From Isoptericola sp. BMS4 (GTDB lineage Bacteria > Actinomycetota > Actinomycetes > Actinomycetales > Cellulomonadaceae): a stretch of 64,000 nt of DNA. The stretch spans positions 1,860,034-1,924,033 of the forward strand of contig NZ_SIRP01000001.1 of NCBI RefSeq assembly GCF_011634835.1, written 5' to 3'. This document shows positions 1-64,000 of this stretch, in pieces. The position numbers and the translations under genes are program-made. Position 1 is the stretch's first letter. Each line of letters begins with the position of its first letter. Under the pieces are notes generated by a model. It ran no database searches and was not told where the DNA came from. It was given only the letters and a program-made list of their open reading frames with translations.

Positions 1-14
1 AGACACGCTATGCC

Positions 15-90
15 GATGTCTTGAGACACCCCATTCCGATGTCCTGAGACTGGACACTGTCACCCCGACCATGTGATGTCTCAGGACATC
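15..90. repeat. Direct and inverted repeats at window edge, possible insertion-sequence margin
   Basis: Two direct copies of GATGTCYTGAGAC (15-27 and 38-50, 23 bp apart) are followed by the exact inverse GTCTCAGGACATC (78-90). The last pair makes a 13-bp inverted repeat with a 27-bp spacer. I recall similar motifs in the non-coding margins of IS481-like elements in related actinobacteria, but no transposase lies in the window, so the mobile-element reading is inference. Confidence 0.45.
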
Positions 91-93
91 GGG

Positions 94-127
94 ATGGCCC
101 GGACCCACGTTCGTGGGTCCGGGCCAT
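94..127. terminator. Strong bidirectional hairpin terminator
   Basis: A perfect 16-bp stem (ATGGCCCGGACCCACG and its complement) closes on a 2-nt loop. It lies between the edge repeats and the first gene, with only a short T-rich patch after it. It would end transcription entering from outside the window. Confidence 0.7.
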
Positions 128-236
128 GGTCATTTCTGCGTGTCGGTGCCGCGTGGTCCTGCCGTCACGCCCGTGATCTGGAAGGATCGGCGTCGCGGCC
201 GCCGTCCGGCGCCACGAGACGTCACGAGGAGCTCCG

Positions 237-785
237 ATGAGTACCCCCGACCCGTACCACCCCGGGACGCCCGAGCAGCCGGATCGACAGGGGCGGCCCG
301 ACCTGCCCGAGCCGGGCCGGCCGGCACAGCCGGAGCAGCAGCCCCCCGCCGCGCCACCCGCCGGCCCGCACCCGCAGGAGCAGTACGGTCAGAGCCAGTA
401 CCCGCCGCCGTCGGCCCCGGGCGCCTACCCGCAGCCGGCGTACCCGCAGGGTCAGTACGCCCAGGGGTACCCGCAGGGCTACGGGCAGCAGCCGCCGGAG
501 AACCCCGGCAGGACGCTCGGCATCGTCGGCCTGATCCTCGGCTTCTTCGGGCCGCTGTCGCTCGTCGGCCTCATCCTGTCGATCGTCGGCCTGCGCAAGT
601 CACGCAAGGTCGGCCAGTCGAACGGCGTCGCCGTGGCCGGCATCGTCGTCAGCGCCCTCGTCCTCGTCGGGACGATCATCGCCGGCATCGTCATCGGCGT
701 GGGTATCGGCTACATCATGGAGCAGTGCGACCAGCTCGGGCCGGGTCTCCACCAGGTCGACGGCGTCACCATCACCTGCGGCTGA
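237..785 (+). CDS. Proline/glutamine-rich DUF4190-like membrane protein
   Basis: A 182-residue protein. Residues 1-85 are a disordered Pro/Gln/Tyr-rich cytoplasmic region with YPQGQYAQGYPQGYG-type repeats. Two hydrophobic segments follow (about 92-115 and 130-158), separated by a basic loop (LRKSRKVGQSNG), then a short tail with two cysteines. This is the layout of the DUF4190 proteins common in actinobacteria. The function is unknown; membrane scaffolding is only a guess. The start ATG follows the purine-rich AGGAGC. The gene lies just upstream of tig but is probably transcribed separately, because a -10-like TAGGAT precedes tig. Confidence 0.75.
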   Translation: MSTPDPYHPGTPEQPDRQGRPDLPEPGRPAQPEQQPPAAPPAGPHPQEQYGQSQYPPPSAPGAYPQPAYPQGQYAQGYPQGYGQQPPENPGRTLGIVGLILGFFGPLSLVGLILSIVGLRKSRKVGQSNGVAVAGIVVSALVLVGTIIAGIVIGVGIGYIMEQCDQLGPGLHQVDGVTITCG

Positions 786-984
786 CCGCGGTCGCGAGGG
801 CGGGGGCGGGGCCTGCCGGGCCCCGCCCCGGACGCGCGTGGCCGCGGGAGTGTTCGCGTGACGTAGGATGGACGGGTTGCCCGTACGTCCGTCGTACGAC
901 TTCGCATCCCGCGCCGCAGCAACCGGGCCGGCCCGTGCCGGCGAGACGCGCGCGCACGCACCCGAACCGTTGGAGACCATCGAA

Positions 985-2361
985 GTGAAGAGCGCCGTCG
1001 AGACCCTGGATCCCACCAAGGTCAAGCTGACCGTCGAGGTGGAGTACGACGAGCTCAAGCCGAGCATCGACCACGCCTACAAGCACATCGCGGAGCAGGT
1101 GAACATCCCCGGCTTCCGCAAGGGCAAGGTCCCCCCGCGCATCATCGACCAGCGGGTCGGCTGGGGCGCCGTCGTCGAGCACGCCGTGAACGACGCGCTG
1201 TCGGGCTTCTACCGGGACGCCGTCACGAACGAGTCGCTGCGCCCCCTGGGTCAGCCCGAGGTCGAGGTCACCGAGATCCCCGCGCAGGCGGGGGAGGGGC
1301 AGCTCGCCTTCACCGCCGAGGTCGAGGTCCGCCCCGAGCTCACGCTGCCCGAGCTATCCGACATCGCGATCGAGGTCGAGACCACCGAGGTCACCGACGA
1401 GGACGTCGCCGAGCGCCTCGACTCGCTGCGGGAGCGCTTCGGCACCCTCGTGGGCGTCGACCGCCCGGCCGCCGAGGGCGACTACGTCGTCATCGACCTC
1501 AAGGCCGTCATCGGCGAGGAGGAGATCGACTCGGTCTCCGGCGTCTCCTACCAGATCGGCGCCGGCAACATGCTCGAGGGGCTCGACGAGGCCCTGACCG
1601 GCCTGTCGACCGACGAGACCACCACCTTCGCCACGAAGCTCGCCGGGGGCGAGCACGAGGGCGAGGAGGCGCAGGTCACCGTCACCGCCACTGCCGTCAA
1701 GGAGCGCGACCTGCCGGCCCCGGACGACGACTTCGCCCAGCTCGCGTCCGAGTTCGACACGCTCGACGAGCTCAAGGCCGACCTGCGTGAGCAGGTCGCG
1801 TCGAGCAAGACCTCGAACCAGGCCGTCGCCGCGCGCGACCTCCTGCTCGAGAAGCTGCTCGAGGCCGTCGAGGTCCCGGTCCCGTCCGGCGCCGTCGAGG
1901 CCGAGGTGCACCGCCACCTCGAGCAGGAGAACCGCCTCGAGGACGACGAGCACCGCGCCGAGGTCACCGAGGAGGCGACCAAGGCCCTGAAGAACCAGAT
2001 CCTGCTCGACACCCTCGCCGAGAAGCTCGAGGTCCAGGTGGGCCAGGGCGAGCTCGTGGAGTACCTCGTGCAGGCCTCGCAGCAGTACGGGATGGACCCG
2101 AACCAGTTCATCCAGTCGCTCGACCAGGGCGGGCAGATCCCCGCGATGGTCGGCGAGGTGGCGCGCTCCAAGTCGCTGGCCGTCGCGCTGCGCGAGATCG
2201 AGGTCAAGGACTCCGACGGCAACGCCGTCGACCTCTCCGAGTTCATCGGCTCGGACGAGGAGGACGAGGCCTCCGCCGAGGACGCCGACGAGGAGTCCGG
2301 CGAGCCCACCGAGGGCGAGGACGCCGCCCCCGCCGCCGAGGACGAGGCCGCCAAGGCCTGA
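985..2361 (+). CDS. tig: Trigger factor, ribosome-associated chaperone and peptidyl-prolyl isomerase
   Basis: A 458-residue trigger factor that binds ribosomal protein L23 at the exit tunnel and folds nascent chains. The N-terminal ribosome-binding domain has the signature [10 protein letters not shown] central FKBP-type isomerase domain follows (about 150-240), then the helical C-terminal arms. The last ~45 residues are a Glu/Asp/Ala tail, common in actinobacterial homologues. I chose GTG at 985 because the protein aligns from VKSAVETLD and a GGAG lies about 9 nt upstream; the frame is open further upstream but does not look like trigger factor. A -10-like TAGGAT (864-869) predicts a leader of about 110 nt. 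A strong hairpin follows the gene. Confidence 0.97.
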
Positions 2362-2389
2362 CACGGCGGCTCCGCGCCGGCGTGCCTCC

Positions 2390-2426
2390 CACGGCCCGCA
2401 CCGTCCCAGCGACGGTGCGGGCCGTG
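2390..2426 (+). terminator. Terminator hairpin after tig
   Basis: A perfect 16-bp stem (CACGGCCCGCACCGTC) with a 5-nt loop lies between tig and clpP1. No long T-run follows, as is usual in high-G+C actinobacteria. Confidence 0.75.
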
Positions 2427-2457
2427 GCCGTTCCCGGCGCCCGGGCAGGTGCCTGTG

Positions 2458-2516
2458 CGCCTGCAGCGAAACCGCGCGCCGGCGGGACGTTCCGGGCCAT
2501 CGGCGCACGTTAGGGT
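2458..2516 (+). promoter_or_regulatory. Candidate ClgR site and -10 element of the clpP1P2 promoter
   Basis: CGCCTGCAGCG (2458-2468) has the CGC-N5-GCG dyad core of ClgR operators, with one departure from the consensus I recall. TAGGGT (2511-2516) is a plausible -10, putting the transcript start near 2523. ClgR activates clpP operons in actinobacteria; binding here is inference from one partial match. Confidence 0.4.
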
Positions 2517-2546
2517 CGATCGACAGCGATGACGAAGGAGACGGAC

Positions 2547-3179
2547 GTGAACGATCTGCTGCGGATGGACGGTGCGGCGCCGGCGGCGCGTGCCGAGGGC
2601 CAGGGCTTCGGCCTCAACGACTCCATCTACAACCGGCTCCTCAAGGAGCGCATCATCTGGCTCGGTTCGGAGGTGCGCGACGAGAACGCGAACGCCATCT
2701 GCGCCCAGATGATGCTGCTGGCCGCGGAGGACCCGGACAAGGACATCTTCCTCTACATCAACTCGCCCGGCGGGTCGATCACCGCCGGCATGGCGATCTA
2801 CGACACCATGCAGTTCGTCCAGCCGGACGTCGCGACCGTCGCGATGGGCATGGCCGCGTCGATGGGGCAGTTCCTGCTCTCCTCGGGCGCGAAGGGCAAG
2901 CGCTACATCACCCCGCACGCGCGCGTCCTGATGCACCAGCCCTCCGGCGGCGTCGGTGGCACCGCGACCGACGTCCGGATCGGCGCGCAGCTCATCATGC
3001 ACATGAAGAAGGTGCTCTCCGAGCTGACGGCCGAGCAGACCGGGCAGACGCTGGAGACGATCCTCAAGGACAACGACCGCGACAAGTGGTTCACGGCGGA
3101 CGAGGCCCTCGAGTACGGCTTCGTCGACAAGGTCGTGGCCACCGCCTCCTCGGTCACGGGCGGCGGCGAGTCCGCCTGA
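2547..3179 (+). CDS. clpP1: ATP-dependent Clp protease proteolytic subunit 1
   Basis: A 210-residue serine peptidase of the ClpP family, which forms the tetradecameric chamber fed by ClpX or ClpC. The catalytic triad is visible: Ser105 in MAASMGQ, His130 in MHQPSGG and Asp179 in DNDRDKW. The oligomer and handle motifs YINSPGGS and YDTMQF are present. GTG at 2547 is preceded by AAGGAG at good spacing; an in-frame ATG 18 nt earlier (2529) is the alternative and would give 216 residues. clpP2 follows after 44 bp, so the two are probably cotranscribed. In actinobacteria the active enzyme is a mixed ClpP1P2 complex. Confidence 0.96.
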
Positions 3180-3223
3180 CCCCGACCCCGCCACCACCCA
3201 GACCTTTCACGCGAGGAGACATC

Positions 3224-3940
3224 GTGAGCCACTCCGACGAGTACCAGTTCGCCATGCGGGCGCAGCACCTGGCGGGAGCCGGCGGCCGCCCCGGCGGGGT
3301 CGCCCTGCCCTACGGCGCCCCGTCGTCGCGGTACGTGCTGCCGCAGTTCGAAGAGCGCACCGCCTACGGCTTCAAGCGCCAGGACCCGTACACCAAGCTG
3401 TTCGAGGACCGCATCATCTTTCTGGGCGTGCAGGTCGACGACGCCTCGGCGGACGACGTCATGGCCCAGCTGCTGGTTCTGGAGAGCCAGGACCCGGACC
3501 GCGACATCATCCTGTACATCAACTCGCCGGGCGGTTCCTTCACCGCGATGACGGCGCTGTACGACACGATGCAGTTCATCAAGCCGCAGATCCAGACCGT
3601 GTGCCTGGGTCAGGCGGCCTCCGCCGCGGCGGTGCTGCTGGCCGCCGGGCAGAAGGGCAAGCGACTGGCCCTGCCGAACGCCCGCGTGCTCATCCACCAG
3701 CCCGCGATGGAGGGCGGCGGCTATGCCCAGGCCTCGGACATCGAGATCCACGCGAACGAGCTCATCCGCATGCGCGAGTGGCTCGAGGAGACGCTGGCGC
3801 GCCACTCGGAGAAGTCCGTCGACGAGGTCCGGGAGGACATCGAGCGCGACAAGATTCTCACTGCCGAGGGGGCCAAGGACTACGGGCTCGTCGACCAGGT
3901 GCTCGAGAGCCGCAAGCCGGCGGCCGTCACGAGCCGCTGA
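3224..3940 (+). CDS. clpP2: ATP-dependent Clp protease proteolytic subunit 2
   Basis: A 238-residue second ClpP subunit that pairs with ClpP1. Triad residues are Ser133 (GQAASAAA), His158 (LIHQPAM) and Asp209 (ERDKI). The N-terminus is about 40 residues longer than in ClpP1, as usual for ClpP2, whose propeptide is removed on maturation. The GTG start follows GAGGAG by 5 nt. The protein resembles clpP1 but is clearly divergent, so it is the normal actinobacterial pair and not a recent duplication. A hairpin separates it from clpX. Confidence 0.96.
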
Positions 3941-3948
3941 CCTGCGTC

Positions 3949-3997
3949 GTCGCGGGGCCCGGACGGCTCGCCGAGGCGAGATCCGTGGCCCCGCGAC
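3949..3997 (+). terminator. Hairpin between clpP2 and clpX
   Basis: GTCGCGGGGCC (3949-3959) pairs with GGCCCCGCGAC (3987-3997), enclosing a smaller CTCGC/GCGAG stem. It could end or attenuate clpP1P2 transcription before clpX. Confidence 0.5.
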
Positions 3998-4045
3998 GCG
4001 ACGCACCGGGCAACGCGGCTGACAACGCCGTCCCGGTGGTGTGGA

Positions 4046-4135
4046 ATGGACGCAGGACCTGATCAGCAACCTGCGCAGGACCCGGCGCAGGACCCAGCTC
4101 AGGACATGGAGGCTCCCGGTGGCTCGGATCGGTGA
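4046..4135 (+). other. Short repeat-bearing reading frame overlapping the clpX start
   Basis: A 29-codon frame from ATG 4046 reads through a 12-bp imperfect tandem repeat (CAGGAC in each unit) that gives [12 protein letters not shown]. It stops 17 nt inside clpX in another frame. A possible promoter (CTGACA 4019-4024, 17-bp spacer, TGGAAT 4042-4047) would start the RNA near 4054, after this ATG, so translation from it is doubtful. It may simply be a repeat-rich clpX leader. Confidence 0.3.
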
Positions 4136-5399
4136 CGGTGCAGACCTGCTGAAGTGCTCGTTCTGCGGCAAGTCCCAGAAGCAGGTCAAGAAGCTCATCG
4201 CCGGTCCCGGCGTGTACATCTGCGACGAGTGCATCGACCTGTGCAACGAGATCATCGAGGAGGAGCTCGGCGAGGCAGCGGAGCTGGGGCTCACGGAGCT
4301 GCCGAAGCCGCGCGAGATCTTCGAGTTCCTCCAGCAGTACGTCATCGGCCAGGACCCCGCGAAGCGGGCGCTGGCGGTGGCGGTCTACAACCACTACAAG
4401 CGGGTGCAGGCGGGCGAGACCGCGCGCGAGGGGCGTGACGGCGACGACGCCGTCGAGATCGCCAAGTCGAACATCCTGCTCATCGGTCCCACCGGCACCG
4501 GCAAGACCTACCTCGCGCAGACGCTGGCGAAGATGCTCAACGTCCCGTTCGCCATCGCCGACGCGACGGCGCTCACGGAGGCCGGGTACGTCGGCGAGGA
4601 CGTCGAGAACATCCTCCTCAAGCTCATCCAGGCCGCCGACTACGACGTCAAGAAGGCCGAGACGGGCATCATCTACATCGACGAGGTCGACAAGGTGGCC
4701 CGCAAGGCGGAGAATCCGTCGATCACCCGTGACGTGTCCGGCGAGGGCGTGCAGCAGGCCCTGCTGAAGATCATCGAGGGGACGTCGGCGTCCGTGCCGC
4801 CGCAGGGCGGGCGCAAGCACCCGCACCAGGAGTTCATCCAGATCGACACGACGAACGTGCTGTTCATCGTGGCCGGCGCGTTCGCGGGCCTGGACGAGAT
4901 CGTGGCGTCCCGGTCGCGCAAGCGGGGCATCGGGTTCAGCGCGCCCATGGAGACCGGCGCCGACGAGGACCTGTTCGCCGAGGTGCGGCCGGAGGACCTG
5001 CAGAAGTACGGACTCATCCCGGAGTTCATCGGGCGGCTCCCCGTCGTCGCCTCGGTCTCGCCGCTGGACCGCGACGCCCTCGTGCGCATCCTCACCGAGC
5101 CGCGCAACGCCCTGCTCAAGCAGTACCAGCGCATGTTCGAGATCGACGGCGTGGAGCTGGAGTTCGAGCCCGACGCCGTCGAGGCGATCGCGGAGCAGGC
5201 GCTCCTGCGTGGGACGGGCGCGCGCGGCCTGCGGGCCATCATGGAGGAGGTCCTCCAGCAGGTGATGTTCGACGTCCCGAGCCGCGACGACGTCGAGCGC
5301 GTCGTCATCACCCGGGACGTCGTCATCGAGAACGTCAACCCGACGGTCGTGCCCCGGACGTCGCCGGTGCGTCGCACTCCGCGGGAGAAGTCGGCCTGA
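4119..5399 (+). CDS. clpX: ATP-dependent unfoldase ClpX
   Basis: A 426-residue AAA+ unfoldase that selects substrates and threads them into ClpP1P2. In order: a C4 zinc-binding domain (CSFC, then CDEC, residues about 11-38), Walker A GPTGTGKT, Walker [10 protein letters not shown], a sensor region, and the ClpP-docking IGF loop (KRGIGF). I chose GTG at 4119 because GGAGG (4108-4112) precedes it and the protein starts VARIGDG as in relatives. An upstream in-frame GTG would add 26 basic residues unlike the family. The gene follows clpP2 after a hairpin and probably has its own promoter. Confidence 0.97.
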
Positions 5400-5435
5400 C
5401 CGCGCCGGGCCGAGCTCGCGTCCGCGCCGCCCGCC

Positions 5436-7229
5436 TCAGCGGGCGTACAGCTCCTCGACGTCGGCCGCGAAGTCGTGCAGCACGACGTCGCGGCGGACCT
5501 TCAGGGACGGCGTGAGGTAGCCGTTCGCCTCCGAGAAGTCGCCCTCCAGGACGCGCACCGCGCGGATCGCCTCCGCCCGGGAGACCACCCCGCTCGCCTC
5601 CGCCGCCGCCTCCTCCAGCGCGGCCAGCACCCGAGGGTCGCGGCGCGCCTCGGCCGGGCGCAGCGCCGGCAGCCCCCGCGACGCGAGCCACCCGGGCAGC
5701 ATCTCCGCGTCGAGCGTCACCAGCGCGCCGACGAACGGTCGCCCGTCGCCGACGACGACCACCTGGGACACGACCGGGTGGCCGCGCAACCGGTCCTCCA
5801 GCGCCGCCGGGGCCACGTTCTTGCCGCCGGCGGTGACGATGATCTCCTTGGTCCGGCCTGTGATCCGCAGGTGCCCGCCGTCCAGCACGCCGAGGTCCCC
5901 GGTGCGGAACCAGCCGTCGGTCACCGCGAGGGCGGTGAGGTCCGGGCGCCCGCGGTACCCCCGGAACACGTGCGGCCCGGCGACCAGCACCTCGCCGTCG
6001 TCGTCGACGCGCACGGACGTTCCGGGGAACGGCGGTCCCACCGTGCCGATCCGCAGGTCGGCAGGGAGGTTCACCGCTGCCGGCGCCGTGGTCTCGGTGA
6101 GGCCGTACCCCTCGAGCACGGTCAGGCCCGCGCCGCGGAAGAAGTGGCCGAGCCGCTCCCCGAGCGCGGCGCCGCCGGAGATGGCGTACCGCAGCCGGCC
6201 GCCCATCGCGGCACGCAGCCCGCGCAGCACGAGGAGGTCGGCGACCGCGTGCCGCGCGCGCAGCCCGGCGGGGACCCTCCCCGCCTCCAGCGCCCGTGAG
6301 CGGTCGCCGGCGACCCGGGCGGCCCAGCGGAACACGCGGAGCCGGACGCCCGTCCCGGCGCGCTGCTCCGCGGCGTTGTACACCTTCTCGAAGACGCGGG
6401 GCACGGCCAGCAGGAACGTGGGCCGGAACGTGCCCAGGTCGGCGACCAGGGTCTTGACGTCCGGCAGGTGCCCCAGCACCGCGCTCGACCCGACCACCGC
6501 GACCTGGATGAGGCGCGCGAAGACGTGCGCGAGCGGGAGGAACAGCACCGTGCGCGCCCCCTCGGCCTCCAGGAGCTCCGGCAGCACGACGCGCGCGTTG
6601 AGCGCCAGGTGCGCGAAGTTCCCGTGCGTGAGCTCGGCACCCTTGGGACGCCCCGTCGACCCCGACGTGTACACGATCGTCGCCAGGTCGTCGCGGCGCA
6701 CCGCTCGGCGGCGCGCGACCACGTCCCGCGTGGCGACGGTCGCTGCCGCCTCCCGCAGGGCGTCCACGGCGCCGTCGGCGATGACGAGGACCTCCGTCAG
6801 GTCCGGCAGCCGGTCCTGCACCTGCCGCACGGCGTCGGCGTGGGCCGCGGTCTCGACCACCACGGTGGCCACGCCCGCGTCGGACAGGATCCACCACACC
6901 TGCTCCGGCGACGACGTCTCGTACACGGGGACCGGCACGGCGCCGACTGCCCACAGGGCGAAGTCCAGCAGCGTCCACTCGTAGCGCGTGCGGGACATGA
7001 TGGCCACCCGGTCGCCTGCTTCGACGCCCCGCGCGAGGAGGCCACGCGCCACGACGAGCACGTCGTGGTCGAACTCCGCCGCGCTCACCCGGACCCAGTC
7101 GCCCGCCGGAGTCACCCGCCGCTCGATCAGCGTGGCCTCGCCGGCGCGGGCCACCCGGTCCGCCAGCAGGGTGTTGATGCTCGTGCTCTCGGGCACGTCC
7201 ACGCGGCTCGGAGCGGTGGCGAGGTCCAT
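5436..7229 (-). CDS. Long-chain fatty-acid-CoA ligase (AMP-forming)
   Basis: A 597-residue member of the ANL superfamily, FadD15-like. It activates long-chain fatty acids to acyl-adenylates and then acyl-CoA for beta-oxidation or lipid synthesis. The AMP-binding signature is YTSGSTGRPKGAELTHGN, with GYGLTETT and the hinge region WFRTGDLG downstream. The catalytic lysine lies near the C-terminus in the GGKNVAP motif. I chose the ATG giving MDLATAPSRVDV because upstream residues are low-complexity. It is divergent from the chorismate mutase gene and convergent with clpX. The exact chain-length preference cannot be read from sequence. Confidence 0.9.
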   Translation of the reverse strand: MDLATAPSRVDVPESTSINTLLADRVARAGEATLIERRVTPAGDWVRVSAAEFDHDVLVVARGLLARGVEAGDRVAIMSRTRYEWTLLDFALWAVGAVPVPVYETSSPEQVWWILSDAGVATVVVETAAHADAVRQVQDRLPDLTEVLVIADGAVDALREAAATVATRDVVARRRAVRRDDLATIVYTSGSTGRPKGAELTHGNFAHLALNARVVLPELLEAEGARTVLFLPLAHVFARLIQVAVVGSSAVLGHLPDVKTLVADLGTFRPTFLLAVPRVFEKVYNAAEQRAGTGVRLRVFRWAARVAGDRSRALEAGRVPAGLRARHAVADLLVLRGLRAAMGGRLRYAISGGAALGERLGHFFRGAGLTVLEGYGLTETTAPAAVNLPADLRIGTVGPPFPGTSVRVDDDGEVLVAGPHVFRGYRGRPDLTALAVTDGWFRTGDLGVLDGGHLRITGRTKEIIVTAGGKNVAPAALEDRLRGHPVVSQVVVVGDGRPFVGALVTLDAEMLPGWLASRGLPALRPAEARRDPRVLAALEEAAAEASGVVSRAEAIRAVRVLEGDFSEANGYLTPSLKVRRDVVLHDFAADVEELYAR

Positions 7230-7407
7230 GCGTGCGGGTCTCCGGGGTGCAGGGGTGTCGGGCAGAGAGGGGGACCGGGCGCACGGCGTGGTCTCGCCGT
7301 CCGAGTCGGGCGGCGGCCGGTCGGTGCACACCCTGGCCGAGGAGGGACCTTACACGGGCGTGGGGCACGACACGCCCGTGCGACGGTGGTGCGTGCGTCA
7401 CGCCTCG

Positions 7408-7413
7408 TAGGAT
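7408..7413 (+). promoter_or_regulatory. -10 element of leaderless chorismate mutase transcript
   Basis: TAGGAT ends 6 nt before the ATG, so the first transcribed base is probably the A of the start codon. No Shine-Dalgarno sequence lies between. Confidence 0.55.
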
Positions 7414-7419
7414 CGATGC

Positions 7420-7812
7420 ATGCCCGACAACATCGCCGACGGCCCGCGCCCGGACGAGGCCCCCGAGCCCGAGCAGGCGCAGGTACCCGCTGAGATCCTC
7501 GCCCTGCGGGGGAGCATCGACAACATCGACGCCGCCCTGGTGCACCTGCTCGCCGAGCGGTTCAAGATGACCCAGCGCGTCGGCGAGCTCAAGGCCACGG
7601 GCGGGCTCCCGCCCGCCGACCCCACCCGCGACCGCCAGCAGATCGACCGGCTCAAGGGCATCGCCTCCGCGGCGGGCCTCGACCCGGAGTTCGCCGAGCA
7701 GTTCCGCAATTTCATCGTCTCCGAGGTCATCCGCCACCACGAGCGCATCGCGGCAGAGCACGCCGCGGGGCGCCGCCAGGGCGAGCTCCCTCCCCTCGAC
7801 ACCTACTCTTGA
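7420..7812 (+). CDS. Chorismate mutase, AroQ class
   Basis: A 130-residue protein with an acidic 22-residue head, then an AroQ helical domain. It rearranges chorismate to prephenate, the first step to phenylalanine and tyrosine. Family features are LRGSIDNIDAALVHLLAERF at the start of helix 1 and the following basic RVGELK, both at the active site. The monofunctional form (no prephenate dehydratase fusion) matches cytosolic actinobacterial enzymes; no signal peptide is seen. Transcription is probably leaderless. The next gene, an eRF1-like protein, is 98 bp downstream. Confidence 0.88.
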   Translation: MPDNIADGPRPDEAPEPEQAQVPAEILALRGSIDNIDAALVHLLAERFKMTQRVGELKATGGLPPADPTRDRQQIDRLKGIASAAGLDPEFAEQFRNFIVSEVIRHHERIAAEHAAGRRQGELPPLDTYS

Positions 7813-7910
7813 AGAGGTGAGGTCTGAGGGGCCTGACGCGGTGGCGTCCGAGCGGGTTCGGGCGCAGGCTGGATGGCACAGCCGACGCGAGACCCAGGGG
7901 GACGCACCGC

Positions 7911-9158
7911 ATGAAGATCGACTGGCTCAAGCCCCTCGTCGGACGCCCGGGACTGTTCGCGACCGTGCACCTGGACGCGACACCCTCGGCGGAGGCCGGT
8001 GAGAAGGACATCGCGAACCGTTGGCGTGCCGCACGGCGCGCGCTCGAGCACCAGGGCGCCCCGACGGCCGTCCTGGACGCTCTCGAGGACGCCGTGCGGC
8101 GCCCCAGCCACGAGGGCGGCGAGCGGGGCCGCGTGCTCGTCGCCGACGTCGACGGCGTGCTCGTGGACCGGATGCTCCGCCACGCACCGACCGCGCCGAC
8201 GGCCGTGTGGCTGCCGGTGCCCGCACTGCTCCAGGCGGCGCTCGCCGCGGACGAGGCGGTCGACGCGCTGTGCGTCGCCGTCGACCGTGCCGGCGCCGAC
8301 TTCTGGTCGTGCGACGCCGAGGGCCGCGACGCCGGGCGACGCGAGACGTACACCGCGCCGCACGACGAGGTCAGCAAGACGTCCAGTCCCGGCACCAAGC
8401 GGGCGACCATCGAGTCGCGCGCAGAGGACACGTGGGAACGCAACGCGGCCGCCGTCGCCGCGGAGATCGACCGCCGGGTCGCGCAGGAGCGCCCCGAGGT
8501 GGTGCTCCTCACCGGGGACGTCCGGGCGGTGAAGTCCGTACGCTCCGACCTGGGGCAGGCGGCCGCCGTGCGGGTCGTGGAGGTCCCGGGCGGCGGGCGC
8601 GGGGGAGCCGGCGTCCACGCCGACGCGTTCGCCGCGGCCGTCGAGGACGCCCTCGACTCGTACCGGGAACGCCGCCGGGAGGTGACCCTGGCGGAGTACC
8701 GCCAGGACCAGGGCCGCGAGGAAGGCGCCGTCACCTCCGTCGACGACGTCGTCGCCGTGCTCGCCCGCGGGCAGGTCAAGGAGCTCGTGCTGTCCGAACA
8801 GCTCGTCACGGAGGCGACGTCGGCGCTCGCGACGACCGGGGCCGACGGCGGCATCGTCCTCGACGGCCTGCTCGGCGGGCGTCGCCTGTGGATCGGCCCG
8901 GACCCGATGCACGTCGCGCGGACCCGCGCCGACCTCGAAGGGCTCGGCGTGCACGACGGCCTCCAGGAGCTGCCCGCGACCTCCGCCCTGCTGCGCGCCG
9001 CCATCGCGCAGGACGCCGGGCTGACCTTCGCCCCCGAGGGCTCCGTCGAGCTCGTCGACGGCGTCGGGGCCACCCTGCGCTGGCACGACGGCGCGACGCC
9101 GCGCGAGGTGGCGGCGACGATGAGCGGGGACGGGGCGCGGTTCGCTGTGCCGCGGTAG
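7911..9158 (+). CDS. Rv2629-like bacterial eRF1-family (baeRF2) protein
   Basis: A 415-residue protein related to mycobacterial Rv2629, placed in the bacterial archaeo-eukaryotic release factor families (baeRF2; related by fold to Vms1/Ankzf1 peptidyl-tRNA hydrolases). Features include the N-terminal LFATVHLDATP, a middle RADVDG-type beta region, EIDRRVAQERPEVVLLTGD, and a C-terminal Rossmann-like half with VKELVLSEQL and GLTFAPEG. I see no GGQ motif, so classical peptide release is not implied. A role in ribosome rescue or hibernation is inference from the fold. It is convergent with valS, with a shared terminator between. Confidence 0.75.
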   Translation: MKIDWLKPLVGRPGLFATVHLDATPSAEAGEKDIANRWRAARRALEHQGAPTAVLDALEDAVRRPSHEGGERGRVLVADVDGVLVDRMLRHAPTAPTAVWLPVPALLQAALAADEAVDALCVAVDRAGADFWSCDAEGRDAGRRETYTAPHDEVSKTSSPGTKRATIESRAEDTWERNAAAVAAEIDRRVAQERPEVVLLTGDVRAVKSVRSDLGQAAAVRVVEVPGGGRGGAGVHADAFAAAVEDALDSYRERRREVTLAEYRQDQGREEGAVTSVDDVVAVLARGQVKELVLSEQLVTEATSALATTGADGGIVLDGLLGGRRLWIGPDPMHVARTRADLEGLGVHDGLQELPATSALLRAAIAQDAGLTFAPEGSVELVDGVGATLRWHDGATPREVAATMSGDGARFAVPR

Positions 9159-9355
9159 CCGCTTCTCTGCTCGCGTTCTCTGCTCGCGGGCGATGTCCTC
9201 CGGTTGCGGGCGGGTCCGGGCAGGGCCGTGTCGCGAGGCGTCCATCCGGTCGCTCGTTCCTCGCGACCTCCCGCCAGGCCCATCCAGCCTCCCGACACTG
9301 CCCTCCCCGGACCCGCTTGTCCGGAAGGTCACGGTCGTTTGCGCTGAGCGACGAC

Positions 9356-9392
9356 GAGGGGACGATGCGCAGCCGGTGCGCACCGTCCCCTC
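9356..9392. terminator. Bidirectional terminator between the eRF1-like gene and valS
   Basis: A 16-bp stem with one mismatch (starting GAGGGGACG) and a 5-nt loop lies between the two convergent genes. A weaker 9-bp inverted repeat (9230-9238 with 9259-9267) lies nearby; otherwise I see nothing in 9159-9417. Confidence 0.65.
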
Positions 9393-9417
9393 TCGATCGA
9401 GGTGGAGCGAAGGCTGG

Positions 9418-12192
9418 TCAGGCCTTGGGCTTCTTGGCCGGGGGTTCGCCCAGCTCGGAGGCGGTGACGACGATGCCGCCCTGGACGTCGGGGTTGCCCT
9501 GGCCCTCGGTGGCCTCGACGAGGTCGAGGGTGCCGGTGGCGCGGCCCGCGCCGCGGACGTCGTCCACCGCCGAGCGGACGCCGTCGATGAGGGCGGCGGG
9601 CACCGCCATCGTCGCGGACAGGATCGGCGTGCGCATCGAGACCTTCGCCTCGGACTTGATCTTGCGCAGCGCGGCGAGCGCGTTCCCGGCGGCCAGGAGC
9701 TGTGCGGGATCCGCGTCGCCGGCCGCGGCCCGCAGCGGCGCCGACGTCGGCCACGCGGCGCGGTGCACCGACCCGGTGCGCCACCACGACCAGACCTCCT
9801 CGGTGGCGAACGGGATGAACGGCGCCAGGAGGCGCAGCATCACGTCCAGCGCGAGGGCGAGCGCGGTGCGCGCGCTCGCGGTCTCGGCCGTGACCTCCGC
9901 GGCCGACGCGCCCGCGCCGTACGCGCGGTCCTTGACCAGCTCGAGGTAGTCGTCCGTGAAGGTCCAGAAGAAGGTCTCGGTGACCTCCAGGGCCCGGGTG
10001 TGGTCGTAGGCCTCGAAGGCCTCCGTGGCCCGCTCGACGACGTCGGCCAGCCCCGCGAGCATCGCCCGGTCGAGGTCGACCGTGACGTGGGCCGGGTCGA
10101 GGACGATCTCGCCCGCGCCCGTCTCGGGGTCGACGCCGAACGTCAGCGCGAACTTCGAGGCGTTGAGCACCTTGATGGCGAGGCGGCGGCCGATCTTCAT
10201 CTGGCCGACCTCGAACGCGGCGTCGGTGCCCAGGCGTGCGGCCGCGGCCCAGTAGCGCACCGCGTCCGACCCGTGCTCGACGAGCAGGTCCATCGGCGTG
10301 ACGACGTTGCCCTTGGACTTGGACATCTTCTTGCGGTCCGGGTCGAGGATCCAGCCGCTGATCGCCGCGTGCTTCCACGGCAGGACGCCGCACTCCAGGT
10401 GCGAGCGCACCACGGAGGAGAACAGCCAGGTGCGGATGATGTCCTGGCCCTGCGGGCGCAGGTCCATCGGGTAGACGCGCTCGAACAGGTCCGGGTCCCG
10501 CTCCCAGCCGGACACGATGAGCGGCGACAGGGACGACGTCGCCCAGGTGTCCATGACGTCGGCGTCGCCGACGAAGCCGCCCGGCGCGCCGCGCTGCGAC
10601 TCGTCGTAGCCGGCGGGGGCCTGCGACGTCGGGTCGACGGGCAGCTCGGCCTCGGACGGGACGATCGGGTGGTCGTGGTCGACGTCGCCGGAATCGGTGA
10701 CCGGGTACCACAGCGGCACGGCCACGCCGAAGAAGCGCTGCCGGCTGATGAGCCAGTCGCCGTTGAGGCCGTTGACCCAGTTCTCGTACCGCACCCGCAT
10801 GAAGTCGGGGTGGAAGTCGAGCTCCTTGCCGCGGGCGAGCAGCTCGGCCTTCAGGTCGCGCGCCTCCCAGTCCCGGCCACCGTTGCGGATGTACCACTGT
10901 CGCGAGGTGACGATCTCGAGGGGCTTGTCGCCCTTCTCGTAGAAGTTCGTCATGCGCTGCGTCGGGGTCGGCTCACCGACGAGGTCGCCCGAGGCGGCCA
11001 GCGCCTCGACGACGGCCTTGCGGGCGCTGAACGTCGTCCTGCCCGCGAGCTCGTCGGCGTACAGGGCCGCGCCCGGGCCGCCGGCGATCCACTCCGGCGT
11101 CTCACGGGCGAGGCGCCCGTCGCGCTGGATCACGGAGCGGGTGGGCAGCTGCAGCTCGCGCCACCACTGGACGTCGGTCAGGTCGCCGAAGGTGCAGCAC
11201 ATCGCGATGCCGGCGCCCTTGTCCATGGCGGCGGCCGGGTGCGCGAGCACGGGCACCTCGACGCCGAACAGGGGGGAGGTCACGGTGGTGCCGAACAGGT
11301 CCTGGTAGCGCTCGTCGTCCGGGTGGGCGACGAGGGCCACCACGGCGGGGATGAGCTCCGGGCGCGTCGTCTCGATGTGCACCGGGTCGCCGCCGTCGCG
11401 ACCGAACGCCACCCGGTGGTAGTGCCCCGGGTACTCCCGCGCCTCGAGCTCGGCCTGGGCCACCGCCGTCTGGAACGTCACGTCCCACAGCCCGGGCGCC
11501 TCGGCCTGGTAGGCCTCGCCCCGGGCGAGATTGCGCAGGAAGGCGCGCTGCGAGGCCGCGCGGGACGTCGAGTCGATCGTCTGGTAGTTCTGCGCCCAGT
11601 CGACGGACAGGCCGAGGCGCCGCCACAGCTCCTCGAACTGCCGCTCGTCGTCGGCGGTGAGCCGCTCGCACAGCTCGATGAAGTTGCGGCGGCTGATCGG
11701 CACCTGGTCGCCGGGCTTGACCTTCTTGCCCTCCGTGCCCTCGTGCGGCGGCGTGAAGTCCGGGTCGTAGGGCAGCGACGGGTCGCAGCGCACGCCGAAG
11801 TAGTTCTGCACGCGGCGCTCGGTGGGCAGGCCGTTGTCGTCCCAGCCCATCGGGTAGAAGACCTTCTTGCCGCGCATGCGCTGGAACCGCGCCACGGTGT
11901 CGGTGTGCGTGTAGCTGAACACGTGGCCCACGTGCAGCGAGCCGGAGACGGTCGGGGGCGGGGTGTCGATGGAGTAGACCTGCGCGCGCGTGGCGGTGCG
12001 GTCGAAGGCGTAGGTGCCCTCGGCGCTCCAGCGCTCGTCGAAGCGCTGCTCCAGGCCGTCGAGGCTGACCTTGTCCGGTACCTCCCTGACCACCGCGCGC
12101 ACGACGTCGCCGGCTACGGCGCCGGTCGGGGAGGTCGCTGCGGACGGCTGCACGGGCGCGGTCTGCGCCTCGGGGGTCGGGAAGTCGCTCAT
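9418..12192 (-). CDS. valS: Valine-tRNA ligase
   Basis: A 924-residue class I aminoacyl-tRNA synthetase charging tRNA-Val. The HIGH-type motif is HVGH (87-90) and KMSKS is intact in DRKKMSKSKGN. An editing domain lies between, then the anticodon-binding helices. YPMGWDDNGLPTERRVQNYFGVRC is the look of the archaeal-like (type 2) ValS group as I recall it. Consistent with that, the C-terminus ends in a short basic tail (PAKKPKA) instead of the long coiled coil of ordinary bacterial ValS. The first ~40 residues are a disordered extension. No T-box motif is visible upstream. Confidence 0.95.
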   Translation of the reverse strand: MSDFPTPEAQTAPVQPSAATSPTGAVAGDVVRAVVREVPDKVSLDGLEQRFDERWSAEGTYAFDRTATRAQVYSIDTPPPTVSGSLHVGHVFSYTHTDTVARFQRMRGKKVFYPMGWDDNGLPTERRVQNYFGVRCDPSLPYDPDFTPPHEGTEGKKVKPGDQVPISRRNFIELCERLTADDERQFEELWRRLGLSVDWAQNYQTIDSTSRAASQRAFLRNLARGEAYQAEAPGLWDVTFQTAVAQAELEAREYPGHYHRVAFGRDGGDPVHIETTRPELIPAVVALVAHPDDERYQDLFGTTVTSPLFGVEVPVLAHPAAAMDKGAGIAMCCTFGDLTDVQWWRELQLPTRSVIQRDGRLARETPEWIAGGPGAALYADELAGRTTFSARKAVVEALAASGDLVGEPTPTQRMTNFYEKGDKPLEIVTSRQWYIRNGGRDWEARDLKAELLARGKELDFHPDFMRVRYENWVNGLNGDWLISRQRFFGVAVPLWYPVTDSGDVDHDHPIVPSEAELPVDPTSQAPAGYDESQRGAPGGFVGDADVMDTWATSSLSPLIVSGWERDPDLFERVYPMDLRPQGQDIIRTWLFSSVVRSHLECGVLPWKHAAISGWILDPDRKKMSKSKGNVVTPMDLLVEHGSDAVRYWAAAARLGTDAAFEVGQMKIGRRLAIKVLNASKFALTFGVDPETGAGEIVLDPAHVTVDLDRAMLAGLADVVERATEAFEAYDHTRALEVTETFFWTFTDDYLELVKDRAYGAGASAAEVTAETASARTALALALDVMLRLLAPFIPFATEEVWSWWRTGSVHRAAWPTSAPLRAAAGDADPAQLLAAGNALAALRKIKSEAKVSMRTPILSATMAVPAALIDGVRSAVDDVRGAGRATGTLDLVEATEGQGNPDVQGGIVVTASELGEPPAKKPKA

Positions 12193-12286
12193 GGTGCGTC
12201 ATTGTCCCAGATCCGGGGCGGCCGTCCGCAACGGTTTCCACGGGTCGGCACGCCCGGCCGGGCGGTCCGCCGGCCGGGGCGAGAAG

Positions 12287-12302
12287 TCTGACTAGAATCA
12301 GA
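12287..12302. promoter_or_regulatory. Probable autoregulatory operator of the MarR-GNAT gene
   Basis: TCTGA-N6-TCAGA is an exact inverted repeat that encloses TAGAAT (12293-12298), the best -10 for the downstream gene. The predicted transcript starts almost at the ATG (12307). A MarR-type dimer bound here would block its own promoter. Confidence 0.55.
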
Positions 12303-12306
12303 GACC

Positions 12307-13224
12307 ATGGTCAGAGAAATGTCGGAGGCAGGTGCGTCCGAGCTCGCCGAGCAGTCCGCCGTCGTGCGCCGGTTCAACCGCAGCTACACCCAGCGCGTCG
12401 GCGCGCTCGAGGAGTCGTTCCTGGGGCTGGGCATGCCGCTGGGCACGGCCCGCCTGCTCTACGAGGTCGGCGTCGAGCCCGGGACCACGCGAGACCTGCG
12501 CGCCCGGCTGGGGCTCGACTCCGGCTACCTGTCGCGTCTGCTGCGCCGCCTCGAGTCCGACGGCCTCGTCGACGTGTCGCCGGACGACGACGACCGGCGC
12601 CGCCGCCGGGTGCGGCTCACCGCCGCGGGCCGGCGCGCCTGGGACGACCTGGAGCGTCGGTCGGCCGAGCGCGCGCGGGACCTCATCGCGCCGCTGACGC
12701 CGCGCCAGCGCGCCCGGCTCGCGGCCGCCCTGTCCGACGCCGACCTCCTGGTGCGGGCCGCGACCGTCACCCTGGAGCAGGTCTCCCCGACGTCGGACGA
12801 GGCCCGGGCGGCCGTCGCGGCGTACGTCGCCGAGCTCGACGAGCGGTTCCCCGGCGGCTTCGACGCGAGCGGCGCCGTGGACGCCGACGCCGAGCGGCTC
12901 GCGCCTCCCACGGGGGCGTTCGTCGTGGCCACGAGCGATGGCGCGCCCGTGGCCTGCGGCGGCGTGCAGGCCCTGGGCGACGGCGTCGGGGAGATCAAGC
13001 GGATGTGGGTGCACCCGGGCTGGCGCGGGGCCGGGCTGGGGTCGCGCCTGCTGCGTCATCTCGAGGGTGTGTGCCGTGACCTGGGCTATGACGAGGTGCG
13101 CATGGACACGAACGGCTCCCTCGTCGAGGCCGTCGCCATGTACGAGCGCGCGGGGTACCGTCGGATCGCGCGCTACAACGACAACCCGTACGCCGAGCAC
13201 TTCTTCGCCAAGCGGATCGCGTGA
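12307..13224 (+). CDS. MarR-family regulator fused to GNAT acetyltransferase
   Basis: A 305-residue two-domain protein. Residues about 10-150 are a MarR winged helix (GTTRDLRARLGLDSGYLSRLLRRLESDGLV is the recognition helix region, then the DDDDRRRRRVRLT wing). Residues about 155-305 are a GNAT N-acetyltransferase with the acetyl-CoA loop PGWRGAGLGSRLL. Such fusions are widespread in actinobacteria; the acetyl acceptor is unknown. ATG 12307 fits a leaderless start; ATG 12319 is an alternative. The divergent neighbour is valS, unlikely to be its target, so autoregulation is the simplest reading. Confidence 0.88.
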   Translation: MVREMSEAGASELAEQSAVVRRFNRSYTQRVGALEESFLGLGMPLGTARLLYEVGVEPGTTRDLRARLGLDSGYLSRLLRRLESDGLVDVSPDDDDRRRRRVRLTAAGRRAWDDLERRSAERARDLIAPLTPRQRARLAAALSDADLLVRAATVTLEQVSPTSDEARAAVAAYVAELDERFPGGFDASGAVDADAERLAPPTGAFVVATSDGAPVACGGVQALGDGVGEIKRMWVHPGWRGAGLGSRLLRHLEGVCRDLGYDEVRMDTNGSLVEAVAMYERAGYRRIARYNDNPYAEHFFAKRIA

Positions 13225-13279
13225 CCGCGCCGCGGCGGTTCCCAAGACTCGGAGTAGCAGGTAGGCGTAAGGTCGGGGC

Positions 13280-14290
13280 ATGGCAGCATCTGACGACCTG
13301 ACCATCGGCTACGCCGCGATGCTCGAGCAGTTCCACCCCACCGACGTGGTCGAGTACTCGGCCTACGCGGAGGAGCACGGATTCTCGGGCGTCATGGCCG
13401 CCGACCACTTCCAGCCCTGGGTGCCGCAGCAGGGCGAGGCGGCCTTCGTGTGGAACGTGCTGACCGCGCTCGGCGAGCGCACCAGCGGGGACCTCGGGCC
13501 CGGCGTGACGGCGCCGACCTTCCGGTGGCACCCGGCCATGGTGGCGCAGGCCTCGGCCACGCTCGCCGCGATGTACCCGGGCCGCCACTGGCTCGGCCTC
13601 GGGTCCGGCGAGGCGCTGAACGAGCACGTCGTCGCGGGCTACTGGCCCGAGGCCCCGGAGCGGATCAACCGCATGTTCGAGGCCATCGACATCATCAAGA
13701 AGCTCTTCGCCTCCGGGATCGAGGGCAAGGACGTCAAGCACTCCGGGCAGTACTACAAGATGGAGTCCACGCGGCTGTGGACCATGCCGGAGGTGCCGCC
13801 GGAGATCCTCGTCGCCACCGCCGGCCCCATCACCGCCAAGCGTGCCGGCAAGCACGCGGACGGCCTCATCACCGTCGGGGCGCCGCTGGAGAAGATCGAG
13901 ATGCTGTTCGGCCGGTTCGACGCCGGCGTCAAGGAGTCCGGCCGCGACCCGGAGGGGATGCCGAAGGTGCTCCAGGTGCACATGTCGTGGGCCGAGACCG
14001 ACGAGGAGGCCATGGCCAACGCCATGACCGAGTGGCCCAACGGCGGCATGAAGTTCCCCAAGGCCGACATCCGCTCGCCGCACGACTTCGCGCAGATGGC
14101 CAAGCTCGTGCGCCCGGAGGACTTCGAGGGCCGGATGGTCGTCTCGTCCGACCCCGACGCGCACCGCGCCGCGATCCAGAAGTACGTCGACCTCGGGTTC
14201 GACCGGATCTACCTGCACAACGTGGGGCGCAACCAGAAGGAGTGGATCGAGGTCTTCGGCCGGGACGTCCTGCCGAAGCTGGCACGGTGA
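13280..14290 (+). CDS. F420-dependent LLM-class oxidoreductase, glucose-6-phosphate dehydrogenase family
   Basis: A 336-residue TIM-barrel enzyme of the luciferase-like monooxygenase class. It resembles F420-dependent glucose-6-phosphate dehydrogenase: ADHFQPW near the N-terminus, [27 protein letters not shown] and a glycine-rich [15 protein letters not shown]. It would use oxidised F420 as hydride acceptor. Whether the substrate is glucose-6-phosphate is not certain, since this subgroup includes other dehydrogenases. Its TGA overlaps the GTG of cofE by 4 nt, giving translational coupling to the last step of F420 synthesis. A -10 TAAGGT (13268-13273) predicts a leaderless mRNA. Confidence 0.85.
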
Positions 14291-15114
14291 GCGCGTCGGG
14301 CGCACGGCTCGCGGTCTGGGCTCCCGCCGGCCTGCCCGAGGTCCGCCCCGGCGACGACCTCGCGGCGCTCGTCGGCGACCTGCTCGCCGCCGACGCCGCG
14401 GCCTCGGGCGACCCGGTGGCCGAGGGCGACGTCGTCGTGGTGACGTCGAAGGTCGTGTCCAAGGCCGAGGGGCGCGTCGTGCGCGCCGCGGACCGCGAGC
14501 AGGCGATCACCGACGAGACCGTGCGCGTGGTCGCGTCCCGTACCCGGCCGGACGGGCAGCCGCCGCTGCGGATCGTCGAGAACCGGCTCGGCCTCGTCAT
14601 GGCCGCGGCCGGCGTCGACGCGTCGAACACGCCGGACGGCACCGTGCTGCTGCTGCCCGAGGACCCGGACGCCTCCGCGCGGGCGCTCCGCGCCGCGCTG
14701 CGGGCCCGCCTCGGCGTGGACCGGCTCGGTGTCGTCGTCACCGACACCGCCGGCCGGCCCTGGCGGGACGGTCTCGTCGACATCGCGATCGGTGCCGCGG
14801 GCGTCGCCGTCGTCGACGACCTGCGCGGCGGCACCGACGCCCACGGGCGGCCGATCTCCGTGACGGTGACGGCGGTGGCCGACGAGGTCGCCGCGGCGAG
14901 CGAGCTGGTGCGGGGCAAGACGGCGGGCCGTCCCGTCGCCGTCGTGCGGGGGCTGGCGCACCACGTGCTGCCCGGGGACGAGGCCGGGGCGGGCGCCCGC
15001 AGCCTCGTGCGCCCCAGCGCGGACGACCTGTTCCGCGAGGGCAGCGCCGAGGCCTACGCGCGGGGCGCCGCCGACGCCGCCGGAGCTCCCGGCGAGGCCG
15101 ACGGCGCCCGCTGA
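14287..15114 (+). CDS. cofE: Coenzyme F420-0:L-glutamate ligase
   Basis: A 275-residue CofE-type ligase (matching the N-terminal half of mycobacterial FbiB). It adds glutamates to F420-0 using GTP. Visible features: [17 protein letters not shown] near the N-terminus, [21 protein letters not shown], and [24 protein letters not shown], the metal and GTP-binding core. The second FbiB domain (FMN-binding dehydro-F420 reductase) is missing. The start overlaps the preceding dehydrogenase in GTGA. No fbiA, fbiC or fbiD homologue lies in the window; the ABC cassette at 52.6-55.6 kb may supply F420-0. Confidence 0.92.
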
Positions 15115-15207
15115 CCGCGTCGTGCGCGCGCCCGCGTCCTCGCGTCCGGCCGGCGGCCCGCGCAATTCGGCGTGCTCGCGGCCGCCCGAGCGCCCTAGGG
15201 TGCGGCC

Positions 15208-15594
15208 ATGCTTCCCGCCGACTGGATCGAGCACCGCCGTCCCGACGACCGCGAGCCACTGGGCTGGCTGCGGCCCGAGGGGGACACCTGGGTGGCCGTG
15301 TCGCTGCTCGGGCGCGAGGTCAGCGGGCCGCTGGACTGGACCGGCGCCGAGGAGGCGCTGGAGGAGGTCGGACTGTCGTGGATGGCCGACGTCTGGACGC
15401 TCGAGCGCGACGGCGAGGCGCCGCTGCGCGTGCGGCTCGTCGAGGTCACGCCGGAGCGCGTCGTCGTGCAGACCGACGACTTCGGCGCCGTCGACGCGCC
15501 GGTCGACCGCTACGAGCTGCCGTGGCCTGCGCCGGCCGGGCTGCGCCCGCGCCGCGACGACGACCCCGACGGGCGCGTCCTGTTCGCCCGGTGA
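15208..15594 (+). CDS. Conserved hypothetical protein
   Basis: A 128-residue soluble protein with no signal peptide or membrane segment. It is rich in Asp, Glu and Trp, with alternating strand-like stretches (PLRVRLVEVTPERVVVQTDDFG) suggesting a small beta fold. I recognise no catalytic motif. TAGGGT (15196-15201) ends 6 nt before the ATG, so the mRNA is probably leaderless. It is convergent with the VOC gene. Confidence 0.7.
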   Translation: MLPADWIEHRRPDDREPLGWLRPEGDTWVAVSLLGREVSGPLDWTGAEEALEEVGLSWMADVWTLERDGEAPLRVRLVEVTPERVVVQTDDFGAVDAPVDRYELPWPAPAGLRPRRDDDPDGRVLFAR

Positions 15595-15616
15595 CCGCGC
15601 CTCGCCCGGTCGCGGC

Positions 15617-15982
15617 TCACCCGGTCTCCGTCGTGCCCTCGTAGAGGCCGACGACGTTGCCGTCCGGGTCGGTGAAGGCGGCCCACCAGCTCGTCGGGCT
15701 GATCTCGCTCTTGGGCACCGCCACGGTCCCGCCGAGCTCGGTGGCCCTCGACAGCGCCTCGTCGATCGAGTCGACCTCGACGTAGCTGCGCGGCTGGGCG
15801 AAGCCGTCGGAGCGTGGCGCGAGCCCGCCTCCGCTGATCTGGTTCGGTGCGCGCCACATCGGGTAGTCCTCGAAGCCCGGCGGCGCCTCGATCCGCCAGC
15901 CGAAGACGCCGCCGTAGAACCGCTTGGCGCGGTCGAGATCCGACACCGGGATGTCGATGTGGGTGATGTCGCCGTGGGCCAT
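15617..15982 (-). CDS. VOC-superfamily (glyoxalase-like) protein
   Basis: A 121-residue protein with the paired beta-alpha-beta-beta-beta modules of the vicinal oxygen chelate fold. The opening ITHIDIPVSDLDRAKRFYGGVFGW and closing FTDPDGNVVGLYEG are typical. Potential metal ligands are the early His and late Glu. Substrate is unknown; members include glyoxalases, dioxygenases and resistance proteins. GAGGAG lies 6 nt before the ATG. Confidence 0.85.
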   Translation of the reverse strand: MAHGDITHIDIPVSDLDRAKRFYGGVFGWRIEAPPGFEDYPMWRAPNQISGGGLAPRSDGFAQPRSYVEVDSIDEALSRATELGGTVAVPKSEISPTSWWAAFTDPDGNVVGLYEGTTETG

Positions 15983-16112
15983 GGGGTGCTCCTCGTGGGT
16001 CGGTCGGTGGTCGCCCCCTCGTCAGCACGCTAGAGCGGGCGCACCGCACCCGCTCGGCGTGTCGGCCGGGGCGTGCCTGTCCCGGCGGCGCGCCGTCTGG
16101 CAGCCTGCCGTC

Positions 16113-16571
16113 ATGACGGCGACGGACCCGATCGACCTGACGACCCGGCACGGTCGTCGCACCGCGCAGCGGCTCCGGACCGAGGAGGTCGTCTGGCTGA
16201 CGACGGTCGACCCCTCGGGGATGCCGCAGCCGACGCCCGTGTGGTTCCTGTGGCGGCCCGGCGCGCCCGGCGAGCCGGGGATCGGCGACGTCCTGCTCGT
16301 CTCGCGGCCGGGGACGGCGAAGCTGCGCAACGTGCGGCAGCGCCCGGGGGTCGCGCTGCACTTCGGCACGGACGCGCGGGGCGACGACGTCGTCGTGCTC
16401 CTGGGGAGGGCCCGGGTCGAGGGCGAGGAGCGTCTCGACGCCGACCGGCGCGCGGAGTTCGACGCCAAGTACGCGACGGCGATGGGCCGCCTGGGCATGA
16501 CGCCGGAGGGGTTCCACGACGACTACCGCGTGCTCGTGCGCGTCGTGCCGGAACGGTTGCGCGGCTGGTAG
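16113..16571 (+). CDS. F420-dependent split-barrel oxidoreductase (Rv3369-like)
   Basis: A 152-residue protein of the flavin/deazaflavin-dependent split beta-barrel group (pyridoxamine 5'-phosphate oxidase-like), close in look to the actinobacterial TIGR03667/Rv3369 family. VVWLTTVDPSGMPQPTPVWFLW is the signature first strand pair; RPGTAKLRNVRQRPGVALHF is the cofactor-binding region. It likely uses F420H2 to reduce an unknown substrate. It sits within 1 kb of cofE, consistent with an F420-using organism. Confidence 0.8.
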   Translation: MTATDPIDLTTRHGRRTAQRLRTEEVVWLTTVDPSGMPQPTPVWFLWRPGAPGEPGIGDVLLVSRPGTAKLRNVRQRPGVALHFGTDARGDDVVVLLGRARVEGEERLDADRRAEFDAKYATAMGRLGMTPEGFHDDYRVLVRVVPERLRGW

Positions 16572-16718
16572 GGCCCGCGGCGGCCTCGGGGTGCCGCCCG
16601 CGTGGCGCGTGGTCGACCGCGTCGCAGGCCCTGATACTCGGTATCGGCGCTCGCCGTCGAGCGTCCGCGGGCAAGGACGTCCGCGCACGACCGCACGACG
16701 CGACGAAGGAGCCGCCTC

Positions 16719-17585
16719 ATGCCCGCCGCCCGCCGACCCCGCCGCACCCTGGCCGTCGCCGCCACGCTCGCCCTCGCCGCCGCGGCGTCCGCCGCGCCGG
16801 CCCACGCGGCCCCGCCCCCGGTGGAGTACGTCGCGCTCGGCGACTCGTACTCCGCGGGGTCCGGCATCCTGCCGATCGACCTGCACGCCCCGGTCGCCTG
16901 CCTCCGCACCACCGCGAACTACCCGCACCTGCTCGCCGACGACCTCGGCGCGGACCTCACCGACGTCACCTGCGGCGGCGCGAGCACGGACGACCTGTTC
17001 GCGCCGCAGCACCCCGGCGTCCCCGCGCAGCTCGACGCGGTGACCGCCGGGACCGACCTGGTGACGCTCACGATCGGCGGCAACGACGGCAGCACGTTCG
17101 TCGGCGCGCTCCTCGCCTGCGGCTCGGCGGGCGTGCTGAGCGCCGGGCACGGCAACCCGTGCGAACGCCTCTACGGTGACCGGTTCACCGCGCAGGTCGA
17201 GCAGGACACCTATCCCGCCGTCCGGCGGGCGCTCCGGGAGATCCGCGAGCGGGCCCCGCACGCCGACGTCGTGGTGCTCGGCTACCCGTGGATCCTGCCG
17301 CCGGAGCAGGGGTGCTTCGCGAAGCTGCCGATCGCCCGCGGCGACGTGCCGTACCTGCGCGACCTGCAGGCCACGCTCGACGACGTCATCGAGAGGGCCG
17401 CCGCCGAGACCGGGGCGACCTTCGTCGACCTGTCCGGGCGGAGCGAGGGCCACGACGCGTGCGCGCCCGCCGACGAGCGGTGGATCGAGCCGCTCCTGCT
17501 CGGCACCAACGTCGTCCCCGTACACCCGAACGCCCGGGGCGAGGCGGCGATGGCCGACGCCGTGGCGGACGCGCTCGGCCGCTGA
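16719..17585 (+). CDS. Secreted SGNH/GDSL hydrolase
   Basis: A 288-residue exported esterase or lipase. Residues 1-30 are a Sec signal peptide ending AHA. The nucleophile is Ser43 in GDSYSAG; block III is TIGGNDG; the late VHPNARG supplies the catalytic His. Cysteines in CLRTT, CGG, CGS, CER, CF and CAP probably form disulfides, as in Streptomyces lipases of this group. AAGGAG precedes the ATG. It is convergent with the GH91 gene, and its substrate (lipid or acetylated sugar) cannot be told from sequence. Confidence 0.88.
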   Translation: MPAARRPRRTLAVAATLALAAAASAAPAHAAPPPVEYVALGDSYSAGSGILPIDLHAPVACLRTTANYPHLLADDLGADLTDVTCGGASTDDLFAPQHPGVPAQLDAVTAGTDLVTLTIGGNDGSTFVGALLACGSAGVLSAGHGNPCERLYGDRFTAQVEQDTYPAVRRALREIRERAPHADVVVLGYPWILPPEQGCFAKLPIARGDVPYLRDLQATLDDVIERAAAETGATFVDLSGRSEGHDACAPADERWIEPLLLGTNVVPVHPNARGEAAMADAVADALGR

Positions 17586-17644
17586 GCGGCGGGTCACCAC
17601 GTCGGGGCGGCGGGGCCCGTCTCGGATCGTCACCGCGCACCCGC

Positions 17645-18823
17645 TCACGGTGTTGGGACGAACGACGTGCTGGAGCTGAGGTCCTCCAGCTGCCCCGAGG
17701 CGCCCGACCACAGCACCTTCGTGTCGGTCGCCGACGCGTCGACGACGTGGCGCACCGCGAGATTCGCGGCGACCTGGTTGCCGGACAGGAAGTTGCGCGC
17801 TCCGCTCTTGACCAGCACGACCGTCGGCGTCGCCCCCGACGGGACGATGTCCGCGCCGTCGACGGCGAACGAGAAGAGGTTGGCGGAGACGGCGTTGTCG
17901 TCGCCGTCGAGGTGCACCATGCCGTACAGGTCGTCGTTCCGGGCCGGACCGCCGTCGCCGAAGATGCGACGGAAGTGGTTGCCGGAGATCAGGTGCTCGT
18001 GGCACGGGGTCTCGTGCACGATCATCCCGGAGAAGTTGCTCACCAGCTTGTTGCCGGTGACGACGGCGCGGTGCACGTTCTTGCACTGGATGCGCGCGCC
18101 CCACAGCAGGCTGTTGCCGTTGATCACGCAGTTCTCCGCGTTCTCGACGAAGACGGAGTCGCCGCCCCACGGCGTGACGATCGTGTTGTTCGTGATCCGG
18201 CCGGCGATCGATCCACCGATCATCCGGACGCCGTTGCCGCACTCACCGATGAAGTTGTTCGTGATGAAGTACGCGTCCGCGTTGCGGACCGTGAGGGCCT
18301 CCTCGAGGTAGACGAAGCCCATGCCTTCGACGCGGACGGCGTCGTTGTCGTACTCGAAGCGGATGCCGGTCTTGCCATTGCCGTTCGCGCCGACGTACGG
18401 CTTGGAGCTGCTCACGCCGTCGAGGCAGAAGTCCTGGAAGACGACGGAGTTGAGCCGGCCGTTGGTGGCCGGGTCGCCGGCCCGGTTCACGAGGAAGCCC
18501 ACCTGCCCGTCGTTCGCGATCTGCACGTGGCTGGAACCCGGGAGCGTCTCGACCCACGCCGAATGGTCGACGTCGTCGCGGATGGCCTCGGAGAGGAAGC
18601 CGTGACCGGAGCCCTTGATCGTGAGGAACCCGACGTCGATGACCGCGGTCGTCTGGAGGGTGTAGTGCCCGGGCGGGATGTAGACGACGGCGCCGGGCCT
18701 CGTGGTCTGGCCTGTCTGCTGGGCGTGGATGTCGGCGACGATCTCATTGATCACCTGCCCGATGTCGGTCTGCGGGGACACGCTCGCGGGGAAGGTGGTG
18801 ACGTCGTACACGGTGGATGCCAC
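17645..18823 (-). CDS. GH91 inulin fructotransferase (difructose-dianhydride-forming)
   Basis: A 392-residue right-handed beta-helix protein of GH91. These enzymes cut difructose from inulin chain ends as a cyclic dianhydride (DFA I, EC 4.2.2.17, or DFA III, EC 4.2.2.18); some members instead hydrolyse DFA III. STVYDVTT at the start, RPGAVVYIPPGHY, IKGSGHGFLSEAIRD, FCLDGV, GMGFVYLEEAL and the tail SFVPTP are family hallmarks. The closest match I recall is the DFA-I-forming type. It lacks a signal peptide although inulin is extracellular; a Tat-signal frame sits just upstream. GTG follows GAGGAG. It is last in the importer operon under the LacI palindromes. Confidence 0.88.
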   Translation of the reverse strand: MASTVYDVTTFPASVSPQTDIGQVINEIVADIHAQQTGQTTRPGAVVYIPPGHYTLQTTAVIDVGFLTIKGSGHGFLSEAIRDDVDHSAWVETLPGSSHVQIANDGQVGFLVNRAGDPATNGRLNSVVFQDFCLDGVSSSKPYVGANGNGKTGIRFEYDNDAVRVEGMGFVYLEEALTVRNADAYFITNNFIGECGNGVRMIGGSIAGRITNNTIVTPWGGDSVFVENAENCVINGNSLLWGARIQCKNVHRAVVTGNKLVSNFSGMIVHETPCHEHLISGNHFRRIFGDGGPARNDDLYGMVHLDGDDNAVSANLFSFAVDGADIVPSGATPTVVLVKSGARNFLSGNQVAANLAVRHVVDASATDTKVLWSGASGQLEDLSSSTSFVPTP

Positions 18824-18839
18824 GGGGAGTCTCCTCTGG

Positions 18840-19040
18840 TCAGATCAGGCCGACGATGGCGTCGTAGGGCGGGGTCGCCGGAGCCTCGGCGGCTGCGGCG
18901 GCCCGTGCCGGACCGGGCCGTCCGTCCGGGAGCGCGCTGAGTGGTGCGGCCGCGGCGGCGATGCCGAGAGCCACGAGGACGCGACGCCGCGAGATCGGTG
19001 GGCCGGGGTTCGGCCGGGCATGGGGCCCGTCGTTCGTCAT
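18840..19040 (-). CDS. Small protein with twin-arginine signal, possibly the detached leader of the GH91 enzyme
   Basis: A 66-residue frame (ATG 19040; an in-frame GTG at 19046 is also possible). It has a clear Tat signal: SRRRVLVALG, an Ala-rich hydrophobic core, then ARAAAAAEAPATPPYDAIVGLI and stop. It ends 16 nt before the GH91 start, in a different frame. A one-base shift near the TGA would join it to GH91 through DQRRLPV. I cannot decide between an independent small exported protein, a frameshift or sequencing error, or recoding. Confidence 0.55.
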   Translation of the reverse strand: MTNDGPHARPNPGPPISRRRVLVALGIAAAAAPLSALPDGRPGPARAAAAAEAPATPPYDAIVGLI

Positions 19041-19104
19041 GGTCACCTGGTTTCGTGGGAACGGGTCGACGCGACGGCGCGCCGACAGTTGGGGGAGCGG
19101 GCTC

Positions 19105-20070
19105 CTAGCCCTTGACGGCGCCCGCGGTCAGGCCCGCGATGACGTGGCGCTGCAGCACGGCGTAGATCGCGAGCTGGGGGAGCAGGACCAGGGTTGCGGC
19201 GGCCATCATCCCGCCGTAGTTCACGGAGTACTGGCCCTGGAACTTGGAGACGGCCAACGAGATCGTCGCCAGGTCCGGGTCGTTGATGAGGACCGACACG
19301 AACGGGAACTCGTTGAACACGTAGACCACGTTGAAGATCACGACCGTGGCGAGGATGGGGCGCATCACCGGCACGACGACCGACCAGCAGAGCCGGAACA
19401 GCCCGGCGCCGTCGATGATGGCGGCCTCCTCGAGCTCGCCCGGCATGCCGCGCAGGAAGCCGGTGAGCAGCAGGGTGTTGAACGGGATGGACACCACGGC
19501 GTAGGGGAGGATCACCGCGGCGTAGGTGCCGAAGATGCCCAGGGCCAGGTCGAGGCGGTAGACCGGGAAGAGCAGCACGTAGACGGGCACCGCCAGCCCC
19601 GCCAGGAAGTACAGCAGGAGCGCGGACTGCACGCCGCGCCGCCGGAAGACCATGCGGGTCAGCGCGAACGACACCATGAACGAGACGGTGGTGCCGATCG
19701 TCACCGCGGCGGTGGCGATGATGATGGTGTTCTTGTACATCTGCACGAGCGGCAGCGTGGCGATGGCGTCCCGGTAGTTCTCGAGCGTGAGCGTCCGCAC
19801 CGAGAACGGGTCCGAGAGGATCTGGTCGCTCTGCTGGAAGGACAGCAGGACGATCCAGAGGATCGGCAGCACCACGAGGAAGACGATCAGGTAGGCGAAG
19901 CCGGCGACGACGAGGCGAGCGCGCAGCCGCCGACGGCGCTCTGCGTCCGGTGACGGGGCAGGCCGGTGCGCCGCGCGTCGGCGCCGGACGCCGGGGGCGC
20001 CCACGGGCGGCGCCGGTGCCTGGCGGTCGTGGACGGTGGCGGGGGACGGGGGAGCGCTCCGGGTGCTCAT
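19105..20070 (-). CDS. Sugar ABC transporter permease (MalG type)
   Basis: A 321-residue inner-membrane permease of the carbohydrate uptake type 1 family. A basic, disordered N-terminus (about 50 residues) precedes six predicted helices. The EAA loop reads ELEEAAIIDGAGLFRLCWSVVVPVMRP, the contact site for an ATPase. It overlaps the upstream permease in ATGA, so the two are translated together. The likely cargo is difructose dianhydride or short fructans, given the neighbours. No ATPase gene is linked. Confidence 0.9.
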   Translation of the reverse strand: MSTRSAPPSPATVHDRQAPAPPVGAPGVRRRRAAHRPAPSPDAERRRRLRARLVVAGFAYLIVFLVVLPILWIVLLSFQQSDQILSDPFSVRTLTLENYRDAIATLPLVQMYKNTIIIATAAVTIGTTVSFMVSFALTRMVFRRRGVQSALLLYFLAGLAVPVYVLLFPVYRLDLALGIFGTYAAVILPYAVVSIPFNTLLLTGFLRGMPGELEEAAIIDGAGLFRLCWSVVVPVMRPILATVVIFNVVYVFNEFPFVSVLINDPDLATISLAVSKFQGQYSVNYGGMMAAATLVLLPQLAIYAVLQRHVIAGLTAGAVKG

Positions 20071-20936
20071 GCGGACCGCCCGCGGCGTGCGAGGACCAGG
20101 TAGGCGAGCGAGGTGAGCGCGCCGAGGACGAGCACAACGACGGCGATCGCCATGCCGGACCCGTAGCGCTGGCTCGTGAAGGTGACGAAGTACATGTAGC
20201 TGACCAGGGTCTCGGAGCGGTGGACGGGGCCGCCGCCGGTGAGCATGTAGACGAGTTCGAAGATCTTGAAGACGTTGGTGACGAGCAGGATCGAGACGAT
20301 GCCGACGGTCTCGCGCATCATCGGGACGGTGACGTGGAGCAGCTGCTGCCAGCGGGTCGCGCCGTCGAGGGAGCTCGCCTCCATCACGTCGCCGGGGAGC
20401 TGTTGCAGGCCCGCGTAGAAGATCGTCATCGCGAAGCCGATGCTCGCCCAGCTGAAGACGAGAGCGATGGAGTAGGGCGTGAGCGAGTCGCCGCCGATCC
20501 ACTGGATCTCGGGGATCCCGAGGGGCACGAGCAGCCGGTTGAGCAGTCCGACCCGCGGGTCGAGGATGAACACCCAGACGAGGCCGACGAGGATCGGCGC
20601 CACGATCGCCGGCCCGAACAGGAGCGCCCGCAAGGCGCCCGCGGCCCGGATCCGCTGCTGCATCAGCAACGCCAGGGCGAAAGATGCCGGCACGAGGAAG
20701 GCCACGCTGACCACCAGGATGATGACGGTGTTCTTCAGCGACAGCCAGAAGAACGGGTCGTCGCCGAGCGTCGCGTAGTTGTCGAGCCCGATGAGCCGCG
20801 GCTCGCTGAAGCCTTGCGCGTCGGTGAGGCTGTAGCCCGTGCCGTACAGCACCGGGTAGGCGAAGAAGGCGGTGAACAGGACCAACGCGGGCAGGACCAT
20901 CACCGCGATCCTCGACCGCGAGCTGAGCCAGATCAT
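20067..20936 (-). CDS. Sugar ABC transporter permease (MalF type)
   Basis: A 289-residue permease with six predicted helices and the EAA loop DVMEASSLDGATRWQQLLHVTVPMMRE. It is the partner of the following MalG-type protein. It starts 12 nt after the substrate-binding protein gene, with GGAGG-like purines before its ATG. The N-terminal helix SRIAVMVLPALVLFTAFFAYP is typical of MsmF/UgpA-like permeases. Confidence 0.9.
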   Translation of the reverse strand: MIWLSSRSRIAVMVLPALVLFTAFFAYPVLYGTGYSLTDAQGFSEPRLIGLDNYATLGDDPFFWLSLKNTVIILVVSVAFLVPASFALALLMQQRIRAAGALRALLFGPAIVAPILVGLVWVFILDPRVGLLNRLLVPLGIPEIQWIGGDSLTPYSIALVFSWASIGFAMTIFYAGLQQLPGDVMEASSLDGATRWQQLLHVTVPMMRETVGIVSILLVTNVFKIFELVYMLTGGGPVHRSETLVSYMYFVTFTSQRYGSGMAIAVVVLVLGALTSLAYLVLARRGRSA

Positions 20937-20948
20937 GAGGAGGAGTCC

Positions 20949-22262
20949 TTACTCGGCTTCCAGCGCCCGCTGGACGAGCGCGGCGGCCTCGGTAGGCGTG
21001 AGCTGGTCCTGGATGACGCCGTAGATCGAGTCGTAGATGGCGTTGGCGACGGCGACGGGGAACACGAGGTCGGGCTGGGTCGCCGGAGCGGCCACGCCGT
21101 CCTCGCTCGCCGCGTCCAGCGCCGCGGAGAGCACCGACTGCTCCGACTCCTCGAGCGTCGGCTCGTACGTCGTGACGGGCGGCTGGCCGTTGTCGACCAT
21201 GAGCTGCTGCGCCTCGTCGCTGTAGTAGAAGCCGAGGAACCTCTCGACGGCCGCGAGCTTCGCGTCGTCCTCGCCGACCTTCTTCGCGACGGCGAGGGGC
21301 GCCGAGGCCACGTTCATGATGATGTTCTGCTCACCGACGCCGTCGGCGAAGGTGGGGCCCTTCCAGAAGGCGGCGTGCGGCGCGACGTCGGAGTCCTGGA
21401 TCGCGCCCGCGGCCCAGACGCCCGCGTCGAGGAAGGCCGCGTCGCCCTGCAGGAACTGGTCGACCGCCTGCTGGTAGGTCTGCGTGGCCACGTTGCTGGA
21501 GAACGCCCCGGCGTCGCGCAGCTCAGCGATGTGCTCGTACATCCGCACGAAGTCGGGGTTGTCCCACGACTCCGAGCCGTCCAGCAGACCGTCCATCCTG
21601 TCTTCGAAGCCGAAGCGGTCCAGCCACACCAGGAACTGCCAGACGCTGAACGCCGACTGGCTCGCGCCGTTCGAGATCGTCACGACGCCGTCGTCGTCGA
21701 GCTCCTCGGCGACCTGGAGCAGCTCGTCGAAGGTGGACGGCATCGCGAGCCCGTGGTCCTCGAGCACCTTGGTGTTGGTCCACAGACCGGTCAGGAGACC
21801 CTGGTACGGCACGCCGAAGACCGTGTCCCCGGACGTGAAGTGTTCCACGGTGGTCGCGGGAAGGTGCTCGATGACGCCCTGTTCCTGCAGGATCGGCCGC
21901 AGGTCCAGCAGCCGGTCCCCGGCGAGCATCTCCTCGGCGTTCGACTTGTAGACCCAGAAGATGTCGGGGAGCGTGTCGCTCTGCGCGGCGATCGACAGCG
22001 ACTGGAGGTGCTCGGAGACCGGCTGGCCGCTGACCTCGACGTCGATGTCCGGGTTGGCGCTCTCGAAGGCCTCCACGATCGCCCACGTGGCGGGATCTGC
22101 GGTCTTCACGTCGGCGTTCTGCATCGAGAGCGTGATGGTGGTCGTGCCGTCCTGACCGGTGTCACCCGCTTCTGAGCAGGCTGCGAGGGGCAGGGCCACG
22201 GCGAGGGCCGCGGCCGCTGCGAGGCCGCGGCGGCCGTGTCGGCGGGGCTGGTAACCAGGCAT
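20949..22262 (-). CDS. Sugar ABC transporter substrate-binding lipoprotein
   Basis: A 437-residue extracytoplasmic solute-binding protein. A basic N-terminus, hydrophobic core and lipobox LAAC (Cys29) mark it as a lipoprotein. The body is a family-1 solute-binding fold (VSGQPVSEHLQSLSIAAQSDTLPDIFWV, then DTVFGVPYQGLLTGLWTN), as for oligosaccharides. GAAGGA precedes the ATG. It is the first gene of a five-gene operon (binding protein, two permeases, small Tat frame, GH91) under a TTGACA promoter with two LacI-like palindromes. Binding of DFA or inulin oligomers is inference. Confidence 0.9.
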   Translation of the reverse strand: MPGYQPRRHGRRGLAAAAALAVALPLAACSEAGDTGQDGTTTITLSMQNADVKTADPATWAIVEAFESANPDIDVEVSGQPVSEHLQSLSIAAQSDTLPDIFWVYKSNAEEMLAGDRLLDLRPILQEQGVIEHLPATTVEHFTSGDTVFGVPYQGLLTGLWTNTKVLEDHGLAMPSTFDELLQVAEELDDDGVVTISNGASQSAFSVWQFLVWLDRFGFEDRMDGLLDGSESWDNPDFVRMYEHIAELRDAGAFSSNVATQTYQQAVDQFLQGDAAFLDAGVWAAGAIQDSDVAPHAAFWKGPTFADGVGEQNIIMNVASAPLAVAKKVGEDDAKLAAVERFLGFYYSDEAQQLMVDNGQPPVTTYEPTLEESEQSVLSAALDAASEDGVAAPATQPDLVFPVAVANAIYDSIYGVIQDQLTPTEAAALVQRALEAE

Positions 22263-22310
22263 GTCTCGTCCTTCGTTGGGTGAGGCCCGGGGGCGGATTT
22301 CGTTGATCTA

Positions 22311-22367
22311 GCGAAACGTTTGCGCGAATCGTTTGCGAGGCTACGTGGGGTGCGTCACGCCTGTCAA
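22311..22367 (-). promoter_or_regulatory. Promoter and tandem LacI operators of the importer/GH91 operon
   Basis: On the minus strand TTGACA (22367-22362), an 18-bp spacer and TAGCCT (22343-22338) form a good promoter. Just downstream two 13-bp elements abut: GCGAATCGTTTGC (22324-22336) and GCGAAACGTTTGC (22311-22323, top strand). They cover the expected transcript start, so a bound LacI protein would repress. Confidence 0.72.
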
Positions 22368-22383
22368 GGGGTGCCCCGTGGCG

Positions 22384-23391
22384 TCAGTCGGCGCGGAGTC
22401 GGTGGCCCTCGGTCGACTCGCGGAGCTCCAGCCGCTGGTTGAGCCGGAGCGTGCGCGGGCTGGCGTCCGGGGACGCGATCCGGTCGAGCAGCAGCGCCAC
22501 CGCCGCCTCGCCCATCTCGAACGCCGGCTGGCGCACGGTCGTGATGGTGGGCCGGAAGAGGTCCGAGTGGCTGAACCCGTCGAACGCGGCGAACGCGACC
22601 TGCTCGGGCGTCGAGAGGCCGGCGTCCCGCAGGCACTCGAGGCTCGCGACGGCCAGCGGCGTGCTGGCGGCGATGACGCACGTCGCGCGGCCGGCACGGA
22701 GCGCGGCCGCCACGCCCGCGCGGACTGACGCGGGATCGACCGCGTCGACCGTCGTCTGCTCGGCAAGCTCGGCGTCGGGGATCGCGTCACGGAACCCTTG
22801 CCGGCGCTCGACGAGCGTCGGGACCCGCTGGTCCCCGGCGACCAGGAGGAACCGGCGGTGGCCCGCGTCGCGCAGGTGCCCCACGAGGCGGCGCATCGTC
22901 TCCCGGTTGTCCGCGCCCACCTGGTCGTGCGGCGAGCCGTCGAAGACGCGGTCGAGCAGGACGGCGGGCCGCGCGTCGTCGGCCTCGAGCCGCGCCCTGA
23001 CGGCGCGGCCGGAGTTCGCGCAGTGCGCCAGGATCAGGCCGTCGACGCGGCGCGCGAGGAGCGTGCTCACCGCGCGCTCCTCGCGCTCGGGGTCCTCCGC
23101 CGAGTTCGCGAGCACCAGCGTCAGTCCCCGGGCCGCCGCGGCGTGCTCCACGCCGTGGACCATCTCCGCGAACGCCGGCTCCCCGGCGTCGGACACGACC
23201 AGGCCGATGCTGTCGGTCCGTGAGCGGCGCATGGCGCGGGCGACGGCGTCCTGGCGGTAGCCGGTCTCCTCGATCGCTGCGACGACCCGCTTGCGCGTCG
23301 CAGGCTGGACCGGGCGCGTCCCGTTGAGCACGTGCGAGACGGTCGACGTGGACACCCCGGCGATCCGGGCGACTTCGACGATCGTCGCCAT
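22384..23391 (-). CDS. LacI-family transcriptional regulator of the fructan/DFA locus
   Basis: A 335-residue LacI/GalR regulator. The DNA-binding helix-turn-helix is TIVEVARIAGVSTSTVSHVLNG and the hinge follows at about residue 50. The rest is a periplasmic-binding-like effector domain. GGAGG lies 5 nt before ATG 23391; an upstream in-frame TTG is less likely. It lies between the two operons, and AAACGTTT palindromes occur at both their promoters, so it probably represses both. The inducer is likely DFA, inulobiose or fructose. Confidence 0.92.
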   Translation of the reverse strand: MATIVEVARIAGVSTSTVSHVLNGTRPVQPATRKRVVAAIEETGYRQDAVARAMRRSRTDSIGLVVSDAGEPAFAEMVHGVEHAAAARGLTLVLANSAEDPEREERAVSTLLARRVDGLILAHCANSGRAVRARLEADDARPAVLLDRVFDGSPHDQVGADNRETMRRLVGHLRDAGHRRFLLVAGDQRVPTLVERRQGFRDAIPDAELAEQTTVDAVDPASVRAGVAAALRAGRATCVIAASTPLAVASLECLRDAGLSTPEQVAFAAFDGFSHSDLFRPTITTVRQPAFEMGEAAVALLLDRIASPDASPRTLRLNQRLELRESTEGHRLRAD

Positions 23392-23465
23392 CGACGCCTC
23401 CAATCAATCATTTTCCTCACGGGTCCCGCCGGTCGCGGAGCCCTGAGTCTGCAGGCTAACCCTCG

Positions 23466-23520
23466 TTGCGCGCCTGGCGAGCGTCGCCTACGATCCGAAC
23501 GACGACAAGCAAACGTTTCG
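23466..23520 (+). promoter_or_regulatory. Promoter and LacI operator of the GH172-GH32 operon
   Basis: TTGCGC (23466-23471), a 17-bp spacer and TACGAT (23489-23494) predict a start near 23501. GCAAACGTTTCG (23509-23520) follows at once. It is the reverse complement of the core of the operators at the importer promoter. Confidence 0.68.
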
Positions 23521-23561
23521 ATGCATTCTAGCCGCTCGCTCGCTACCGCGAAAGGACCACC

Positions 23562-24914
23562 ATGACCCCCACACCCCCGTTCGGCGGGCTCCTCGGAGAC
23601 CTCACCCGGGCCCGGCCGGGCCGCAGCGCTCGGGCCTCCAGCTTCGACCAGACGGGTCGCAACCGGGACAACTGGATCGTGATGCCCGGGGAGGAGCGCG
23701 TCCTCGCCGACCTCGAGGGCCCGGGCGCCATCACCCACATCTGGATGACCCAGTCGTGCCGGGTCCAGCCGGGGCCGGGTCAGATCGCTCCCGACGTCGT
23801 CGGCGTGCCCATGCTCGAGATCCACAACGCGCTCGGCGTGAGCTGGGAGGTCGTCGACCCCGACTACTACCGCAAGGTCCTGCTGAAGATCTATTGGGAC
23901 GGCCAGGAGACGCCGAGCGTCATCGCCCCGCTCGGCGACTTCTTCGGCCTGATGAACTCGCTGTCGGGCAGCTACGACTCCCTGCCGCTGTCGGTGTCCG
24001 CCAAGGAGCCCGAGCTCCACACCTTCGGGGGCAGCGCGGCGTTCAACAGCTACTTCCGCATGCCCTTCGGGGAGCGTGCCCGCGTCGTCGTCGAGAACCA
24101 GAACGACATCCCGTACCTGCAGTACTTCTACATCGACTACGAGCTCTTCCCGGAGCCGTTGCCGGTCGACACGGTCTACTTCCACGCGCACTGGCGCCGT
24201 GCCCTGCCGAACCGCGGCTGGGGGCCCGACCTGCAGACCAACAGCATCGAGACGACGGTGGCGAACCTCGACGGCGCGGACAACTACGTCGCCTTGGAGA
24301 CCGAGGGCCGCGGGCACTACGTGGGCTGCAACCTCGCCGTCCGGCACTTCCAGGGCTCCTGGTGGGGGGAGGGCGACGACATGATCTTCATCGACGACGA
24401 CACGTGGCCACCCAGCCTGCACGGCACGGGGATGGAGGACTACTTCGGTCACGCGTGGGGCATGCAGCACAACGCCTACACGTTCAACGGGACGATGGTC
24501 CACGAGGAGGACGTGCCGGGGTTCCACCACAGCTACCGGTTCCATCTCGTGGACCCGGTGCGTTTCGAGAAGCGGATCAAGGTGACGTTCGAGCACGGGC
24601 ACGGCAACCACCTGTCCGACGACTGGTCGTCCACGGCGTACTGGTACCAGACGCTGCCCTCGCCGGTGCTCACGGTGCCGGACGTCGAGGAGCGGCTGCC
24701 GCTGCGGCCGGTGGACCGCGTCATCGAGGCACCGCTGCCGCCGCTCAGCGCGGAGCAGGCTGCCGCCCGCGACGTCGCCGCGGCGCGGATGGAGAAGTTC
24801 ACCGCGGACCGCGACGCGCTGCGTGCCGAGCGCCGCCGCGAGGTCGACGACTGGGAGCGCGGCAACCGTGAGCAGGCCCTTGCCGTCCGCCGCACGTACG
24901 ACGGGAGGGCGTGA
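23562..24914 (+). CDS. GH172 (DUF2961) glycoside hydrolase, probable difructose dianhydride hydrolase
   Basis: A 450-residue protein of the DUF2961/GH172 family. The founding member, alpha-FFase1 of Bifidobacterium dentium, makes and hydrolyses difructose dianhydride I. The two conserved acids are Glu270 (WWGEGDDM) and Glu292 (GTGMEDYF), in the same arrangement as the nucleophile and acid/base reported for that enzyme. No signal peptide is seen, so it acts in the cytoplasm on imported sugar. Family members also cut D-arabinan, but a neighbouring GH91 and GH32 argue for DFA. The GH32 start follows its stop after one base. Confidence 0.87.
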   Translation: MTPTPPFGGLLGDLTRARPGRSARASSFDQTGRNRDNWIVMPGEERVLADLEGPGAITHIWMTQSCRVQPGPGQIAPDVVGVPMLEIHNALGVSWEVVDPDYYRKVLLKIYWDGQETPSVIAPLGDFFGLMNSLSGSYDSLPLSVSAKEPELHTFGGSAAFNSYFRMPFGERARVVVENQNDIPYLQYFYIDYELFPEPLPVDTVYFHAHWRRALPNRGWGPDLQTNSIETTVANLDGADNYVALETEGRGHYVGCNLAVRHFQGSWWGEGDDMIFIDDDTWPPSLHGTGMEDYFGHAWGMQHNAYTFNGTMVHEEDVPGFHHSYRFHLVDPVRFEKRIKVTFEHGHGNHLSDDWSSTAYWYQTLPSPVLTVPDVEERLPLRPVDRVIEAPLPPLSAEQAAARDVAAARMEKFTADRDALRAERRREVDDWERGNREQALAVRRTYDGRA

Positions 24915-24915
24915 G

Positions 24916-26157
24916 ATGCGACCGCAGGTGCACTTCACCGCGGAGTCGGGCTGGATCAACGACCCGCACGGCCTGACCTTCCACGACGGCGCGTACCACC
25001 TCTTCCACCAGTACGTCCCCGGCAGCACCGAGTGGGCGCCGCACTGCCACTGGGGGCATGCCGTCGGCCGCGACCTCCTCACCTGGGAGCGCCGTCCGGT
25101 CGCGATCGCTCCCGGCGACGGCGACGACGGCATCTGGACCGGCAGTCTCGTGCGCGACGACGCCGGCGGGGTGCGCATCCTCTACACCTCGGTGGTCCAG
25201 CCCGACATCGGGATCGGGCGCGTCCGCGTGGCCGTGCCCGCCGACGGCTCGTGGGACACCTGGACCAAGGGGGACGTGCTGGTCGAGGCGCCCGGCGACC
25301 TCGACCTCATCGCCTACCGTGACCCGTTCGTCATGCGCGACGGCGAGGGCTGGCGCATGTTCGTGGGCGCCGCGGACCGCGCGGGCACGGCCATGGCCCT
25401 CACGTACACGTCCGGGGACCTGACCCGCTGGACGTACGACGGCGTCGCGGCGTCGCGCTCGACCGACGAGCGGTCGCCGGTCTGGATGGGGGCGCTGTGG
25501 GAGTGCCCCCAGTTCTTCGAGGTCGACGGCCGGTGGGTCATGGTGAGCTCGATCTGGGACGACGACGTGCTGCACCATGCCGGGTACGCGCTCGGCTCCT
25601 ACGCCGACGGCCGGTTCGAGGCGGACACGTGGGGCCGGCTCAGCTTCGGCGACAGCTACTACGCGCCGTCCTTCTTCCGGGACCGCGAGGGTCGCCCGTG
25701 CCTGATGTTCTGGATGCGCGGGGTGCGTGACGACGACGCGGGCTGGAGCAGCTGCCTCAGCATTCCGCACGTCCTGTCCGTCGTCGACGGGCGCCTCGTC
25801 GCCACCCCGCACCCTGACCTCGGGGCGCGGCGGCGCCGGGAGATCGAGGGCGGCGAGACGGTGGTCGACACGGTGGTTGACATGGAGTGGGAGCCGCACC
25901 GCGAGGGCGACCGCCTGGTGCTCATGTCCGGAGACCTGGAGAGCGTCGTCGTCGCCGTCGGGGACGGCGTCGTCCGGCTGGACCGCCCGGGCCGCAAGAG
26001 CGCGCTGATGCCGTGGTCGGGTGGGGCGCTCCGGGTGGTCGCCGACGGCCCGGCCCTGGAGATCTCGTCGCGGGACGGGGTGCTCGGCGGCCCCGTCGAG
26101 CCCGTCGACCGGATGCTGCAGGTCGCGGGGGGTCTTCGCGCCTGGCAGGTCGGCTGA
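24916..26157 (+). CDS. GH32 beta-fructofuranosidase (intracellular)
   Basis: A 413-residue GH32 enzyme. The catalytic set is complete: nucleophile Asp16 in WINDPHG, transition-state stabiliser Asp136 in RDP, and acid/base Glu196 in WECPQ. A short C-terminal beta-sandwich follows the five-blade propeller. No signal peptide is present. It would split inulobiose (from DFA opening), sucrose or short fructans to fructose. It sits one base after the GH172 stop, so the two are almost certainly cotranslated. The gene ends at a bidirectional terminator. Confidence 0.93.
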   Translation: MRPQVHFTAESGWINDPHGLTFHDGAYHLFHQYVPGSTEWAPHCHWGHAVGRDLLTWERRPVAIAPGDGDDGIWTGSLVRDDAGGVRILYTSVVQPDIGIGRVRVAVPADGSWDTWTKGDVLVEAPGDLDLIAYRDPFVMRDGEGWRMFVGAADRAGTAMALTYTSGDLTRWTYDGVAASRSTDERSPVWMGALWECPQFFEVDGRWVMVSSIWDDDVLHHAGYALGSYADGRFEADTWGRLSFGDSYYAPSFFRDREGRPCLMFWMRGVRDDDAGWSSCLSIPHVLSVVDGRLVATPHPDLGARRRREIEGGETVVDTVVDMEWEPHREGDRLVLMSGDLESVVVAVGDGVVRLDRPGRKSALMPWSGGALRVVADGPALEISSRDGVLGGPVEPVDRMLQVAGGLRAWQVG

Positions 26158-26169
26158 GGCGGGGCCGTG

Positions 26170-26203
26170 CCACGCGCCCGCCCCTCACGGGGTGGGCGCG
26201 TGG
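26170..26203. terminator. Bidirectional terminator after GH32
   Basis: A 15-bp stem with one G-T pair (starting CCACGCGCCCG) and a TCAC loop separates GH32 from the convergent transporter gene. Its right arm encodes the last residues of that transporter. Confidence 0.7.
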
Positions 26204-27363
26204 TCGTCCTCCGGGGCCGGGGGAGTGCTCGGCTCCTGCTGCTCGTCGGCGCGCGGCGGCGGCGCGGGGGCCGCGACCCGCGGCGCGGGCTCGTCGTCGG
26301 GCGTGACGTCGTCGCCGGACAGCCAGCGCAGCCAGACGGACCGCGGGTCGCCCTCGAGCACGAGCGCGCGCACCAGGAGGGTGAGCGGGATGGCGAGGAT
26401 TGCGCCGAGCGGCCCGATGACGAAAGTCCAGAACACCACCGACACGAAGCTCAGCGTGAGGCTGAGGCTCACGGCGTCGGAGACGAACTTGGGCTGCACC
26501 AGCACCTGCAGCACCACGTTCACCACGCAGTAGACGGCGACGACGCCGAGTGCCAGCGGCCAGCCGCCGACCACGAACGCCATGATCGCCGGGGGGACCA
26601 GTCCGAGCACGAAGCCGACGTTCGGGATGAAGTTGGTGACGAACGCGAGGATCGCCCACACGACGGGCGCGGGGACGCCCATCAGGCCCAGCGCGACGCC
26701 GTCCACGACGGCGACGACGGCGCCGAACGACGCGTTGACGACGAAGTAGCGGCGCACCCCCGTGCTGAACCGTGTGGCGCGCTCGATCTGCGCGCCGTGG
26801 GTGGCGCCGAAGACGCGCGTCGCCGTGGAGTACCGCCCGGCGTCCGCCGCCATGAAGATCGCGTAGGCCAGCACGAAGAAGAACGCGGTCGCGATGCCGA
26901 GGGCCATCGAGCTCACGCTGCCTGCCAGGGACAGCAGGCGCGACGGCTCGAGCACCGAGGTGGTGGCGTCGGCGACCTGCGAGTCCAGCCCGAGCGCCGC
27001 GAGCTGGCCGCCGATCTCGGTGACGGAACGCTCCAGGTCGTCCAGGTAGGTCCGCACCAGCGCCCCGAACCGCACGCCCGCGAACACGAGCATCGCGACG
27101 AGCAGCGCCAGGATGAGGTAGGCGACGGCGATCACCGCCGCGGTCGCCGTCCACCGGGGCCAGCCGCGCCGCTCCAGGCCGAAGCGCACGGGGTGGCAGA
27201 TGATGACGATGACCGCGGCGAGGAACACCGGGGCGAGCACGTCGGCCGTCCAGTGCACGCCGGCCAGGACGACGACCGCCGCGCCGAGCGACAGGAGCGT
27301 GCGCGTGGCCGGCGACAGGCCGCCGGCGGGCGGGGCGGGAGGCTCCGGGGAGGTGGACGTCAC
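26185..27363 (-). CDS. AI-2E family transporter (YhhQ/TqsA-like permease)
   Basis: A 392-residue membrane protein of the AI-2 exporter family (UPF0118). Paired N-terminal helices, a soluble linker (about 85-160), then five or more helices with IPNVGFVLGLVPPAIMAF and the late GPLGAILAIPLTLLVRAL. About 45 disordered Pro/Glu residues end the protein. The family exports varied small molecules or ions; AI-2 itself is not implied. GTG 27363 lies 7 nt after TAGGGT on the minus strand, so the mRNA is probably leaderless. CorA lies 38 bp upstream on the same strand. Confidence 0.87.
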   Translation of the reverse strand: MTSTSPEPPAPPAGGLSPATRTLLSLGAAVVVLAGVHWTADVLAPVFLAAVIVIICHPVRFGLERRGWPRWTATAAVIAVAYLILALLVAMLVFAGVRFGALVRTYLDDLERSVTEIGGQLAALGLDSQVADATTSVLEPSRLLSLAGSVSSMALGIATAFFFVLAYAIFMAADAGRYSTATRVFGATHGAQIERATRFSTGVRRYFVVNASFGAVVAVVDGVALGLMGVPAPVVWAILAFVTNFIPNVGFVLGLVPPAIMAFVVGGWPLALGVVAVYCVVNVVLQVLVQPKFVSDAVSLSLTLSFVSVVFWTFVIGPLGAILAIPLTLLVRALVLEGDPRSVWLRWLSGDDVTPDDEPAPRVAAPAPPPRADEQQEPSTPPAPEDDHAPTP

Positions 27364-27401
27364 CCGTCGCACCCTAGCGGCAGGTCCCGGGGGGCCGCCC
27401 G

Positions 27402-28559
27402 TCAGATCCAGCGCTTGGCGCGGAAGACGCCGAACAGCCCCAGACTCACGCCGAGCATCGCGAGCAACGCCAGCGGGTAGCCCCACGCCCAGTGCGTCTC
27501 CGGCATGACGTCGAAGTTCATCCCGTACACGGCACCCACGAGCGACGGCGCGAAGAGGATCGCCGCCCAGCCGGAGATCTTCTTGACCTCCTCGCCCTGG
27601 CGGATCGACACCTCCGTCAGGTGCTTCATCTCCTCGTTCTGCCGCTGGGCGACGAGCGTGGCGTTGACGGTGAGGATGTCGCGCAGCGCGGCGCGGAAGG
27701 ACTCGACCCGGTCGGCGACCTCCGTGAGGTGGTCGGCGACGTCGCGCAGGTACGCCTGCAGCTCCTCGCCGACGCCGTACTTCTCGGCGCCCTTGGCGAG
27801 CGAGGCGCAGACGCGCTGCAGCGGGCGCACGGCGCGCTGGAACTCGACGACCTCGCGGGAGAGCTCGTAGATGCGCCGCGACACGTGCCCGTCGCCGCCG
27901 AACACCTCCGACTCGATCTCGTCGATGTCGGCGTCGAGGCCGGCGACCACGGGCAGGTAGTCGTCGACGACGCGGTCCATGATCGCGTAGAGCACGGACT
28001 CGGGGCCGCGGGCGAGGGTGCCGGGGTGTGCCTCGGCGTGCGTGCGCACGGCGGCCAGGTCGGGGCATGCCCCGTGCCGCACCGTGACGACGAAGTCGGG
28101 ACCCACGAACACGTGCAGCTCGGAGAACTCGACCTCCTCGGCGTGGTCCAGGTACCTCGCGGCGTGCAGCACGACGAACAGGGTGTCGCCGTAGCGCTCG
28201 ATCTTCGGGCGCTGGTGCGCCACGATCGCGTCCTCGACGGCCAGCGGGTGCAGGTCGAACTCACGTGCGAGGGACGCGAGCTCCGTCTCGTCGGGGCGCT
28301 CCAGGCCGATCCACGCCATGGCGGCGGGGCGGGAGCGCAGCTCGCGGAAGGTGTCGGCGAGGCGGCCGAAGCTGGCCACGCGGCGCCCGTCGTCGTCGTA
28401 CACGGCGGACTCGACGATCGACGACCGGGGCGGGGCGGGGTGCCGGGTGGCGTGCTCCTCGGGCGCGGGGACGGCGCCGGAGGTGGTGGTGCGGCGCGCG
28501 CGCAGCGCGCCGAGCAGCGGGCGGGGACGGACCGTGCGGGATGCCGTGGGCAGGGCCAT
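27402..28559 (-). CDS. corA: CorA-family magnesium/cobalt transporter
   Basis: A 385-residue CorA channel. A large cytoplasmic N-terminal domain (HPLAVEDAIVAHQRPKIERYGD), the long stalk helix with PLQRV, and two C-terminal helices separated by the signature YGMNF are all present. The first ~50 residues are an extra disordered head. It forms a pentamer that lets in Mg2+ when cytosolic Mg2+ is low. Unusually, about 250 nt of leader RNA with a 13-codon ORF precede it. Confidence 0.93.
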   Translation of the reverse strand: MALPTASRTVRPRPLLGALRARRTTTSGAVPAPEEHATRHPAPPRSSIVESAVYDDDGRRVASFGRLADTFRELRSRPAAMAWIGLERPDETELASLAREFDLHPLAVEDAIVAHQRPKIERYGDTLFVVLHAARYLDHAEEVEFSELHVFVGPDFVVTVRHGACPDLAAVRTHAEAHPGTLARGPESVLYAIMDRVVDDYLPVVAGLDADIDEIESEVFGGDGHVSRRIYELSREVVEFQRAVRPLQRVCASLAKGAEKYGVGEELQAYLRDVADHLTEVADRVESFRAALRDILTVNATLVAQRQNEEMKHLTEVSIRQGEEVKKISGWAAILFAPSLVGAVYGMNFDVMPETHWAWGYPLALLAMLGVSLGLFGVFRAKRWI

Positions 28560-28651
28560 GAGGGACTCCGAGGGGCGTGCAGGGGTGTGGGCTGCGTGCT
28601 TCGGTCCCGCGACTGCGGCCGGGCGCGCCGGGTCGGCGCACGAGGGGAGGG

Positions 28652-28671
28652 GGCGCGAGGACGCTCGCGCC
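28652..28671 (-). other. Hairpin in the corA leader RNA
   Basis: An 8-bp perfect stem (GGCGCGAG/CTCGCGCC) with a 4-nt loop lies between the leader ORF and corA. It has no T-run. It could act with the leader ORF in attenuation. Confidence 0.4.
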
Positions 28672-28714
28672 GGGCCGCGCCCGTGAGTGAGGTGACGGGT
28701 GCGGCGAGGGGCCG

Positions 28715-28756
28715 TCAGTCGCGGCTCGGACTACTGGGAGGTTCGCTGCGGGTCAT
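28715..28756 (-). CDS. Putative leader peptide of corA (13 codons)
   Basis: ATG with a near-perfect AGGAGGT 7 nt upstream encodes MTRSEPPSSPSRD and stops about 155 nt before corA. A -10-like TAGGAT (28822-28817, minus strand) would start the transcript near 28810. The Glu-Pro-Pro run and Pro-rich, charged content recall Mg2+-responsive leader peptides such as MgtL, which stall or destabilise ribosomes. Function as a Mg2+ sensor is inference; the ORF and ribosome-binding site are directly visible. Confidence 0.5.
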   Translation of the reverse strand: MTRSEPPSSPSRD

Positions 28757-28932
28757 GGCGCGCACCTCCTGCAGGACGGGGCGGCACACCGGCCGCCGAC
28801 GATCAGGCCAACGTCCATCCTAACGCGCGTCCGCATCCGCGCCAGCCCGGCGGTCGAGGCGAGAGCGCGCCTCTGACATGGCATGGGGCGACCGGTCAAG
28901 GGGCCGGTCCACGACCACGACAGGAGAGTTCC

Positions 28933-29236
28933 GTGACATCGACTGCCATGCGATCGACCACCACCCGGCTCGGGCGCGCTGCTGCCCGAGGGACACCCCG
29001 CCGCGATCCAGCGCGACGGCGGGCGCCACGGCGTGCTCACCCTCGACATCACCGGTGACCGGGTCACCGAGCGCTTCACGGTCCGCGGCGAGGACGAGCC
29101 GCTCCAGATGACGCTCGGCGTGAACACCCCGGTACCGCGTGGTTCGCCGCGCACTGCTGCCCGTCCAGAAGTTCGTGGTCAGCCAGGTGAAGCCCGCAGG
29201 GTCGTCCCTGATCAGTGCATTATGTCGGGCTCTTGA
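28933..29236 (+). pseudogene. Decayed gene: intact start, then frame-shifted C-terminal fragment
   Basis: AGGAGAG precedes a GTG giving VTSTAMRSTTTRLGR, like the start of an exported protein. From about 28979 the protein-like reading moves to the next frame (LLPEGHPAAIQRDGGRHG, then VLTLDITGDRVTERFTVRGED), ending near 29236. This looks like a gene that lost most of its middle. I do not recognise the family. The stretch between the corA leader promoter and the GH43 gene otherwise holds only the GH43 promoter. Confidence 0.45.
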
Positions 29237-29261
29237 CGGAAAAATCCGTCGGCCGTCGGAT
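29233..29261 (+). promoter_or_regulatory. GH43 promoter with embedded palindrome, probable ROK operator
   Basis: TTGACG, a 17-bp spacer and TCGGAT form the promoter. GACGGAAAAATCCGTC (29235-29250), a 6-bp-arm inverted repeat, overlaps the -35 and spacer. The ROK gene promoter has the same -35 and first spacer half: both read TTGAYGGAAAAAT. Confidence 0.62.
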
Positions 29262-29314
29262 GTGATCGAGCGCCGTGACGGCGCCGCCACTTCGACGACG
29301 AAGGAGCTCACACG

Positions 29315-32300
29315 ATGAGATGGCGATCAGCACGAGTCCGGGTCGGGGCGGTCGCGGTCGCCGCGACGGCCCTCACCGCGAGCCTGCTACCGGCCCAGGC
29401 CGCCGGCACGACGCCGGCCGCGCCCGCCGGGAGCGTGGCGTCCGAGCCGCGGCCGGGCACGTACACCAACCCCGTCACGGAGGGGGTGGTCGACACGTTC
29501 CCCGACCCCGCCGTGATCCGGGGCGACGACGGCGCGTGGTACGCGTACGGCACGCAGAACCCGATCTTCCAGAGCGATGGCGAGGACGGCGAGCACATCC
29601 TGCCCGTCCTGCGGAGCACCAACCTCGTGGACTACGAGTACGTCGGCGACGTCGTCGACCCCGACGCCGTCCCCGGCACGTGGGGCGACCGCTCGCGGGC
29701 GTGGGCGCCCGACATCCGTCGCATCGACGGCGAGTACGTCCTCACGTACGGGCTCTCGACCGGAGGCCTGGCCGTCGCGACCGCCCCCACGCCCACCGGG
29801 CCCTGGACGCACCGCGAGGAGCTGCTGCTGCCGTCGGCCCCCGTCGAGGGCTGCCCGACGGGCAACATCGACCAGACGATCTTCACCGACGACGACGGCA
29901 CCCACTACCTGTACTGGGGCAGCTACGACGTCGTCTGCGCCGCCGCCCTCGCGCCGGACCTGAGCGGGCTGGCGGGTGAGGTCACCCAGGTGGCGCAGGG
30001 CCGCCGGATGGAGGGCAGCTTCGTCGTCCGGCACGACGACCACTACTACCTCATGTACTCCGACGCCGGGTGCTGCGACGGGGCGTTCAGCGGCTACTCG
30101 GTCAAGGTCGGGCGCAGCGAGAGCCCGACCGGGCCGTTCGTCGACGACGCCGGGGTGGACCTCATGGACCTCTCGAGCAAGGGCGGGTTCGTCCTCACGC
30201 CGAACGGCAACGGGTACACCGGGACCGGCCACCACACGGTGACCACCGACCTGGCGGGCCAGGACTGGATCGCCTACCACGCCGTCGCGAACGACGACCC
30301 CGACTTCGCGCCTGTCCGGACGCGCGCCGGCACGCTGCAGCTGTCGAAGCGGCCGATGATGATCGACCGGCTCGACTGGATCGACGGCTGGCCCGTGGTC
30401 AACGCGGGCGAGGGGGCGAGCCTCGCCGGCTCCACGGCACCCGTCACGAGCGGGACCGTCGACGAGGGATTCGAGGACGGTCTGGGTTCGTGGCGCACCC
30501 GGGGATCCGTCGAGGTCGGACGCGACGCCCGGACCGGGTCCGCCGCGCTGCTGGCGGACGGCGCCTCGCTGACCTCCCGGGAGCGGGTGCGCGGGGACGT
30601 GCGCGTCCAGGCCGACGTCCGGGTGACGGCCGAGGGCGGCGCCGTCGGCCTGCGCACCGGCGTCGTGGGGAGCGACGCCGTCACCGCCTGGCTCGACGCC
30701 GACGCCCGCGAGCTCCGCGTCGAGGTCCGGCACGGCAGCCGGACCGAGCGGTCGGCGACGCCGCTGCCCGACGGGGTCGACGCCGGCACGCGGAAGCAGC
30801 TGGTGGTCGAGCGCCGGGGCGACCGCGTCACAGCGACGCTCTCGCACGACAGCCTGCTCGACCCGCTCGCCGTCGTGACCGCCGACCTGGGCCGGTACCC
30901 GGACGGCGGCGGGGCGACCGGTGCCGTCGCCCGCGGGGGCGGCGAGGTGGACAACGTCAGCGCGGTCGTGGCGGCCGAGCCCGTCACCGAGCGCGTACCC
31001 GACCCTGTGCCCGGCGAGCTGCTGACGGAGTACTCCGACGAGTTCGACGGACCCGGGTCGCCCGGCGGCGACGACGGCTGGTCGTGGGTGCGTGAGCCGG
31101 CGTCGGGCCCGGAGCTCACGGACGGGGAGCTCGTCTGGCCGACGCAGGGCGCCGAGCTGTACCGCGGGCAGAACTCGGCACCGGTGCTCCTGCGGGACGC
31201 GCCACGCGAGGACTTCCTGGTGGAGACGAAGCTGGCGTTCGACGGCGACCGGGCCGCGCAGCAGGCCGGGCTGGTGCTCTACGAGCACGACGACCGGTAT
31301 CTCAAGCTGACGCACACCGTGCTGCCGCTGAACCGCAAGCCGGGACAGTTCCTGCACGTCACCGAGTTCGGCCGGGAGGCCGAGCGGCCCACGACGACCC
31401 CGCCGACGGCGGTGGCGAACGGCCCGATGTTCGGCGCCGCTCCGGGTGGGACCACGTGGCTGCGGCTGTACGCCCAGCTCGACGAGGAGAACGACGAGTA
31501 CGACGTGCGGATGGCGTCGAGCACCGACGGCGAGCGCTGGCAGTGGGGCGGCACCTGGTCGCTGCCGGTGCAGGGCGACCTGCGCCTCGGCCTCGTCTCG
31601 ATGAACGCCGCCGGGGCGACCGCCGAGTTCGACTACCTGAGGACCTACGACATGGGCGGTGAGGAGATGCGGTTCCCGCGGAGCTGGCCGGCCCCGGCCC
31701 CGTACGGCACGGCCGACGGCCGCGCCGAGCTCGCGCTCGGCGAGCACAACTCGAAGGTCCTCGACCTGGAGCTGAGGCCGCAGGACGAGGAGCTCGGCCG
31801 CGTCTGGATGCGCGACACGTACGTCAACCGCTTCGAGGTCGACGGCGAGTCCCTCTACGTGGCGACGGGCACCACCCGTGCCGAGGGGCTGGACAAGGCG
31901 GCGCCGTGGAACGACGGCCTGTACGTGTGGACGGCGCCGTCCCTCGACGGGCCGTGGACGCTCGCCGACACCACGGACATCCGCCCGGACCAGCCCGAGG
32001 GGAAGGTGTGGTCGCCGGAGTTCGTCGACGAGAACGCGCCCGGGCGGACGGTCGTCGCCGACTGGCAGGAGTACTGGCACGACGACGGCCGGTTCGGCAA
32101 GCGGGGCAACGTGTGGGCCCCCGAGATCCACTACGTCGACGGGACTTGGTACATCGTGGCGTGCATGGGCGACCACTCGAAGAAGGTCGGGTCGTTCATG
32201 CTGGTGAGCGAGGGCGGCCCCGAGGGGCCGTACCGGCTGGCCGAGGGCAACGTCGACAAGCCCTTCGGCGAGTCGTTCGTCGGGGGCCCGGCGTTCATCG

Positions 32301-32869
32301 AGCCGGGTGCCTACCACCACATCGACGGCGGCCTGTACACCGAGGGCGACGACACGTGGCTGGTGCTGCACAACGACCTGTACGCGAAGTTCCGCGACGA
32401 CATGGAGGACATCGTCCCCACCACGGACCTCCCGGCGTTCGAGCAGCAGAAGTACGCGCCGGAGCCCTACCTCGAGGGGGCGTCCGTGACCAAGGTGGGG
32501 TCGAAGTACTACCTGATGCACTCCGTGTGGGCGAACCGGTCGGGGACGGAGCCCGACCGGTGGTCCTACCTGGGCGGCACCGGCCCGAAGGACCAGTACG
32601 ACGCCGTCGTGGCCGTCGCCGACGACTTCGAGGGCCCGTACTCCCGGCGCTGGACCCTGGGCGTCGGCGCGGGCCACAACAACATGTTCGTCGACGAGGA
32701 CGGCACCGTGTGGGCGACGTTCTTCCGCAACCCGGCGAACGGCTACTGGGCCGACCCGGGCCGCAGCGCCGACGCGGCCGTCCCGGGCGTCGTCCGGCTC
32801 GAGCAGGCCGGACCGACCGGCACCATGCTGTACGTCGAGCGGCCGCACGGGGACGAGGACGAGGGGTAG
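29315..32869 (+). CDS. Secreted protein with two GH43-type catalytic domains
   Basis: An 1184-residue exported glycosidase. A signal peptide ends near AQAA (30). The N-terminal GH43 propeller (about 48-370) has the full acid set Asp64 (TFPDP), Asp186 (NIDQT) and Glu233 (RMEGS). Two beta-sandwich regions follow (about 385-560 and 570-790; the second looks like DUF1349/concanavalin). A second GH43-like propeller (about 800-1178) has Asp834, Asp1004 and Glu1054 in equivalent motifs. GH43 enzymes release arabinose, xylose or galactose from plant or algal polymers. AAGGAG precedes the ATG. The shared promoter element ties it to the downstream ROK-ABC-sulfatase operon. Confidence 0.85.
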   Translation: MRWRSARVRVGAVAVAATALTASLLPAQAAGTTPAAPAGSVASEPRPGTYTNPVTEGVVDTFPDPAVIRGDDGAWYAYGTQNPIFQSDGEDGEHILPVLRSTNLVDYEYVGDVVDPDAVPGTWGDRSRAWAPDIRRIDGEYVLTYGLSTGGLAVATAPTPTGPWTHREELLLPSAPVEGCPTGNIDQTIFTDDDGTHYLYWGSYDVVCAAALAPDLSGLAGEVTQVAQGRRMEGSFVVRHDDHYYLMYSDAGCCDGAFSGYSVKVGRSESPTGPFVDDAGVDLMDLSSKGGFVLTPNGNGYTGTGHHTVTTDLAGQDWIAYHAVANDDPDFAPVRTRAGTLQLSKRPMMIDRLDWIDGWPVVNAGEGASLAGSTAPVTSGTVDEGFEDGLGSWRTRGSVEVGRDARTGSAALLADGASLTSRERVRGDVRVQADVRVTAEGGAVGLRTGVVGSDAVTAWLDADARELRVEVRHGSRTERSATPLPDGVDAGTRKQLVVERRGDRVTATLSHDSLLDPLAVVTADLGRYPDGGGATGAVARGGGEVDNVSAVVAAEPVTERVPDPVPGELLTEYSDEFDGPGSPGGDDGWSWVREPASGPELTDGELVWPTQGAELYRGQNSAPVLLRDAPREDFLVETKLAFDGDRAAQQAGLVLYEHDDRYLKLTHTVLPLNRKPGQFLHVTEFGREAERPTTTPPTAVANGPMFGAAPGGTTWLRLYAQLDEENDEYDVRMASSTDGERWQWGGTWSLPVQGDLRLGLVSMNAAGATAEFDYLRTYDMGGEEMRFPRSWPAPAPYGTADGRAELALGEHNSKVLDLELRPQDEELGRVWMRDTYVNRFEVDGESLYVATGTTRAEGLDKAAPWNDGLYVWTAPSLDGPWTLADTTDIRPDQPEGKVWSPEFVDENAPGRTVVADWQEYWHDDGRFGKRGNVWAPEIHYVDGTWYIVACMGDHSKKVGSFMLVSEGGPEGPYRLAEGNVDKPFGESFVGGPAFIEPGAYHHIDGGLYTEGDDTWLVLHNDLYAKFRDDMEDIVPTTDLPAFEQQKYAPEPYLEGASVTKVGSKYYLMHSVWANRSGTEPDRWSYLGGTGPKDQYDAVVAVADDFEGPYSRRWTLGVGAGHNNMFVDEDGTVWATFFRNPANGYWADPGRSADAAVPGVVRLEQAGPTGTMLYVERPHGDEDEG

Positions 32870-32889
32870 CACTCCCCGGGCAGGACAGC

Positions 32890-32923
32890 GAGGGCCGTCG
32901 TCGCGGACGCGACGGCGGCCCTC
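32890..32923 (+). terminator. Terminator after the GH43 gene
   Basis: A 15-bp stem with one G-T pair (starting GAGGGCCGTCG) and a GGAC loop ends the GH43 transcript before the ROK promoter. Confidence 0.7.
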
Positions 32924-32997
32924 GTCGTGCGGCGGGCGCCGCGAGGTCTCATTCGGGCAACGATGCGAACCGAACGCGGAATCTTTCTGCCGGATGG

Positions 32998-33026
32998 TTG
33001 ATGGAAAAATTCCGGCTGCCTAGCGT
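32998..33026 (+). promoter_or_regulatory. ROK operon promoter with embedded palindrome
   Basis: TTGATG, a 17-bp spacer and TAGCGT. GGAAAAATTCC (33003-33013) is palindromic and lies between -35 and -10. Twelve of the first 13 bases match the GH43 promoter. The transcript should start at or next to the ROK ATG (33034). Confidence 0.65.
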
Positions 33027-33033
33027 TCCTGCC

Positions 33034-34266
33034 ATGTCGACGACGACAGGGGTGCAGGCACTGGTGCGACGCACCCACGAGGAACGAGTACTCACCGCGC
33101 TGCGGGCCGAGGGAGCACTCAGCCGCGCCGAGCTGGCCCAGCGTGTCGGGCTGTCCCGGACGACCCTGTCCGAGATCACCGCGACCCTGCTGCAGCGCGG
33201 GGCGATCGTCGTGGTGGACACCGACGCCGCCCGGCGCCGTGGCAGCGGCAGGCCCGCCGAACGGCTCGCCCTCGACCCGGCGTCCGGTCAGTACCTCGGC
33301 GTCGACTTCGGCCACCGCCGGGTCCGTGTCGCGGTGGCGGACGCCTCGCACGAGATCGTCGCCTCCGGCGTGCAGCGGTACGACGACGAGACCGGCTGGT
33401 CCACGCGGATCGGCCTCGCCTTCGACCTCGTGGACCGCCTGGGCGACGAGCACGGGCTGCACTTCGGCGCGCTGCAGGCGATCGGTATCGGTGTCCCCGG
33501 GCCGTACACCGGCGTCCGCGGCGAGACGGTCCCGCGCATCCCGTGGACCCGGCACACCGCACCGGACGGCGTGGACCACGCCTTCGCCGGGCGGTTCCAC
33601 GCCCCGGTCGTGGCCGACAACAACACGAGGCTGGCGGCGCTCGCCGAAGCGGTCTCCCGCCCCGACGCGGTCCGCGACCTGGTCTACGTCCGGTTGTCGG
33701 ACGGCGTCGGCGGAGGGCTCGTCGTCACCGGCCGGCTGGTGACGGGGTCGCGAGGGTTCGCCGGAGAGCTCGGCCACGTGACCGCCGACCCCGCCGGCGT
33801 CGAGTGCCGGTGCGGCAAGCGCGGGTGCCTCGAGACGGTGGCGTCCGTCCCCGCGATCCTGGCGACCTGTCGCGGCCGCGGTGTCGAGGCGGACTCCCTC
33901 GACGACCTCGCGGCAGCCGTCGCCAAGGGAGACCCCGTCGTCGACGCCGTGCTGCGCGAGGTCGGGACGACGCTGGGGCGCGTGCTCGGAGCCGCCGCCA
34001 TGACGCTCGACCCGGACGAGGTCGTGATCGGGGGCGAGGTGGCCCACGTCGCGCCGGTCATCGTCGAGCAGGCGGCCGCCACGCTGCGCTACGAGCTGTA
34101 CTCCATCCCGGTGGACGGCCACTGCGTCGTCCGCGCCGGCCGCCTGCACGACAGCGACGGGGCGTTCGGGGCGCTCGCCGCCGTCTTCCACCAGTCCCCG
34201 CTGCTCGCCGGGTACCCCGAGCCGGAGTCGACGGGCGAGTCCGCTACGCGAAGGAGCGCACAGTGA
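33034..34266 (+). CDS. ROK-family transcriptional regulator
   Basis: A 410-residue repressor-ORF-kinase protein. An N-terminal winged helix ([25 protein letters not shown]) is followed by an ROK sugar-binding domain with [13 protein letters not shown] and the zinc motif [10 protein letters not shown]. Such regulators usually respond to a sugar or sugar phosphate. The mRNA is probably leaderless. Its TGA overlaps the GTG of the permease (GTGA), so it heads the transporter-sulfatase operon. The palindrome in its own promoter suggests autoregulation. Confidence 0.9.
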
Positions 34267-35144
34267 CCACATCCACCCCGAGCGTGGCCCGCAACGGCCC
34301 GGACCAGGGCGGCGGCGCGGCCGCCGGGGACGCCGCCACCACGACGGCGCCCGCACACCGGCAGTCCGGGCGGCCGGCCCCGCGCCGCCGGGCGACGGAC
34401 CGACGCCACCGGCTGCGCCTGCTCAACGCCCTGTCGATCGTCGGCGGGATCGGGATCTGGTGGATCCTCGCCCTGGCCGGGTTCCAGTTCCCCACCCCGC
34501 CCGAGGTGGTCGCCACCGGCGCCGAGCTGTGGCGCGACGGCACGCTCCAGCAGGACGTCCTCGCGAGCCTCGGCCGCGTCCTCACCGGCTTCCTCCTGGG
34601 GTCGGCGGTCGCGGTCCCGGTCGGCTTCCTCATGGGCTGGTACACGGTGGCCCGCGGCCTCTTCGAGCCGTGGATCCAGTTCTTCCGGACCATCCCGCCG
34701 CTGGCGCTGCTGCCCCTGGTGCTCGTGCTCCTCGGCATCGGCGAGCTGCCGAAGGTCTTCGTGATCTTCCTCGCCGCGTTCCTGGCCTGCGTCATCTCGA
34801 CCTACCAGGGGGTGGTCGGCGTCGACAGGACGCTCATCAACGCCGCCCGCGTCCTGGGCGCGAAGGACGGCCGGATCTTCGTGCGCGTCGTGATCCCGGC
34901 CTCGACCCCGTTCATCCTCGTCGGGATGCGGGTCGGTCTCGGCTCCGCGTGGGCCACCCTCGTGGCCGCCGAGCTCCTCGCCGCGCAGGCCGGCCTCGGC
35001 TACCGGATGCAGCAGGCCCAGCTCTACTACGACCTCGCGACGATCTTCGTCGGGATCATCGCCATCGGCATCCTCGGGCTGGTCATGGACCGGCTCCTGC
35101 TGCTGGCGGAGACCAGGCTCACCGGATGGCAGGAGCGACGATGA
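34263..35144 (+). CDS. ABC transporter permease, TauC/SsuC type
   Basis: A 293-residue permease of the nitrate/sulfonate/taurine family. A ~55-residue disordered head precedes six predicted helices and the EAA-type loop [34 protein letters not shown] lies 6 nt before the GTG. It overlaps the ATPase gene in ATGA. With a sulfatase in the operon, a sulfonate or sulfate ester is the likely cargo. Confidence 0.9.
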
Positions 35145-35965
35145 CCACCATCGACACCCCGCGGGACACCGCGAAGATCTCCGTGCGGGACGTGCGCAAG
35201 ACGTTCCCCCTGAGGAACGAGGAGTTCGTGGCGCTCGAGCGGGTCTCGCTCGACATCGCGGACAACGAGTTCGTCACCGTCGTCGGACCGTCCGGCTGCG
35301 GCAAGTCCACCCTGATGAACATCCTGGCCGGGCTCGACGAACCCACCGCCGGGCACGCGCAGGTCGACGGGCGCGACGTGGCCGGCCCGGGCCCCGAGCG
35401 CGGGGTGATCTTCCAGCAGTACGCGCTCTTCCCGTGGCTCACCGTGCGCAAGAACATCGAGTTCGGCCTCAAGGTCGCCGGCCTGGGCAAGGCCGAACGG
35501 CGTGCGCGCACGGACCACTTCATCCGGCTCGTCGGCCTGGACCAGTTCGCCGACGCCCTGCCCAAGATGCTCTCGGGCGGGATGAAACAGCGGTGCGCGA
35601 TCGCGCGCGCCTACGCCGTCGACCCGTCGATCCTGCTCATGGACGAGCCGTTCGGCGCGCTCGACGCGCTGACCCGGGTCACGCTCCAGGAGCAGCTCCT
35701 GGACACCTGGAGCCGCGAGAAGCGCACCGTCCTGTTCATCACCCACGACGTGGACGAGGCCGTGTTCCTCTCGAACCGGGTCGTGGTGATGGCGGCCCGT
35801 CCGGGGCGCATCTACGACGTCGTCGACGTCGACCTCCCGTACCCCCGCACCGAAGAGGTGCGGCTCAGCCCCGAGTTCGCCGCGCTGCGCAACCGGGTCT
35901 GGACGTCCGTGTACCACCAGACGCCCGGCACCGCCGCCGACGCGTCACCGACCCCGTCGGCATGA
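35141..35965 (+). CDS. ABC transporter ATPase, TauB/SsuB type
   Basis: A 274-residue ATPase. Walker [11 protein letters not shown]-loop FQQYALFPW, signature LSGGMKQR, Walker [13 protein letters not shown] and H-loop ITHDVDEA are intact. FPW after the Q-loop and GRI near the C-terminus are common in the nitrate/sulfonate/taurine group. It powers the adjacent permease. The downstream binding-protein frame also starts at an ATGA overlap with its stop. Confidence 0.93.
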
Positions 35966-35988
35966 CCGACTCGACGAAGAGGATCATC

Positions 35989-36996
35989 ATGCGCATCACC
36001 GTCAGGACCATCGGCGCCGTCGTCGTCGCCGCCTCCGTCACCCTGGGAGCCACGGCGTGCTCCGGTGAGCCGGGCGCCGCCGGGGGCTCGAGCGAGGACA
36101 CCATCGAGGTGGCCTTCGGGTACATCCCGGACTTCAACGGCACGAGCCTGCTCGCGATCGCCGAGGACCAGGGCCTGTGGGAGGAGCACGGGATCGAGGT
36201 GACCACACCGTCGTTCACCAACGGGCCCCTGCAGATCCAGGCGCTCGGCTCCGGCGACCTCGACTTCGGCTACATCGGCCCCGGGGCGTTCTGGCTGCCC
36301 GCCTCCGGCCAGGCCAAGATCGTCGCGATGAACACCCTCGGGCAGGCCGACCGCGTCGTCGCCCAGCCCGGCATCGAGACGATGGAGGACCTGCGCGGCA
36401 AGAAGGTCGCCGTGCCCGAGGGGACCTCCGGGGACATGATCCTCACCCTCGCGCTCGAGGAGGCGGGGATGACCAAGGACGACATCGAGCTCGTCCCCAT
36501 GGAGCCGTCGGCGATCGTCGCCGCGCTGTCCTCCGGCCAGGTGGACGGCGCCGGCTTCTGGTACCCGGCCCTGGCCACGGTCAAGGAGCAGGTGCCGGGG
36601 CTGGTCGAGATCGCGAGCAACTCCGACTTCGAGGACACCATGGCGTTCCCGACCGCGTTCGTCGCGAGCAACGACCTGGTGGAGAACGACCCCGAGAAGG
36701 TCGACCGCGTGCTCGGCGTGCTGCGGGAGGCGATCGAGTACCGCGCGGACCACGTGGACGAGGCGATCGCCTCGACCGCCGAGTACAACGACCTCGCGGT
36801 GGAGGACGTCGAGGGCGACGCCGCCAACGTCGAGATCCTGTCGCTGGACGACATCGACACGATGACCGAGGACGGCACGGTCGACGACTGGCTGACCGTG
36901 ATGGGCGACTACTTCGTCGGCGCCGGCAAGCTCGATGCCGCCGTCGACCCGGGCGACTACTACACCGGGGACCTGTTCCTCGAGGCGGGCGAGTGA
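35989..36996 (+). CDS. ABC transporter substrate-binding lipoprotein, TauA/SsuA type
   Basis: A 335-residue solute-binding lipoprotein; lipobox LGATAC (Cys24). The body fits the NMT1/THI5-like family of nitrate, sulfonate and thiamine-precursor binders (VAFGYIPDFNGTSLLAIAEDQGLWEEHGIEV, then GSGDLDFGYIG). I chose ATG 35989 because AAGAGGA lies 5 nt upstream; ATG 35962 (overlapping the ATPase stop) would add nine residues before the signal peptide. Sulfated compound binding is inference from the sulfatase next door. Confidence 0.9.
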   Translation: MRITVRTIGAVVVAASVTLGATACSGEPGAAGGSSEDTIEVAFGYIPDFNGTSLLAIAEDQGLWEEHGIEVTTPSFTNGPLQIQALGSGDLDFGYIGPGAFWLPASGQAKIVAMNTLGQADRVVAQPGIETMEDLRGKKVAVPEGTSGDMILTLALEEAGMTKDDIELVPMEPSAIVAALSSGQVDGAGFWYPALATVKEQVPGLVEIASNSDFEDTMAFPTAFVASNDLVENDPEKVDRVLGVLREAIEYRADHVDEAIASTAEYNDLAVEDVEGDAANVEILSLDDIDTMTEDGTVDDWLTVMGDYFVGAGKLDAAVDPGDYYTGDLFLEAGE

Positions 36997-37003
36997 ACCG
37001 AGC

Positions 37004-38578
37004 ATGAGCGAGACCACGACTGCGACCCCGGGCACCCCGAGGAACGTGCTGTTCCTCATGACGGACCAGCACCGCGTCGACACGCTCGGCGCCTACGGGA
37101 ACCCGCATGCGCGCACGCCCGTGCTCGACGAGCTGGCTCGCACCGGCACCCGGTTCGACCGGTGGTACACGCCGACGGCGATCTGCACGCCGGCGCGGGC
37201 GAGCCTGCTGACGGGTCAGGCGCCGTTCCGCCACCGCGTGCTCGCCAATCACGAGCGGAACGTCGGGTACCTGGAGGACCTGGCCGAAGGCACGTTCACG
37301 TTCGTCGAGGCACTGCGTACCCGCGGGTACAACACCGGGCTCGTCGGCAAGTGGCACGCCGGCACGGAGAAGGACGCTGCCGACTTCGGGTTCGACGGCC
37401 CGGACCTGCCCGGCTGGCACAACCCCGTGGACAACGAGGACTACCTGAAGTACCTCGCGGAGCACGACCTGCCGCCGTACGAGATCAGCGACCGGGTGCG
37501 CGGTACGCTGCCCAACGGCGGGCCGGGCAATCTGCTGGCGGCCCGGCTGCACCAGCCGGTCGAGGCGACGTTCGAGCACTACCTGGCCACGCGCACCATC
37601 GAGCTGCTGGAGCGGTACGCGGACGACTTCCGCAGCGGGCGGCGCCCGTTCTTCCTGGAGCTGAGCTTCTTCGGCCCGCACCTGCCCTACATCGTCCCGG
37701 ACGAGTACTTCGACCTGGTGGACCCGGCCGACGTCGAGCTGCCGACGTCGATCGCCGAGACGTTCGCGGGCAAGCCACCGGTGCAGCGCAACTACAGCGC
37801 GCACTGGACGTTCGACACCATGCCGATCGAGGTCACGCGCAAGCTCATCGCCGTCTACTGGGGGTACGTCGCACTCATCGACCACGAGATCGGGCGGGTG
37901 ATGGACGCGCTCGAACGGCTGGGGCTGGTGGACGACACCGCGGTGTTCTTCACGTGCGACCACGGGGAGTTCACGGGCTCGCACCGGCTGCACGACAAGG
38001 GGCCGGCGATGTACGAGGACATCTACCGCACGCCCGGGATCCTGCGGGTGCCGGGCGGCCCCGCGGGCCAGGTGCGCACGGAGTTCGTCAGCCTGCTCGA
38101 TTGCACGGCCACGATCCTCGACCTGGCGGGCATCGACCCGGCGCCCGCCGTCGATTCGCGCAGCCTCCTCCCGCTGGCGCGCGGCGAGGACGTGCCGTGG
38201 GACGACGACATCGTGTGCGAGTTCCACGGGCACCACTTCCCCTACCCCCAGCGCATGCTGCGCACCGACCGGTACAAGCTGGTGGTCAACCCGGACTCCA
38301 CGAACGAGCTGTACGACCTGGCGACGGACCCCGACGAGCTGTCGAACGTCTACGAGCACCCCGAGATGGACACCGTCCGCCGGCGGATGCTGCGGCGGCT
38401 GTACCAGGTGCTGCGCGAGCGCGGCGACAACTTCTACCACTGGATGACGACGATGTACGACGTCGGAGAGGTCGACCACGACCCCACCCAGTCGGGGCTC
38501 GACGAGACCACCTACGACGTGGCCGGCGAGCGGCACGGCGCAGGTCACGATTGGGCCACCGGGACGACCCGCCGCTAG
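37004..38578 (+). CDS. Type I (formylglycine) sulfatase
   Basis: A 524-residue S1-type sulfatase. Cys61 in CTPAR (C-x-P-x-R) is the residue converted to formylglycine, followed by ASLLTGQ. Metal ligands include Asp21 (MTDQH) and the later DHGE. KWHAG holds the active-site Lys/His. No signal peptide is present, so it acts inside the cell on an imported sulfate ester, which fits the ABC importer 7 nt upstream. The maturase (FGE) is not in the window. The substrate, perhaps a sulfated sugar given the ROK regulator and GH43, is inference. Confidence 0.9.
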   Translation: MSETTTATPGTPRNVLFLMTDQHRVDTLGAYGNPHARTPVLDELARTGTRFDRWYTPTAICTPARASLLTGQAPFRHRVLANHERNVGYLEDLAEGTFTFVEALRTRGYNTGLVGKWHAGTEKDAADFGFDGPDLPGWHNPVDNEDYLKYLAEHDLPPYEISDRVRGTLPNGGPGNLLAARLHQPVEATFEHYLATRTIELLERYADDFRSGRRPFFLELSFFGPHLPYIVPDEYFDLVDPADVELPTSIAETFAGKPPVQRNYSAHWTFDTMPIEVTRKLIAVYWGYVALIDHEIGRVMDALERLGLVDDTAVFFTCDHGEFTGSHRLHDKGPAMYEDIYRTPGILRVPGGPAGQVRTEFVSLLDCTATILDLAGIDPAPAVDSRSLLPLARGEDVPWDDDIVCEFHGHHFPYPQRMLRTDRYKLVVNPDSTNELYDLATDPDELSNVYEHPEMDTVRRRMLRRLYQVLRERGDNFYHWMTTMYDVGEVDHDPTQSGLDETTYDVAGERHGAGHDWATGTTRR

Positions 38579-38587
38579 CGTGCGCGC

Positions 38588-40921
38588 GTGACCCCGACCC
38601 GGTCGCGGGCGACGACGCTCGCGTGCAGCCTCTTCCTCCTCGCTCTCGCCGCCCTGGCGGTGTGGTCGGTGCTGCCACCGGCGCCGCGCGGCGCCGACGT
38701 GCCCCCGGGCGAGTTCAGCGCCGCTCGGGCGTCGGCGACCGTCGAGGCGGTCGGCGCCCGCGTGCACCCGCACGGGACGCCGGCGAACGACGACGTGCGC
38801 GACCTGATCGTGCGGGAGCTCGACGCCCTGGGCCTGGACCCCGAGGTCGTCGACGGCGTGGGGGCGTCCGGCCGGCTCGGGGAGCAGAGCCGCGTCGCGG
38901 CGACGCGGAACGTCGTCGCCACGATCCCCGGCACCGACCCCACCGCGCCGGTCTTCCTGATGGCGCACTACGACTCCGCCGAGGTGTCGTACGGCGGCAA
39001 CGACGACGGCGCGGGCGTCGCGACGCTGCTGGAGACCGCGCGGGCGCTCGGCGCGGGCCCCGCGCTGCGCAACGACGTCGTCCTCGTCTTCACGGACGCC
39101 GAGGAGGCGTGCCTGTGCGGCGCGGAGGCGTTCGCGCACGCGGACCCGCGCGCCGCGGACGGCGGCGTCGTGGTGAACGTCGAGGCCCGCGGCTCGTCCG
39201 GGCCCGCGATCATGTTCGAGACGTCCGACGGCAACGCGGCGCTCGTCGACGCCTACGCGCGGGTGCCGTACCCCGTCGGCAGCTCGCTGGCGGTCGAGGT
39301 GTACCGGATCCTGCCGAACGACACCGACTTCTCCCCGTTCCTCGACGACCCCGACGGCCGGTTCACCGGCCTCAACTCGGCGTACATCGACGGGTCGGCC
39401 ACCTACCACGCCCCGCAGGACACCCCGGAGCGGATGTCGCTCGCGAGCCTGCAGCACCACGGCTCCAACGCCCTCGCCCTGGTGCGCGAGCTCGGGAACG
39501 CGGACGCCGCGGCGCTCGCCCGGCCGGCGGCGGACGACGCGACCTACTTCCCGCTGCCCGGCGGCGTGCTCGCCCGGTACCCCGGCAGCCTCGTGTGGCC
39601 GTTGGCGGCGGGCGCCGTCGTCGCGGTGGCGAAACTCGCCGTCGTCCTCGCCCGGCGGCGCGAGGTGCTGGGGGAGCGGACGACGGCGGGCCGTCTGACG
39701 CTCGGGTTCGCCTCCGGGCTGATCCCGCTCGCGGGCGCGGCGCTGGGGTCGACGGGCCTGTGGCAGCTCATGGTGGCCGTCCGCCCCGGCTACGACGAGA
39801 TGCTCGACCCGTGGCGGCCGTGGGGGTTCCGCGTCGCGCTGCTGGGCCTGGTCGCGACGGTCCTCGTGGGGTGGTTCGTCGCCCTGCGGCGCCGCCTCGG
39901 GGCCACGGTGCTCGCCGTCGGGGCGCTGGCGTGGCTCGCGGTGCTGGGGGCGGTGCTCGCGGCGGTCACGCCCGGTGGGTCGTACCTGGCGTCGCTGCCG
40001 GCGCTCGCGGGCGCCGTGGCGGGGATCGTGGCGGTCACGACGACGTGCGGCGCCGTCGGCCGGCGCGTGGCGGTCACCCTCGGCGCGGCCGTGGCCGTGC
40101 TGGTGGTCGTCCCCGTGGTCCTCCTGTTCCTGCCCGCGCTGGGCCTGGCGACCGGCGCCGCGCCCGCTGTCGTGGCCACCCTGCTCGGCCTGGCGCTCGT
40201 GCCCGCGCTCGCCGTGATGCTGCCCCGGGCGCCGCGCGTCGGCGGGACGGTCGTGGGCGTGCTCGGCGCGGTGACGGTCGTAGCGCTCGTCACCGGGTTC
40301 GCCGTCGACCGGTTCGACGCCGACCACCCCGAGCCGACGCGCCTCGCGTACGCGCTGGACGCCGACTCCGGCGAAGCCCTGTGGGTGTCGGACGAGGCGA
40401 GCCCGAGCGACTGGACCGCGCAGTACGTGGGTCACCGCGACGACCTGTCGTCGGCGTTCCCGCCCCTGCACGGCGACGTGTGGACGGGCCCGGCGGACGC
40501 GGCCGACCTGCCGGCCCCTGAGGTCCGGGTGGTCGCCGACGAGACGGCCGGGGGCGAACGGACCGTGACCCTGCGGGTCACGCCGGGCGAGGGCGCGCCC
40601 GTCGGGACGGCGGGCGCCCTGCGATACGTCGAGCTCGACAGCGCGGACGGCGGCGCTCGCGTGCTTGCTGCGGAGCTGGAGGGCCGCGAGGTCCCGGTCG
40701 GGCCCCGTGGCGTGCTCGACACCCGCTTCTACGCGCCCGGGCCAGACGGCTTCGAGGCCGTGGTGACCGTCCCCGCGGGCGACGAGCTGGACCTGCGGGT
40801 GGTCGCCGCCGGCGGCGGGCTGGAGGGGCTGCCGGGGTTCGTCGACCGCCCGGTCGGCGTCGGCGTCGCCGGATCGCACACGTCGGAGCTGGTGCTCGTG
40901 GCCCGGACCGTCGTGCTCTGA
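38588..40921 (+). CDS. M28-family metallopeptidase with polytopic membrane domain
   Basis: A 777-residue protein. An N-terminal helix is followed by a Zn-dependent aminopeptidase domain with ligands in MAHYDS, GGNDDGAG, TDAEEAC, NVEARG and TYHAPQDTPE. From about 335 onward there are eight or so hydrophobic helices, then a C-terminal beta domain. The plan resembles FXNA/ERMP1-type membrane peptidases. The peptidase probably faces outside. TAGCGT formed partly by the sulfatase stop (38576-38581) lies 6 nt before the GTG, suggesting an internal leaderless promoter. It is convergent with the DUF255 gene, 4 bp away. Confidence 0.87.
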   Translation: MTPTRSRATTLACSLFLLALAALAVWSVLPPAPRGADVPPGEFSAARASATVEAVGARVHPHGTPANDDVRDLIVRELDALGLDPEVVDGVGASGRLGEQSRVAATRNVVATIPGTDPTAPVFLMAHYDSAEVSYGGNDDGAGVATLLETARALGAGPALRNDVVLVFTDAEEACLCGAEAFAHADPRAADGGVVVNVEARGSSGPAIMFETSDGNAALVDAYARVPYPVGSSLAVEVYRILPNDTDFSPFLDDPDGRFTGLNSAYIDGSATYHAPQDTPERMSLASLQHHGSNALALVRELGNADAAALARPAADDATYFPLPGGVLARYPGSLVWPLAAGAVVAVAKLAVVLARRREVLGERTTAGRLTLGFASGLIPLAGAALGSTGLWQLMVAVRPGYDEMLDPWRPWGFRVALLGLVATVLVGWFVALRRRLGATVLAVGALAWLAVLGAVLAAVTPGGSYLASLPALAGAVAGIVAVTTTCGAVGRRVAVTLGAAVAVLVVVPVVLLFLPALGLATGAAPAVVATLLGLALVPALAVMLPRAPRVGGTVVGVLGAVTVVALVTGFAVDRFDADHPEPTRLAYALDADSGEALWVSDEASPSDWTAQYVGHRDDLSSAFPPLHGDVWTGPADAADLPAPEVRVVADETAGGERTVTLRVTPGEGAPVGTAGALRYVELDSADGGARVLAAELEGREVPVGPRGVLDTRFYAPGPDGFEAVVTVPAGDELDLRVVAAGGGLEGLPGFVDRPVGVGVAGSHTSELVLVARTVVL

Positions 40922-40925
40922 CCGG

Positions 40926-42905
40926 TCAGCCCAGCCGCTCCTCCAGCGCGGCCGGGTCGGTGACCGGCAGGTCGCACACGAACCCGCGGCAGACGTAGGC
41001 CGTGGGCGCCCCGTCGACGAGCGGCCGGTCGGCGAGCAGCGGCACCCCCGGGGCGTCGGGAACCCCGGGGACGACGACGGCGCCCGCGGTGGGGGCGCGC
41101 CGGGCGGTGCGCAGCAGCTCCTCGGCCGCGGGGCCGTCGCCGACGACGGCGACCTGGCGCGGCCCGTCGGCCAGCGCCTCGGCGGTGGCGAGCGCCCAGC
41201 CCGCGAACCGGGGCGCCTGCCGGGCCAGGATGCCGGCGGCGGTGACGGCGGCCTCGGCGGCGGCGCGGTGCCCGGCCGACCCGGTGAGCGCGGCGTACGT
41301 CGTCAGGGCGCCGGCGAGCGCGGACTGGCCGGACGGCTCGGGTCCGTCCGTGGGGTCGCGCGGCCGCACGACGAGCCGCTCGGCGTCGTCGGCGGCGTCG
41401 AAGAACCCGGCGGAGGCGTCCGCGCCGTCGGCGAAGTGCGCCAGGGCCACGTCGAGCACGTCCCCGGCGGCGGCGAGCCACCGCGCCTCGCCGGTGGCCT
41501 GGTGCAGCGCGAGCAGGCCCTCCGCGAGGTCGCCGTGGTCGGCGGCGACACCCGGCGCGTCGCCGGCGACGCCGTCGCGCGACGCCCGCCGCAGCCGCCC
41601 GCCGACGACGTGGGTGCCGAGCACGTGCTCGGTGCAGGCGCGGGCGGCGTCCACCCAGGCGGGCTCGGAGAGCAGCGCACCGGCATCGGCCAGCGCCGCG
41701 ATCGCCAGGCCGTTCCACGCGGTGACGACCTTGTCGTCGCGCGCGGGCTGGGGGCGGGCGTCGCGGGCCGCGAGGAGCCGGGTGCGCACCGGCCCCCACC
41801 AGGCGGGGTCGGGGTCGTGCGGGAGCTGCAGCGTGGACGCTCCGCGTGAGAACGTGCCCGCGGCGGTGACGGCGAGGGTCTCGGCTGCGCGGGCCCCGTC
41901 GTCGTCCCCGAGCACGTCGCGCAGCTGGTCCGGGGTCCAGACGTAGGTGAGGCCCTCGGCGCCGTCCGTGTCGGCGTCGAGGGCGGAGGCGAAGCCACCC
42001 TCGGCGGTCCGCAGGTCGCGCAGCAGGAACTCCGCCGTCTCGCGGACCACGCGCTCCGCGAGGGCGGAGCCGGTCGAGCGCCACAGGTGCGCGTGGACGC
42101 GCAGCAGCTGCGCGTTGTCGTACAGCATCTTCTCGAAGTGCGGCACCACCCAGGCCGCGTCCACGGAGTAGCGCGCGAACCCGCCGGCGAGCTGGTCGTA
42201 GAACCCGCCGCGCGCCATCGCCTCGCACGTGCGCTCGACGATCCGCAGGGCCTCGGCGTTCCCGGTGCGCGCGTGGTGGCGCAGCAGGTGCTCGAGCGTC
42301 ATCGAGGGCGGGAACTTCGGCGCGCCGCCGAACCCGCCGTGCCGCCGGTCGGCGTCGCGGGTCACCGCGTCGACGGCCGCGGCGAGCGTGGCGTCGTCCA
42401 GGGGCGCCCCGGGCGGACGGGCGGCCGTGCGCGCGACCACGTCGGTCACCGCGGCGCCCTGCCGCACGACGGCGTCGCGCCGGTCGCGCCATGCGTCGTC
42501 CACGGCGTCGAGCACGGCCAGCAGATGCTCCCGGGGCAGGTAGGTGCCGCAGTGGAACGCCGTGCCGTCCGGGGTGAGGAACGCCGTCATCGGCCACCCG
42601 CCCTGCCCGGTGAGCGCCTGCGTCGCCGCCATGTAGACGGCGTCGACGTCGGGCCGCTCCTCGCGGTCGACCTTCACCGGCACGAAGCGCCCGTTGATCG
42701 CCGCGGCCACGTCGTCGTCCTCGAACGACTCGTACGCCATGACGTGGCACCAGTGGCACGCCGCGTACCCCACGGACAGCAGCACCGGCACGTCGCGGCG
42801 CCGCGCCTCGGCGAACGCGTCGGGGCCCCACGGCCACCAGTCGACGGGGTTGTCGGCGTGCTGCAGCAGGTACGGGGACGTCGCGGTCCGGAGACGGTCG
42901 GCCAT
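40926..42905 (-). CDS. Thioredoxin-fold DUF255 protein (YyaL/SPATA20 family)
   Basis: A 659-residue protein. The N-terminal thioredoxin-like domain has an unusual C-HW-C active site (Cys50, Cys53, ACHWCHVM). The remainder is an alpha/alpha six-barrel like N-acylglucosamine epimerases ([30 protein letters not shown]). The function is not established; relatives occur from bacteria to human SPATA20. A weak CAGGCT lies 6 nt before the ATG. Confidence 0.87.
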
Positions 42906-42942
42906 GCCCCCAGCCTGACACCGCCGTGCGACGGCGGGGAGG

Positions 42943-43569
42943 TCAGCGGCGCGGGGGGAGCTCGGCGGACCACTCGTGCCGCGGCCCGCCCGGCGTCCAC
43001 GCCCAGCTCACGACCAGGGCCCGGTCGGCCGTGGTCTCCGGGCGCGGGGAGCGGAACGACGTCGGGTCGCCGGCCTCGACGCGGTCCCACCGCTCGGAGG
43101 TGGTCCGGCCGCGTCCTCCGCGACCGACCTCGAGCGCGACGTCGTGGACGGTCCGGTCGGACCCGTTCGTCAGGTGGTACCGGTCGCCGCGTGCGTGCGT
43201 GACCGTCCACGGGGAGACGCGCGGCTCCGGTGTGGCGGCGCCATGGGCGGCGCCGGTCCAGTCGGCGCCGGCGTCGGATGCCGGCGGCGCGTCGGCCGGG
43301 GACACCGGCGAGGGAGCCGGAGCCGCGGGCGGCCTGGCGGGGCCGGCCGGCCGCGGCTCCTCGACGCCGGGCGACGGCGCCCGGCCGAGCTCCTGCGCCT
43401 CCTGCTCGTGCACGCGCTTCTGGAACTCCAGCGCGGCCTCCGCGACGTCGGCCTGCCGCCGGGCGGCGTCGAGCTGGCCACGCGAGTACCACGTCGACAG
43501 GCCGGTGAACAGCGCCGCGACGACGGAGACGACGAGCGCGCCGAGGGCGATCCACATCTCCGCGTTCAT
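42943..43569 (-). CDS. Membrane-anchored hypothetical protein
   Basis: A 208-residue protein with one N-terminal helix ([18 protein letters not shown]), a coiled-coil-like stretch (about 28-60, [20 protein letters not shown]), a Pro/Ala linker, and a C-terminal beta-rich domain from about 115 ([19 protein letters not shown]) that looks immunoglobulin-like. I do not recognise the family. TAGCCT lies 7 nt before the ATG on the minus strand. Confidence 0.65.
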
Positions 43570-43624
43570 GCGCCGCAGGCTATCGGGCTCGTGGCCAGAG
43601 GCGCGGCCGGCGGACGGGGCGGTG

Positions 43625-43987
43625 TCATGGACGGGCCACCGTCTCGGCGAGGCGGGCCGGTGCCTGGACGCAGTACGAGTCCGTGAGGAGCTCGGACAGC
43701 TCCTCCCAGTCGGTGCCCCCGTCGAGCAGGACGCCGACGGCGTTGCCCTCGGTGCCGACGCGGAAGTACCGCGGCCCGAGGTGCTCGAACGCCAGCACCT
43801 CGTCCGGCTCGGCCCGGAACGTGACGCGGAAGAGCTGGTCCTCCCCGCCGAAGACGTGCGCCACCGTGGCCGCGCGCACCCGCCACCGCACGCCCGTCCA
43901 TGCCCGCTCCTCGATGCACTCGGGGAACGCGAGAAGTGGGCGCAGGCGCACGACGTGCTCCAGCGGGACGTCCGGTCGGTCGGTCAC
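43625..43987 (-). CDS. MmcQ/YjbR-family protein
   Basis: A 120-residue protein ending in VGVLLDGGTDWEELSELLTDSYCVQAPARLA, the hallmark C-terminus of the MmcQ/YjbR (DUF419) family. Earlier it has FPECIEERAWTGVRWRVRAATVAHV. Members have a CyaY-like fold and have been called DNA-binding, but their role is unclear. It starts at GTG. Confidence 0.82.
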   Translation of the reverse strand: MTDRPDVPLEHVVRLRPLLAFPECIEERAWTGVRWRVRAATVAHVFGGEDQLFRVTFRAEPDEVLAFEHLGPRYFRVGTEGNAVGVLLDGGTDWEELSELLTDSYCVQAPARLAETVARP

Positions 43988-44027
43988 GGGTCGACCCTGC
44001 CACGAGCCACCGACGTCGCGACCGGCC

Positions 44028-44873
44028 TCAGCCCAGGCGCGCGCTGACCATCAGGTCTTCGCCGACGTCGAGCCGGACGTCCACCAGCCGCACGCCGGGC
44101 GGCAGGGCCGCGGCCAGGTCGATCTTCTCGTGCGCGGCGGCCTCCACCTTGCCGCGTACGACGGCCAGCATCGCGGCGACGATCGGGTTGCCGCTGGTGA
44201 TCCTGACGTCGCCGAGGGTGAGGACCATCCGCGCGTCCACGGCGGCCGACGCGGTCGCGGTGGCCGACGCCGACAGGATCCCCTTGCGGATCTTGGCGTG
44301 GACCCGCAGGCCCGCGGCCCGCGGCCCGTGCGACTCGAGGTCGACGTCGAGCGCGCTGAGCGTGATCCCCTGCGGCTGGAGGGCCACGGCGAGCATCCCG
44401 TGCAGGGTGGCGACGAGGCCGGCTCGGGACGCGGCGACGCGCGCGTGACCGGTCACCGGGTGCGCGTCGTCCGGCTCCACCAGCTCGGCGCCGATCTGGC
44501 CGTCCGACCCCGTGACCCACGCGAAGCGCAGCCCCTGCGCCTCGGCGGTGACGTCCACCGGCAGGTCGACGGCCGTGAGCGGGTGGGCGTCCAGGCGCAC
44601 CCGCCGCACGGTGCCGGGCGTCCGCTCCGTGACGGAGGCCGGCGCCCAGGTGACGTCGGTCGCCTTGGGCGACGCGCCGACCGCGACGCCGGTGAGGTCC
44701 AGCTCCAGCGACGCGACGTCGTCCCCGTCGAGGTCGGCCCGGACACGCGCCCGGTCGAGCCCCGTGACGCCGGGACCCGCGGCCCGTGCGGCGAGGTCGC
44801 GCAGGCGGTCGGCGAGGTCGTCGCCCGTCGTGGGGCGCGGGGCAGGGCCGAGCGGCAGGAGGCGCTGAGTCAT
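44028..44873 (-). CDS. DUF2993-like protein
   Basis: A 281-residue protein without signal peptide. Repeated amphipathic strands (VRRVRLDAHPLTAVDLPVDVTAEAQGLRFAW; GITLSALDVDLESHGPRAAGLRVHAKIRKG) suggest a long, lipid-binding-type beta fold like DUF2993/LmeA, though cytosolic here. The assignment is tentative. TAGGCT lies 6 nt before the ATG, so it is probably leaderless. Confidence 0.6.
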   Translation of the reverse strand: MTQRLLPLGPAPRPTTGDDLADRLRDLAARAAGPGVTGLDRARVRADLDGDDVASLELDLTGVAVGASPKATDVTWAPASVTERTPGTVRRVRLDAHPLTAVDLPVDVTAEAQGLRFAWVTGSDGQIGAELVEPDDAHPVTGHARVAASRAGLVATLHGMLAVALQPQGITLSALDVDLESHGPRAAGLRVHAKIRKGILSASATATASAAVDARMVLTLGDVRITSGNPIVAAMLAVVRGKVEAAAHEKIDLAAALPPGVRLVDVRLDVGEDLMVSARLG

Positions 44874-44892
44874 GGCGCGAGCCTATCCGCCG

Positions 44893-45843
44893 TCACGCCT
44901 CCAGCAGGCTGGAGTCGACGGACGCCGCCGCCATCTGCCCGGCCGCCATGGCCGCGGTCACGGAGCTGACCGGCATGGGGAAGTCGGCCGTGTGCGCGCC
45001 GTCTCCCGCGGCGAACACCCCGGGCATGCTGGTGCGGCCGAAGGCGTCGACCGCGACGGCGCCGGAGTCGCGCAGCTCCAGGCCGAGCTCGGCGGCGAAC
45101 GGCGCGGCCGCGTGCAGCGCGGGGGAGACCATCAGGCCGCCCAGGTCGAGCGTCTCGCCGTCGGCGAGCACCGCGCGGGCGCCGTCGCGGCCCGAGGGCA
45201 GCGCGCTGCGCTCGACCCGCTCGACCTTCGCGCCTCGCACCTCGACGCCCTGGGCGTCCAGCGCCGAGCGGACGTGGGGGTCGACGTCGGCGCCGTCGGC
45301 GAGCACCACGAGGCGGGCGGCGATGCGGGCCATGAGACCGGCGACCCGCGGCGCGTGCGGGCCGGCGCCGAGGATGCCGACGGTGGTGCCGGCGAACTCG
45401 TGGCCGTGGCAGTACGGGCAGTGCGCCGCGACGGTGCCGAACAGCTCCGCGAGGCCGGGCGTGGCGGGCAGCTCGTCGCGCATGCCGGTCGCCAGCAGCA
45501 GGCGGCGGCCGGTGACCTCGCCGCCGTCCGTGCGCACCACGAATCCGGCGCGGGGGTCGTCGGGGTCGATCGGGGTGATCGCGTGGGCGGTGGTGCGGCG
45601 CAGCTCGACCGTGTCGTACGCGGCGAGGGTGCGGTGCGCGGTGGCGCGGAACTCGGCGGGCGGCGTGCCGTCGAAGCCCAGCACGTTGTGCATGGCGTCG
45701 GTGGGGTCGTTGCGGTAGTTGCCGGAGTCGAGCACGACGACGTCGCGGTGCGTGCGCCCGAGGGTGAGCGCGGCCTGCAGGCCGGCGGGGCCGCCGCCCA
45801 CGACGATCGCGTCGTGGAGGGGCCGGTCGTTCGAGGTGGTCAT
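44893..45843 (-). CDS. Thioredoxin-reductase-like FAD/NAD(P) oxidoreductase
   Basis: A 316-residue flavoprotein. The FAD site is GGGPAG (16-21). CPYC (Cys142-Cys145) in HCPYCHG is the redox-active pair, and GAGPHAP marks the NAD(P)H site. AAGDG near the C-terminus closes the FAD site. It resembles small thioredoxin reductase-like enzymes more than true TrxB. It is divergent from a MerR regulator across a perfect dyad with MerR-type promoter spacing, so it is the likely target. Confidence 0.88.
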   Translation of the reverse strand: MTTSNDRPLHDAIVVGGGPAGLQAALTLGRTHRDVVVLDSGNYRNDPTDAMHNVLGFDGTPPAEFRATAHRTLAAYDTVELRRTTAHAITPIDPDDPRAGFVVRTDGGEVTGRRLLLATGMRDELPATPGLAELFGTVAAHCPYCHGHEFAGTTVGILGAGPHAPRVAGLMARIAARLVVLADGADVDPHVRSALDAQGVEVRGAKVERVERSALPSGRDGARAVLADGETLDLGGLMVSPALHAAAPFAAELGLELRDSGAVAVDAFGRTSMPGVFAAGDGAHTADFPMPVSSVTAAMAAGQMAAASVDSSLLEA

Positions 45844-45880
45844 CGGTGTCTCCCAAGGGTCGGGGTTGCGTCCTGACCCC

Positions 45881-45911
45881 AGCGTGTGACTTCATGTCAA
45901 CATGAAGTCAA
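45881..45911 (-). promoter_or_regulatory. MerR-type promoter with 19-bp spacer and perfect dyad
   Basis: On the minus strand TTGACT (45911-45906) and CACGCT (45886-45881) are 19 bp apart. The spacer holds TGACTTCATG-TCAA-CATGAAGTCA (45887-45910), a perfect 10-bp-arm dyad. The 19-bp spacing is the mark of MerR-activated promoters. The right arm covers the merR start codon (45902). Confidence 0.75.
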
Positions 45912-46384
45912 GCGGGGAGTCTGGACCGACGTTCAGCGTCGGCGAGCTGGCCGGGAAGTTCGGCCTGGAGACGCACGTGCTGCGCTACTGGGAGGAGGTC
46001 GGGCTGCTCGCCCCCGCGCGCGACGGCGCGGGACGGCGCCGGTACACCGCCGACGACGTCGTCCGGGTGGCGTCCGTCCTCAGCTCCAAGGTGGCCGGGA
46101 TGAGCCTGGAGCAGATCCAGGTGCTGCTCGCCGCCGGCGACGACGACGCCGGGGCACCCGAGCGGCACCGCCTGCTCGAGGCGCACCTCGCCGAGCTCGA
46201 CCGCCGCCAGGAGGAGATCGAGCGGTCGCGACGGATGACGGAGCACGCGCTGGAGTGCCGCGCGCACGACATCGCCACCTGCCCGAACTTCCGCGCCCAC
46301 GTGGCCGAGCTCGTCGACGGCACCCGCACCTGGCCGGACCTGCACGACGTCCACGCCGCGGCCCGGGCGGGAGAGCCCGCATGA
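45902..46384 (+). CDS. MerR-family transcriptional regulator
   Basis: A 160-residue regulator. The winged helix reads FSVGELAGKFGLETHVLRYWEEVGLL, then RRRYTADDVVRVASVLSSKVAGMSLEQIQVLL. A coiled coil follows. Two cysteines near the C-terminus (ALECRAHDIATCPNF) could sense redox or thiol stress. Its ATG lies inside the right arm of the dyad at the divergent promoter, so it can repress itself while activating the flavin reductase. The P1 peptidase overlaps its stop in ATGA. Confidence 0.9.
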   Translation: MKSSGESGPTFSVGELAGKFGLETHVLRYWEEVGLLAPARDGAGRRRYTADDVVRVASVLSSKVAGMSLEQIQVLLAAGDDDAGAPERHRLLEAHLAELDRRQEEIERSRRMTEHALECRAHDIATCPNFRAHVAELVDGTRTWPDLHDVHAAARAGEPA

Positions 46385-47448
46385 GCCCCGCGGCGGCGCG
46401 CCCCACGCCGCGTGAGCTCGGGATCGTCGTCGGCGACCTGCCCACCGGGCAGCACGACGCCCTCACGGACGTGGCGGGGGTCCGCGTCGGGCACACCACG
46501 CTGCACGACGGCGACAGGGTCCACACCGGCGTCACCGCCGTCGTCCCGGACGTGCTCGGGCGTGGGCCCGGGAAGCGGCCGAGCCTGCCGTGCGGCCTCG
46601 CCGTGGGCAACGGGTACGGCAAGCTCGTCGGCGCCACCCAGGTGGCCGAGCTCGGCGAGCTCGAGACGCCGGTCCTGCTCACGGCCACGCTGTCCGCCTT
46701 CCGCGCCGCCGACGCCCTGGTGACGCACGTGCTCGGGCAACCCGGCTACGACCAGGTGCGCAGCCTCAACCCGGTGGTGGGGGAGACCAACGACGGGTTC
46801 CTGTCCGACATCCGCGCGAGGCCGCTCACCGAGGCGCACGTGCTCGCCGCGCTCGACGGCGCCGCACCCGGGCCGGTGGCCCAGGGCTGCGTGGGCGCCG
46901 GCACGGGCACGGCGGCCCTGGGGTTCAAGGGCGGGATCGGCACGTCGTCGCGCGTCGTCGCCGCCGAGGCCGGCCCCTGGACCGTCGGCGCCCTGGTGCA
47001 GTCGAACTTCTCCGGGACCCTGACGGTCCGGGGCGTGCCGATGCCGGCCGCGGACCTGCTCGGGCCGACCGACCCCGGGGTCAAGCGGCCCGACGACGGC
47101 AACTCCTGCATGATCGTCGTCGCCACCGACGCGCCGCTCGACGCCCGCCGCCTGGACCGCGTGGCCCGCCGCGCCGTCTTCGCGATGGGCCGCGTCGGCG
47201 CCGGGTACACGCACGGCAGCGGTGACTACGCCCTGGCGTTCACGACGGCGGACCCCGCCGTGCCGCTCGTGGCCGACGTCGGTCTCGACCCGCTCTTCGC
47301 CGCCACCATGGACGCCGTCGAGGAGGCGCTGCTCGCCTCCGTGCTCACCGCGACGACGACGGCGGGGCACCGCGGCACCGGTCACGCCGTCCCCGCCGCC
47401 GCCGTCCTGTGCCGCCTGCGCGCCGCGGGTGTCCTCGACGCGGCGTGA
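46381..47448 (+). CDS. P1-family (DmpA/BapA-like) N-terminal nucleophile peptidase
   Basis: A 355-residue peptidase of the S58/P1 family. VAGVRVGHTTL at the start and GKLVGATQVAELGELETPVLLTATLS are typical. The precursor cleaves itself before Ser in DDGNSCMIVVATDAPL, making that Ser the N-terminal nucleophile. Members act as D- or beta-aminopeptidases. It is translationally coupled to merR by ATGA. Why a peptidase should share the merR transcript is not obvious. Confidence 0.87.
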   Translation: MSPAAARPTPRELGIVVGDLPTGQHDALTDVAGVRVGHTTLHDGDRVHTGVTAVVPDVLGRGPGKRPSLPCGLAVGNGYGKLVGATQVAELGELETPVLLTATLSAFRAADALVTHVLGQPGYDQVRSLNPVVGETNDGFLSDIRARPLTEAHVLAALDGAAPGPVAQGCVGAGTGTAALGFKGGIGTSSRVVAAEAGPWTVGALVQSNFSGTLTVRGVPMPAADLLGPTDPGVKRPDDGNSCMIVVATDAPLDARRLDRVARRAVFAMGRVGAGYTHGSGDYALAFTTADPAVPLVADVGLDPLFAATMDAVEEALLASVLTATTTAGHRGTGHAVPAAAVLCRLRAAGVLDAA

Positions 47449-47475
47449 GCCTGGGCCCTCGCTGCCCGCGGCACG

Positions 47476-47498
47476 ACCTCGGCGCGGCGGGCCGAGGT
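47476..47498. terminator. Hairpin between convergent peptidase and phosphatase genes
   Basis: An 8-bp perfect stem (ACCTCGGC/GCCGAGGT) with a 7-nt loop lies between the two stop codons. Confidence 0.5.
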
Positions 47499-47501
47499 GC
47501 G

Positions 47502-49076
47502 TCACTCCGCGACGTGCGCGATCCCCGGCCGGCCCGCCTCCACGGAGATGCTCGCGCGCGTGGACACCGGGGCGCCGGGCCTGGTGACGTACGGCACGAC
47601 CCGGTAGTCGGTGCGCATCTCGTCGCGGCTCAGGTGGCACACCTGGTAGCCGCGCTGCCGGTTGTGGAACCGCATGAAGGGGTTCTCCTCCAGCCAGATC
47701 TTCCCGAGGTCGTCCTGGTCCGAGCCGTCGCCCGCGGAGCTGACGGACGTGCCGAGGAGCTCCGTGCCCACGGTGCGCGACGACATGTCGGCGAAGTCCG
47801 CCTTGAGGTCGGCGGCGACGCTGCGGTGCGCGTCTCCGGTGACCATGACGAAGTTCTCCACCCCGCGCTCGACGACGCCGTCGAACAGCCGTTGCCGGGC
47901 GGCGGCGTACCCGCCCCACGTGTCCATCCCGTAGCGGGTGCCGGGCCCCGGCTCGTGGTCGGCGTCCATCGCGAACACCTGGTTGCCGAGCACGTTCCAC
48001 CGGGCCGTGGAGGCCGCGAGACCGGCGAGCAGCCAGGACTCCTGCTCGGCACCGAGCATCTGGCGGCCCTGATCCCAGCGCAGCGACTGGTCGGTGAGCT
48101 GCACGTCGCGGTAGCGGCGGGTGTCCAGCACGTCGAGCTGCAGCATGTCGCCGAACTCCAGGCGCCGGAACACCTGCATCTCGGGCCCGCGCGGCATCGA
48201 CGAGCGGCGCAGCGGCATGTTCTCCCAGTACGCCTGGTAGGCCGCGGCGCGACGCAGCCGGAACACGTCCGGGTCCTGGTCCGGCTCGGAGTCGGGCTGC
48301 GAGTGGTCACCCGCCCAGTTGTTCTCCACCTCGTGGTCGTCCGGCGCCACCACCCACGGCGCCGCCGCGTGCGCGGCCTGCAGCATCGGGTCGAGCTTGT
48401 ACTGGCCGTACCTGACCCGGTAGTCGGCCAGCGAGAAGATCTCCGCCGCGGGCAGGTGGCCGCGGCCGATCGAGCCCTGCCCACCGCCCTCGTAGACGTA
48501 GTCGCCCAGGTGGACCACCAGGTCGAGGTCCTCCGCCGCCATGCGCTCGAACGCGGTGAAGTACCCGGCGGGGTAGTTCTGGCAGCTCGCGAACGCGAAC
48601 GACAGCCCGGCGAGCTGCGCGCCGCGGTGCGGGGCCGTGCGCGTGCGGCCGACCGGGCTGGCCTGGCCCGCCGCGCGGAAGCGGTACCAGTACACGCGGT
48701 CGGGCCGCAGCCCGCGGACCTCCGCGTGCACCGAGTGGGCCGAGGACGGCCGCGCGCGCTCGACGCCGCGCCGCACGATCCTGCGGAACCGCTCGTCCTC
48801 GGCGACCTCCCAGCGGACGTTCACCCCGACGTCGGGCATGCCGCCGCTGCCGTCCGGCGAGGTCGGGTCGGGGGCCAGGCGGGTCCAGAGCACGACGCCG
48901 TCGGGCCACGGGTCGCCCGACGCCACCCCGAGGGTGAACAGGTCGCCGCGGGGCGTGAACCGGCCCGCGGTGTCGGCGGCGGCGGGCTCGGCGGCCAGCA
49001 TCGCCGCGGACCCGGTGGCGACGCCGGCGAGGGTGAGGAAGGAACGACGGGGCAGGGCGAGCGAGAGTTCGGGCAC
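47502..49076 (-). CDS. phoD: PhoD-family alkaline phosphatase
   Basis: A 524-residue exported phosphodiesterase/phosphatase. A Tat signal opens the protein (PRRSFLTLAG). A PhoD N-terminal beta domain follows, then the metal-binding catalytic domain: ASCQNYPAGYFTAFERMA, HLGDYVYEGGG, APDDHEVENNWAGD and VTGDAHRS, with the Ca/Fe ligands typical of PhoD. Tat export fits metal loading in the cytoplasm. GTG follows GGAGGT by 4 nt. Phosphate-starvation control is expected, but I see no convincing PHO boxes. Confidence 0.93.
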   Translation of the reverse strand: MPELSLALPRRSFLTLAGVATGSAAMLAAEPAAADTAGRFTPRGDLFTLGVASGDPWPDGVVLWTRLAPDPTSPDGSGGMPDVGVNVRWEVAEDERFRRIVRRGVERARPSSAHSVHAEVRGLRPDRVYWYRFRAAGQASPVGRTRTAPHRGAQLAGLSFAFASCQNYPAGYFTAFERMAAEDLDLVVHLGDYVYEGGGQGSIGRGHLPAAEIFSLADYRVRYGQYKLDPMLQAAHAAAPWVVAPDDHEVENNWAGDHSQPDSEPDQDPDVFRLRRAAAYQAYWENMPLRRSSMPRGPEMQVFRRLEFGDMLQLDVLDTRRYRDVQLTDQSLRWDQGRQMLGAEQESWLLAGLAASTARWNVLGNQVFAMDADHEPGPGTRYGMDTWGGYAAARQRLFDGVVERGVENFVMVTGDAHRSVAADLKADFADMSSRTVGTELLGTSVSSAGDGSDQDDLGKIWLEENPFMRFHNRQRGYQVCHLSRDEMRTDYRVVPYVTRPGAPVSTRASISVEAGRPGIAHVAE

Positions 49077-49283
49077 GACGACCTCCGGGATCGGGGAACC
49101 GAGCGGTGCTTGCGCATCGATTCACCCAGTCCCGGGCGACCACGGGTTGACGTCGTGCTGGCCGGTGCGCGTCGATCGGCCGAGGTGTGCGTGACCCGCA
49201 CGCGGACGTCGCCCGCCCGCCGGCGGGGCGTCACCTGTCGGTCACGTCACCCGCGGGTCACGGCGCCCTTCGTGCTTGGCGGT

Positions 49284-49880
49284 TCAGGGCTTCGCGGCCT
49301 TGGCCGCGGCCTTCTCCGCCTTCTTGAACGCCCGCACCTCGGCCAGCGTCTCCGCGCTGGTGACGTCCGCGATGGAGCGGCGGGAGCCCTCCTCGCCGAA
49401 CTCCGCGGCGGCCTCGCGCCAGCCGTCCGGGCGGACGCCGCGCTGCTTGCCGAGCAGGGCGAGGAAGATCTTGGCCTTGCGGTCGCCGTACCCCGGCAGG
49501 GCCTTCAGCCGGGCCAGCACCTCGGCCCCCGTCGGCGCGTCGCCGGCGGGGCCCGGGTCGGTCCAGATCCGGGACGCGTCGCCGTCGTAGTCGTCGACGA
49601 CGGCGTGCGCCAGGGCCTGCACACGCCCCGCCATCGACCGGCCGTACCGGTGGATGGCCGGGGGAGTGGTCGCGAGCGTCACGAACTCGTCGGGGTCGGT
49701 CTCCGCCACCGTGCGCGGGTCGATCGAGCCCAGCCGGTCGAGGATCTTGCGCGGCCCCGCGAACGCGTGCTCCATGGGGTACTGCTGGTCGAGCAGCATG
49801 CCGACCAGGAGCGCGAACGCGTCGTCGCTCAGCAGTCGGTCGGTCTCGGCGTCGCCGGTGATCCAGAGCGTCGTACTCAT
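49284..49880 (-). CDS. HhH-GPD-type base-excision repair protein
   Basis: A 198-residue protein like the actinobacterial HhH-GPD family (TIGR03252-type as I recall). FALLVGMLLDQQYPMEHAFAGPRKILDRLG and LKALPGYGDRKAKIFLALLGKQ (the helix-hairpin-helix with GYG) are clear. The usual catalytic Asp is less obvious, so glycosylase activity is unproven. It ends in a Lys/Ala-rich tail. ATG 49880 was chosen over an upstream frame that is low-complexity. Confidence 0.82.
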   Translation of the reverse strand: MSTTLWITGDAETDRLLSDDAFALLVGMLLDQQYPMEHAFAGPRKILDRLGSIDPRTVAETDPDEFVTLATTPPAIHRYGRSMAGRVQALAHAVVDDYDGDASRIWTDPGPAGDAPTGAEVLARLKALPGYGDRKAKIFLALLGKQRGVRPDGWREAAAEFGEEGSRRSIADVTSAETLAEVRAFKKAEKAAAKAAKP

Positions 49881-49978
49881 GGCTCCATGGTGCCCCGCGC
49901 CGCGCCGACGCGCTCCGAGGGCCGCGGAGGCCGGTGGCGATGCCGGTAACGTTCTGGTCCGGGAGGTCATGGAAGCGT

Positions 49979-51109
49979 ATGGACATCGTCATGGCGTCGG
50001 TGGGCGTGCTGGTCGGTGCCGTGCCCGGTGTGCTGGTCGTCCGGAGTGTGCGGAACCGGCGGACCGTCGAGGACCGGCGCCTCGGCGAGGGTGCCGTGCC
50101 GCCGGACGCTGCGCCGGAGCCGCTGACCGACGACGAGCTGGCCTACCTGTCCGGCGGCCCCGAGCGGGTCGCGCAGGTCGCCCTGGCCGGCCTGTTCCTC
50201 GACGGACGGGTCGAGGGGAGCGACCGACGCCTGCGGCCGGTGCCCGCTGCCGAGGCGCCCGCAGCGGCGCCCGGCGACGCGACGCTGCGGCGGACCATGG
50301 CCCGCCGGCTCGCCACCCAGGGGGCGATGGGAGTACGCGACCTGGCCGTCACGGCGCTCGCCATGGACGGCGGCGTCGAGCAGGTCGCGAAGGGCCTGCA
50401 GGAGCGGGGGCTGTGCCGGCCGGCTTCCGACCTGCACCAGGCCCGCGAGCGGTGGGCGCCGGTCCGGCGACGCTGGTACGTCGTGGGCGGGGTGTCGGCC
50501 GGCGTCACCGTGGTCGGCGGGATCCTGCTCGCCGTGCTCGCGCCGGACCCCCTCGCCGCGTTCCTCACCGGGGCGCTCGCGGCCTGGACGGCCGGCTGCC
50601 TGCGTGCGGGGATCGAGGCCTCCGACACCTCGGCCGCGGCGACGCCACGCACGACGGCCGGCGATGCGGCGGTCGGCGCCGCCGCCGACAGCATGAAGGA
50701 GTTCCGGAACACCATGGGCCGGGGCCTCGACCGGGACGGCGAGCGCCGGATCGTCCTGCGCTCGGTGGCCGCGCGCGGGTTCGGTGGCCTCGAGGGGGGC
50801 CCGTACGACGACCAGCACTTTCTGGACGGTGCGCAGCCGCCGAGTGTCCGGCTGCCCGCTCGTGACCTGAGGTACGGGCTCTACCGGCAGGGACTGGAGC
50901 CGTTCGTGACGTGGTGCCTCTTTCGCAACCACCACGAGCGGAAGGAGGCGGCGAGCCGGCACGAGCCGTTCGACCGTGCCCCCACCCAGGAGCTGTGGGA
51001 CCAGCAGGGGGCCAGCACCCAGCCGGTCGTCGACAAGGGGTCCCGGGGCAACTGGCGGCTCGAACGCCTCTACCGCTTCCGGGACACGACCGTGAACGAG
51101 GGCTGGTGA
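49979..51109 (+). CDS. TIGR04222-type membrane protein
   Basis: A 376-residue protein. An N-terminal helix (MASVGVLVGAVPGVLVV), a cytoplasmic domain with LTDDELAYLSGGPERVAQVALAGLFLDGRV (the TIGR04222 signature as I recall), then two helices (about 160-205). The C-terminal half is polar, with FGGLEGGPYDDQHF. The function is unknown. GGAGG lies 12 nt before ATG 49979; an in-frame start at 49934 is possible. Confidence 0.72.
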   Translation: MDIVMASVGVLVGAVPGVLVVRSVRNRRTVEDRRLGEGAVPPDAAPEPLTDDELAYLSGGPERVAQVALAGLFLDGRVEGSDRRLRPVPAAEAPAAAPGDATLRRTMARRLATQGAMGVRDLAVTALAMDGGVEQVAKGLQERGLCRPASDLHQARERWAPVRRRWYVVGGVSAGVTVVGGILLAVLAPDPLAAFLTGALAAWTAGCLRAGIEASDTSAAATPRTTAGDAAVGAAADSMKEFRNTMGRGLDRDGERRIVLRSVAARGFGGLEGGPYDDQHFLDGAQPPSVRLPARDLRYGLYRQGLEPFVTWCLFRNHHERKEAASRHEPFDRAPTQELWDQQGASTQPVVDKGSRGNWRLERLYRFRDTTVNEGW

Positions 51110-51146
51110 CGGCCCGCGTGCGGCGTGGCGCGGCCGGCCGGTCGTC

Positions 51147-51608
51147 TCAGTCGGCGTCGCCGCGGGAGGCCCGGTGCAGCCGCCCGACGACGACCTGGTC
51201 GATGCCGGCCAGCCGGCCGGCGGCACGGGGCACCGTGCTCAGGACCGCGGCGGCGTCGTCGGCGTCGAGGACCCGTACGTCGTCCACGACGTAGTCCACG
51301 CCCTTGCGCGTCAGTCGATACCGGCCGGCGGTGCGGATGTTGCGGCACCAGTCCACGTCGGCGCCCCAGGGCAGCGGGTGCACGACGAGGACGTCGCGCT
51401 CGCCGGCGACGACGACCGGTGCGCCCGGTGCCGTCGCGGGCGAGGCCGGCGCGCGGGCCGCGAACGCCACCACCGGGGTGCGGTACTCCCGCCCGCTGCG
51501 GCGTCCCACATGGTGCAGGGTCGACCACGGCGGCATCCGTGAGCTGACCTTGAGCGCCCACGGGTTGAACCGTCGGGTGGCCTTCGCGACCTTCGGTGAC
51601 ACCGCCAT
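51147..51608 (-). CDS. Deazaflavin-dependent nitroreductase-family protein
   Basis: A 153-residue protein of the F420H2-dependent quinone/nitroreductase group (Ddn-like). LHHVGRRSGREYRTPVVAF is the family signature; WCRNIRTAGRYRLTRKG follows later. It should use F420H2. Relatives reduce quinones and nitroaromatics. It is divergent from the DUF1772 gene and near the candidate F420-0 importer. Confidence 0.82.
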   Translation of the reverse strand: MAVSPKVAKATRRFNPWALKVSSRMPPWSTLHHVGRRSGREYRTPVVAFAARAPASPATAPGAPVVVAGERDVLVVHPLPWGADVDWCRNIRTAGRYRLTRKGVDYVVDDVRVLDADDAAAVLSTVPRAAGRLAGIDQVVVGRLHRASRGDAD

Positions 51609-51657
51609 GTCCCCATGCTGCGCCCGTCCGGGCGCGCTTGCTGGTTGACTGCGGACC

Positions 51658-52110
51658 ATGGTCACCGTCCTGACCGTCGCGAGCGTCCTGGTGACAGGGC
51701 TCGCCGGCGGCGTGTTCTTCGCCTTCTCCACGTTCGTCATGGGCGGGCTGCGCCGCCTCGACCCGCCTGCCGCCGCCGCGGCGATGAACGAGATCAACCG
51801 GGACGCCGTCCGGCCGCCCTTCATGACGCTGTTCGCCGCCTCGTTCCTTGTGCCCGCCGTCACCGCCGTCCTCGCGCTGGTGCGCCACGACGACGGCGCG
51901 GGCCTGCTGGTGGTGGCGGCCGCGGTGGCGGTGCTCGGGGTGCTCGCGGTGACCGCCGTGGTCAACGTGCCGCTGAACGACCGGCTCGCGCGGAGCGACG
52001 CGCCGGCCACGGACTGGCCGGCCTACGCCTCGCGCTGGACGGCGTGGAACCACGTCCGCACGCTCGCGTGCGCCCTCGCGTGCGCGCTGGCCGCCGTCGC
52101 GCTGCTCTGA
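51658..52110 (+). CDS. DUF1772 (anthrone-oxygenase-like) membrane protein
   Basis: A 150-residue protein with four predicted helices, typical of DUF1772: GVFFAFSTFVMGGLRRL at the start, VNVPLNDRLA before the last helix, and a WTAWNHVRT motif. The family includes fungal anthrone oxygenases; bacterial roles are unknown. Confidence 0.8.
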   Translation: MVTVLTVASVLVTGLAGGVFFAFSTFVMGGLRRLDPPAAAAAMNEINRDAVRPPFMTLFAASFLVPAVTAVLALVRHDDGAGLLVVAAAVAVLGVLAVTAVVNVPLNDRLARSDAPATDWPAYASRWTAWNHVRTLACALACALAAVALL

Positions 52111-52163
52111 CGGCCCGGGTCCCGGGCAGGAACAGCGTGGCGGCCGTCGGGGTTGTCGCGGGC

Positions 52164-52583
52164 ATGAGGACCTCCGAGGACGACCGGACCACCGAGACCG
52201 TCGACCGCCTGCTGGACAGCACGACCACGTGGGCCGTCGTCGGCCTGTCCACCAACGCCGACCGCGCCGCGTACGGCGTCGCGCGGCGCCTGCAGCAGGC
52301 GGGCAAGCGCATCGTCCCCGTGCACCCGTCGGCGGCGACGGTGCACGGCGAGACCGGCTACGCGACCCTCGCCGACGTCCCGCACGGCATCGACGTGGTG
52401 GACGTGTTCGTGCGCTCCGAGCTCGCGGGCGACGTCGCCGACCAGGCGATCGCCGTCGGCGCGAAGGCCGTGTGGTTCCAGCTCGGCGTGATCGACGAGG
52501 ACGCTGCGGCACGGGTGCGCGCGGCCGGCCTCGACATGGTCATGGACCGTTGCCCGGCGATCGAGCTGGGCCGGCGCGCCTGA
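52164..52583 (+). CDS. CoA-binding domain protein (YccU-like)
   Basis: A 139-residue Rossmann-fold protein of the CoA_binding_2 family: TWAVVGLSTNADRAAYGVARRLQQAGKRIVPVHP, then KAVWFQLGVIDEDAAARVRAAGLDMVMDRCPAIE. It resembles the CoA-binding half of succinyl-CoA synthetase alpha but lacks the rest. Role unknown. It is convergent with the ABC cassette. Confidence 0.87.
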   Translation: MRTSEDDRTTETVDRLLDSTTTWAVVGLSTNADRAAYGVARRLQQAGKRIVPVHPSAATVHGETGYATLADVPHGIDVVDVFVRSELAGDVADQAIAVGAKAVWFQLGVIDEDAAARVRAAGLDMVMDRCPAIELGRRA

Positions 52584-52612
52584 CCCGGCGCGCCCGACCT
52601 GGTGGCGGGCGG

Positions 52613-53458
52613 TCAGCCCGCCGGGGAGAACGTCAGCACCGGGCGGCCCGTGCGCGGGTGCCGCAGCACCTCGGTGCGGACCCCGTAGACCGGGTCGACG
52701 ACGTCGGGCACGAGCACGTCCGTGACGGGCCCGGAGGCGACCACCCGGCCCCGCGACAGGAGCACGACGTGGTCGCAGTGCTGGGCGGCGAGGTTGAGGT
52801 CGTGCAGGGCCGCCAGGACGGTGACGCCGGCGTCCGCGAGGTCGCGCAGCGTGCGCAGGGCGTCGAGCTGCGCGGCGATGTCCAGGTGGTTCGTCGGCTC
52901 GTCCAGCAGGATCAGCGCCGGCTCCTGGGCCAGGGCCCGGGCCATGTGCACCCGCTGGCGCTCGCCGCCGGACAGCGTGGTGACCTCCCGGTCGGCGAAC
53001 GCCGTCAGCCCCAGGGTGGCCAGGGCCCGGTCCGCGACCTCCCGGTCGGCGTCGGAGTCGCCGGCGAGCAGCGACCGGTGCGGGATCCGCCCCAGCAGGA
53101 CGGCGTCGCGCACGCTCAGCGGCAGGCCGGTCGAGGCCTCCTGCTCGACGAGCGCGAGCGTGCGCGCCCGGCGGCGGCGCGGCAGGCCGAGCAGGTCGGC
53201 GCCGCCGAACCGGACGGACGGCGCCCCGTGCCCCTCGGACGGGGGCTGGACGCCGGCCAGCACCCGCAGCAGCGTCGACTTGCCGGACCCGTTGGGCCCC
53301 AGCAGACCGGTCACCGCGCCGGCGGGAGCGGTGCAGTCCACGCCGTCGAGGATGAGCCGCCCGCCGGTGGACCACGACACCCGCGCCGCGTCGAGGCCGC
53401 CGCGGGCGGTGTCGTCCGTGAGCGGGCCGGGCGCGGAGCTCGTCGTCGTGGCGCTCAT
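52613..53458 (-). CDS. ABC transporter ATPase, FecE/BtuD-like, of candidate F420-0 importer
   Basis: A 281-residue ATPase with Walker A GPNGSGKST, signature LSGGERQRV and Walker B LILLDEPTNHLD. It belongs to the siderophore/cobalamin class. Its ATG overlaps the permease stop in ATGA, so it is the third gene of the cassette. The proposed F420-0 importers (TIGR03873 for this subunit, as I recall) are of this class in actinobacteria with few F420 biosynthesis genes. Confidence 0.87.
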   Translation of the reverse strand: MSATTTSSAPGPLTDDTARGGLDAARVSWSTGGRLILDGVDCTAPAGAVTGLLGPNGSGKSTLLRVLAGVQPPSEGHGAPSVRFGGADLLGLPRRRRARTLALVEQEASTGLPLSVRDAVLLGRIPHRSLLAGDSDADREVADRALATLGLTAFADREVTTLSGGERQRVHMARALAQEPALILLDEPTNHLDIAAQLDALRTLRDLADAGVTVLAALHDLNLAAQHCDHVVLLSRGRVVASGPVTDVLVPDVVDPVYGVRTEVLRHPRTGRPVLTFSPAG

Positions 53459-54567
53459 GCTCCACCGACCCCGGCCCTGCGGCCCTTCCACAGCAGCGCG
53501 GCGAACACCGGGGCGCCGATCGCCGCGGTGATGATGCCCACCGGCACCTCGCGCGGGGCGAAGACCGTGCGCGCCAGGGTGTCCGCCCACACGAGGAACG
53601 ACGCGCCGCACAGCGCCGACAGCGGCAGCAGCAGGCGGTGCCGGGCACCGCTGAGCAGCCGCACCGCGTGCGGCAGGATCAGCCCGACGAACCCGATCGA
53701 GCCCGACTGGCTGACGAGCGCGCCGGTGAGCAGCGCGACGCCGACGAGCAGCAGCCAGCGCACCCGCGCCACCGGGACGCCCAGCGCGGCCGCCGACGTG
53801 TCGCCGAACGTGAAGGCGTCGAGGACCGAGCCCGTCGAGGCCAGCACCGACCCCAGCACGCCCGCGGCGACGCCGGTGATGGCGACCGACGTCCACGTCG
53901 ACCCCGCGACGGAGCCCATCAGCCAGGACAGGATCTCCCGGTACGAGTCGCCCGTCGCGGACCAGAAGATCACGAAGCTGGTCGCGGCCGCCGCGAGCTG
54001 GCCGACGGCCAGGCCCGCCAGGACGGTGCGCGTCGGCGTGATGGTGCCGATCGCGCCCGCCAGGGTCAGCGCCGCCACGAGCGCGGCCACCGCCCCGGCG
54101 AACGCGGCCACCGGCAGCAGCGCCGTCATGCCCACGACCAGCACCAGCACCGCGCCCAGCGACGCGCCCGACGACAGCCCCAGCAGGTACGGGTCCGCCA
54201 GCGGGTTGCGGGTCAGGGACTGCATGACGACGCCGCAGACCGCCAGGCCCGCACCGACCGCCGCGGCCGTCAGGACGCGCGGCAGGCGCAGCTGCCACAC
54301 CATGGCGTCGGCGAGGCGCTCCGGGGGCGCCACGTCGAGCAGCCCGCCGAGTCCCAGGTGCGTCACGACGGAGCGAGCCACCTCGGCGACCGACAGGTCC
54401 GCGGGGCCGATCGTCACGGCGACCAGCACGGAGGAGGCCAGCACCAGCACGCTCACCGGCACCCACCAGGCACCGCCCCGCCGGCGCGCCGGGACCGGCG
54501 ACGACGGGGAGGTGCGTGCCCCGTCGCGTGCCTCGTCACGCGCCACGGCCGCGCGCAGCGCCGTCAC
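53455..54567 (-). CDS. ABC transporter permease, FecCD/BtuC-like, of candidate F420-0 importer
   Basis: A 370-residue permease with about ten helices of the FecCD family. QLRLPRVLTAAAVGAGLAVCGVVMQSLTRNPLADPYLLGLSSGASLGA is the canonical N-terminal half; GFVGLILPHAVRLLSGARHRLLLPLSALCGA is the cytoplasmic loop contacting the ATPase. The GTG overlaps the binding-protein stop in GTGA. Cobalamin or a siderophore is the alternative cargo. Confidence 0.88.
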   Translation of the reverse strand: MTALRAAVARDEARDGARTSPSSPVPARRRGGAWWVPVSVLVLASSVLVAVTIGPADLSVAEVARSVVTHLGLGGLLDVAPPERLADAMVWQLRLPRVLTAAAVGAGLAVCGVVMQSLTRNPLADPYLLGLSSGASLGAVLVLVVGMTALLPVAAFAGAVAALVAALTLAGAIGTITPTRTVLAGLAVGQLAAAATSFVIFWSATGDSYREILSWLMGSVAGSTWTSVAITGVAAGVLGSVLASTGSVLDAFTFGDTSAAALGVPVARVRWLLLVGVALLTGALVSQSGSIGFVGLILPHAVRLLSGARHRLLLPLSALCGASFLVWADTLARTVFAPREVPVGIITAAIGAPVFAALLWKGRRAGVGGA

Positions 54568-55589
54568 GGGTCGAGTCCCTCCAGCTGCTCGCGCAGGTCG
54601 ACGACGGCGTCGACGTTGCGCACGCCCGCCTCGGTGGCGGGGAACGGCACCGTGAGGTACCGGCCCTTGCGCACCGCCGTCAGCGCCGCCGTCGCCGGGT
54701 TGGACTCCAGCCGGTCGATCTTGTCCTCGGCGCTGGTCCAGGCGGCGTCGACCAGCACGATGACGTCCGGGTCGGCCTCGATGACCTCCTCCCACGCCAG
54801 CGACGTCCACGTGTCCTCGACGTCGCCCGCCACGTTGGTCAGCCCGACGGCGTCCATGATCATCTGCGGCGCCCCGATGCCCGCCCCCACGTACGGGATG
54901 TCCGAGCCGGAGGAGTACCACAGGGCGCTCAGGCCGCGGTCGTCCGGCGTGACCGCGTCGAGGGTGGCCCGCTGCTCGGCCACGAGCGCATCCGCCGCGT
55001 CGGCGGCGTCGAAGATCTCCCCGACCTCGGCGATCTCCGCGAACACGTCGTCGAACGTCAGCGGGTTCGGCTTGTAGTCCGGCTCCTTGCACGCTGCCGG
55101 CGACACGTAGCTCGCGACCCCGAGCTGCGCCAGGGTCTCCCGGTCGCCGGCGCCCTCGGCGGTGAGGTTCGACTCCCATCCCGCGTACACGAGGTCGGGC
55201 TCCAGCGCGAGCGTGGCCTCGCTGCCCGGCACCTCGGCGCTGAACGGGTCCGCGACCGCCGTGCCGTCCGCCGCGTCGGCGAGGGAGTCCGGCACGGGCC
55301 CGTCGAGGAACGCGGCGCCGACGATCCGGTCCCCGAGCCCCAGGGCGAGCATCGTCTCCGCGGTGCTCGACTTGATCGTCACCACGCGTTCGGGCGCGGC
55401 GTCGAACGTCACCTCGGTACCACAGTTGTCCAGCGTCAGCGGGTAGTCGGTGCCGCTCGACCCGCCGGCGTCGGCGGACGGGGGTGGCGTGGCCGCGCCG
55501 GAGGCGTCACCGCCGGCGCAGGCGGACAGCAGCCCTCCCGTGAGCGTCAGGGCGAGCGCGAGGGGCAGGGCACGGGTGCGGGTGGGCAC
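54564..55589 (-). CDS. ABC transporter substrate-binding lipoprotein, candidate F420-0 binder
   Basis: A 341-residue lipoprotein (lipobox LSAC, Cys24) of the BtuF/FepB class. APERVVTIKSSTAETMLALGLGDRIVGAAFLDGP and CKEPDYKPNPLTFDDVFAEIAEVGEIF resemble the actinobacterial group proposed to bind F420-0 (TIGR03868, from memory). GTG 55589 follows GGGAG by 7 nt; an upstream ATG (55640) would add 17 residues. The cassette is often linked to cofE; here they are about 39 kb apart. Confidence 0.8.
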   Translation of the reverse strand: MPTRTRALPLALALTLTGGLLSACAGGDASGAATPPPSADAGGSSGTDYPLTLDNCGTEVTFDAAPERVVTIKSSTAETMLALGLGDRIVGAAFLDGPVPDSLADAADGTAVADPFSAEVPGSEATLALEPDLVYAGWESNLTAEGAGDRETLAQLGVASYVSPAACKEPDYKPNPLTFDDVFAEIAEVGEIFDAADAADALVAEQRATLDAVTPDDRGLSALWYSSGSDIPYVGAGIGAPQMIMDAVGLTNVAGDVEDTWTSLAWEEVIEADPDVIVLVDAAWTSAEDKIDRLESNPATAALTAVRKGRYLTVPFPATEAGVRNVDAVVDLREQLEGLDP

Positions 55590-55756
55590 GCGGGTACTCC
55601 CGAGGGTGTCGTCGGTCGTGCACGGTCGACGGCGCGTCATCTCGCACCCCTGGAACCGCGGCCCAAGCACCGGGCCGCGCCGCCGGGCCAGTCGCAGGGC
55701 CCGTGATCCGCCGACCAGCCTAGTACGCGCACCTGGCCGCATGGTCGAATGAGCCG

Positions 55757-56497
55757 GTGACCACAGCCCCGGACACCGATGTCACGCCGGTCGTCGACGC
55801 CAGGGCGGTGCGCTGGGGCGGCCTGCCCAACGCCCGCGACCTCGGCGGCCTGCCCACGGCGGGGGGCAGGCGGACCCGCCCCGGGCGCTTCTACCGCACC
55901 GCCCGCCTCGACCACGCGGGAGCCGACGGCCTCGCCGCCATGGCCGACGCCGGCGTCCGCACCGTCGTGGACCTGCGCAACGCCGCCGAGGCCGGCCCGC
56001 TCGCCCTGCCGCCGCTCGTCACGCGGCACGCGCTCCCCGTCGAGGACCCCGACGACGAGGAGTTCATGCGGGTCTGGGGACCGCACCTCGACACCCCCCG
56101 CTACTACCCGACCGTGCTCGCGACCTGGCCGCGGCTCGTCGCCGCCGTCTTCGGCGCGTTCGCGCGGGCGCCCGAGGGCGCCGTCGTGTACCACTGCGCG
56201 GCCGGGCGCGACCGGACGGGCATGATCACCGCGCTGCTCCTCACGCTCGTGGAGGTGCCGCGGCCGGTGATCGTCGAGGACTACCTGCTCGCGGTCCGCG
56301 CCACCAACGCCCGCGCCGCAGGTCCGGGCGAGAATCACGAGCGGTACCGCGGCCCCGCGGAGCTCGCCGACTGGTGCGCCGACGTCGGTGGCGCGCGCGA
56401 GGACTTCCTCGACGGTGTGGACGTCGTGGGCTTCCTGCGGGAGCACGGCGTGACGCGCGAGGAGCTCGACCGTGTCCGTCGGCGTCTGCTCGACTGA
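55757..56497 (+). CDS. Tyrosine-protein phosphatase (Y_phosphatase3 type)
   Basis: A 246-residue phosphatase. The P-loop HCAAGRDRTG gives nucleophile Cys147 and Arg153. NARDLGGLPTAGGRRTRPGRFYRTARL is the family N-terminus shared with MptpB-like lipid and protein phosphatases. No signal peptide. TCGAAT lies 6 nt before the GTG, so the mRNA is probably leaderless. It is divergent from the ABC cassette. Confidence 0.9.
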   Translation: MTTAPDTDVTPVVDARAVRWGGLPNARDLGGLPTAGGRRTRPGRFYRTARLDHAGADGLAAMADAGVRTVVDLRNAAEAGPLALPPLVTRHALPVEDPDDEEFMRVWGPHLDTPRYYPTVLATWPRLVAAVFGAFARAPEGAVVYHCAAGRDRTGMITALLLTLVEVPRPVIVEDYLLAVRATNARAAGPGENHERYRGPAELADWCADVGGAREDFLDGVDVVGFLREHGVTREELDRVRRRLLD

Positions 56498-56534
56498 GCC
56501 GCGTCGCCGGGCCGGTCGCGCGGCCCGCGGAACG

Positions 56535-56576
56535 TCTCAGGACGTGAGGTGGGTATACCTGCGCCACGTCCTGAGA
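56535..56576. repeat. 12-bp inverted repeat with inner palindrome
   Basis: TCTCAGGACGTG (56535-56546) is inverted at 56565-56576. The 18-bp spacer holds GGTATACC. The arms share TCTCAGGAC with the repeats at the window start. It could be a terminator of the phosphatase gene, an operator, or a small mobile-element trace. Confidence 0.5.
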
Positions 56577-56647
56577 ACTCCTTACGAGGGGGTGACGGCG
56601 GGCCCGGAGCGGCGGCCGGGACGGCGCCCCGGTGCCAGGCTGGGGCC

Positions 56648-58225
56648 ATGAGCACGACGACGCCCGCCGCCGGCACGCAGCGCACCGGCCGCCGGCACGA
56701 CGGCGCCCTCGCGGCGCTCGCGGGCGTCGTCGCCACGGCCGCGGGCCTGGCGCTGGCCGAGCTGCTGGCCGCCGTCCTCGACCCGGCGGCGAGCCCGGTG
56801 CTGGCGGCCGGGGCCGCCGTCGTGGACGCCGTCCCGCCGTGGCTCAAGGACTTCGCCGTCGAGTGGTTCGGGACGGCGGACAAGGCGGTCCTGCTGGGCA
56901 CGATCGGCGTCGTCGCGTTCGTGGGCGCGGCGGTGGCGGGCTGGACGGAGCACCGGGTGCCGCCGTGGGGCCGGGTGCTGCTGGTCGTGGCGGGCCTCGG
57001 CGCCGCCGTCGCCGCGGCCGCGCGCCCGGGCGCGACCGCGCTCTGGGCGGTGCCGAGCCTGGTGGGCGTCGCCGTGGCGATGCTGCTGCTGCGCGCCCTC
57101 GTGCGCCGCGTCCCCGCCTCGACCGGCGCGGGGGAGGGGCCGGGGGCCGTCGGCCCCGACCGGCGCGAGTTCCTCACCTGGACCGGCCTGACCGCGGCGG
57201 GCGGGCTCGTCGCGCTCGTGGCCTCGCGGGCCGTGTCGGCGGGGGGACGGGCGGTGCACGCGGTGCGCGAGGCCGTCCGGCTGCCGTCGCCCGCGATGAC
57301 GGCGCCGGCCGTGCCGACGGGTGCGGACCTGTCCGTGGAGGGCCTGGCCCCGTACCTCACGCCGAACGAGACCTTCTACCGCATCGACACGGCGCTGCGG
57401 GTCCCGCAGGTGGATCCCCACGACTGGTCCCTGAGGGTCACGGGCCTGGTGGACGAGCCGTTCACGATCACCTGGGACGACCTGCTCGCCCTGCCGATGG
57501 AGGAGCACCACGTGACGCTGGCGTGCGTCTCCAACCCCGTGGGCGGCGAGCTCGTCGGCAACGCGCTGTGGCTCGGCCACCCGGTGCGCGAGCTGCTGGC
57601 GCGCGCGAGGCCGCAGGCGGGCGCGGACATGGTCCTGTCGCGCAGCACGGACGGCTTCACCGCCGGCACGCCGCTCGAGGTGCTGCTCGAGGAGGACCGG
57701 CAGTGCCTCCTGGCGGTCGGGATGAACGGCGAGCCGCTGCCGCCCGAGCACGGCTTCCCCGCCCGTCTCGTGGTGCCGGGCCTGTACGGGTACGTGTCGG
57801 CGACCAAGTGGGTCACGGAGCTCAAGGTCACCCGGTTCGCCGACGACGAGGCGTACTGGACACCGCGCGGATGGTCCGCCCTCGGCCCGATCAAGCTGTC
57901 CAGCCGGATCGACGTCCCGCGCCCCGGCGACGACCTCGCCGCCGGCACGGTCACCCTGGCCGGCGTGGCGTGGGCCCAGCACACCGGGGTGGCGGGCGTC
58001 GAGGTGCGGGTCGACGACGGCGACTGGCTCCCGGCGGAGATCGCCGACACCGTCGGCCCGGACACGTGGCGCCAGTGGCGGTTCGACTGGGACGCCACCC
58101 CCGGCGACCACCTCGTGGCGGTGCGGGCCACCGACGTCGACGGCGTCGTGCAGACCGGCGAGCAGGCACCGCCCGCGCCGGACGGCGCCACCGGCTGGCA
58201 CACCGTCGACGTGACGATCGTCTAG
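56648..58225 (+). CDS. Membrane-bound molybdopterin oxidoreductase (sulfite-oxidase fold) with internal Tat motif
   Basis: A 525-residue protein. Four hydrophobic helices (about 20-45, 80-98, 107-126, 132-152) precede a fifth (178-196) that follows DRREFLTWTG (Arg172-Arg173), a twin-arginine motif. The rest is a sulfite-oxidase-type Moco domain with Cys293 (LACVSNPVGG) as the Mo ligand, then an Ig-like dimerisation domain. As I recall, the S. coelicolor homologue Sco3746 is inserted by Sec and then Tat; this protein has the same plan. The electron partner is unknown. Confidence 0.9.
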   Translation: MSTTTPAAGTQRTGRRHDGALAALAGVVATAAGLALAELLAAVLDPAASPVLAAGAAVVDAVPPWLKDFAVEWFGTADKAVLLGTIGVVAFVGAAVAGWTEHRVPPWGRVLLVVAGLGAAVAAAARPGATALWAVPSLVGVAVAMLLLRALVRRVPASTGAGEGPGAVGPDRREFLTWTGLTAAGGLVALVASRAVSAGGRAVHAVREAVRLPSPAMTAPAVPTGADLSVEGLAPYLTPNETFYRIDTALRVPQVDPHDWSLRVTGLVDEPFTITWDDLLALPMEEHHVTLACVSNPVGGELVGNALWLGHPVRELLARARPQAGADMVLSRSTDGFTAGTPLEVLLEEDRQCLLAVGMNGEPLPPEHGFPARLVVPGLYGYVSATKWVTELKVTRFADDEAYWTPRGWSALGPIKLSSRIDVPRPGDDLAAGTVTLAGVAWAQHTGVAGVEVRVDDGDWLPAEIADTVGPDTWRQWRFDWDATPGDHLVAVRATDVDGVVQTGEQAPPAPDGATGWHTVDVTIV

Positions 58226-58254
58226 GTCGGGTCGGGTCGGGTCGGGTCGGGTCG
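58225..58254. repeat. Short tandem repeat (GGTCG)6
   Basis: Six perfect copies of GGTCG start at the last base of the oxidoreductase stop codon and run towards the convergent LysE gene. They may be unstable in copy number. Confidence 0.85.
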
Positions 58255-58264
58255 GCGCCAGCGC

Positions 58265-58906
58265 TCAGAGCCGCGCGCCGGCGGCCAGGCGGGCGCCGAA
58301 GACGACGAGCACGCCGCCGGTCACGCGGTCCACCCAGCGCACGGCGTCCGAACGGCGCAGGCGCGGCCCGACGTACCCGGCGCCGAGCACGACGGCGGAC
58401 AGCCAGGCGGTGCCGAGCGCGCAGTGCACGCCGGCGAGGAGCGCGCCCATGAGCAGCGGGTTCACCCCGTCGGGGACGAACTGCGGGATGACGGCGACGT
58501 AGAACACGCCGACCTTCGGGTTCATGAGGTTCGTGCCGAGGCCCAGGGCGAGGTCGCGGCGGCGCCCGCCCACGGGCAGCGGCGCGTCGACCTCGGGCGG
58601 GCCGCCGTCCCGGGAGCGGAACGACGCCCAGAGCATCGACGCACCCAGCCAGACCATGTAGGCGGCGCCGGCGAGGGTCAGGACGCGGTACGCCGTCTGG
58701 CTGGCGGCCAGGAGGGCGGCGGCGCCACCGGCGGCGGCGACGCCCCAGACGAGGGTGCCGGCCTGGATCCCCGCGAGCGCCGCGAACCCGTGGGCGCGGG
58801 ACCGTGTCACGGTGCTGCGCAGCACGAGGGCGGTGTCGAGGCCGGGGACGACGGTGAGCAGGCCGGCGACGAGGGCGAAGGCGAGGAGGGCGTCAGTGAT
58901 CGACAC
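58265..58906 (-). CDS. LysE/RhtB-family exporter
   Basis: A 213-residue permease with about six helices. VPGLDTALVLRSTVTRSRAHGFAALAGIQAGTLVWG is the conserved first half; GLGTNLMNPKVGVFYVAVIPQFV is the second signature. It probably exports an amino acid. The substrate is unknown. The MFS gene lies 22 bp upstream on the same strand. Confidence 0.88.
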   Translation of the reverse strand: MSITDALLAFALVAGLLTVVPGLDTALVLRSTVTRSRAHGFAALAGIQAGTLVWGVAAAGGAAALLAASQTAYRVLTLAGAAYMVWLGASMLWASFRSRDGGPPEVDAPLPVGGRRRDLALGLGTNLMNPKVGVFYVAVIPQFVPDGVNPLLMGALLAGVHCALGTAWLSAVVLGAGYVGPRLRRSDAVRWVDRVTGGVLVVFGARLAAGARL

Positions 58907-58928
58907 GGCCCGAGGATAGCCGCCGGCG

Positions 58929-60197
58929 TCAGGGCGACCGGCGCAGGGACATCGCGACGGCGGGCAGGACGGCGAGGCCCAGCAGGCCGCCGCCGAGGGC
59001 GAGCATCGCGTAGCTCGACGACGCGACGACGAAGCCCGAGCCCAGGCCGCCCGCGGCGCCGGCGAGCGCGACGGCCAGGTCGACCGAGCCCTGGGTGCGT
59101 GCCCGCTGGGCGAGGGGCACGGCCGCGGTGAGCATCGCGGTGCCGGAGACCAGCCCGAGGCTCCAGCCGAGGCCGAGCAGGCCGAGGCCGACGGCGAGCG
59201 CGAGGACGGACGTCGCGGGCGCGAGCCCGGCGACCAGGCCCGCGGCCAGCAGGGTGCCGGCCGCGGCGACCGCGACGCGTACCGGGCCGAACCGGTCGGT
59301 GAGCCACCCGGACAGCGGCGAGGGCAGGTACATCATGGCGACGTGCACGGCGATCACCGCGCCGGCGGTGGCGACGGCGTGGCCGTGGTGCGTCATGTGC
59401 ACGGGCGTCATCGTCATGATGGCGACCATGACGAGCTGTGTGAGCACCATGACGGTGCCGGCCAGCACCACGGTGCGGCGCGCCGTGGCGGGGGAGCGCG
59501 GCGCGGGCCGGGCGCCCTCGGGCGCGGCGGGCGCGTCGTCCGGGGGCGCGGGGTCCTCGTCGGCCTGCTCGCGCGCGAGCAGCAGCGGGTCGGGGCGCAG
59601 CAGCACCCACAGCACGGCTCCGGCGGCGGCGTAGGCGGCGCCGCCGAGCAGGAACGGGCCGGCGAGCGGCGGGATGCCCCACGCCGCGGCGACGTCGCCC
59701 ATGACCCCGACGAGGTTCGGGCCGGCGACGGCGCCGACGGTGGTGGAGACGAGCACGGTGCTGACGGCGCGGCCCCGGTGGGCCGGTGCGGCGAGGTCGG
59801 CGCCCGCGTACCGGGCCTGCAGGTTGGTGGCCGTCCCGGCCCCGTAGACGGCGAACGCGGCGAAGAGGAGCACCACGTTGTCGAGGACGGCCGCCAGCAC
59901 GACCGCGGCGGCTCCGACGGCGCCGACGCCGTACCCGAGGGCGAGGCCGGACCGTCTGCCCGCCCGCTGGGAGACCCGCCCGACGACGAGGGCCGCGGCG
60001 GCCGAGCCGCCGGTGAACAGCGCCGCGGGGATGCCGGCGTACGCCTCGGAGCCGAGCATCTGCGCGGCGAGGAGCGCGCCGACGGTGATGCCCGCGGCGA
60101 GGCCCGCACCGGACAGGACCTGCGCGCCGACGAGCACCCGCAGGGTCCGCCGCTGGACGGCGGCGGCGCGTGCGGCAGCCACCTCGACCGGCGTCAT
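58929..60197 (-). CDS. MFS transporter
   Basis: A 422-residue major facilitator with 12 predicted helices. GRVSQRAGRRSGLALGYGVGA and GWLTDRFGPVRVAVAAAG are the paired inter-helix 2-3 motifs. A long polar loop (about 215-245) separates the halves. Probably drug or metabolite efflux. ATG 60197 follows GGGGGA closely; ATG 60212 would add five residues. Confidence 0.85.
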   Translation of the reverse strand: MTPVEVAAARAAAVQRRTLRVLVGAQVLSGAGLAAGITVGALLAAQMLGSEAYAGIPAALFTGGSAAAALVVGRVSQRAGRRSGLALGYGVGAVGAAAVVLAAVLDNVVLLFAAFAVYGAGTATNLQARYAGADLAAPAHRGRAVSTVLVSTTVGAVAGPNLVGVMGDVAAAWGIPPLAGPFLLGGAAYAAAGAVLWVLLRPDPLLLAREQADEDPAPPDDAPAAPEGARPAPRSPATARRTVVLAGTVMVLTQLVMVAIMTMTPVHMTHHGHAVATAGAVIAVHVAMMYLPSPLSGWLTDRFGPVRVAVAAAGTLLAAGLVAGLAPATSVLALAVGLGLLGLGWSLGLVSGTAMLTAAVPLAQRARTQGSVDLAVALAGAAGGLGSGFVVASSSYAMLALGGGLLGLAVLPAVAMSLRRSP

Positions 60198-60295
60198 CGG
60201 TCCCCCGGACATCCACGGATCATGGGTACGAGGGTAGGCCTCGGGAGCGTCGTGCCGGTCCTCGCGGTGGGCGGGGCCGCCTGACCGGGGACGGG

Positions 60296-60301
60296 TACGG
60301 T
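60296..60301 (+). promoter_or_regulatory. -10 element of leaderless lgt transcript
   Basis: TACGGT ends 7 nt before GTG 60309, so the transcript probably starts at the start codon. Confidence 0.5.
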
Positions 60302-60308
60302 GGGCGCC

Positions 60309-61337
60309 GTGATTCCGGGCAGCATCCCCAGTCCTGACCCTGCGTGGTCCCAGATCGCCCTCGGGCCGCTGACGATCCAGGTCTACGCGCTGTGCCTGCT
60401 CGCGGGCATCGCGGCCGCCGTCGTGCTCACCCAGCGGCGGCTGGGGGCGCGGGGCGCGGCCGACGGCGTGACCCTGGACATCGCGATCTGGGCCGTGCCG
60501 CTCGGCATCGTCGTCGCGCGGATCTACCACGTGCTCACCCACCTGGGCGACTACACCGGGCCCGGCTCCGACCCGTGGGAGTGGCTGCGCGTCTGGGAGG
60601 GCGGCATCGCCGTCTTCGGGTCCCTGATCGGCGGCGCGATCGGCGTGCTCATCGGGTGCCGGGTCGCAGGGCTGCGGTTCTGGTCGTTCGCGGACGCCCT
60701 CGCGCCGGCGCTGCTGCTGGCCCAGGCGATCGGCCGGCTCGGCAACTACGTCAACCAGGAGCTCTTCGGCAGCCCGACGACGCTGCCGTGGGGGCTGGAG
60801 ATCTCGCCCGACGCGCCGATGTACCCCGACGGCGTGCCCGCCGGGACCGTGTTCCACCCGCTGTTCCTGTACGAGATGCTGTGGAACCTCGCGGGGATGA
60901 CCGTCCTGCTGCTGCTCGACCGCCGTTCCGCGCGCCGCCGGGCCGCGCGCGTCGCGGCCGGGCAGCCGGCCGGGCCCGGCCTGCGCTGGGGGCGTCTGTT
61001 CGGCCTCTACCTCGTCTGGTACGGGCTGGGCCGCAGCTGGCTGGAGAGCGTGCGGATCGACCCGACGAGCGAGGCGCCCCTCGGCGTCCCGATCAACATC
61101 TGGACGGCCCTCGGCGCGATCCTGCTCGGCGTCGCGATCGTCGTGGTCCAGGGGCGGCGGCATCGCGTCCCGGAGGACTCGGTCTACGTGCCGGGCCGGG
61201 AACCGGCGGCCGAGGGCGGGCCGGGGCCGGCGGCGACCCCGGAGGACCCCGCCGCGACCGGCTACGATGGGCCCACAGGCGTCGACCCGGCCATCACCGG
61301 CGAGCCTCCGGAAGAACGGGGCACCAGCCCTCAGTAG
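60309..61337 (+). CDS. lgt: Prolipoprotein diacylglyceryl transferase
   Basis: A 342-residue membrane enzyme that transfers diacylglycerol from phosphatidylglycerol to the lipobox cysteine of prolipoproteins. The signature [13 protein letters not shown] and the earlier [25 protein letters not shown] are intact. About seven helices. The C-terminal ~60 residues are polar and disordered. I prefer GTG 60309 (leaderless); GTG 60300 is the alternative. The last ~20 codons lie within the ileS T-box RNA, so this DNA serves two purposes. Confidence 0.93.
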
Positions 61338-61485
61338 AACCGGACGGGCAGGCCCGTCACAGCCGTGAACGAGCGGCGGGCGTCGTACGCGGCGTCCGCA
61401 AGCGGGGTGGTACCGCGGTTCCCGCGCCCTTCGGGGCGGGCGTCGTCCTCGCACGGCAGCAGCGACGTCGACCCGTACCACCGCC
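61263..61485 (+). ncRNA. T-box riboswitch leader of ileS (tRNA-Ile sensing, probably translational)
   Basis: GGGGTGGTACCGCGG (61404-61418) is the T-box bulge motif; TGGT (61408-61411) matches the ACCA end of tRNA-Ile. A specifier codon ATC (61293-61295, isoleucine) sits in a short Stem I, followed by CCGGAAGAACGGG (61308-61320) and a 7-bp hairpin (61343-61358). TACGAT (61263-61268) is a possible -10. GGTGGTAC (61406-61413) can instead pair with GTACCACC (61475-61482) next to the ileS Shine-Dalgarno AGGAG (61487-61491), a plausible translational switch. Boundaries are approximate; the 5' half lies in lgt. Confidence 0.88.
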
Positions 61486-61498
61486 CAGGAGCCCGCCC

Positions 61499-64000
61499 AT
61501 GGCCTACCCGCAGCACCGCTCGCCCGACCAGCCCCAGCAGGGCGCCGCCTTCGGCATCGCCGGCGTCCCGGCCTCGCCCGACCTCCCGGCCGTCGAGCGC
61601 GAGATCCTGGACTTCTGGGCCGCCGACGACACGTTCCGGGCCTCGGTCGAGAAGAACCCGGCGGGGGACAACGGCAGCAACGAGTTCGTCTTCTACGACG
61701 GCCCGCCCTTCGCCAACGGGCTGCCCCACTACGGCCACCTGCTCACCGGCTACGCCAAGGACGTCGTGCCGCGCTACCAGACCATGCGCGGCCGGCGGGT
61801 GGAGCGCCGCTTCGGCTGGGACACCCACGGGCTGCCCGCCGAGCTCGAGGCCATGAGCCAGCTCGGCATCAAGACCAAGGACGAGATCCTCGAGCTCGGC
61901 ATCGAGACGTTCAACGCCGCGTGCCGCCGCTCCGTCCTGAAGTACACGTCCGAGTGGCGCGACTACGTCACCCGCCAGGCGCGCTGGGTCGACTTCGACC
62001 ACGACTACAAGACCCTCAACCCGACCTACATGGAATCGGTCATCTGGGGCTTCAAGGAGCTCTACGACAAGGGGCTGGTGTACGAGGACTTCCGCGTCCT
62101 GCCGTACTGCTGGAACGACCAGACGCCGCTGTCCAACCACGAGCTGCGCATGGACGACGATGTCTACCAGCAGCGCCAGGACCCGGCCGTCACCGTCGGC
62201 TTCGACGTCCTGACGACGCCGGCCCCGGACGGCGCCGTGCGCCCCGGCGACAAGCTGCTCGTGTGGACGACGACGCCCTGGACGCTGCCCTCCAACCTGC
62301 TCGTCATGGTCGGTGAGGACATCGACTACGTCGTCGTGGAGGCGTCGTCCACCGGCACCCCGCAGCGGTACGTGCTCGCCGAGGCCCGCCTGGAGTCCTA
62401 CGCCCGCGAGCTGACCGACGAGGGCGCCGACGCCCCGCGCGTCGTCGGGCGCCTGACGGGCCGCGACCTGCTGCAGGTCTCCTACCGTCCGCCGTTCGCG
62501 TACTACGAGGGCCGTGAGCGGGCGCACCGCGTGGTCGAGGCCGACTTCGTCACGACCACGGACGGCACCGGCCTGGTGCACTCCGCCGGCGCGTTCGGCG
62601 AGGACGACAAGGTCGTCTGCGACCGGGAGGGCGTCGCCTCCGTCATGCCGGTGCGGGCCGACGGCACGTTCACCCATCCGGTCGACGAGTACGCCGGCCT
62701 GCAGGTCTTCGACGCCAACCTACCGATCATCGACCACCTCAAGGCGCGCACCCGCGGCGAGGCGGACGCCGGCTCGGTCACCGCGGGCACCGTGCTGCTG
62801 CGCCGCGAGTCGTACGCGCACTCCTACCCGCACTGCTGGCGCTGCCGCCAGCCGCTCATGTACATGGGCGTGTCCTCCTGGTTCGTCGAGGTCACCAAGT
62901 TCAAGGAGCGGATGGTCGAGCTCAACCAGGCGATCTCCTGGACGCCCGAGCACATCAAGGACGGCCAGTTCGGCAAGTGGCTGGAGAACGCCCGCGACTG
63001 GTCCATCACCCGCAACCGCTTCTGGGGCTCCCCGGTGCCGGTATGGAAGTCCGACGACCCCGCCTACCCCCGGATCGACGTCTACGGCTCCTTCGCCGAG
63101 ATCGAGCGCGACTTCGGGCGCCTGCCGAAGAACGCCGACGGCGAGCCCGACCTGCACCGCCCGTTCGTCGACGACCTCACGCGCCCGAACCCCGACGACC
63201 CGACGGGCCGCTCCACGATGCGCCGCGTCGAGGACGTCATGGACGTGTGGGTCGACTCCGGCTCCATGCCGTACGCCCAGGTGCACTACCCGTTCGAGAA
63301 CGCGGACTGGTTCGAGAACCACTACCCGGGCGACTTCATCGTCGAGTACATCGGCCAGACCCGCGGCTGGTTCTACACGCTGCACGTGCTCGCCACCGCC
63401 CTGTTCGACCGCCCGGCGTTCCGCACCGCCGTCTCGCACGGCATCGTGCTGGGCTCCGACGGCCGCAAGATGAGCAAGTCGCTGCGCAACTACCCGGACG
63501 TCTCCGAGGTCTTCGACCGCGACGGCTCGGACGCGATGCGCTGGTTCCTCATGGCCAGCCCGATCCTGCGCGGCGGCAACCTCGTCGTCACGGAGGAGGG
63601 CATCCGCGACGCCGTGCGCCAGGTGCTCCTGCCGCTGTGGAGCACGTACTACTTCTTCACCCTGTACGCGAACAGCGCGGCGGACGGCGCCGGGTACACC
63701 GCGAGGCCGGTCACGGCCGAGCGGGTCCCAGGCCTGCCCGCCCTGGACCGCTACCTGCTGGCGCGCACGCACGACCTCGTCGCGTCGGTCACCGACCAGC
63801 TCGACGCGTACGACATCGCGGGGGCCTGCGAGTCGGTGCGCGAGCACCTCGACGTCCTCACCAACTGGTACGTGCGCACCCAGCGGGACCGCTTCTGGGG
63901 CGAGGACGCCGACGCGTTCGACACCCTGTACACGGCGCTCGAGACCCTGACCCGGGTGATGGCCCCGCTCGCGCCCCTGCTCACGGAGGAGGTCTGGCGC
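61499..64000 (+). CDS. ileS: Isoleucine-tRNA ligase (partial, runs off window)
   Basis: At least 834 residues of a class I synthetase charging tRNA-Ile. The HIGH-type motif is HYGH ([11 protein letters not shown]); KMSKS is in [40 protein letters not shown] and [18 protein letters not shown] are conserved blocks. The look is that of the eukaryote-like, mupirocin-tolerant (type 2) IleS usual in actinobacteria. The C-terminal anticodon-binding end lies beyond the window. AGGAG precedes the ATG by 7 nt. Expression should rise when uncharged tRNA-Ile binds the T-box. Confidence 0.95.

Follow-up and report, generated by a model that had tools for sequence, protein, structure and literature searches.

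The window, that is, the whole stretch of 64,000 nucleotides of Isoptericola sp. BMS4 DNA that was analyzed, carries the gene set of a proposed three-stage pathway (GH91, importer, GH172, and GH32) in one locus at positions 17645-26157. The sequence-only reading had placed GH91, an ABC importer, LacI, GH172, and GH32 together here, and domain matches revealed that all are present on the strands expected. A separate open reading frame encoding a twin-arginine (Tat) leader, missed in that reading, lies directly upstream of GH91. The features are as follows:

17645..18823, minus strand: GH91 inulin fructotransferase (inulin lyase), predicted difructose dianhydride I (DFA I) type, 392 aa, GTG start, no signal peptide; Pfam Beta_helix_2 of inulin fructotransferase, E 1.1e-29
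18840..19040, minus strand: mini-gene, 66 aa; twin-arginine leader ISRRRVLVALG, Ala/Pro-rich linker, C-terminal tail PPYDAIVGLI
19105..20070, minus strand: ABC importer permease 2, 321 aa; BPD_transp_1, E 6e-16; start from the open reading frame
20067..20936, minus strand: ABC importer permease 1, 289 aa; BPD_transp_1, E 2.7e-13
20949..22262, minus strand: extracellular solute-binding protein; SBP_bac_1, E 6.3e-28; DFA I is the presumed ligand
22312..22336, no strand: two putative LacI-type operator boxes, CGAAACGTTTGC / CGAATCGTTTGC, preceding the importer operon
22384..23403, minus strand: LacI-family repressor
23509..23520, no strand: third putative operator box, between lacI and GH172
23562..24914, plus strand: GH172 (DUF2961), predicted difructose dianhydride I synthase/hydrolase, 450 aa; E 4.4e-81
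24916..26157, plus strand: GH32 β-fructofuranosidase, 413 aa, ATG at 24916; E 4.6e-60; presumably a cytosolic enzyme that cleaves inulobiose

The palindromes that had been described as shared within the locus proved real, with exact copies of CGAAACGTTTGC at 22312 (before the importer operon) and 23509 (between lacI and GH172) and a copy with one mismatch at 22325, also before the importer operon. Six matches with at most two mismatches were present in the window, three of which lay outside the locus (8014, 16549, and 37756), and six or more matches were obtained in 2 of 100 shuffles. Boxes with at most two mismatches were also found at the corresponding places in loci L006, L007, L014, and L016; in L016, an operator box sits just within the start of the mini-gene. 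The single LacI repressor may govern both transcription units.

The window GH91 scored 474 bits against 8hsn, which is titled "DFA I-forming Inulin Lyase," as compared with 309 bits against 2inu (which we take to be DFA III-forming), 302 bits against 9j4i (named DFA-III-forming), and at most 242 bits against DFA-IIIase. In the GH91 tree, it grouped with 8hsn, Streptomyces, and C. clostridioforme on a branch (support 100/100, and 99 in a later tree) that excludes 2inu, 9j4i, and 5zky. D183 and E194, presumably the conserved catalytic Asp and Glu of GH91, were invariant in a four-sequence alignment. The scores and the tree support the prediction that the window GH91 is of the DFA I-forming type, with a product that is not certain because R200 replaces the Glu present in most relatives ("IELTG"). 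An excerpted legend of PMC11538131 gives SdIFTase (Streptomyces davaonensis) and EcIFTase (Enterocloster clostridioformis) as DFA-I forming. Identification of GH91 as a DFA-IIIase was rejected on the scores, the tree, and the length (392 aa versus 435 to 463 aa in hydrolase-like genes).

The GH172 protein scored 522 bits against the DFA I synthase/hydrolase and at most 196 bits against the other three chains found, and 224 of 409 aligned residues were identical to the DFA I enzyme 7v1v. Ten of 11 active-site and calcium residues matched 7v1v: Glu291, Glu270, Trp267, Asp292, Tyr187, and Trp298 were identical, as were the +1 subsite residues Glu85 and Lys147; among the residues whose side chains bind calcium, Asn31 and Asp33 were retained and Asn272 was replaced by Asp. 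In the published study of the DFA I enzyme (its Table 2), Glu85 and Lys147 were needed for inulobiose and not for arabinofuranoside. D-Arabinan enzymes do occur within GH172, according to the excerpts of PMC10115798 and PMC10509167, and one of them, the exo-α-D-arabinofuranosidase 8ic8, gave 104 bits with the window protein, but given the similarity to the DFA I enzyme and the retained +1 subsite residues, on which an arabinanase was rejected, there is next to no chance that this GH172 acts on D-arabinan and that the locus encodes no DFA I pathway. The neighborhood search that had been suggested revealed GH172 in 14 of 19 related GH91 loci, those 14 being the DFA I-type ones; all 14 were strong matches (at least 51% identity), and one further match was weak (L021, 31%).

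Extracellular GH91 would convert inulin to DFA I, which the ABC importer may take up; GH172 is predicted to open it to inulobiose, from which GH32 would yield fructose. The earlier proposal of conversion of inulin to a difructose dianhydride, uptake, and cytosolic opening is thus well supported by sequence once narrowed to DFA I, although secretion of GH91 had been assumed for a gene without a signal. The joining of GH91 to GH172, put forward as undescribed, is already in print: according to the excerpts of Kashima et al. 2021 (PMC8605356), Streptomyces davawensis, like the window, has GH91, GH172, and BN159_0194 (GH32) in one neighborhood, and the same pathway of synthesis outside, import, and opening inside is proposed. 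In those excerpts a separate leader gene is not mentioned; the numbering of the locus tags suggests that five genes could lie between GH91 and GH172, a number that LacI, three transport genes, and a mini-gene would fill. The same excerpts describe Bifidobacterium dentium BBDE_2039-2043 as having GH172, GH32, and ABC genes together, as in the window, but the genome, unlike the window, as being without a putative GH91 gene. The pathway is therefore already proposed, and the separate Tat-leader mini-gene is the apparently new part.

The mini-gene stop lies 16 nt ahead of the GH91 start, and the two reading frames differ. The GTG of GH91 is the sole ATG, GTG, or TTG between the in-frame upstream stop and the conserved N terminus, and a purine-rich stretch precedes it. 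The window mini-protein scored 20.6 bits against TIGR01409 (TAT_signal_seq), above the cut-off of 16.7 that was passed by 2 of 14 mini-proteins scanned and by neither of two fused leaders. Its Pfam TAT_signal score of 14.1 was below the cut-off of 22.7; four of six mini-proteins matched this model below cut-off, and the other two did not match. Seven of the 14 matched TIGR02811 (formate dehydrogenase region TAT target) weakly across the leader, at 15.5 to 31.5 bits versus a cut-off of 48.45, and since both fused GH91 leaders matched as well, it is the leader and not the tail that is recognized. By its family name, TIGR02811 likewise comprises small Tat-signal proteins adjoining an enzyme. Between the window and L006, pN/pS was 0.69 for the mini-protein and 0.21 for GH91; the mini-protein as a whole is fast-evolving. 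A frameshift or assembly error in GH91 was rejected, since the two-ORF layout occurs in 47 genes with varied frames and gaps.

It is probable, judging from sequence comparison, that the locus encodes a DFA I inulin route in which GH91 is exported in trans by a detached Tat signal. The mini-gene product would be that signal, a minimal Tat hitchhiker carrier, and its tail (H/Y-x-x-I/L-I/V-G-L/V/M-L, at the extreme C terminus) would dock on folded GH91; the two proteins may then cross the membrane jointly via the Tat translocase, with the leader cut at a predicted AxA site. In Tat hitchhiking only the carrier bears the signal, and in the window, the mini-protein is Tat-type and GH91 is signal-less. 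A Tat signal on one partner and none on the other, as proposed here, is also described for Ni-Fe hydrogenases, formate dehydrogenases, and PaoABC in the excerpts of PMC10924467 and PMC4273604. The known carrier is an enzyme subunit, whereas the mini-protein would be scarcely more than a signal and a docking tail.

When two natural same-frame read-throughs (L010 and L007) were modeled with AlphaFold, the leader and tail were unplaced, with a block pLDDT of 26-42; this lent docking no support, but the test was weak because only 3 of 15 alignment rows covered the region and the linkers were short. A residue scan revealed 18 GH91 positions kept in both clades that bear mini-genes but not in the one with fused leaders; hydrolase-like genes also lack five of these positions (T4, V5, Q39, N104, and E166); V5 is Phe in Lachnospiraceae. 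As a guess, the N-terminal "TVYDV" strand of GH91 might be the docking site of the tail.

The distribution of the mini-gene was surveyed in GH91 loci. A genome search matched 101 of 206 genomes and yielded at least 30 loci (28 new), to which the 20 lyase-like loci that ranked next by E-value were added as an extension; the partial lyase-like G1262 and G1206 and further hydrolase-like places stood outside the survey. Four rows were set aside in the first count (a fragment in L022 and the broken L041, L042, and L043, with L041 and L043 representing a single gene), and nine duplicates were dropped. Among 69 actinobacterial lyase-like GH91 genes (68 distinct proteins, since L084 and L085, from two genomes, encode an identical GH91 core), 47 had a mini-gene and no signal of their own and 21 lacked a mini-gene but bore a fused Tat-type leader. 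None of the 69 had both, and one had neither (L033, on a very long branch and from a genome with 7% contamination), such that a mini-gene accompanied 47 of the 48 genes lacking a fused leader. Fisher's test on hand-entered counts gave p = 8e-17, a value that ignores kinship and is not a fair probability because the tree needs only five label changes. Most genes in the count are closely related and come from a single genus; G470 is presumed to belong to Arthrobacter from the tree, in which L044, a named Arthrobacter plasmid, falls within the G470 genes. The clade of 2inu and 9j4i carries its leader in cis. Neither a mini-gene nor a fused leader was found with the 13 hydrolase-like genes (at least 425 aa) that had upstream DNA; a fourteenth, L080, starts at base 8 with no DNA upstream and was excluded. 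Likewise, neither a mini-gene nor a signal was found for the alphaproteobacterial lyase-like L018 and L019, the genomes of which encode TatC. TatC was present in 17 of 19 genomes tested, including that of the window, and absent from those of the Lachnospiraceae L015 and L024, the DFA I-clade GH91 genes of which have no mini-gene; this correlation amounts to a single split, Actinomycetota versus Lachnospiraceae.

Fused leaders were recognized by the pattern [ST]RR in the first count and [STP]RR in the extension, where 3 of 20 (L083, L094, and L097, with Gly before RR) were missed and assigned as fused by eye. A looser leader pattern flagged L028, but in a frame that is not that of its gene. A tail-blind rule, which used RR plus a hydrophobic stretch in the upstream ORF and left the tail unused, found these three, 21 fused leaders in all, and no gene with both forms; it also found 45 upstream Tat-type ORFs before lyase-like genes, every one ending in the tail, and missed the mini-genes of L009 and L011. 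Conversely, the tail pattern stood at the end of 52 of 7512 ORFs (at least 45 codons; survey loci except L081-L100), 51 of which were like classified mini-genes, duplicates included; the other was a remnant in L042, next to a degraded GH91. Conservation at tail positions -5 to -1 is partly built in, as these belonged to the rule of the first count, and position -8, outside the tail pattern, was His or Tyr in 38 of 39 distinct tails. All 45 mini-genes of the first count had RR-x-hydrophobic-hydrophobic and AxA ahead of the tail (RR itself being required by the rule). The distance from the mini-gene stop to the matched GH91 stretch ranged from 14 to 214 nt, in all three frames.

The mini-protein could instead be exported alone by Tat and act on GH91 or outside the cell as a chaperone, activator, or anchor, with GH91 leaving otherwise, which we regard as unlikely but deserving of some weight. 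Its tail is conserved, and precedent for a separate protein that mediates secretion of an enzyme is provided by MelC1/MelC2 tyrosinase, MelC1 being a trans-activator of tyrosinase secretion in Streptomyces (title of Leu et al. 1992, as cited in an excerpt of PMC4273604). The absence of the mini-gene from all 21 loci in which the Tat-type leader is fused to GH91 and its presence in 47 of 48 actinobacterial lyase-like genes without such a leader favor signal replacement over an extra function, and mini-proteins leave little space for a domain, at 56-77 aa with the leader included in 21 rows with hand-chosen starts, except for L014 (91 aa). MelC1, a copper chaperone, is larger, and the NCBIfam MelC1 model gave 13.1 and 14.4 bits for two mini-proteins versus a cut-off of 120.

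It is very unlikely that the mini-ORF controls GH91 translation as a regulatory or coupling leader whose peptide has no function. The small ORF does lie immediately upstream of GH91, and the L016 operator box just inside it would suit such an element, but residues at both ends are kept despite the variable gap to GH91, and a Tat motif and fixed C terminus would be needless for coupling.

Equally, there is very little likelihood that GH91 is cytosolic, with inulin oligosaccharides imported and DFA I both made and opened inside. Such an arrangement would agree with the signal-less GH91 and with the lack of both signal and mini-gene in the Lachnospiraceae and alphaproteobacterial relatives. It would, however, be futile to form a ring and reopen it within the cell, the Arthrobacter globiformis DFA I enzyme was found in the culture supernatant although its gene has no signal peptide (PMC5448860, 2011), and the S. 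davawensis GH91 is called extracellular in an excerpt of PMC8605356. Production of leader and GH91 as one precursor through stop read-through or frameshifting is extremely improbable: in L007, L009, and L010 the two ORFs do share a frame and are separated by one TGA, but the gap modulo 3 was 0 in 13, 1 in 11, and 2 in 21 of 45 genes, so plain read-through fits at most 13 of 45 and frameshifting would be needed both ways, and the window frames differ, with GH91 having its own start and purine-rich stretch. Read-through fusion was rejected because the 47 genes with the two-ORF layout differ in frame and gap.

For the family, it is fairly likely that export of actinobacterial inulin lyases relies on a signal peptide encoded by a separate gene, the product of which consists only of a Tat signal, a linker, and a C-terminal docking tail, that detached and fused forms have been switched within one enzyme family, and that both were dropped in intracellular hydrolases; the Arthrobacter DFA-IIIase is described as intracellular in an excerpt of PMC11538131. 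No paper on a separate leader gene for an inulin fructotransferase was found in the open PMC literature by title and start of abstract. The DFA I pathway itself would be another example of private sugar cycling like that of cyclodextrin. If correct, export in trans would explain how a signal-less extracellular enzyme leaves the cell, a gap in print for the DFA I enzyme since 2011 (PMC5448860). It would also supply a Tat carrier of very small size, and leader-linker-tail and cargo would form a portable pair with which to study how Tat uses an unjoined signal. To our knowledge, the mini-protein would be the smallest Tat carrier. The arrangement suggests that there may be other signal-less secreted enzymes with tiny upstream Tat ORFs, which are easily overlooked in annotation.

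The gene set proposed in the sequence-only reading for positions 17645-26157 was borne out by gene calls and family matches in this 4.43-Mb actinobacterial genome: GH91, an importer made up of two permeases and a solute-binding protein, LacI, GH172 and GH32 are all present. The shared palindromes it described are also real: CGAAACGTTTGC is present in three copies (two exact, one with a mismatch), which are sited in front of the importer operon and in the lacI-GH172 intergenic region. The nearest GH91 found elsewhere, 87% identical, comes from a genome of the same genus and from Isoptericola sediminis, two entries that represent one locus. Individual features of the window are as follows.

17645-18823: GH91 gene
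18840-19040, minus strand: 66-codon ORF directly upstream of GH91 in a different frame (mini-gene)
20586-20668, minus strand: tRNA-Ala called by ARAGORN within the permease 1 gene and on the same strand as that gene; very probably spurious
13450-15114, plus strand: ORF with an F420-0:gamma-glutamyl ligase domain, outside the locus

Boxes with at most two mismatches occupy matching places in the GH91 loci L006, L007, L014 and L016 from other genomes. In L016, GH91 lies downstream of GH32, apart from the importer, and two extra boxes are present before and just inside the start of the mini-gene.

The window GH91 scored 474 bits against 8hsn, 309 against 2inu, 302 against 9j4i and at most 242 against DFA-IIIase; the titles of 8hsn and 8hui name a DFA I-forming inulin lyase from Streptomyces peucetius. 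A well supported branch in the trees places the window with 8hsn, away from 2inu, 9j4i and the hydrolases. Each of the eight catalytic and subsite residues compared with the B. dentium enzyme is kept in the window GH172. Glu85 and Lys147 are among them; according to the accessible text of PMC8605356, changing these in the B. dentium enzyme spares arabinofuranosidase activity and leaves inulobiose activity below 5%. Of 19 related GH91 loci, 14 had a strong GH172 homologue within the fetched stretch, and they are the ones whose GH91 is at least 50.8% identical to that of the window. Together, the scores, tree, GH172 residues and co-occurrence identify the pathway, as predicted from sequence, as one for DFA I rather than DFA III. 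A caution concerns residue 200 of the window GH91, in the motif IELTG: this position is E in most other DFA I-type GH91s, Q in L016 and R in the window, L006 and L007, and product specificity may differ. A second GH172, 58% identical to that of the window, was observed in Streptomyces L013 (14527-15816), amid further transport-gene homologues of the same locus.

The claim that no locus joining GH91 to GH172 had been described fails: the accessible text of PMC8605356 places this gene set in S. davawensis and proposes a three-stage route via DFA I, and that of PMC11538131 gives a DFA III counterpart in Blautia. The ordinary part of the window locus is one more DFA I utilisation locus.

The window GH91 has no signal peptide: in the stretch that separates its conserved N-terminus from the preceding in-frame stop, GTG is the sole start codon. 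The mini-gene encodes a Tat-type leader and ends in PPYDAIVGLI; its product passes the NCBIfam model TAT_signal_seq (20.6; cut-off 16.7) and falls below the cut-off of the Pfam Tat model (14.1; cut-off 22.7). In the first locus set, counted without the tail as a filter, an ORF of this type precedes GH91 in 12/12 actinobacterial DFA I-type loci and in 0/2 Lachnospiraceae loci.

The GH91 gene collection was sorted with one rule, and 20 added Arthrobacter-group loci with a near-identical one. Among lyase-like genes, 47 (45 + 2) have a mini-gene, 21 (3 + 15 + 3 judged by eye) have a fused Tat-type leader, none has both, and five have neither (Lachnospiraceae L015 and L024, alphaproteobacteria L018 and L019, and long-branch L033). 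Exactly one Tat-type leader, separate or fused, accompanies 68 of the 69 actinobacterial lyase-like genes; neither kind was found with any of the 13 hydrolase-like genes (at least 425 aa) with upstream DNA. Because the tail was part of the first rule, selection was repeated without it, on ORFs that end at most 300 nt upstream of GH91 and contain RR plus a hydrophobic stretch. This yielded 45 ORFs before lyase-like genes, every one with the tail, and 21 fused leaders, with no gene having both and no ORF before hydrolase-like genes. Seven lyase-like genes then had neither: L015, L024, L018, L019 and L033, together with L009 and L011, whose leaders escape the hydropathy part of the rule. The signal-less lyase-like GH91s of L018 (6251-7411) and L019 (1826-3013), which lack a mini-gene, each share their locus with a second, hydrolase-like GH91.

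Among 7512 background ORFs of at least 45 codons, the tail pattern matched 52. One of these is a remnant beside a degraded GH91 in L042; the other 51, counting duplicates, share their ends with classified mini-genes. Degraded GH91 genes were observed in Streptomyces L041/L043 and L042, and the mini-gene end with its tail persists in L042. Tail positions -5 to -1 are part of the search pattern; outside it, H or Y occupies -8 in 38 of 39 distinct tails, and RR-x-hydrophobic-hydrophobic and AxA precede the tail in 45/45 mini-proteins of the first rule. Between the window and L006, pN/pS is 0.69 for the mini-protein and 0.21 for GH91, and the parts outside these conserved features drift. TIGR01409 passes its cut-off in 2 of 14 mini-proteins and neither of the two fused leaders scanned, and curated Tat models score low for most of these leaders. 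The pattern is what would be expected of a leader joined by a loose linker to a fixed, putatively docking tail. In two AlphaFold runs on natural read-throughs the tail was disordered; with short linkers and 3 of 15 alignment rows covering the tail, this is compatible both with docking and with its absence.

In the trees, a single clade, to which 2inu and 9j4i belong, has the fused form; detached leaders appear in the DFA I clade and again in a clade of the Arthrobacter group that neighbours the hydrolases. The leader labels need five changes on the tree, shuffled labels 35 on average. The second mini-bearing clade, observed as 30 GH91 lyases (L026, L028, L044 and 27 loci among L054-L091), is sister to the DFA III hydrolases; its cores are 399-400 aa in members with length given, and several of its genomes also carry a hydrolase-like GH91.

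A search for TatC gave a match in 17 of the 19 genomes covered; both exceptions are Lachnospiraceae with a DFA I-type GH91 lacking the mini-gene. This agreement amounts to one split, which lineage alone could have caused; alphaproteobacteria L018 and L019 have TatC and neither leader kind.

Haraguchi 2011 (PMC5448860) described the A. globiformis DFA I enzyme as extracellular and its gene as lacking a signal peptide structure, and DFA III genes as encoding signal peptides 32 and 40 residues long. The detached/fused alternation fits both statements, and L053, an Arthrobacter-group gene that the tree places in its DFA I part, is accompanied by a mini-gene. The unusual part of the locus is the conserved, detached Tat-type signal next to an enzyme that has none and is expected to act outside the cell; this signal is best read as a minimal hitchhiker carrier. 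Tat hitchhiking is already known (accessible text of PMC10924467); for a carrier with no body of its own, as this one would be, no description was found as far as the literature searched reaches. What is new is not the pathway itself but the separate Tat-type leader ORF upstream of a signal-less GH91.
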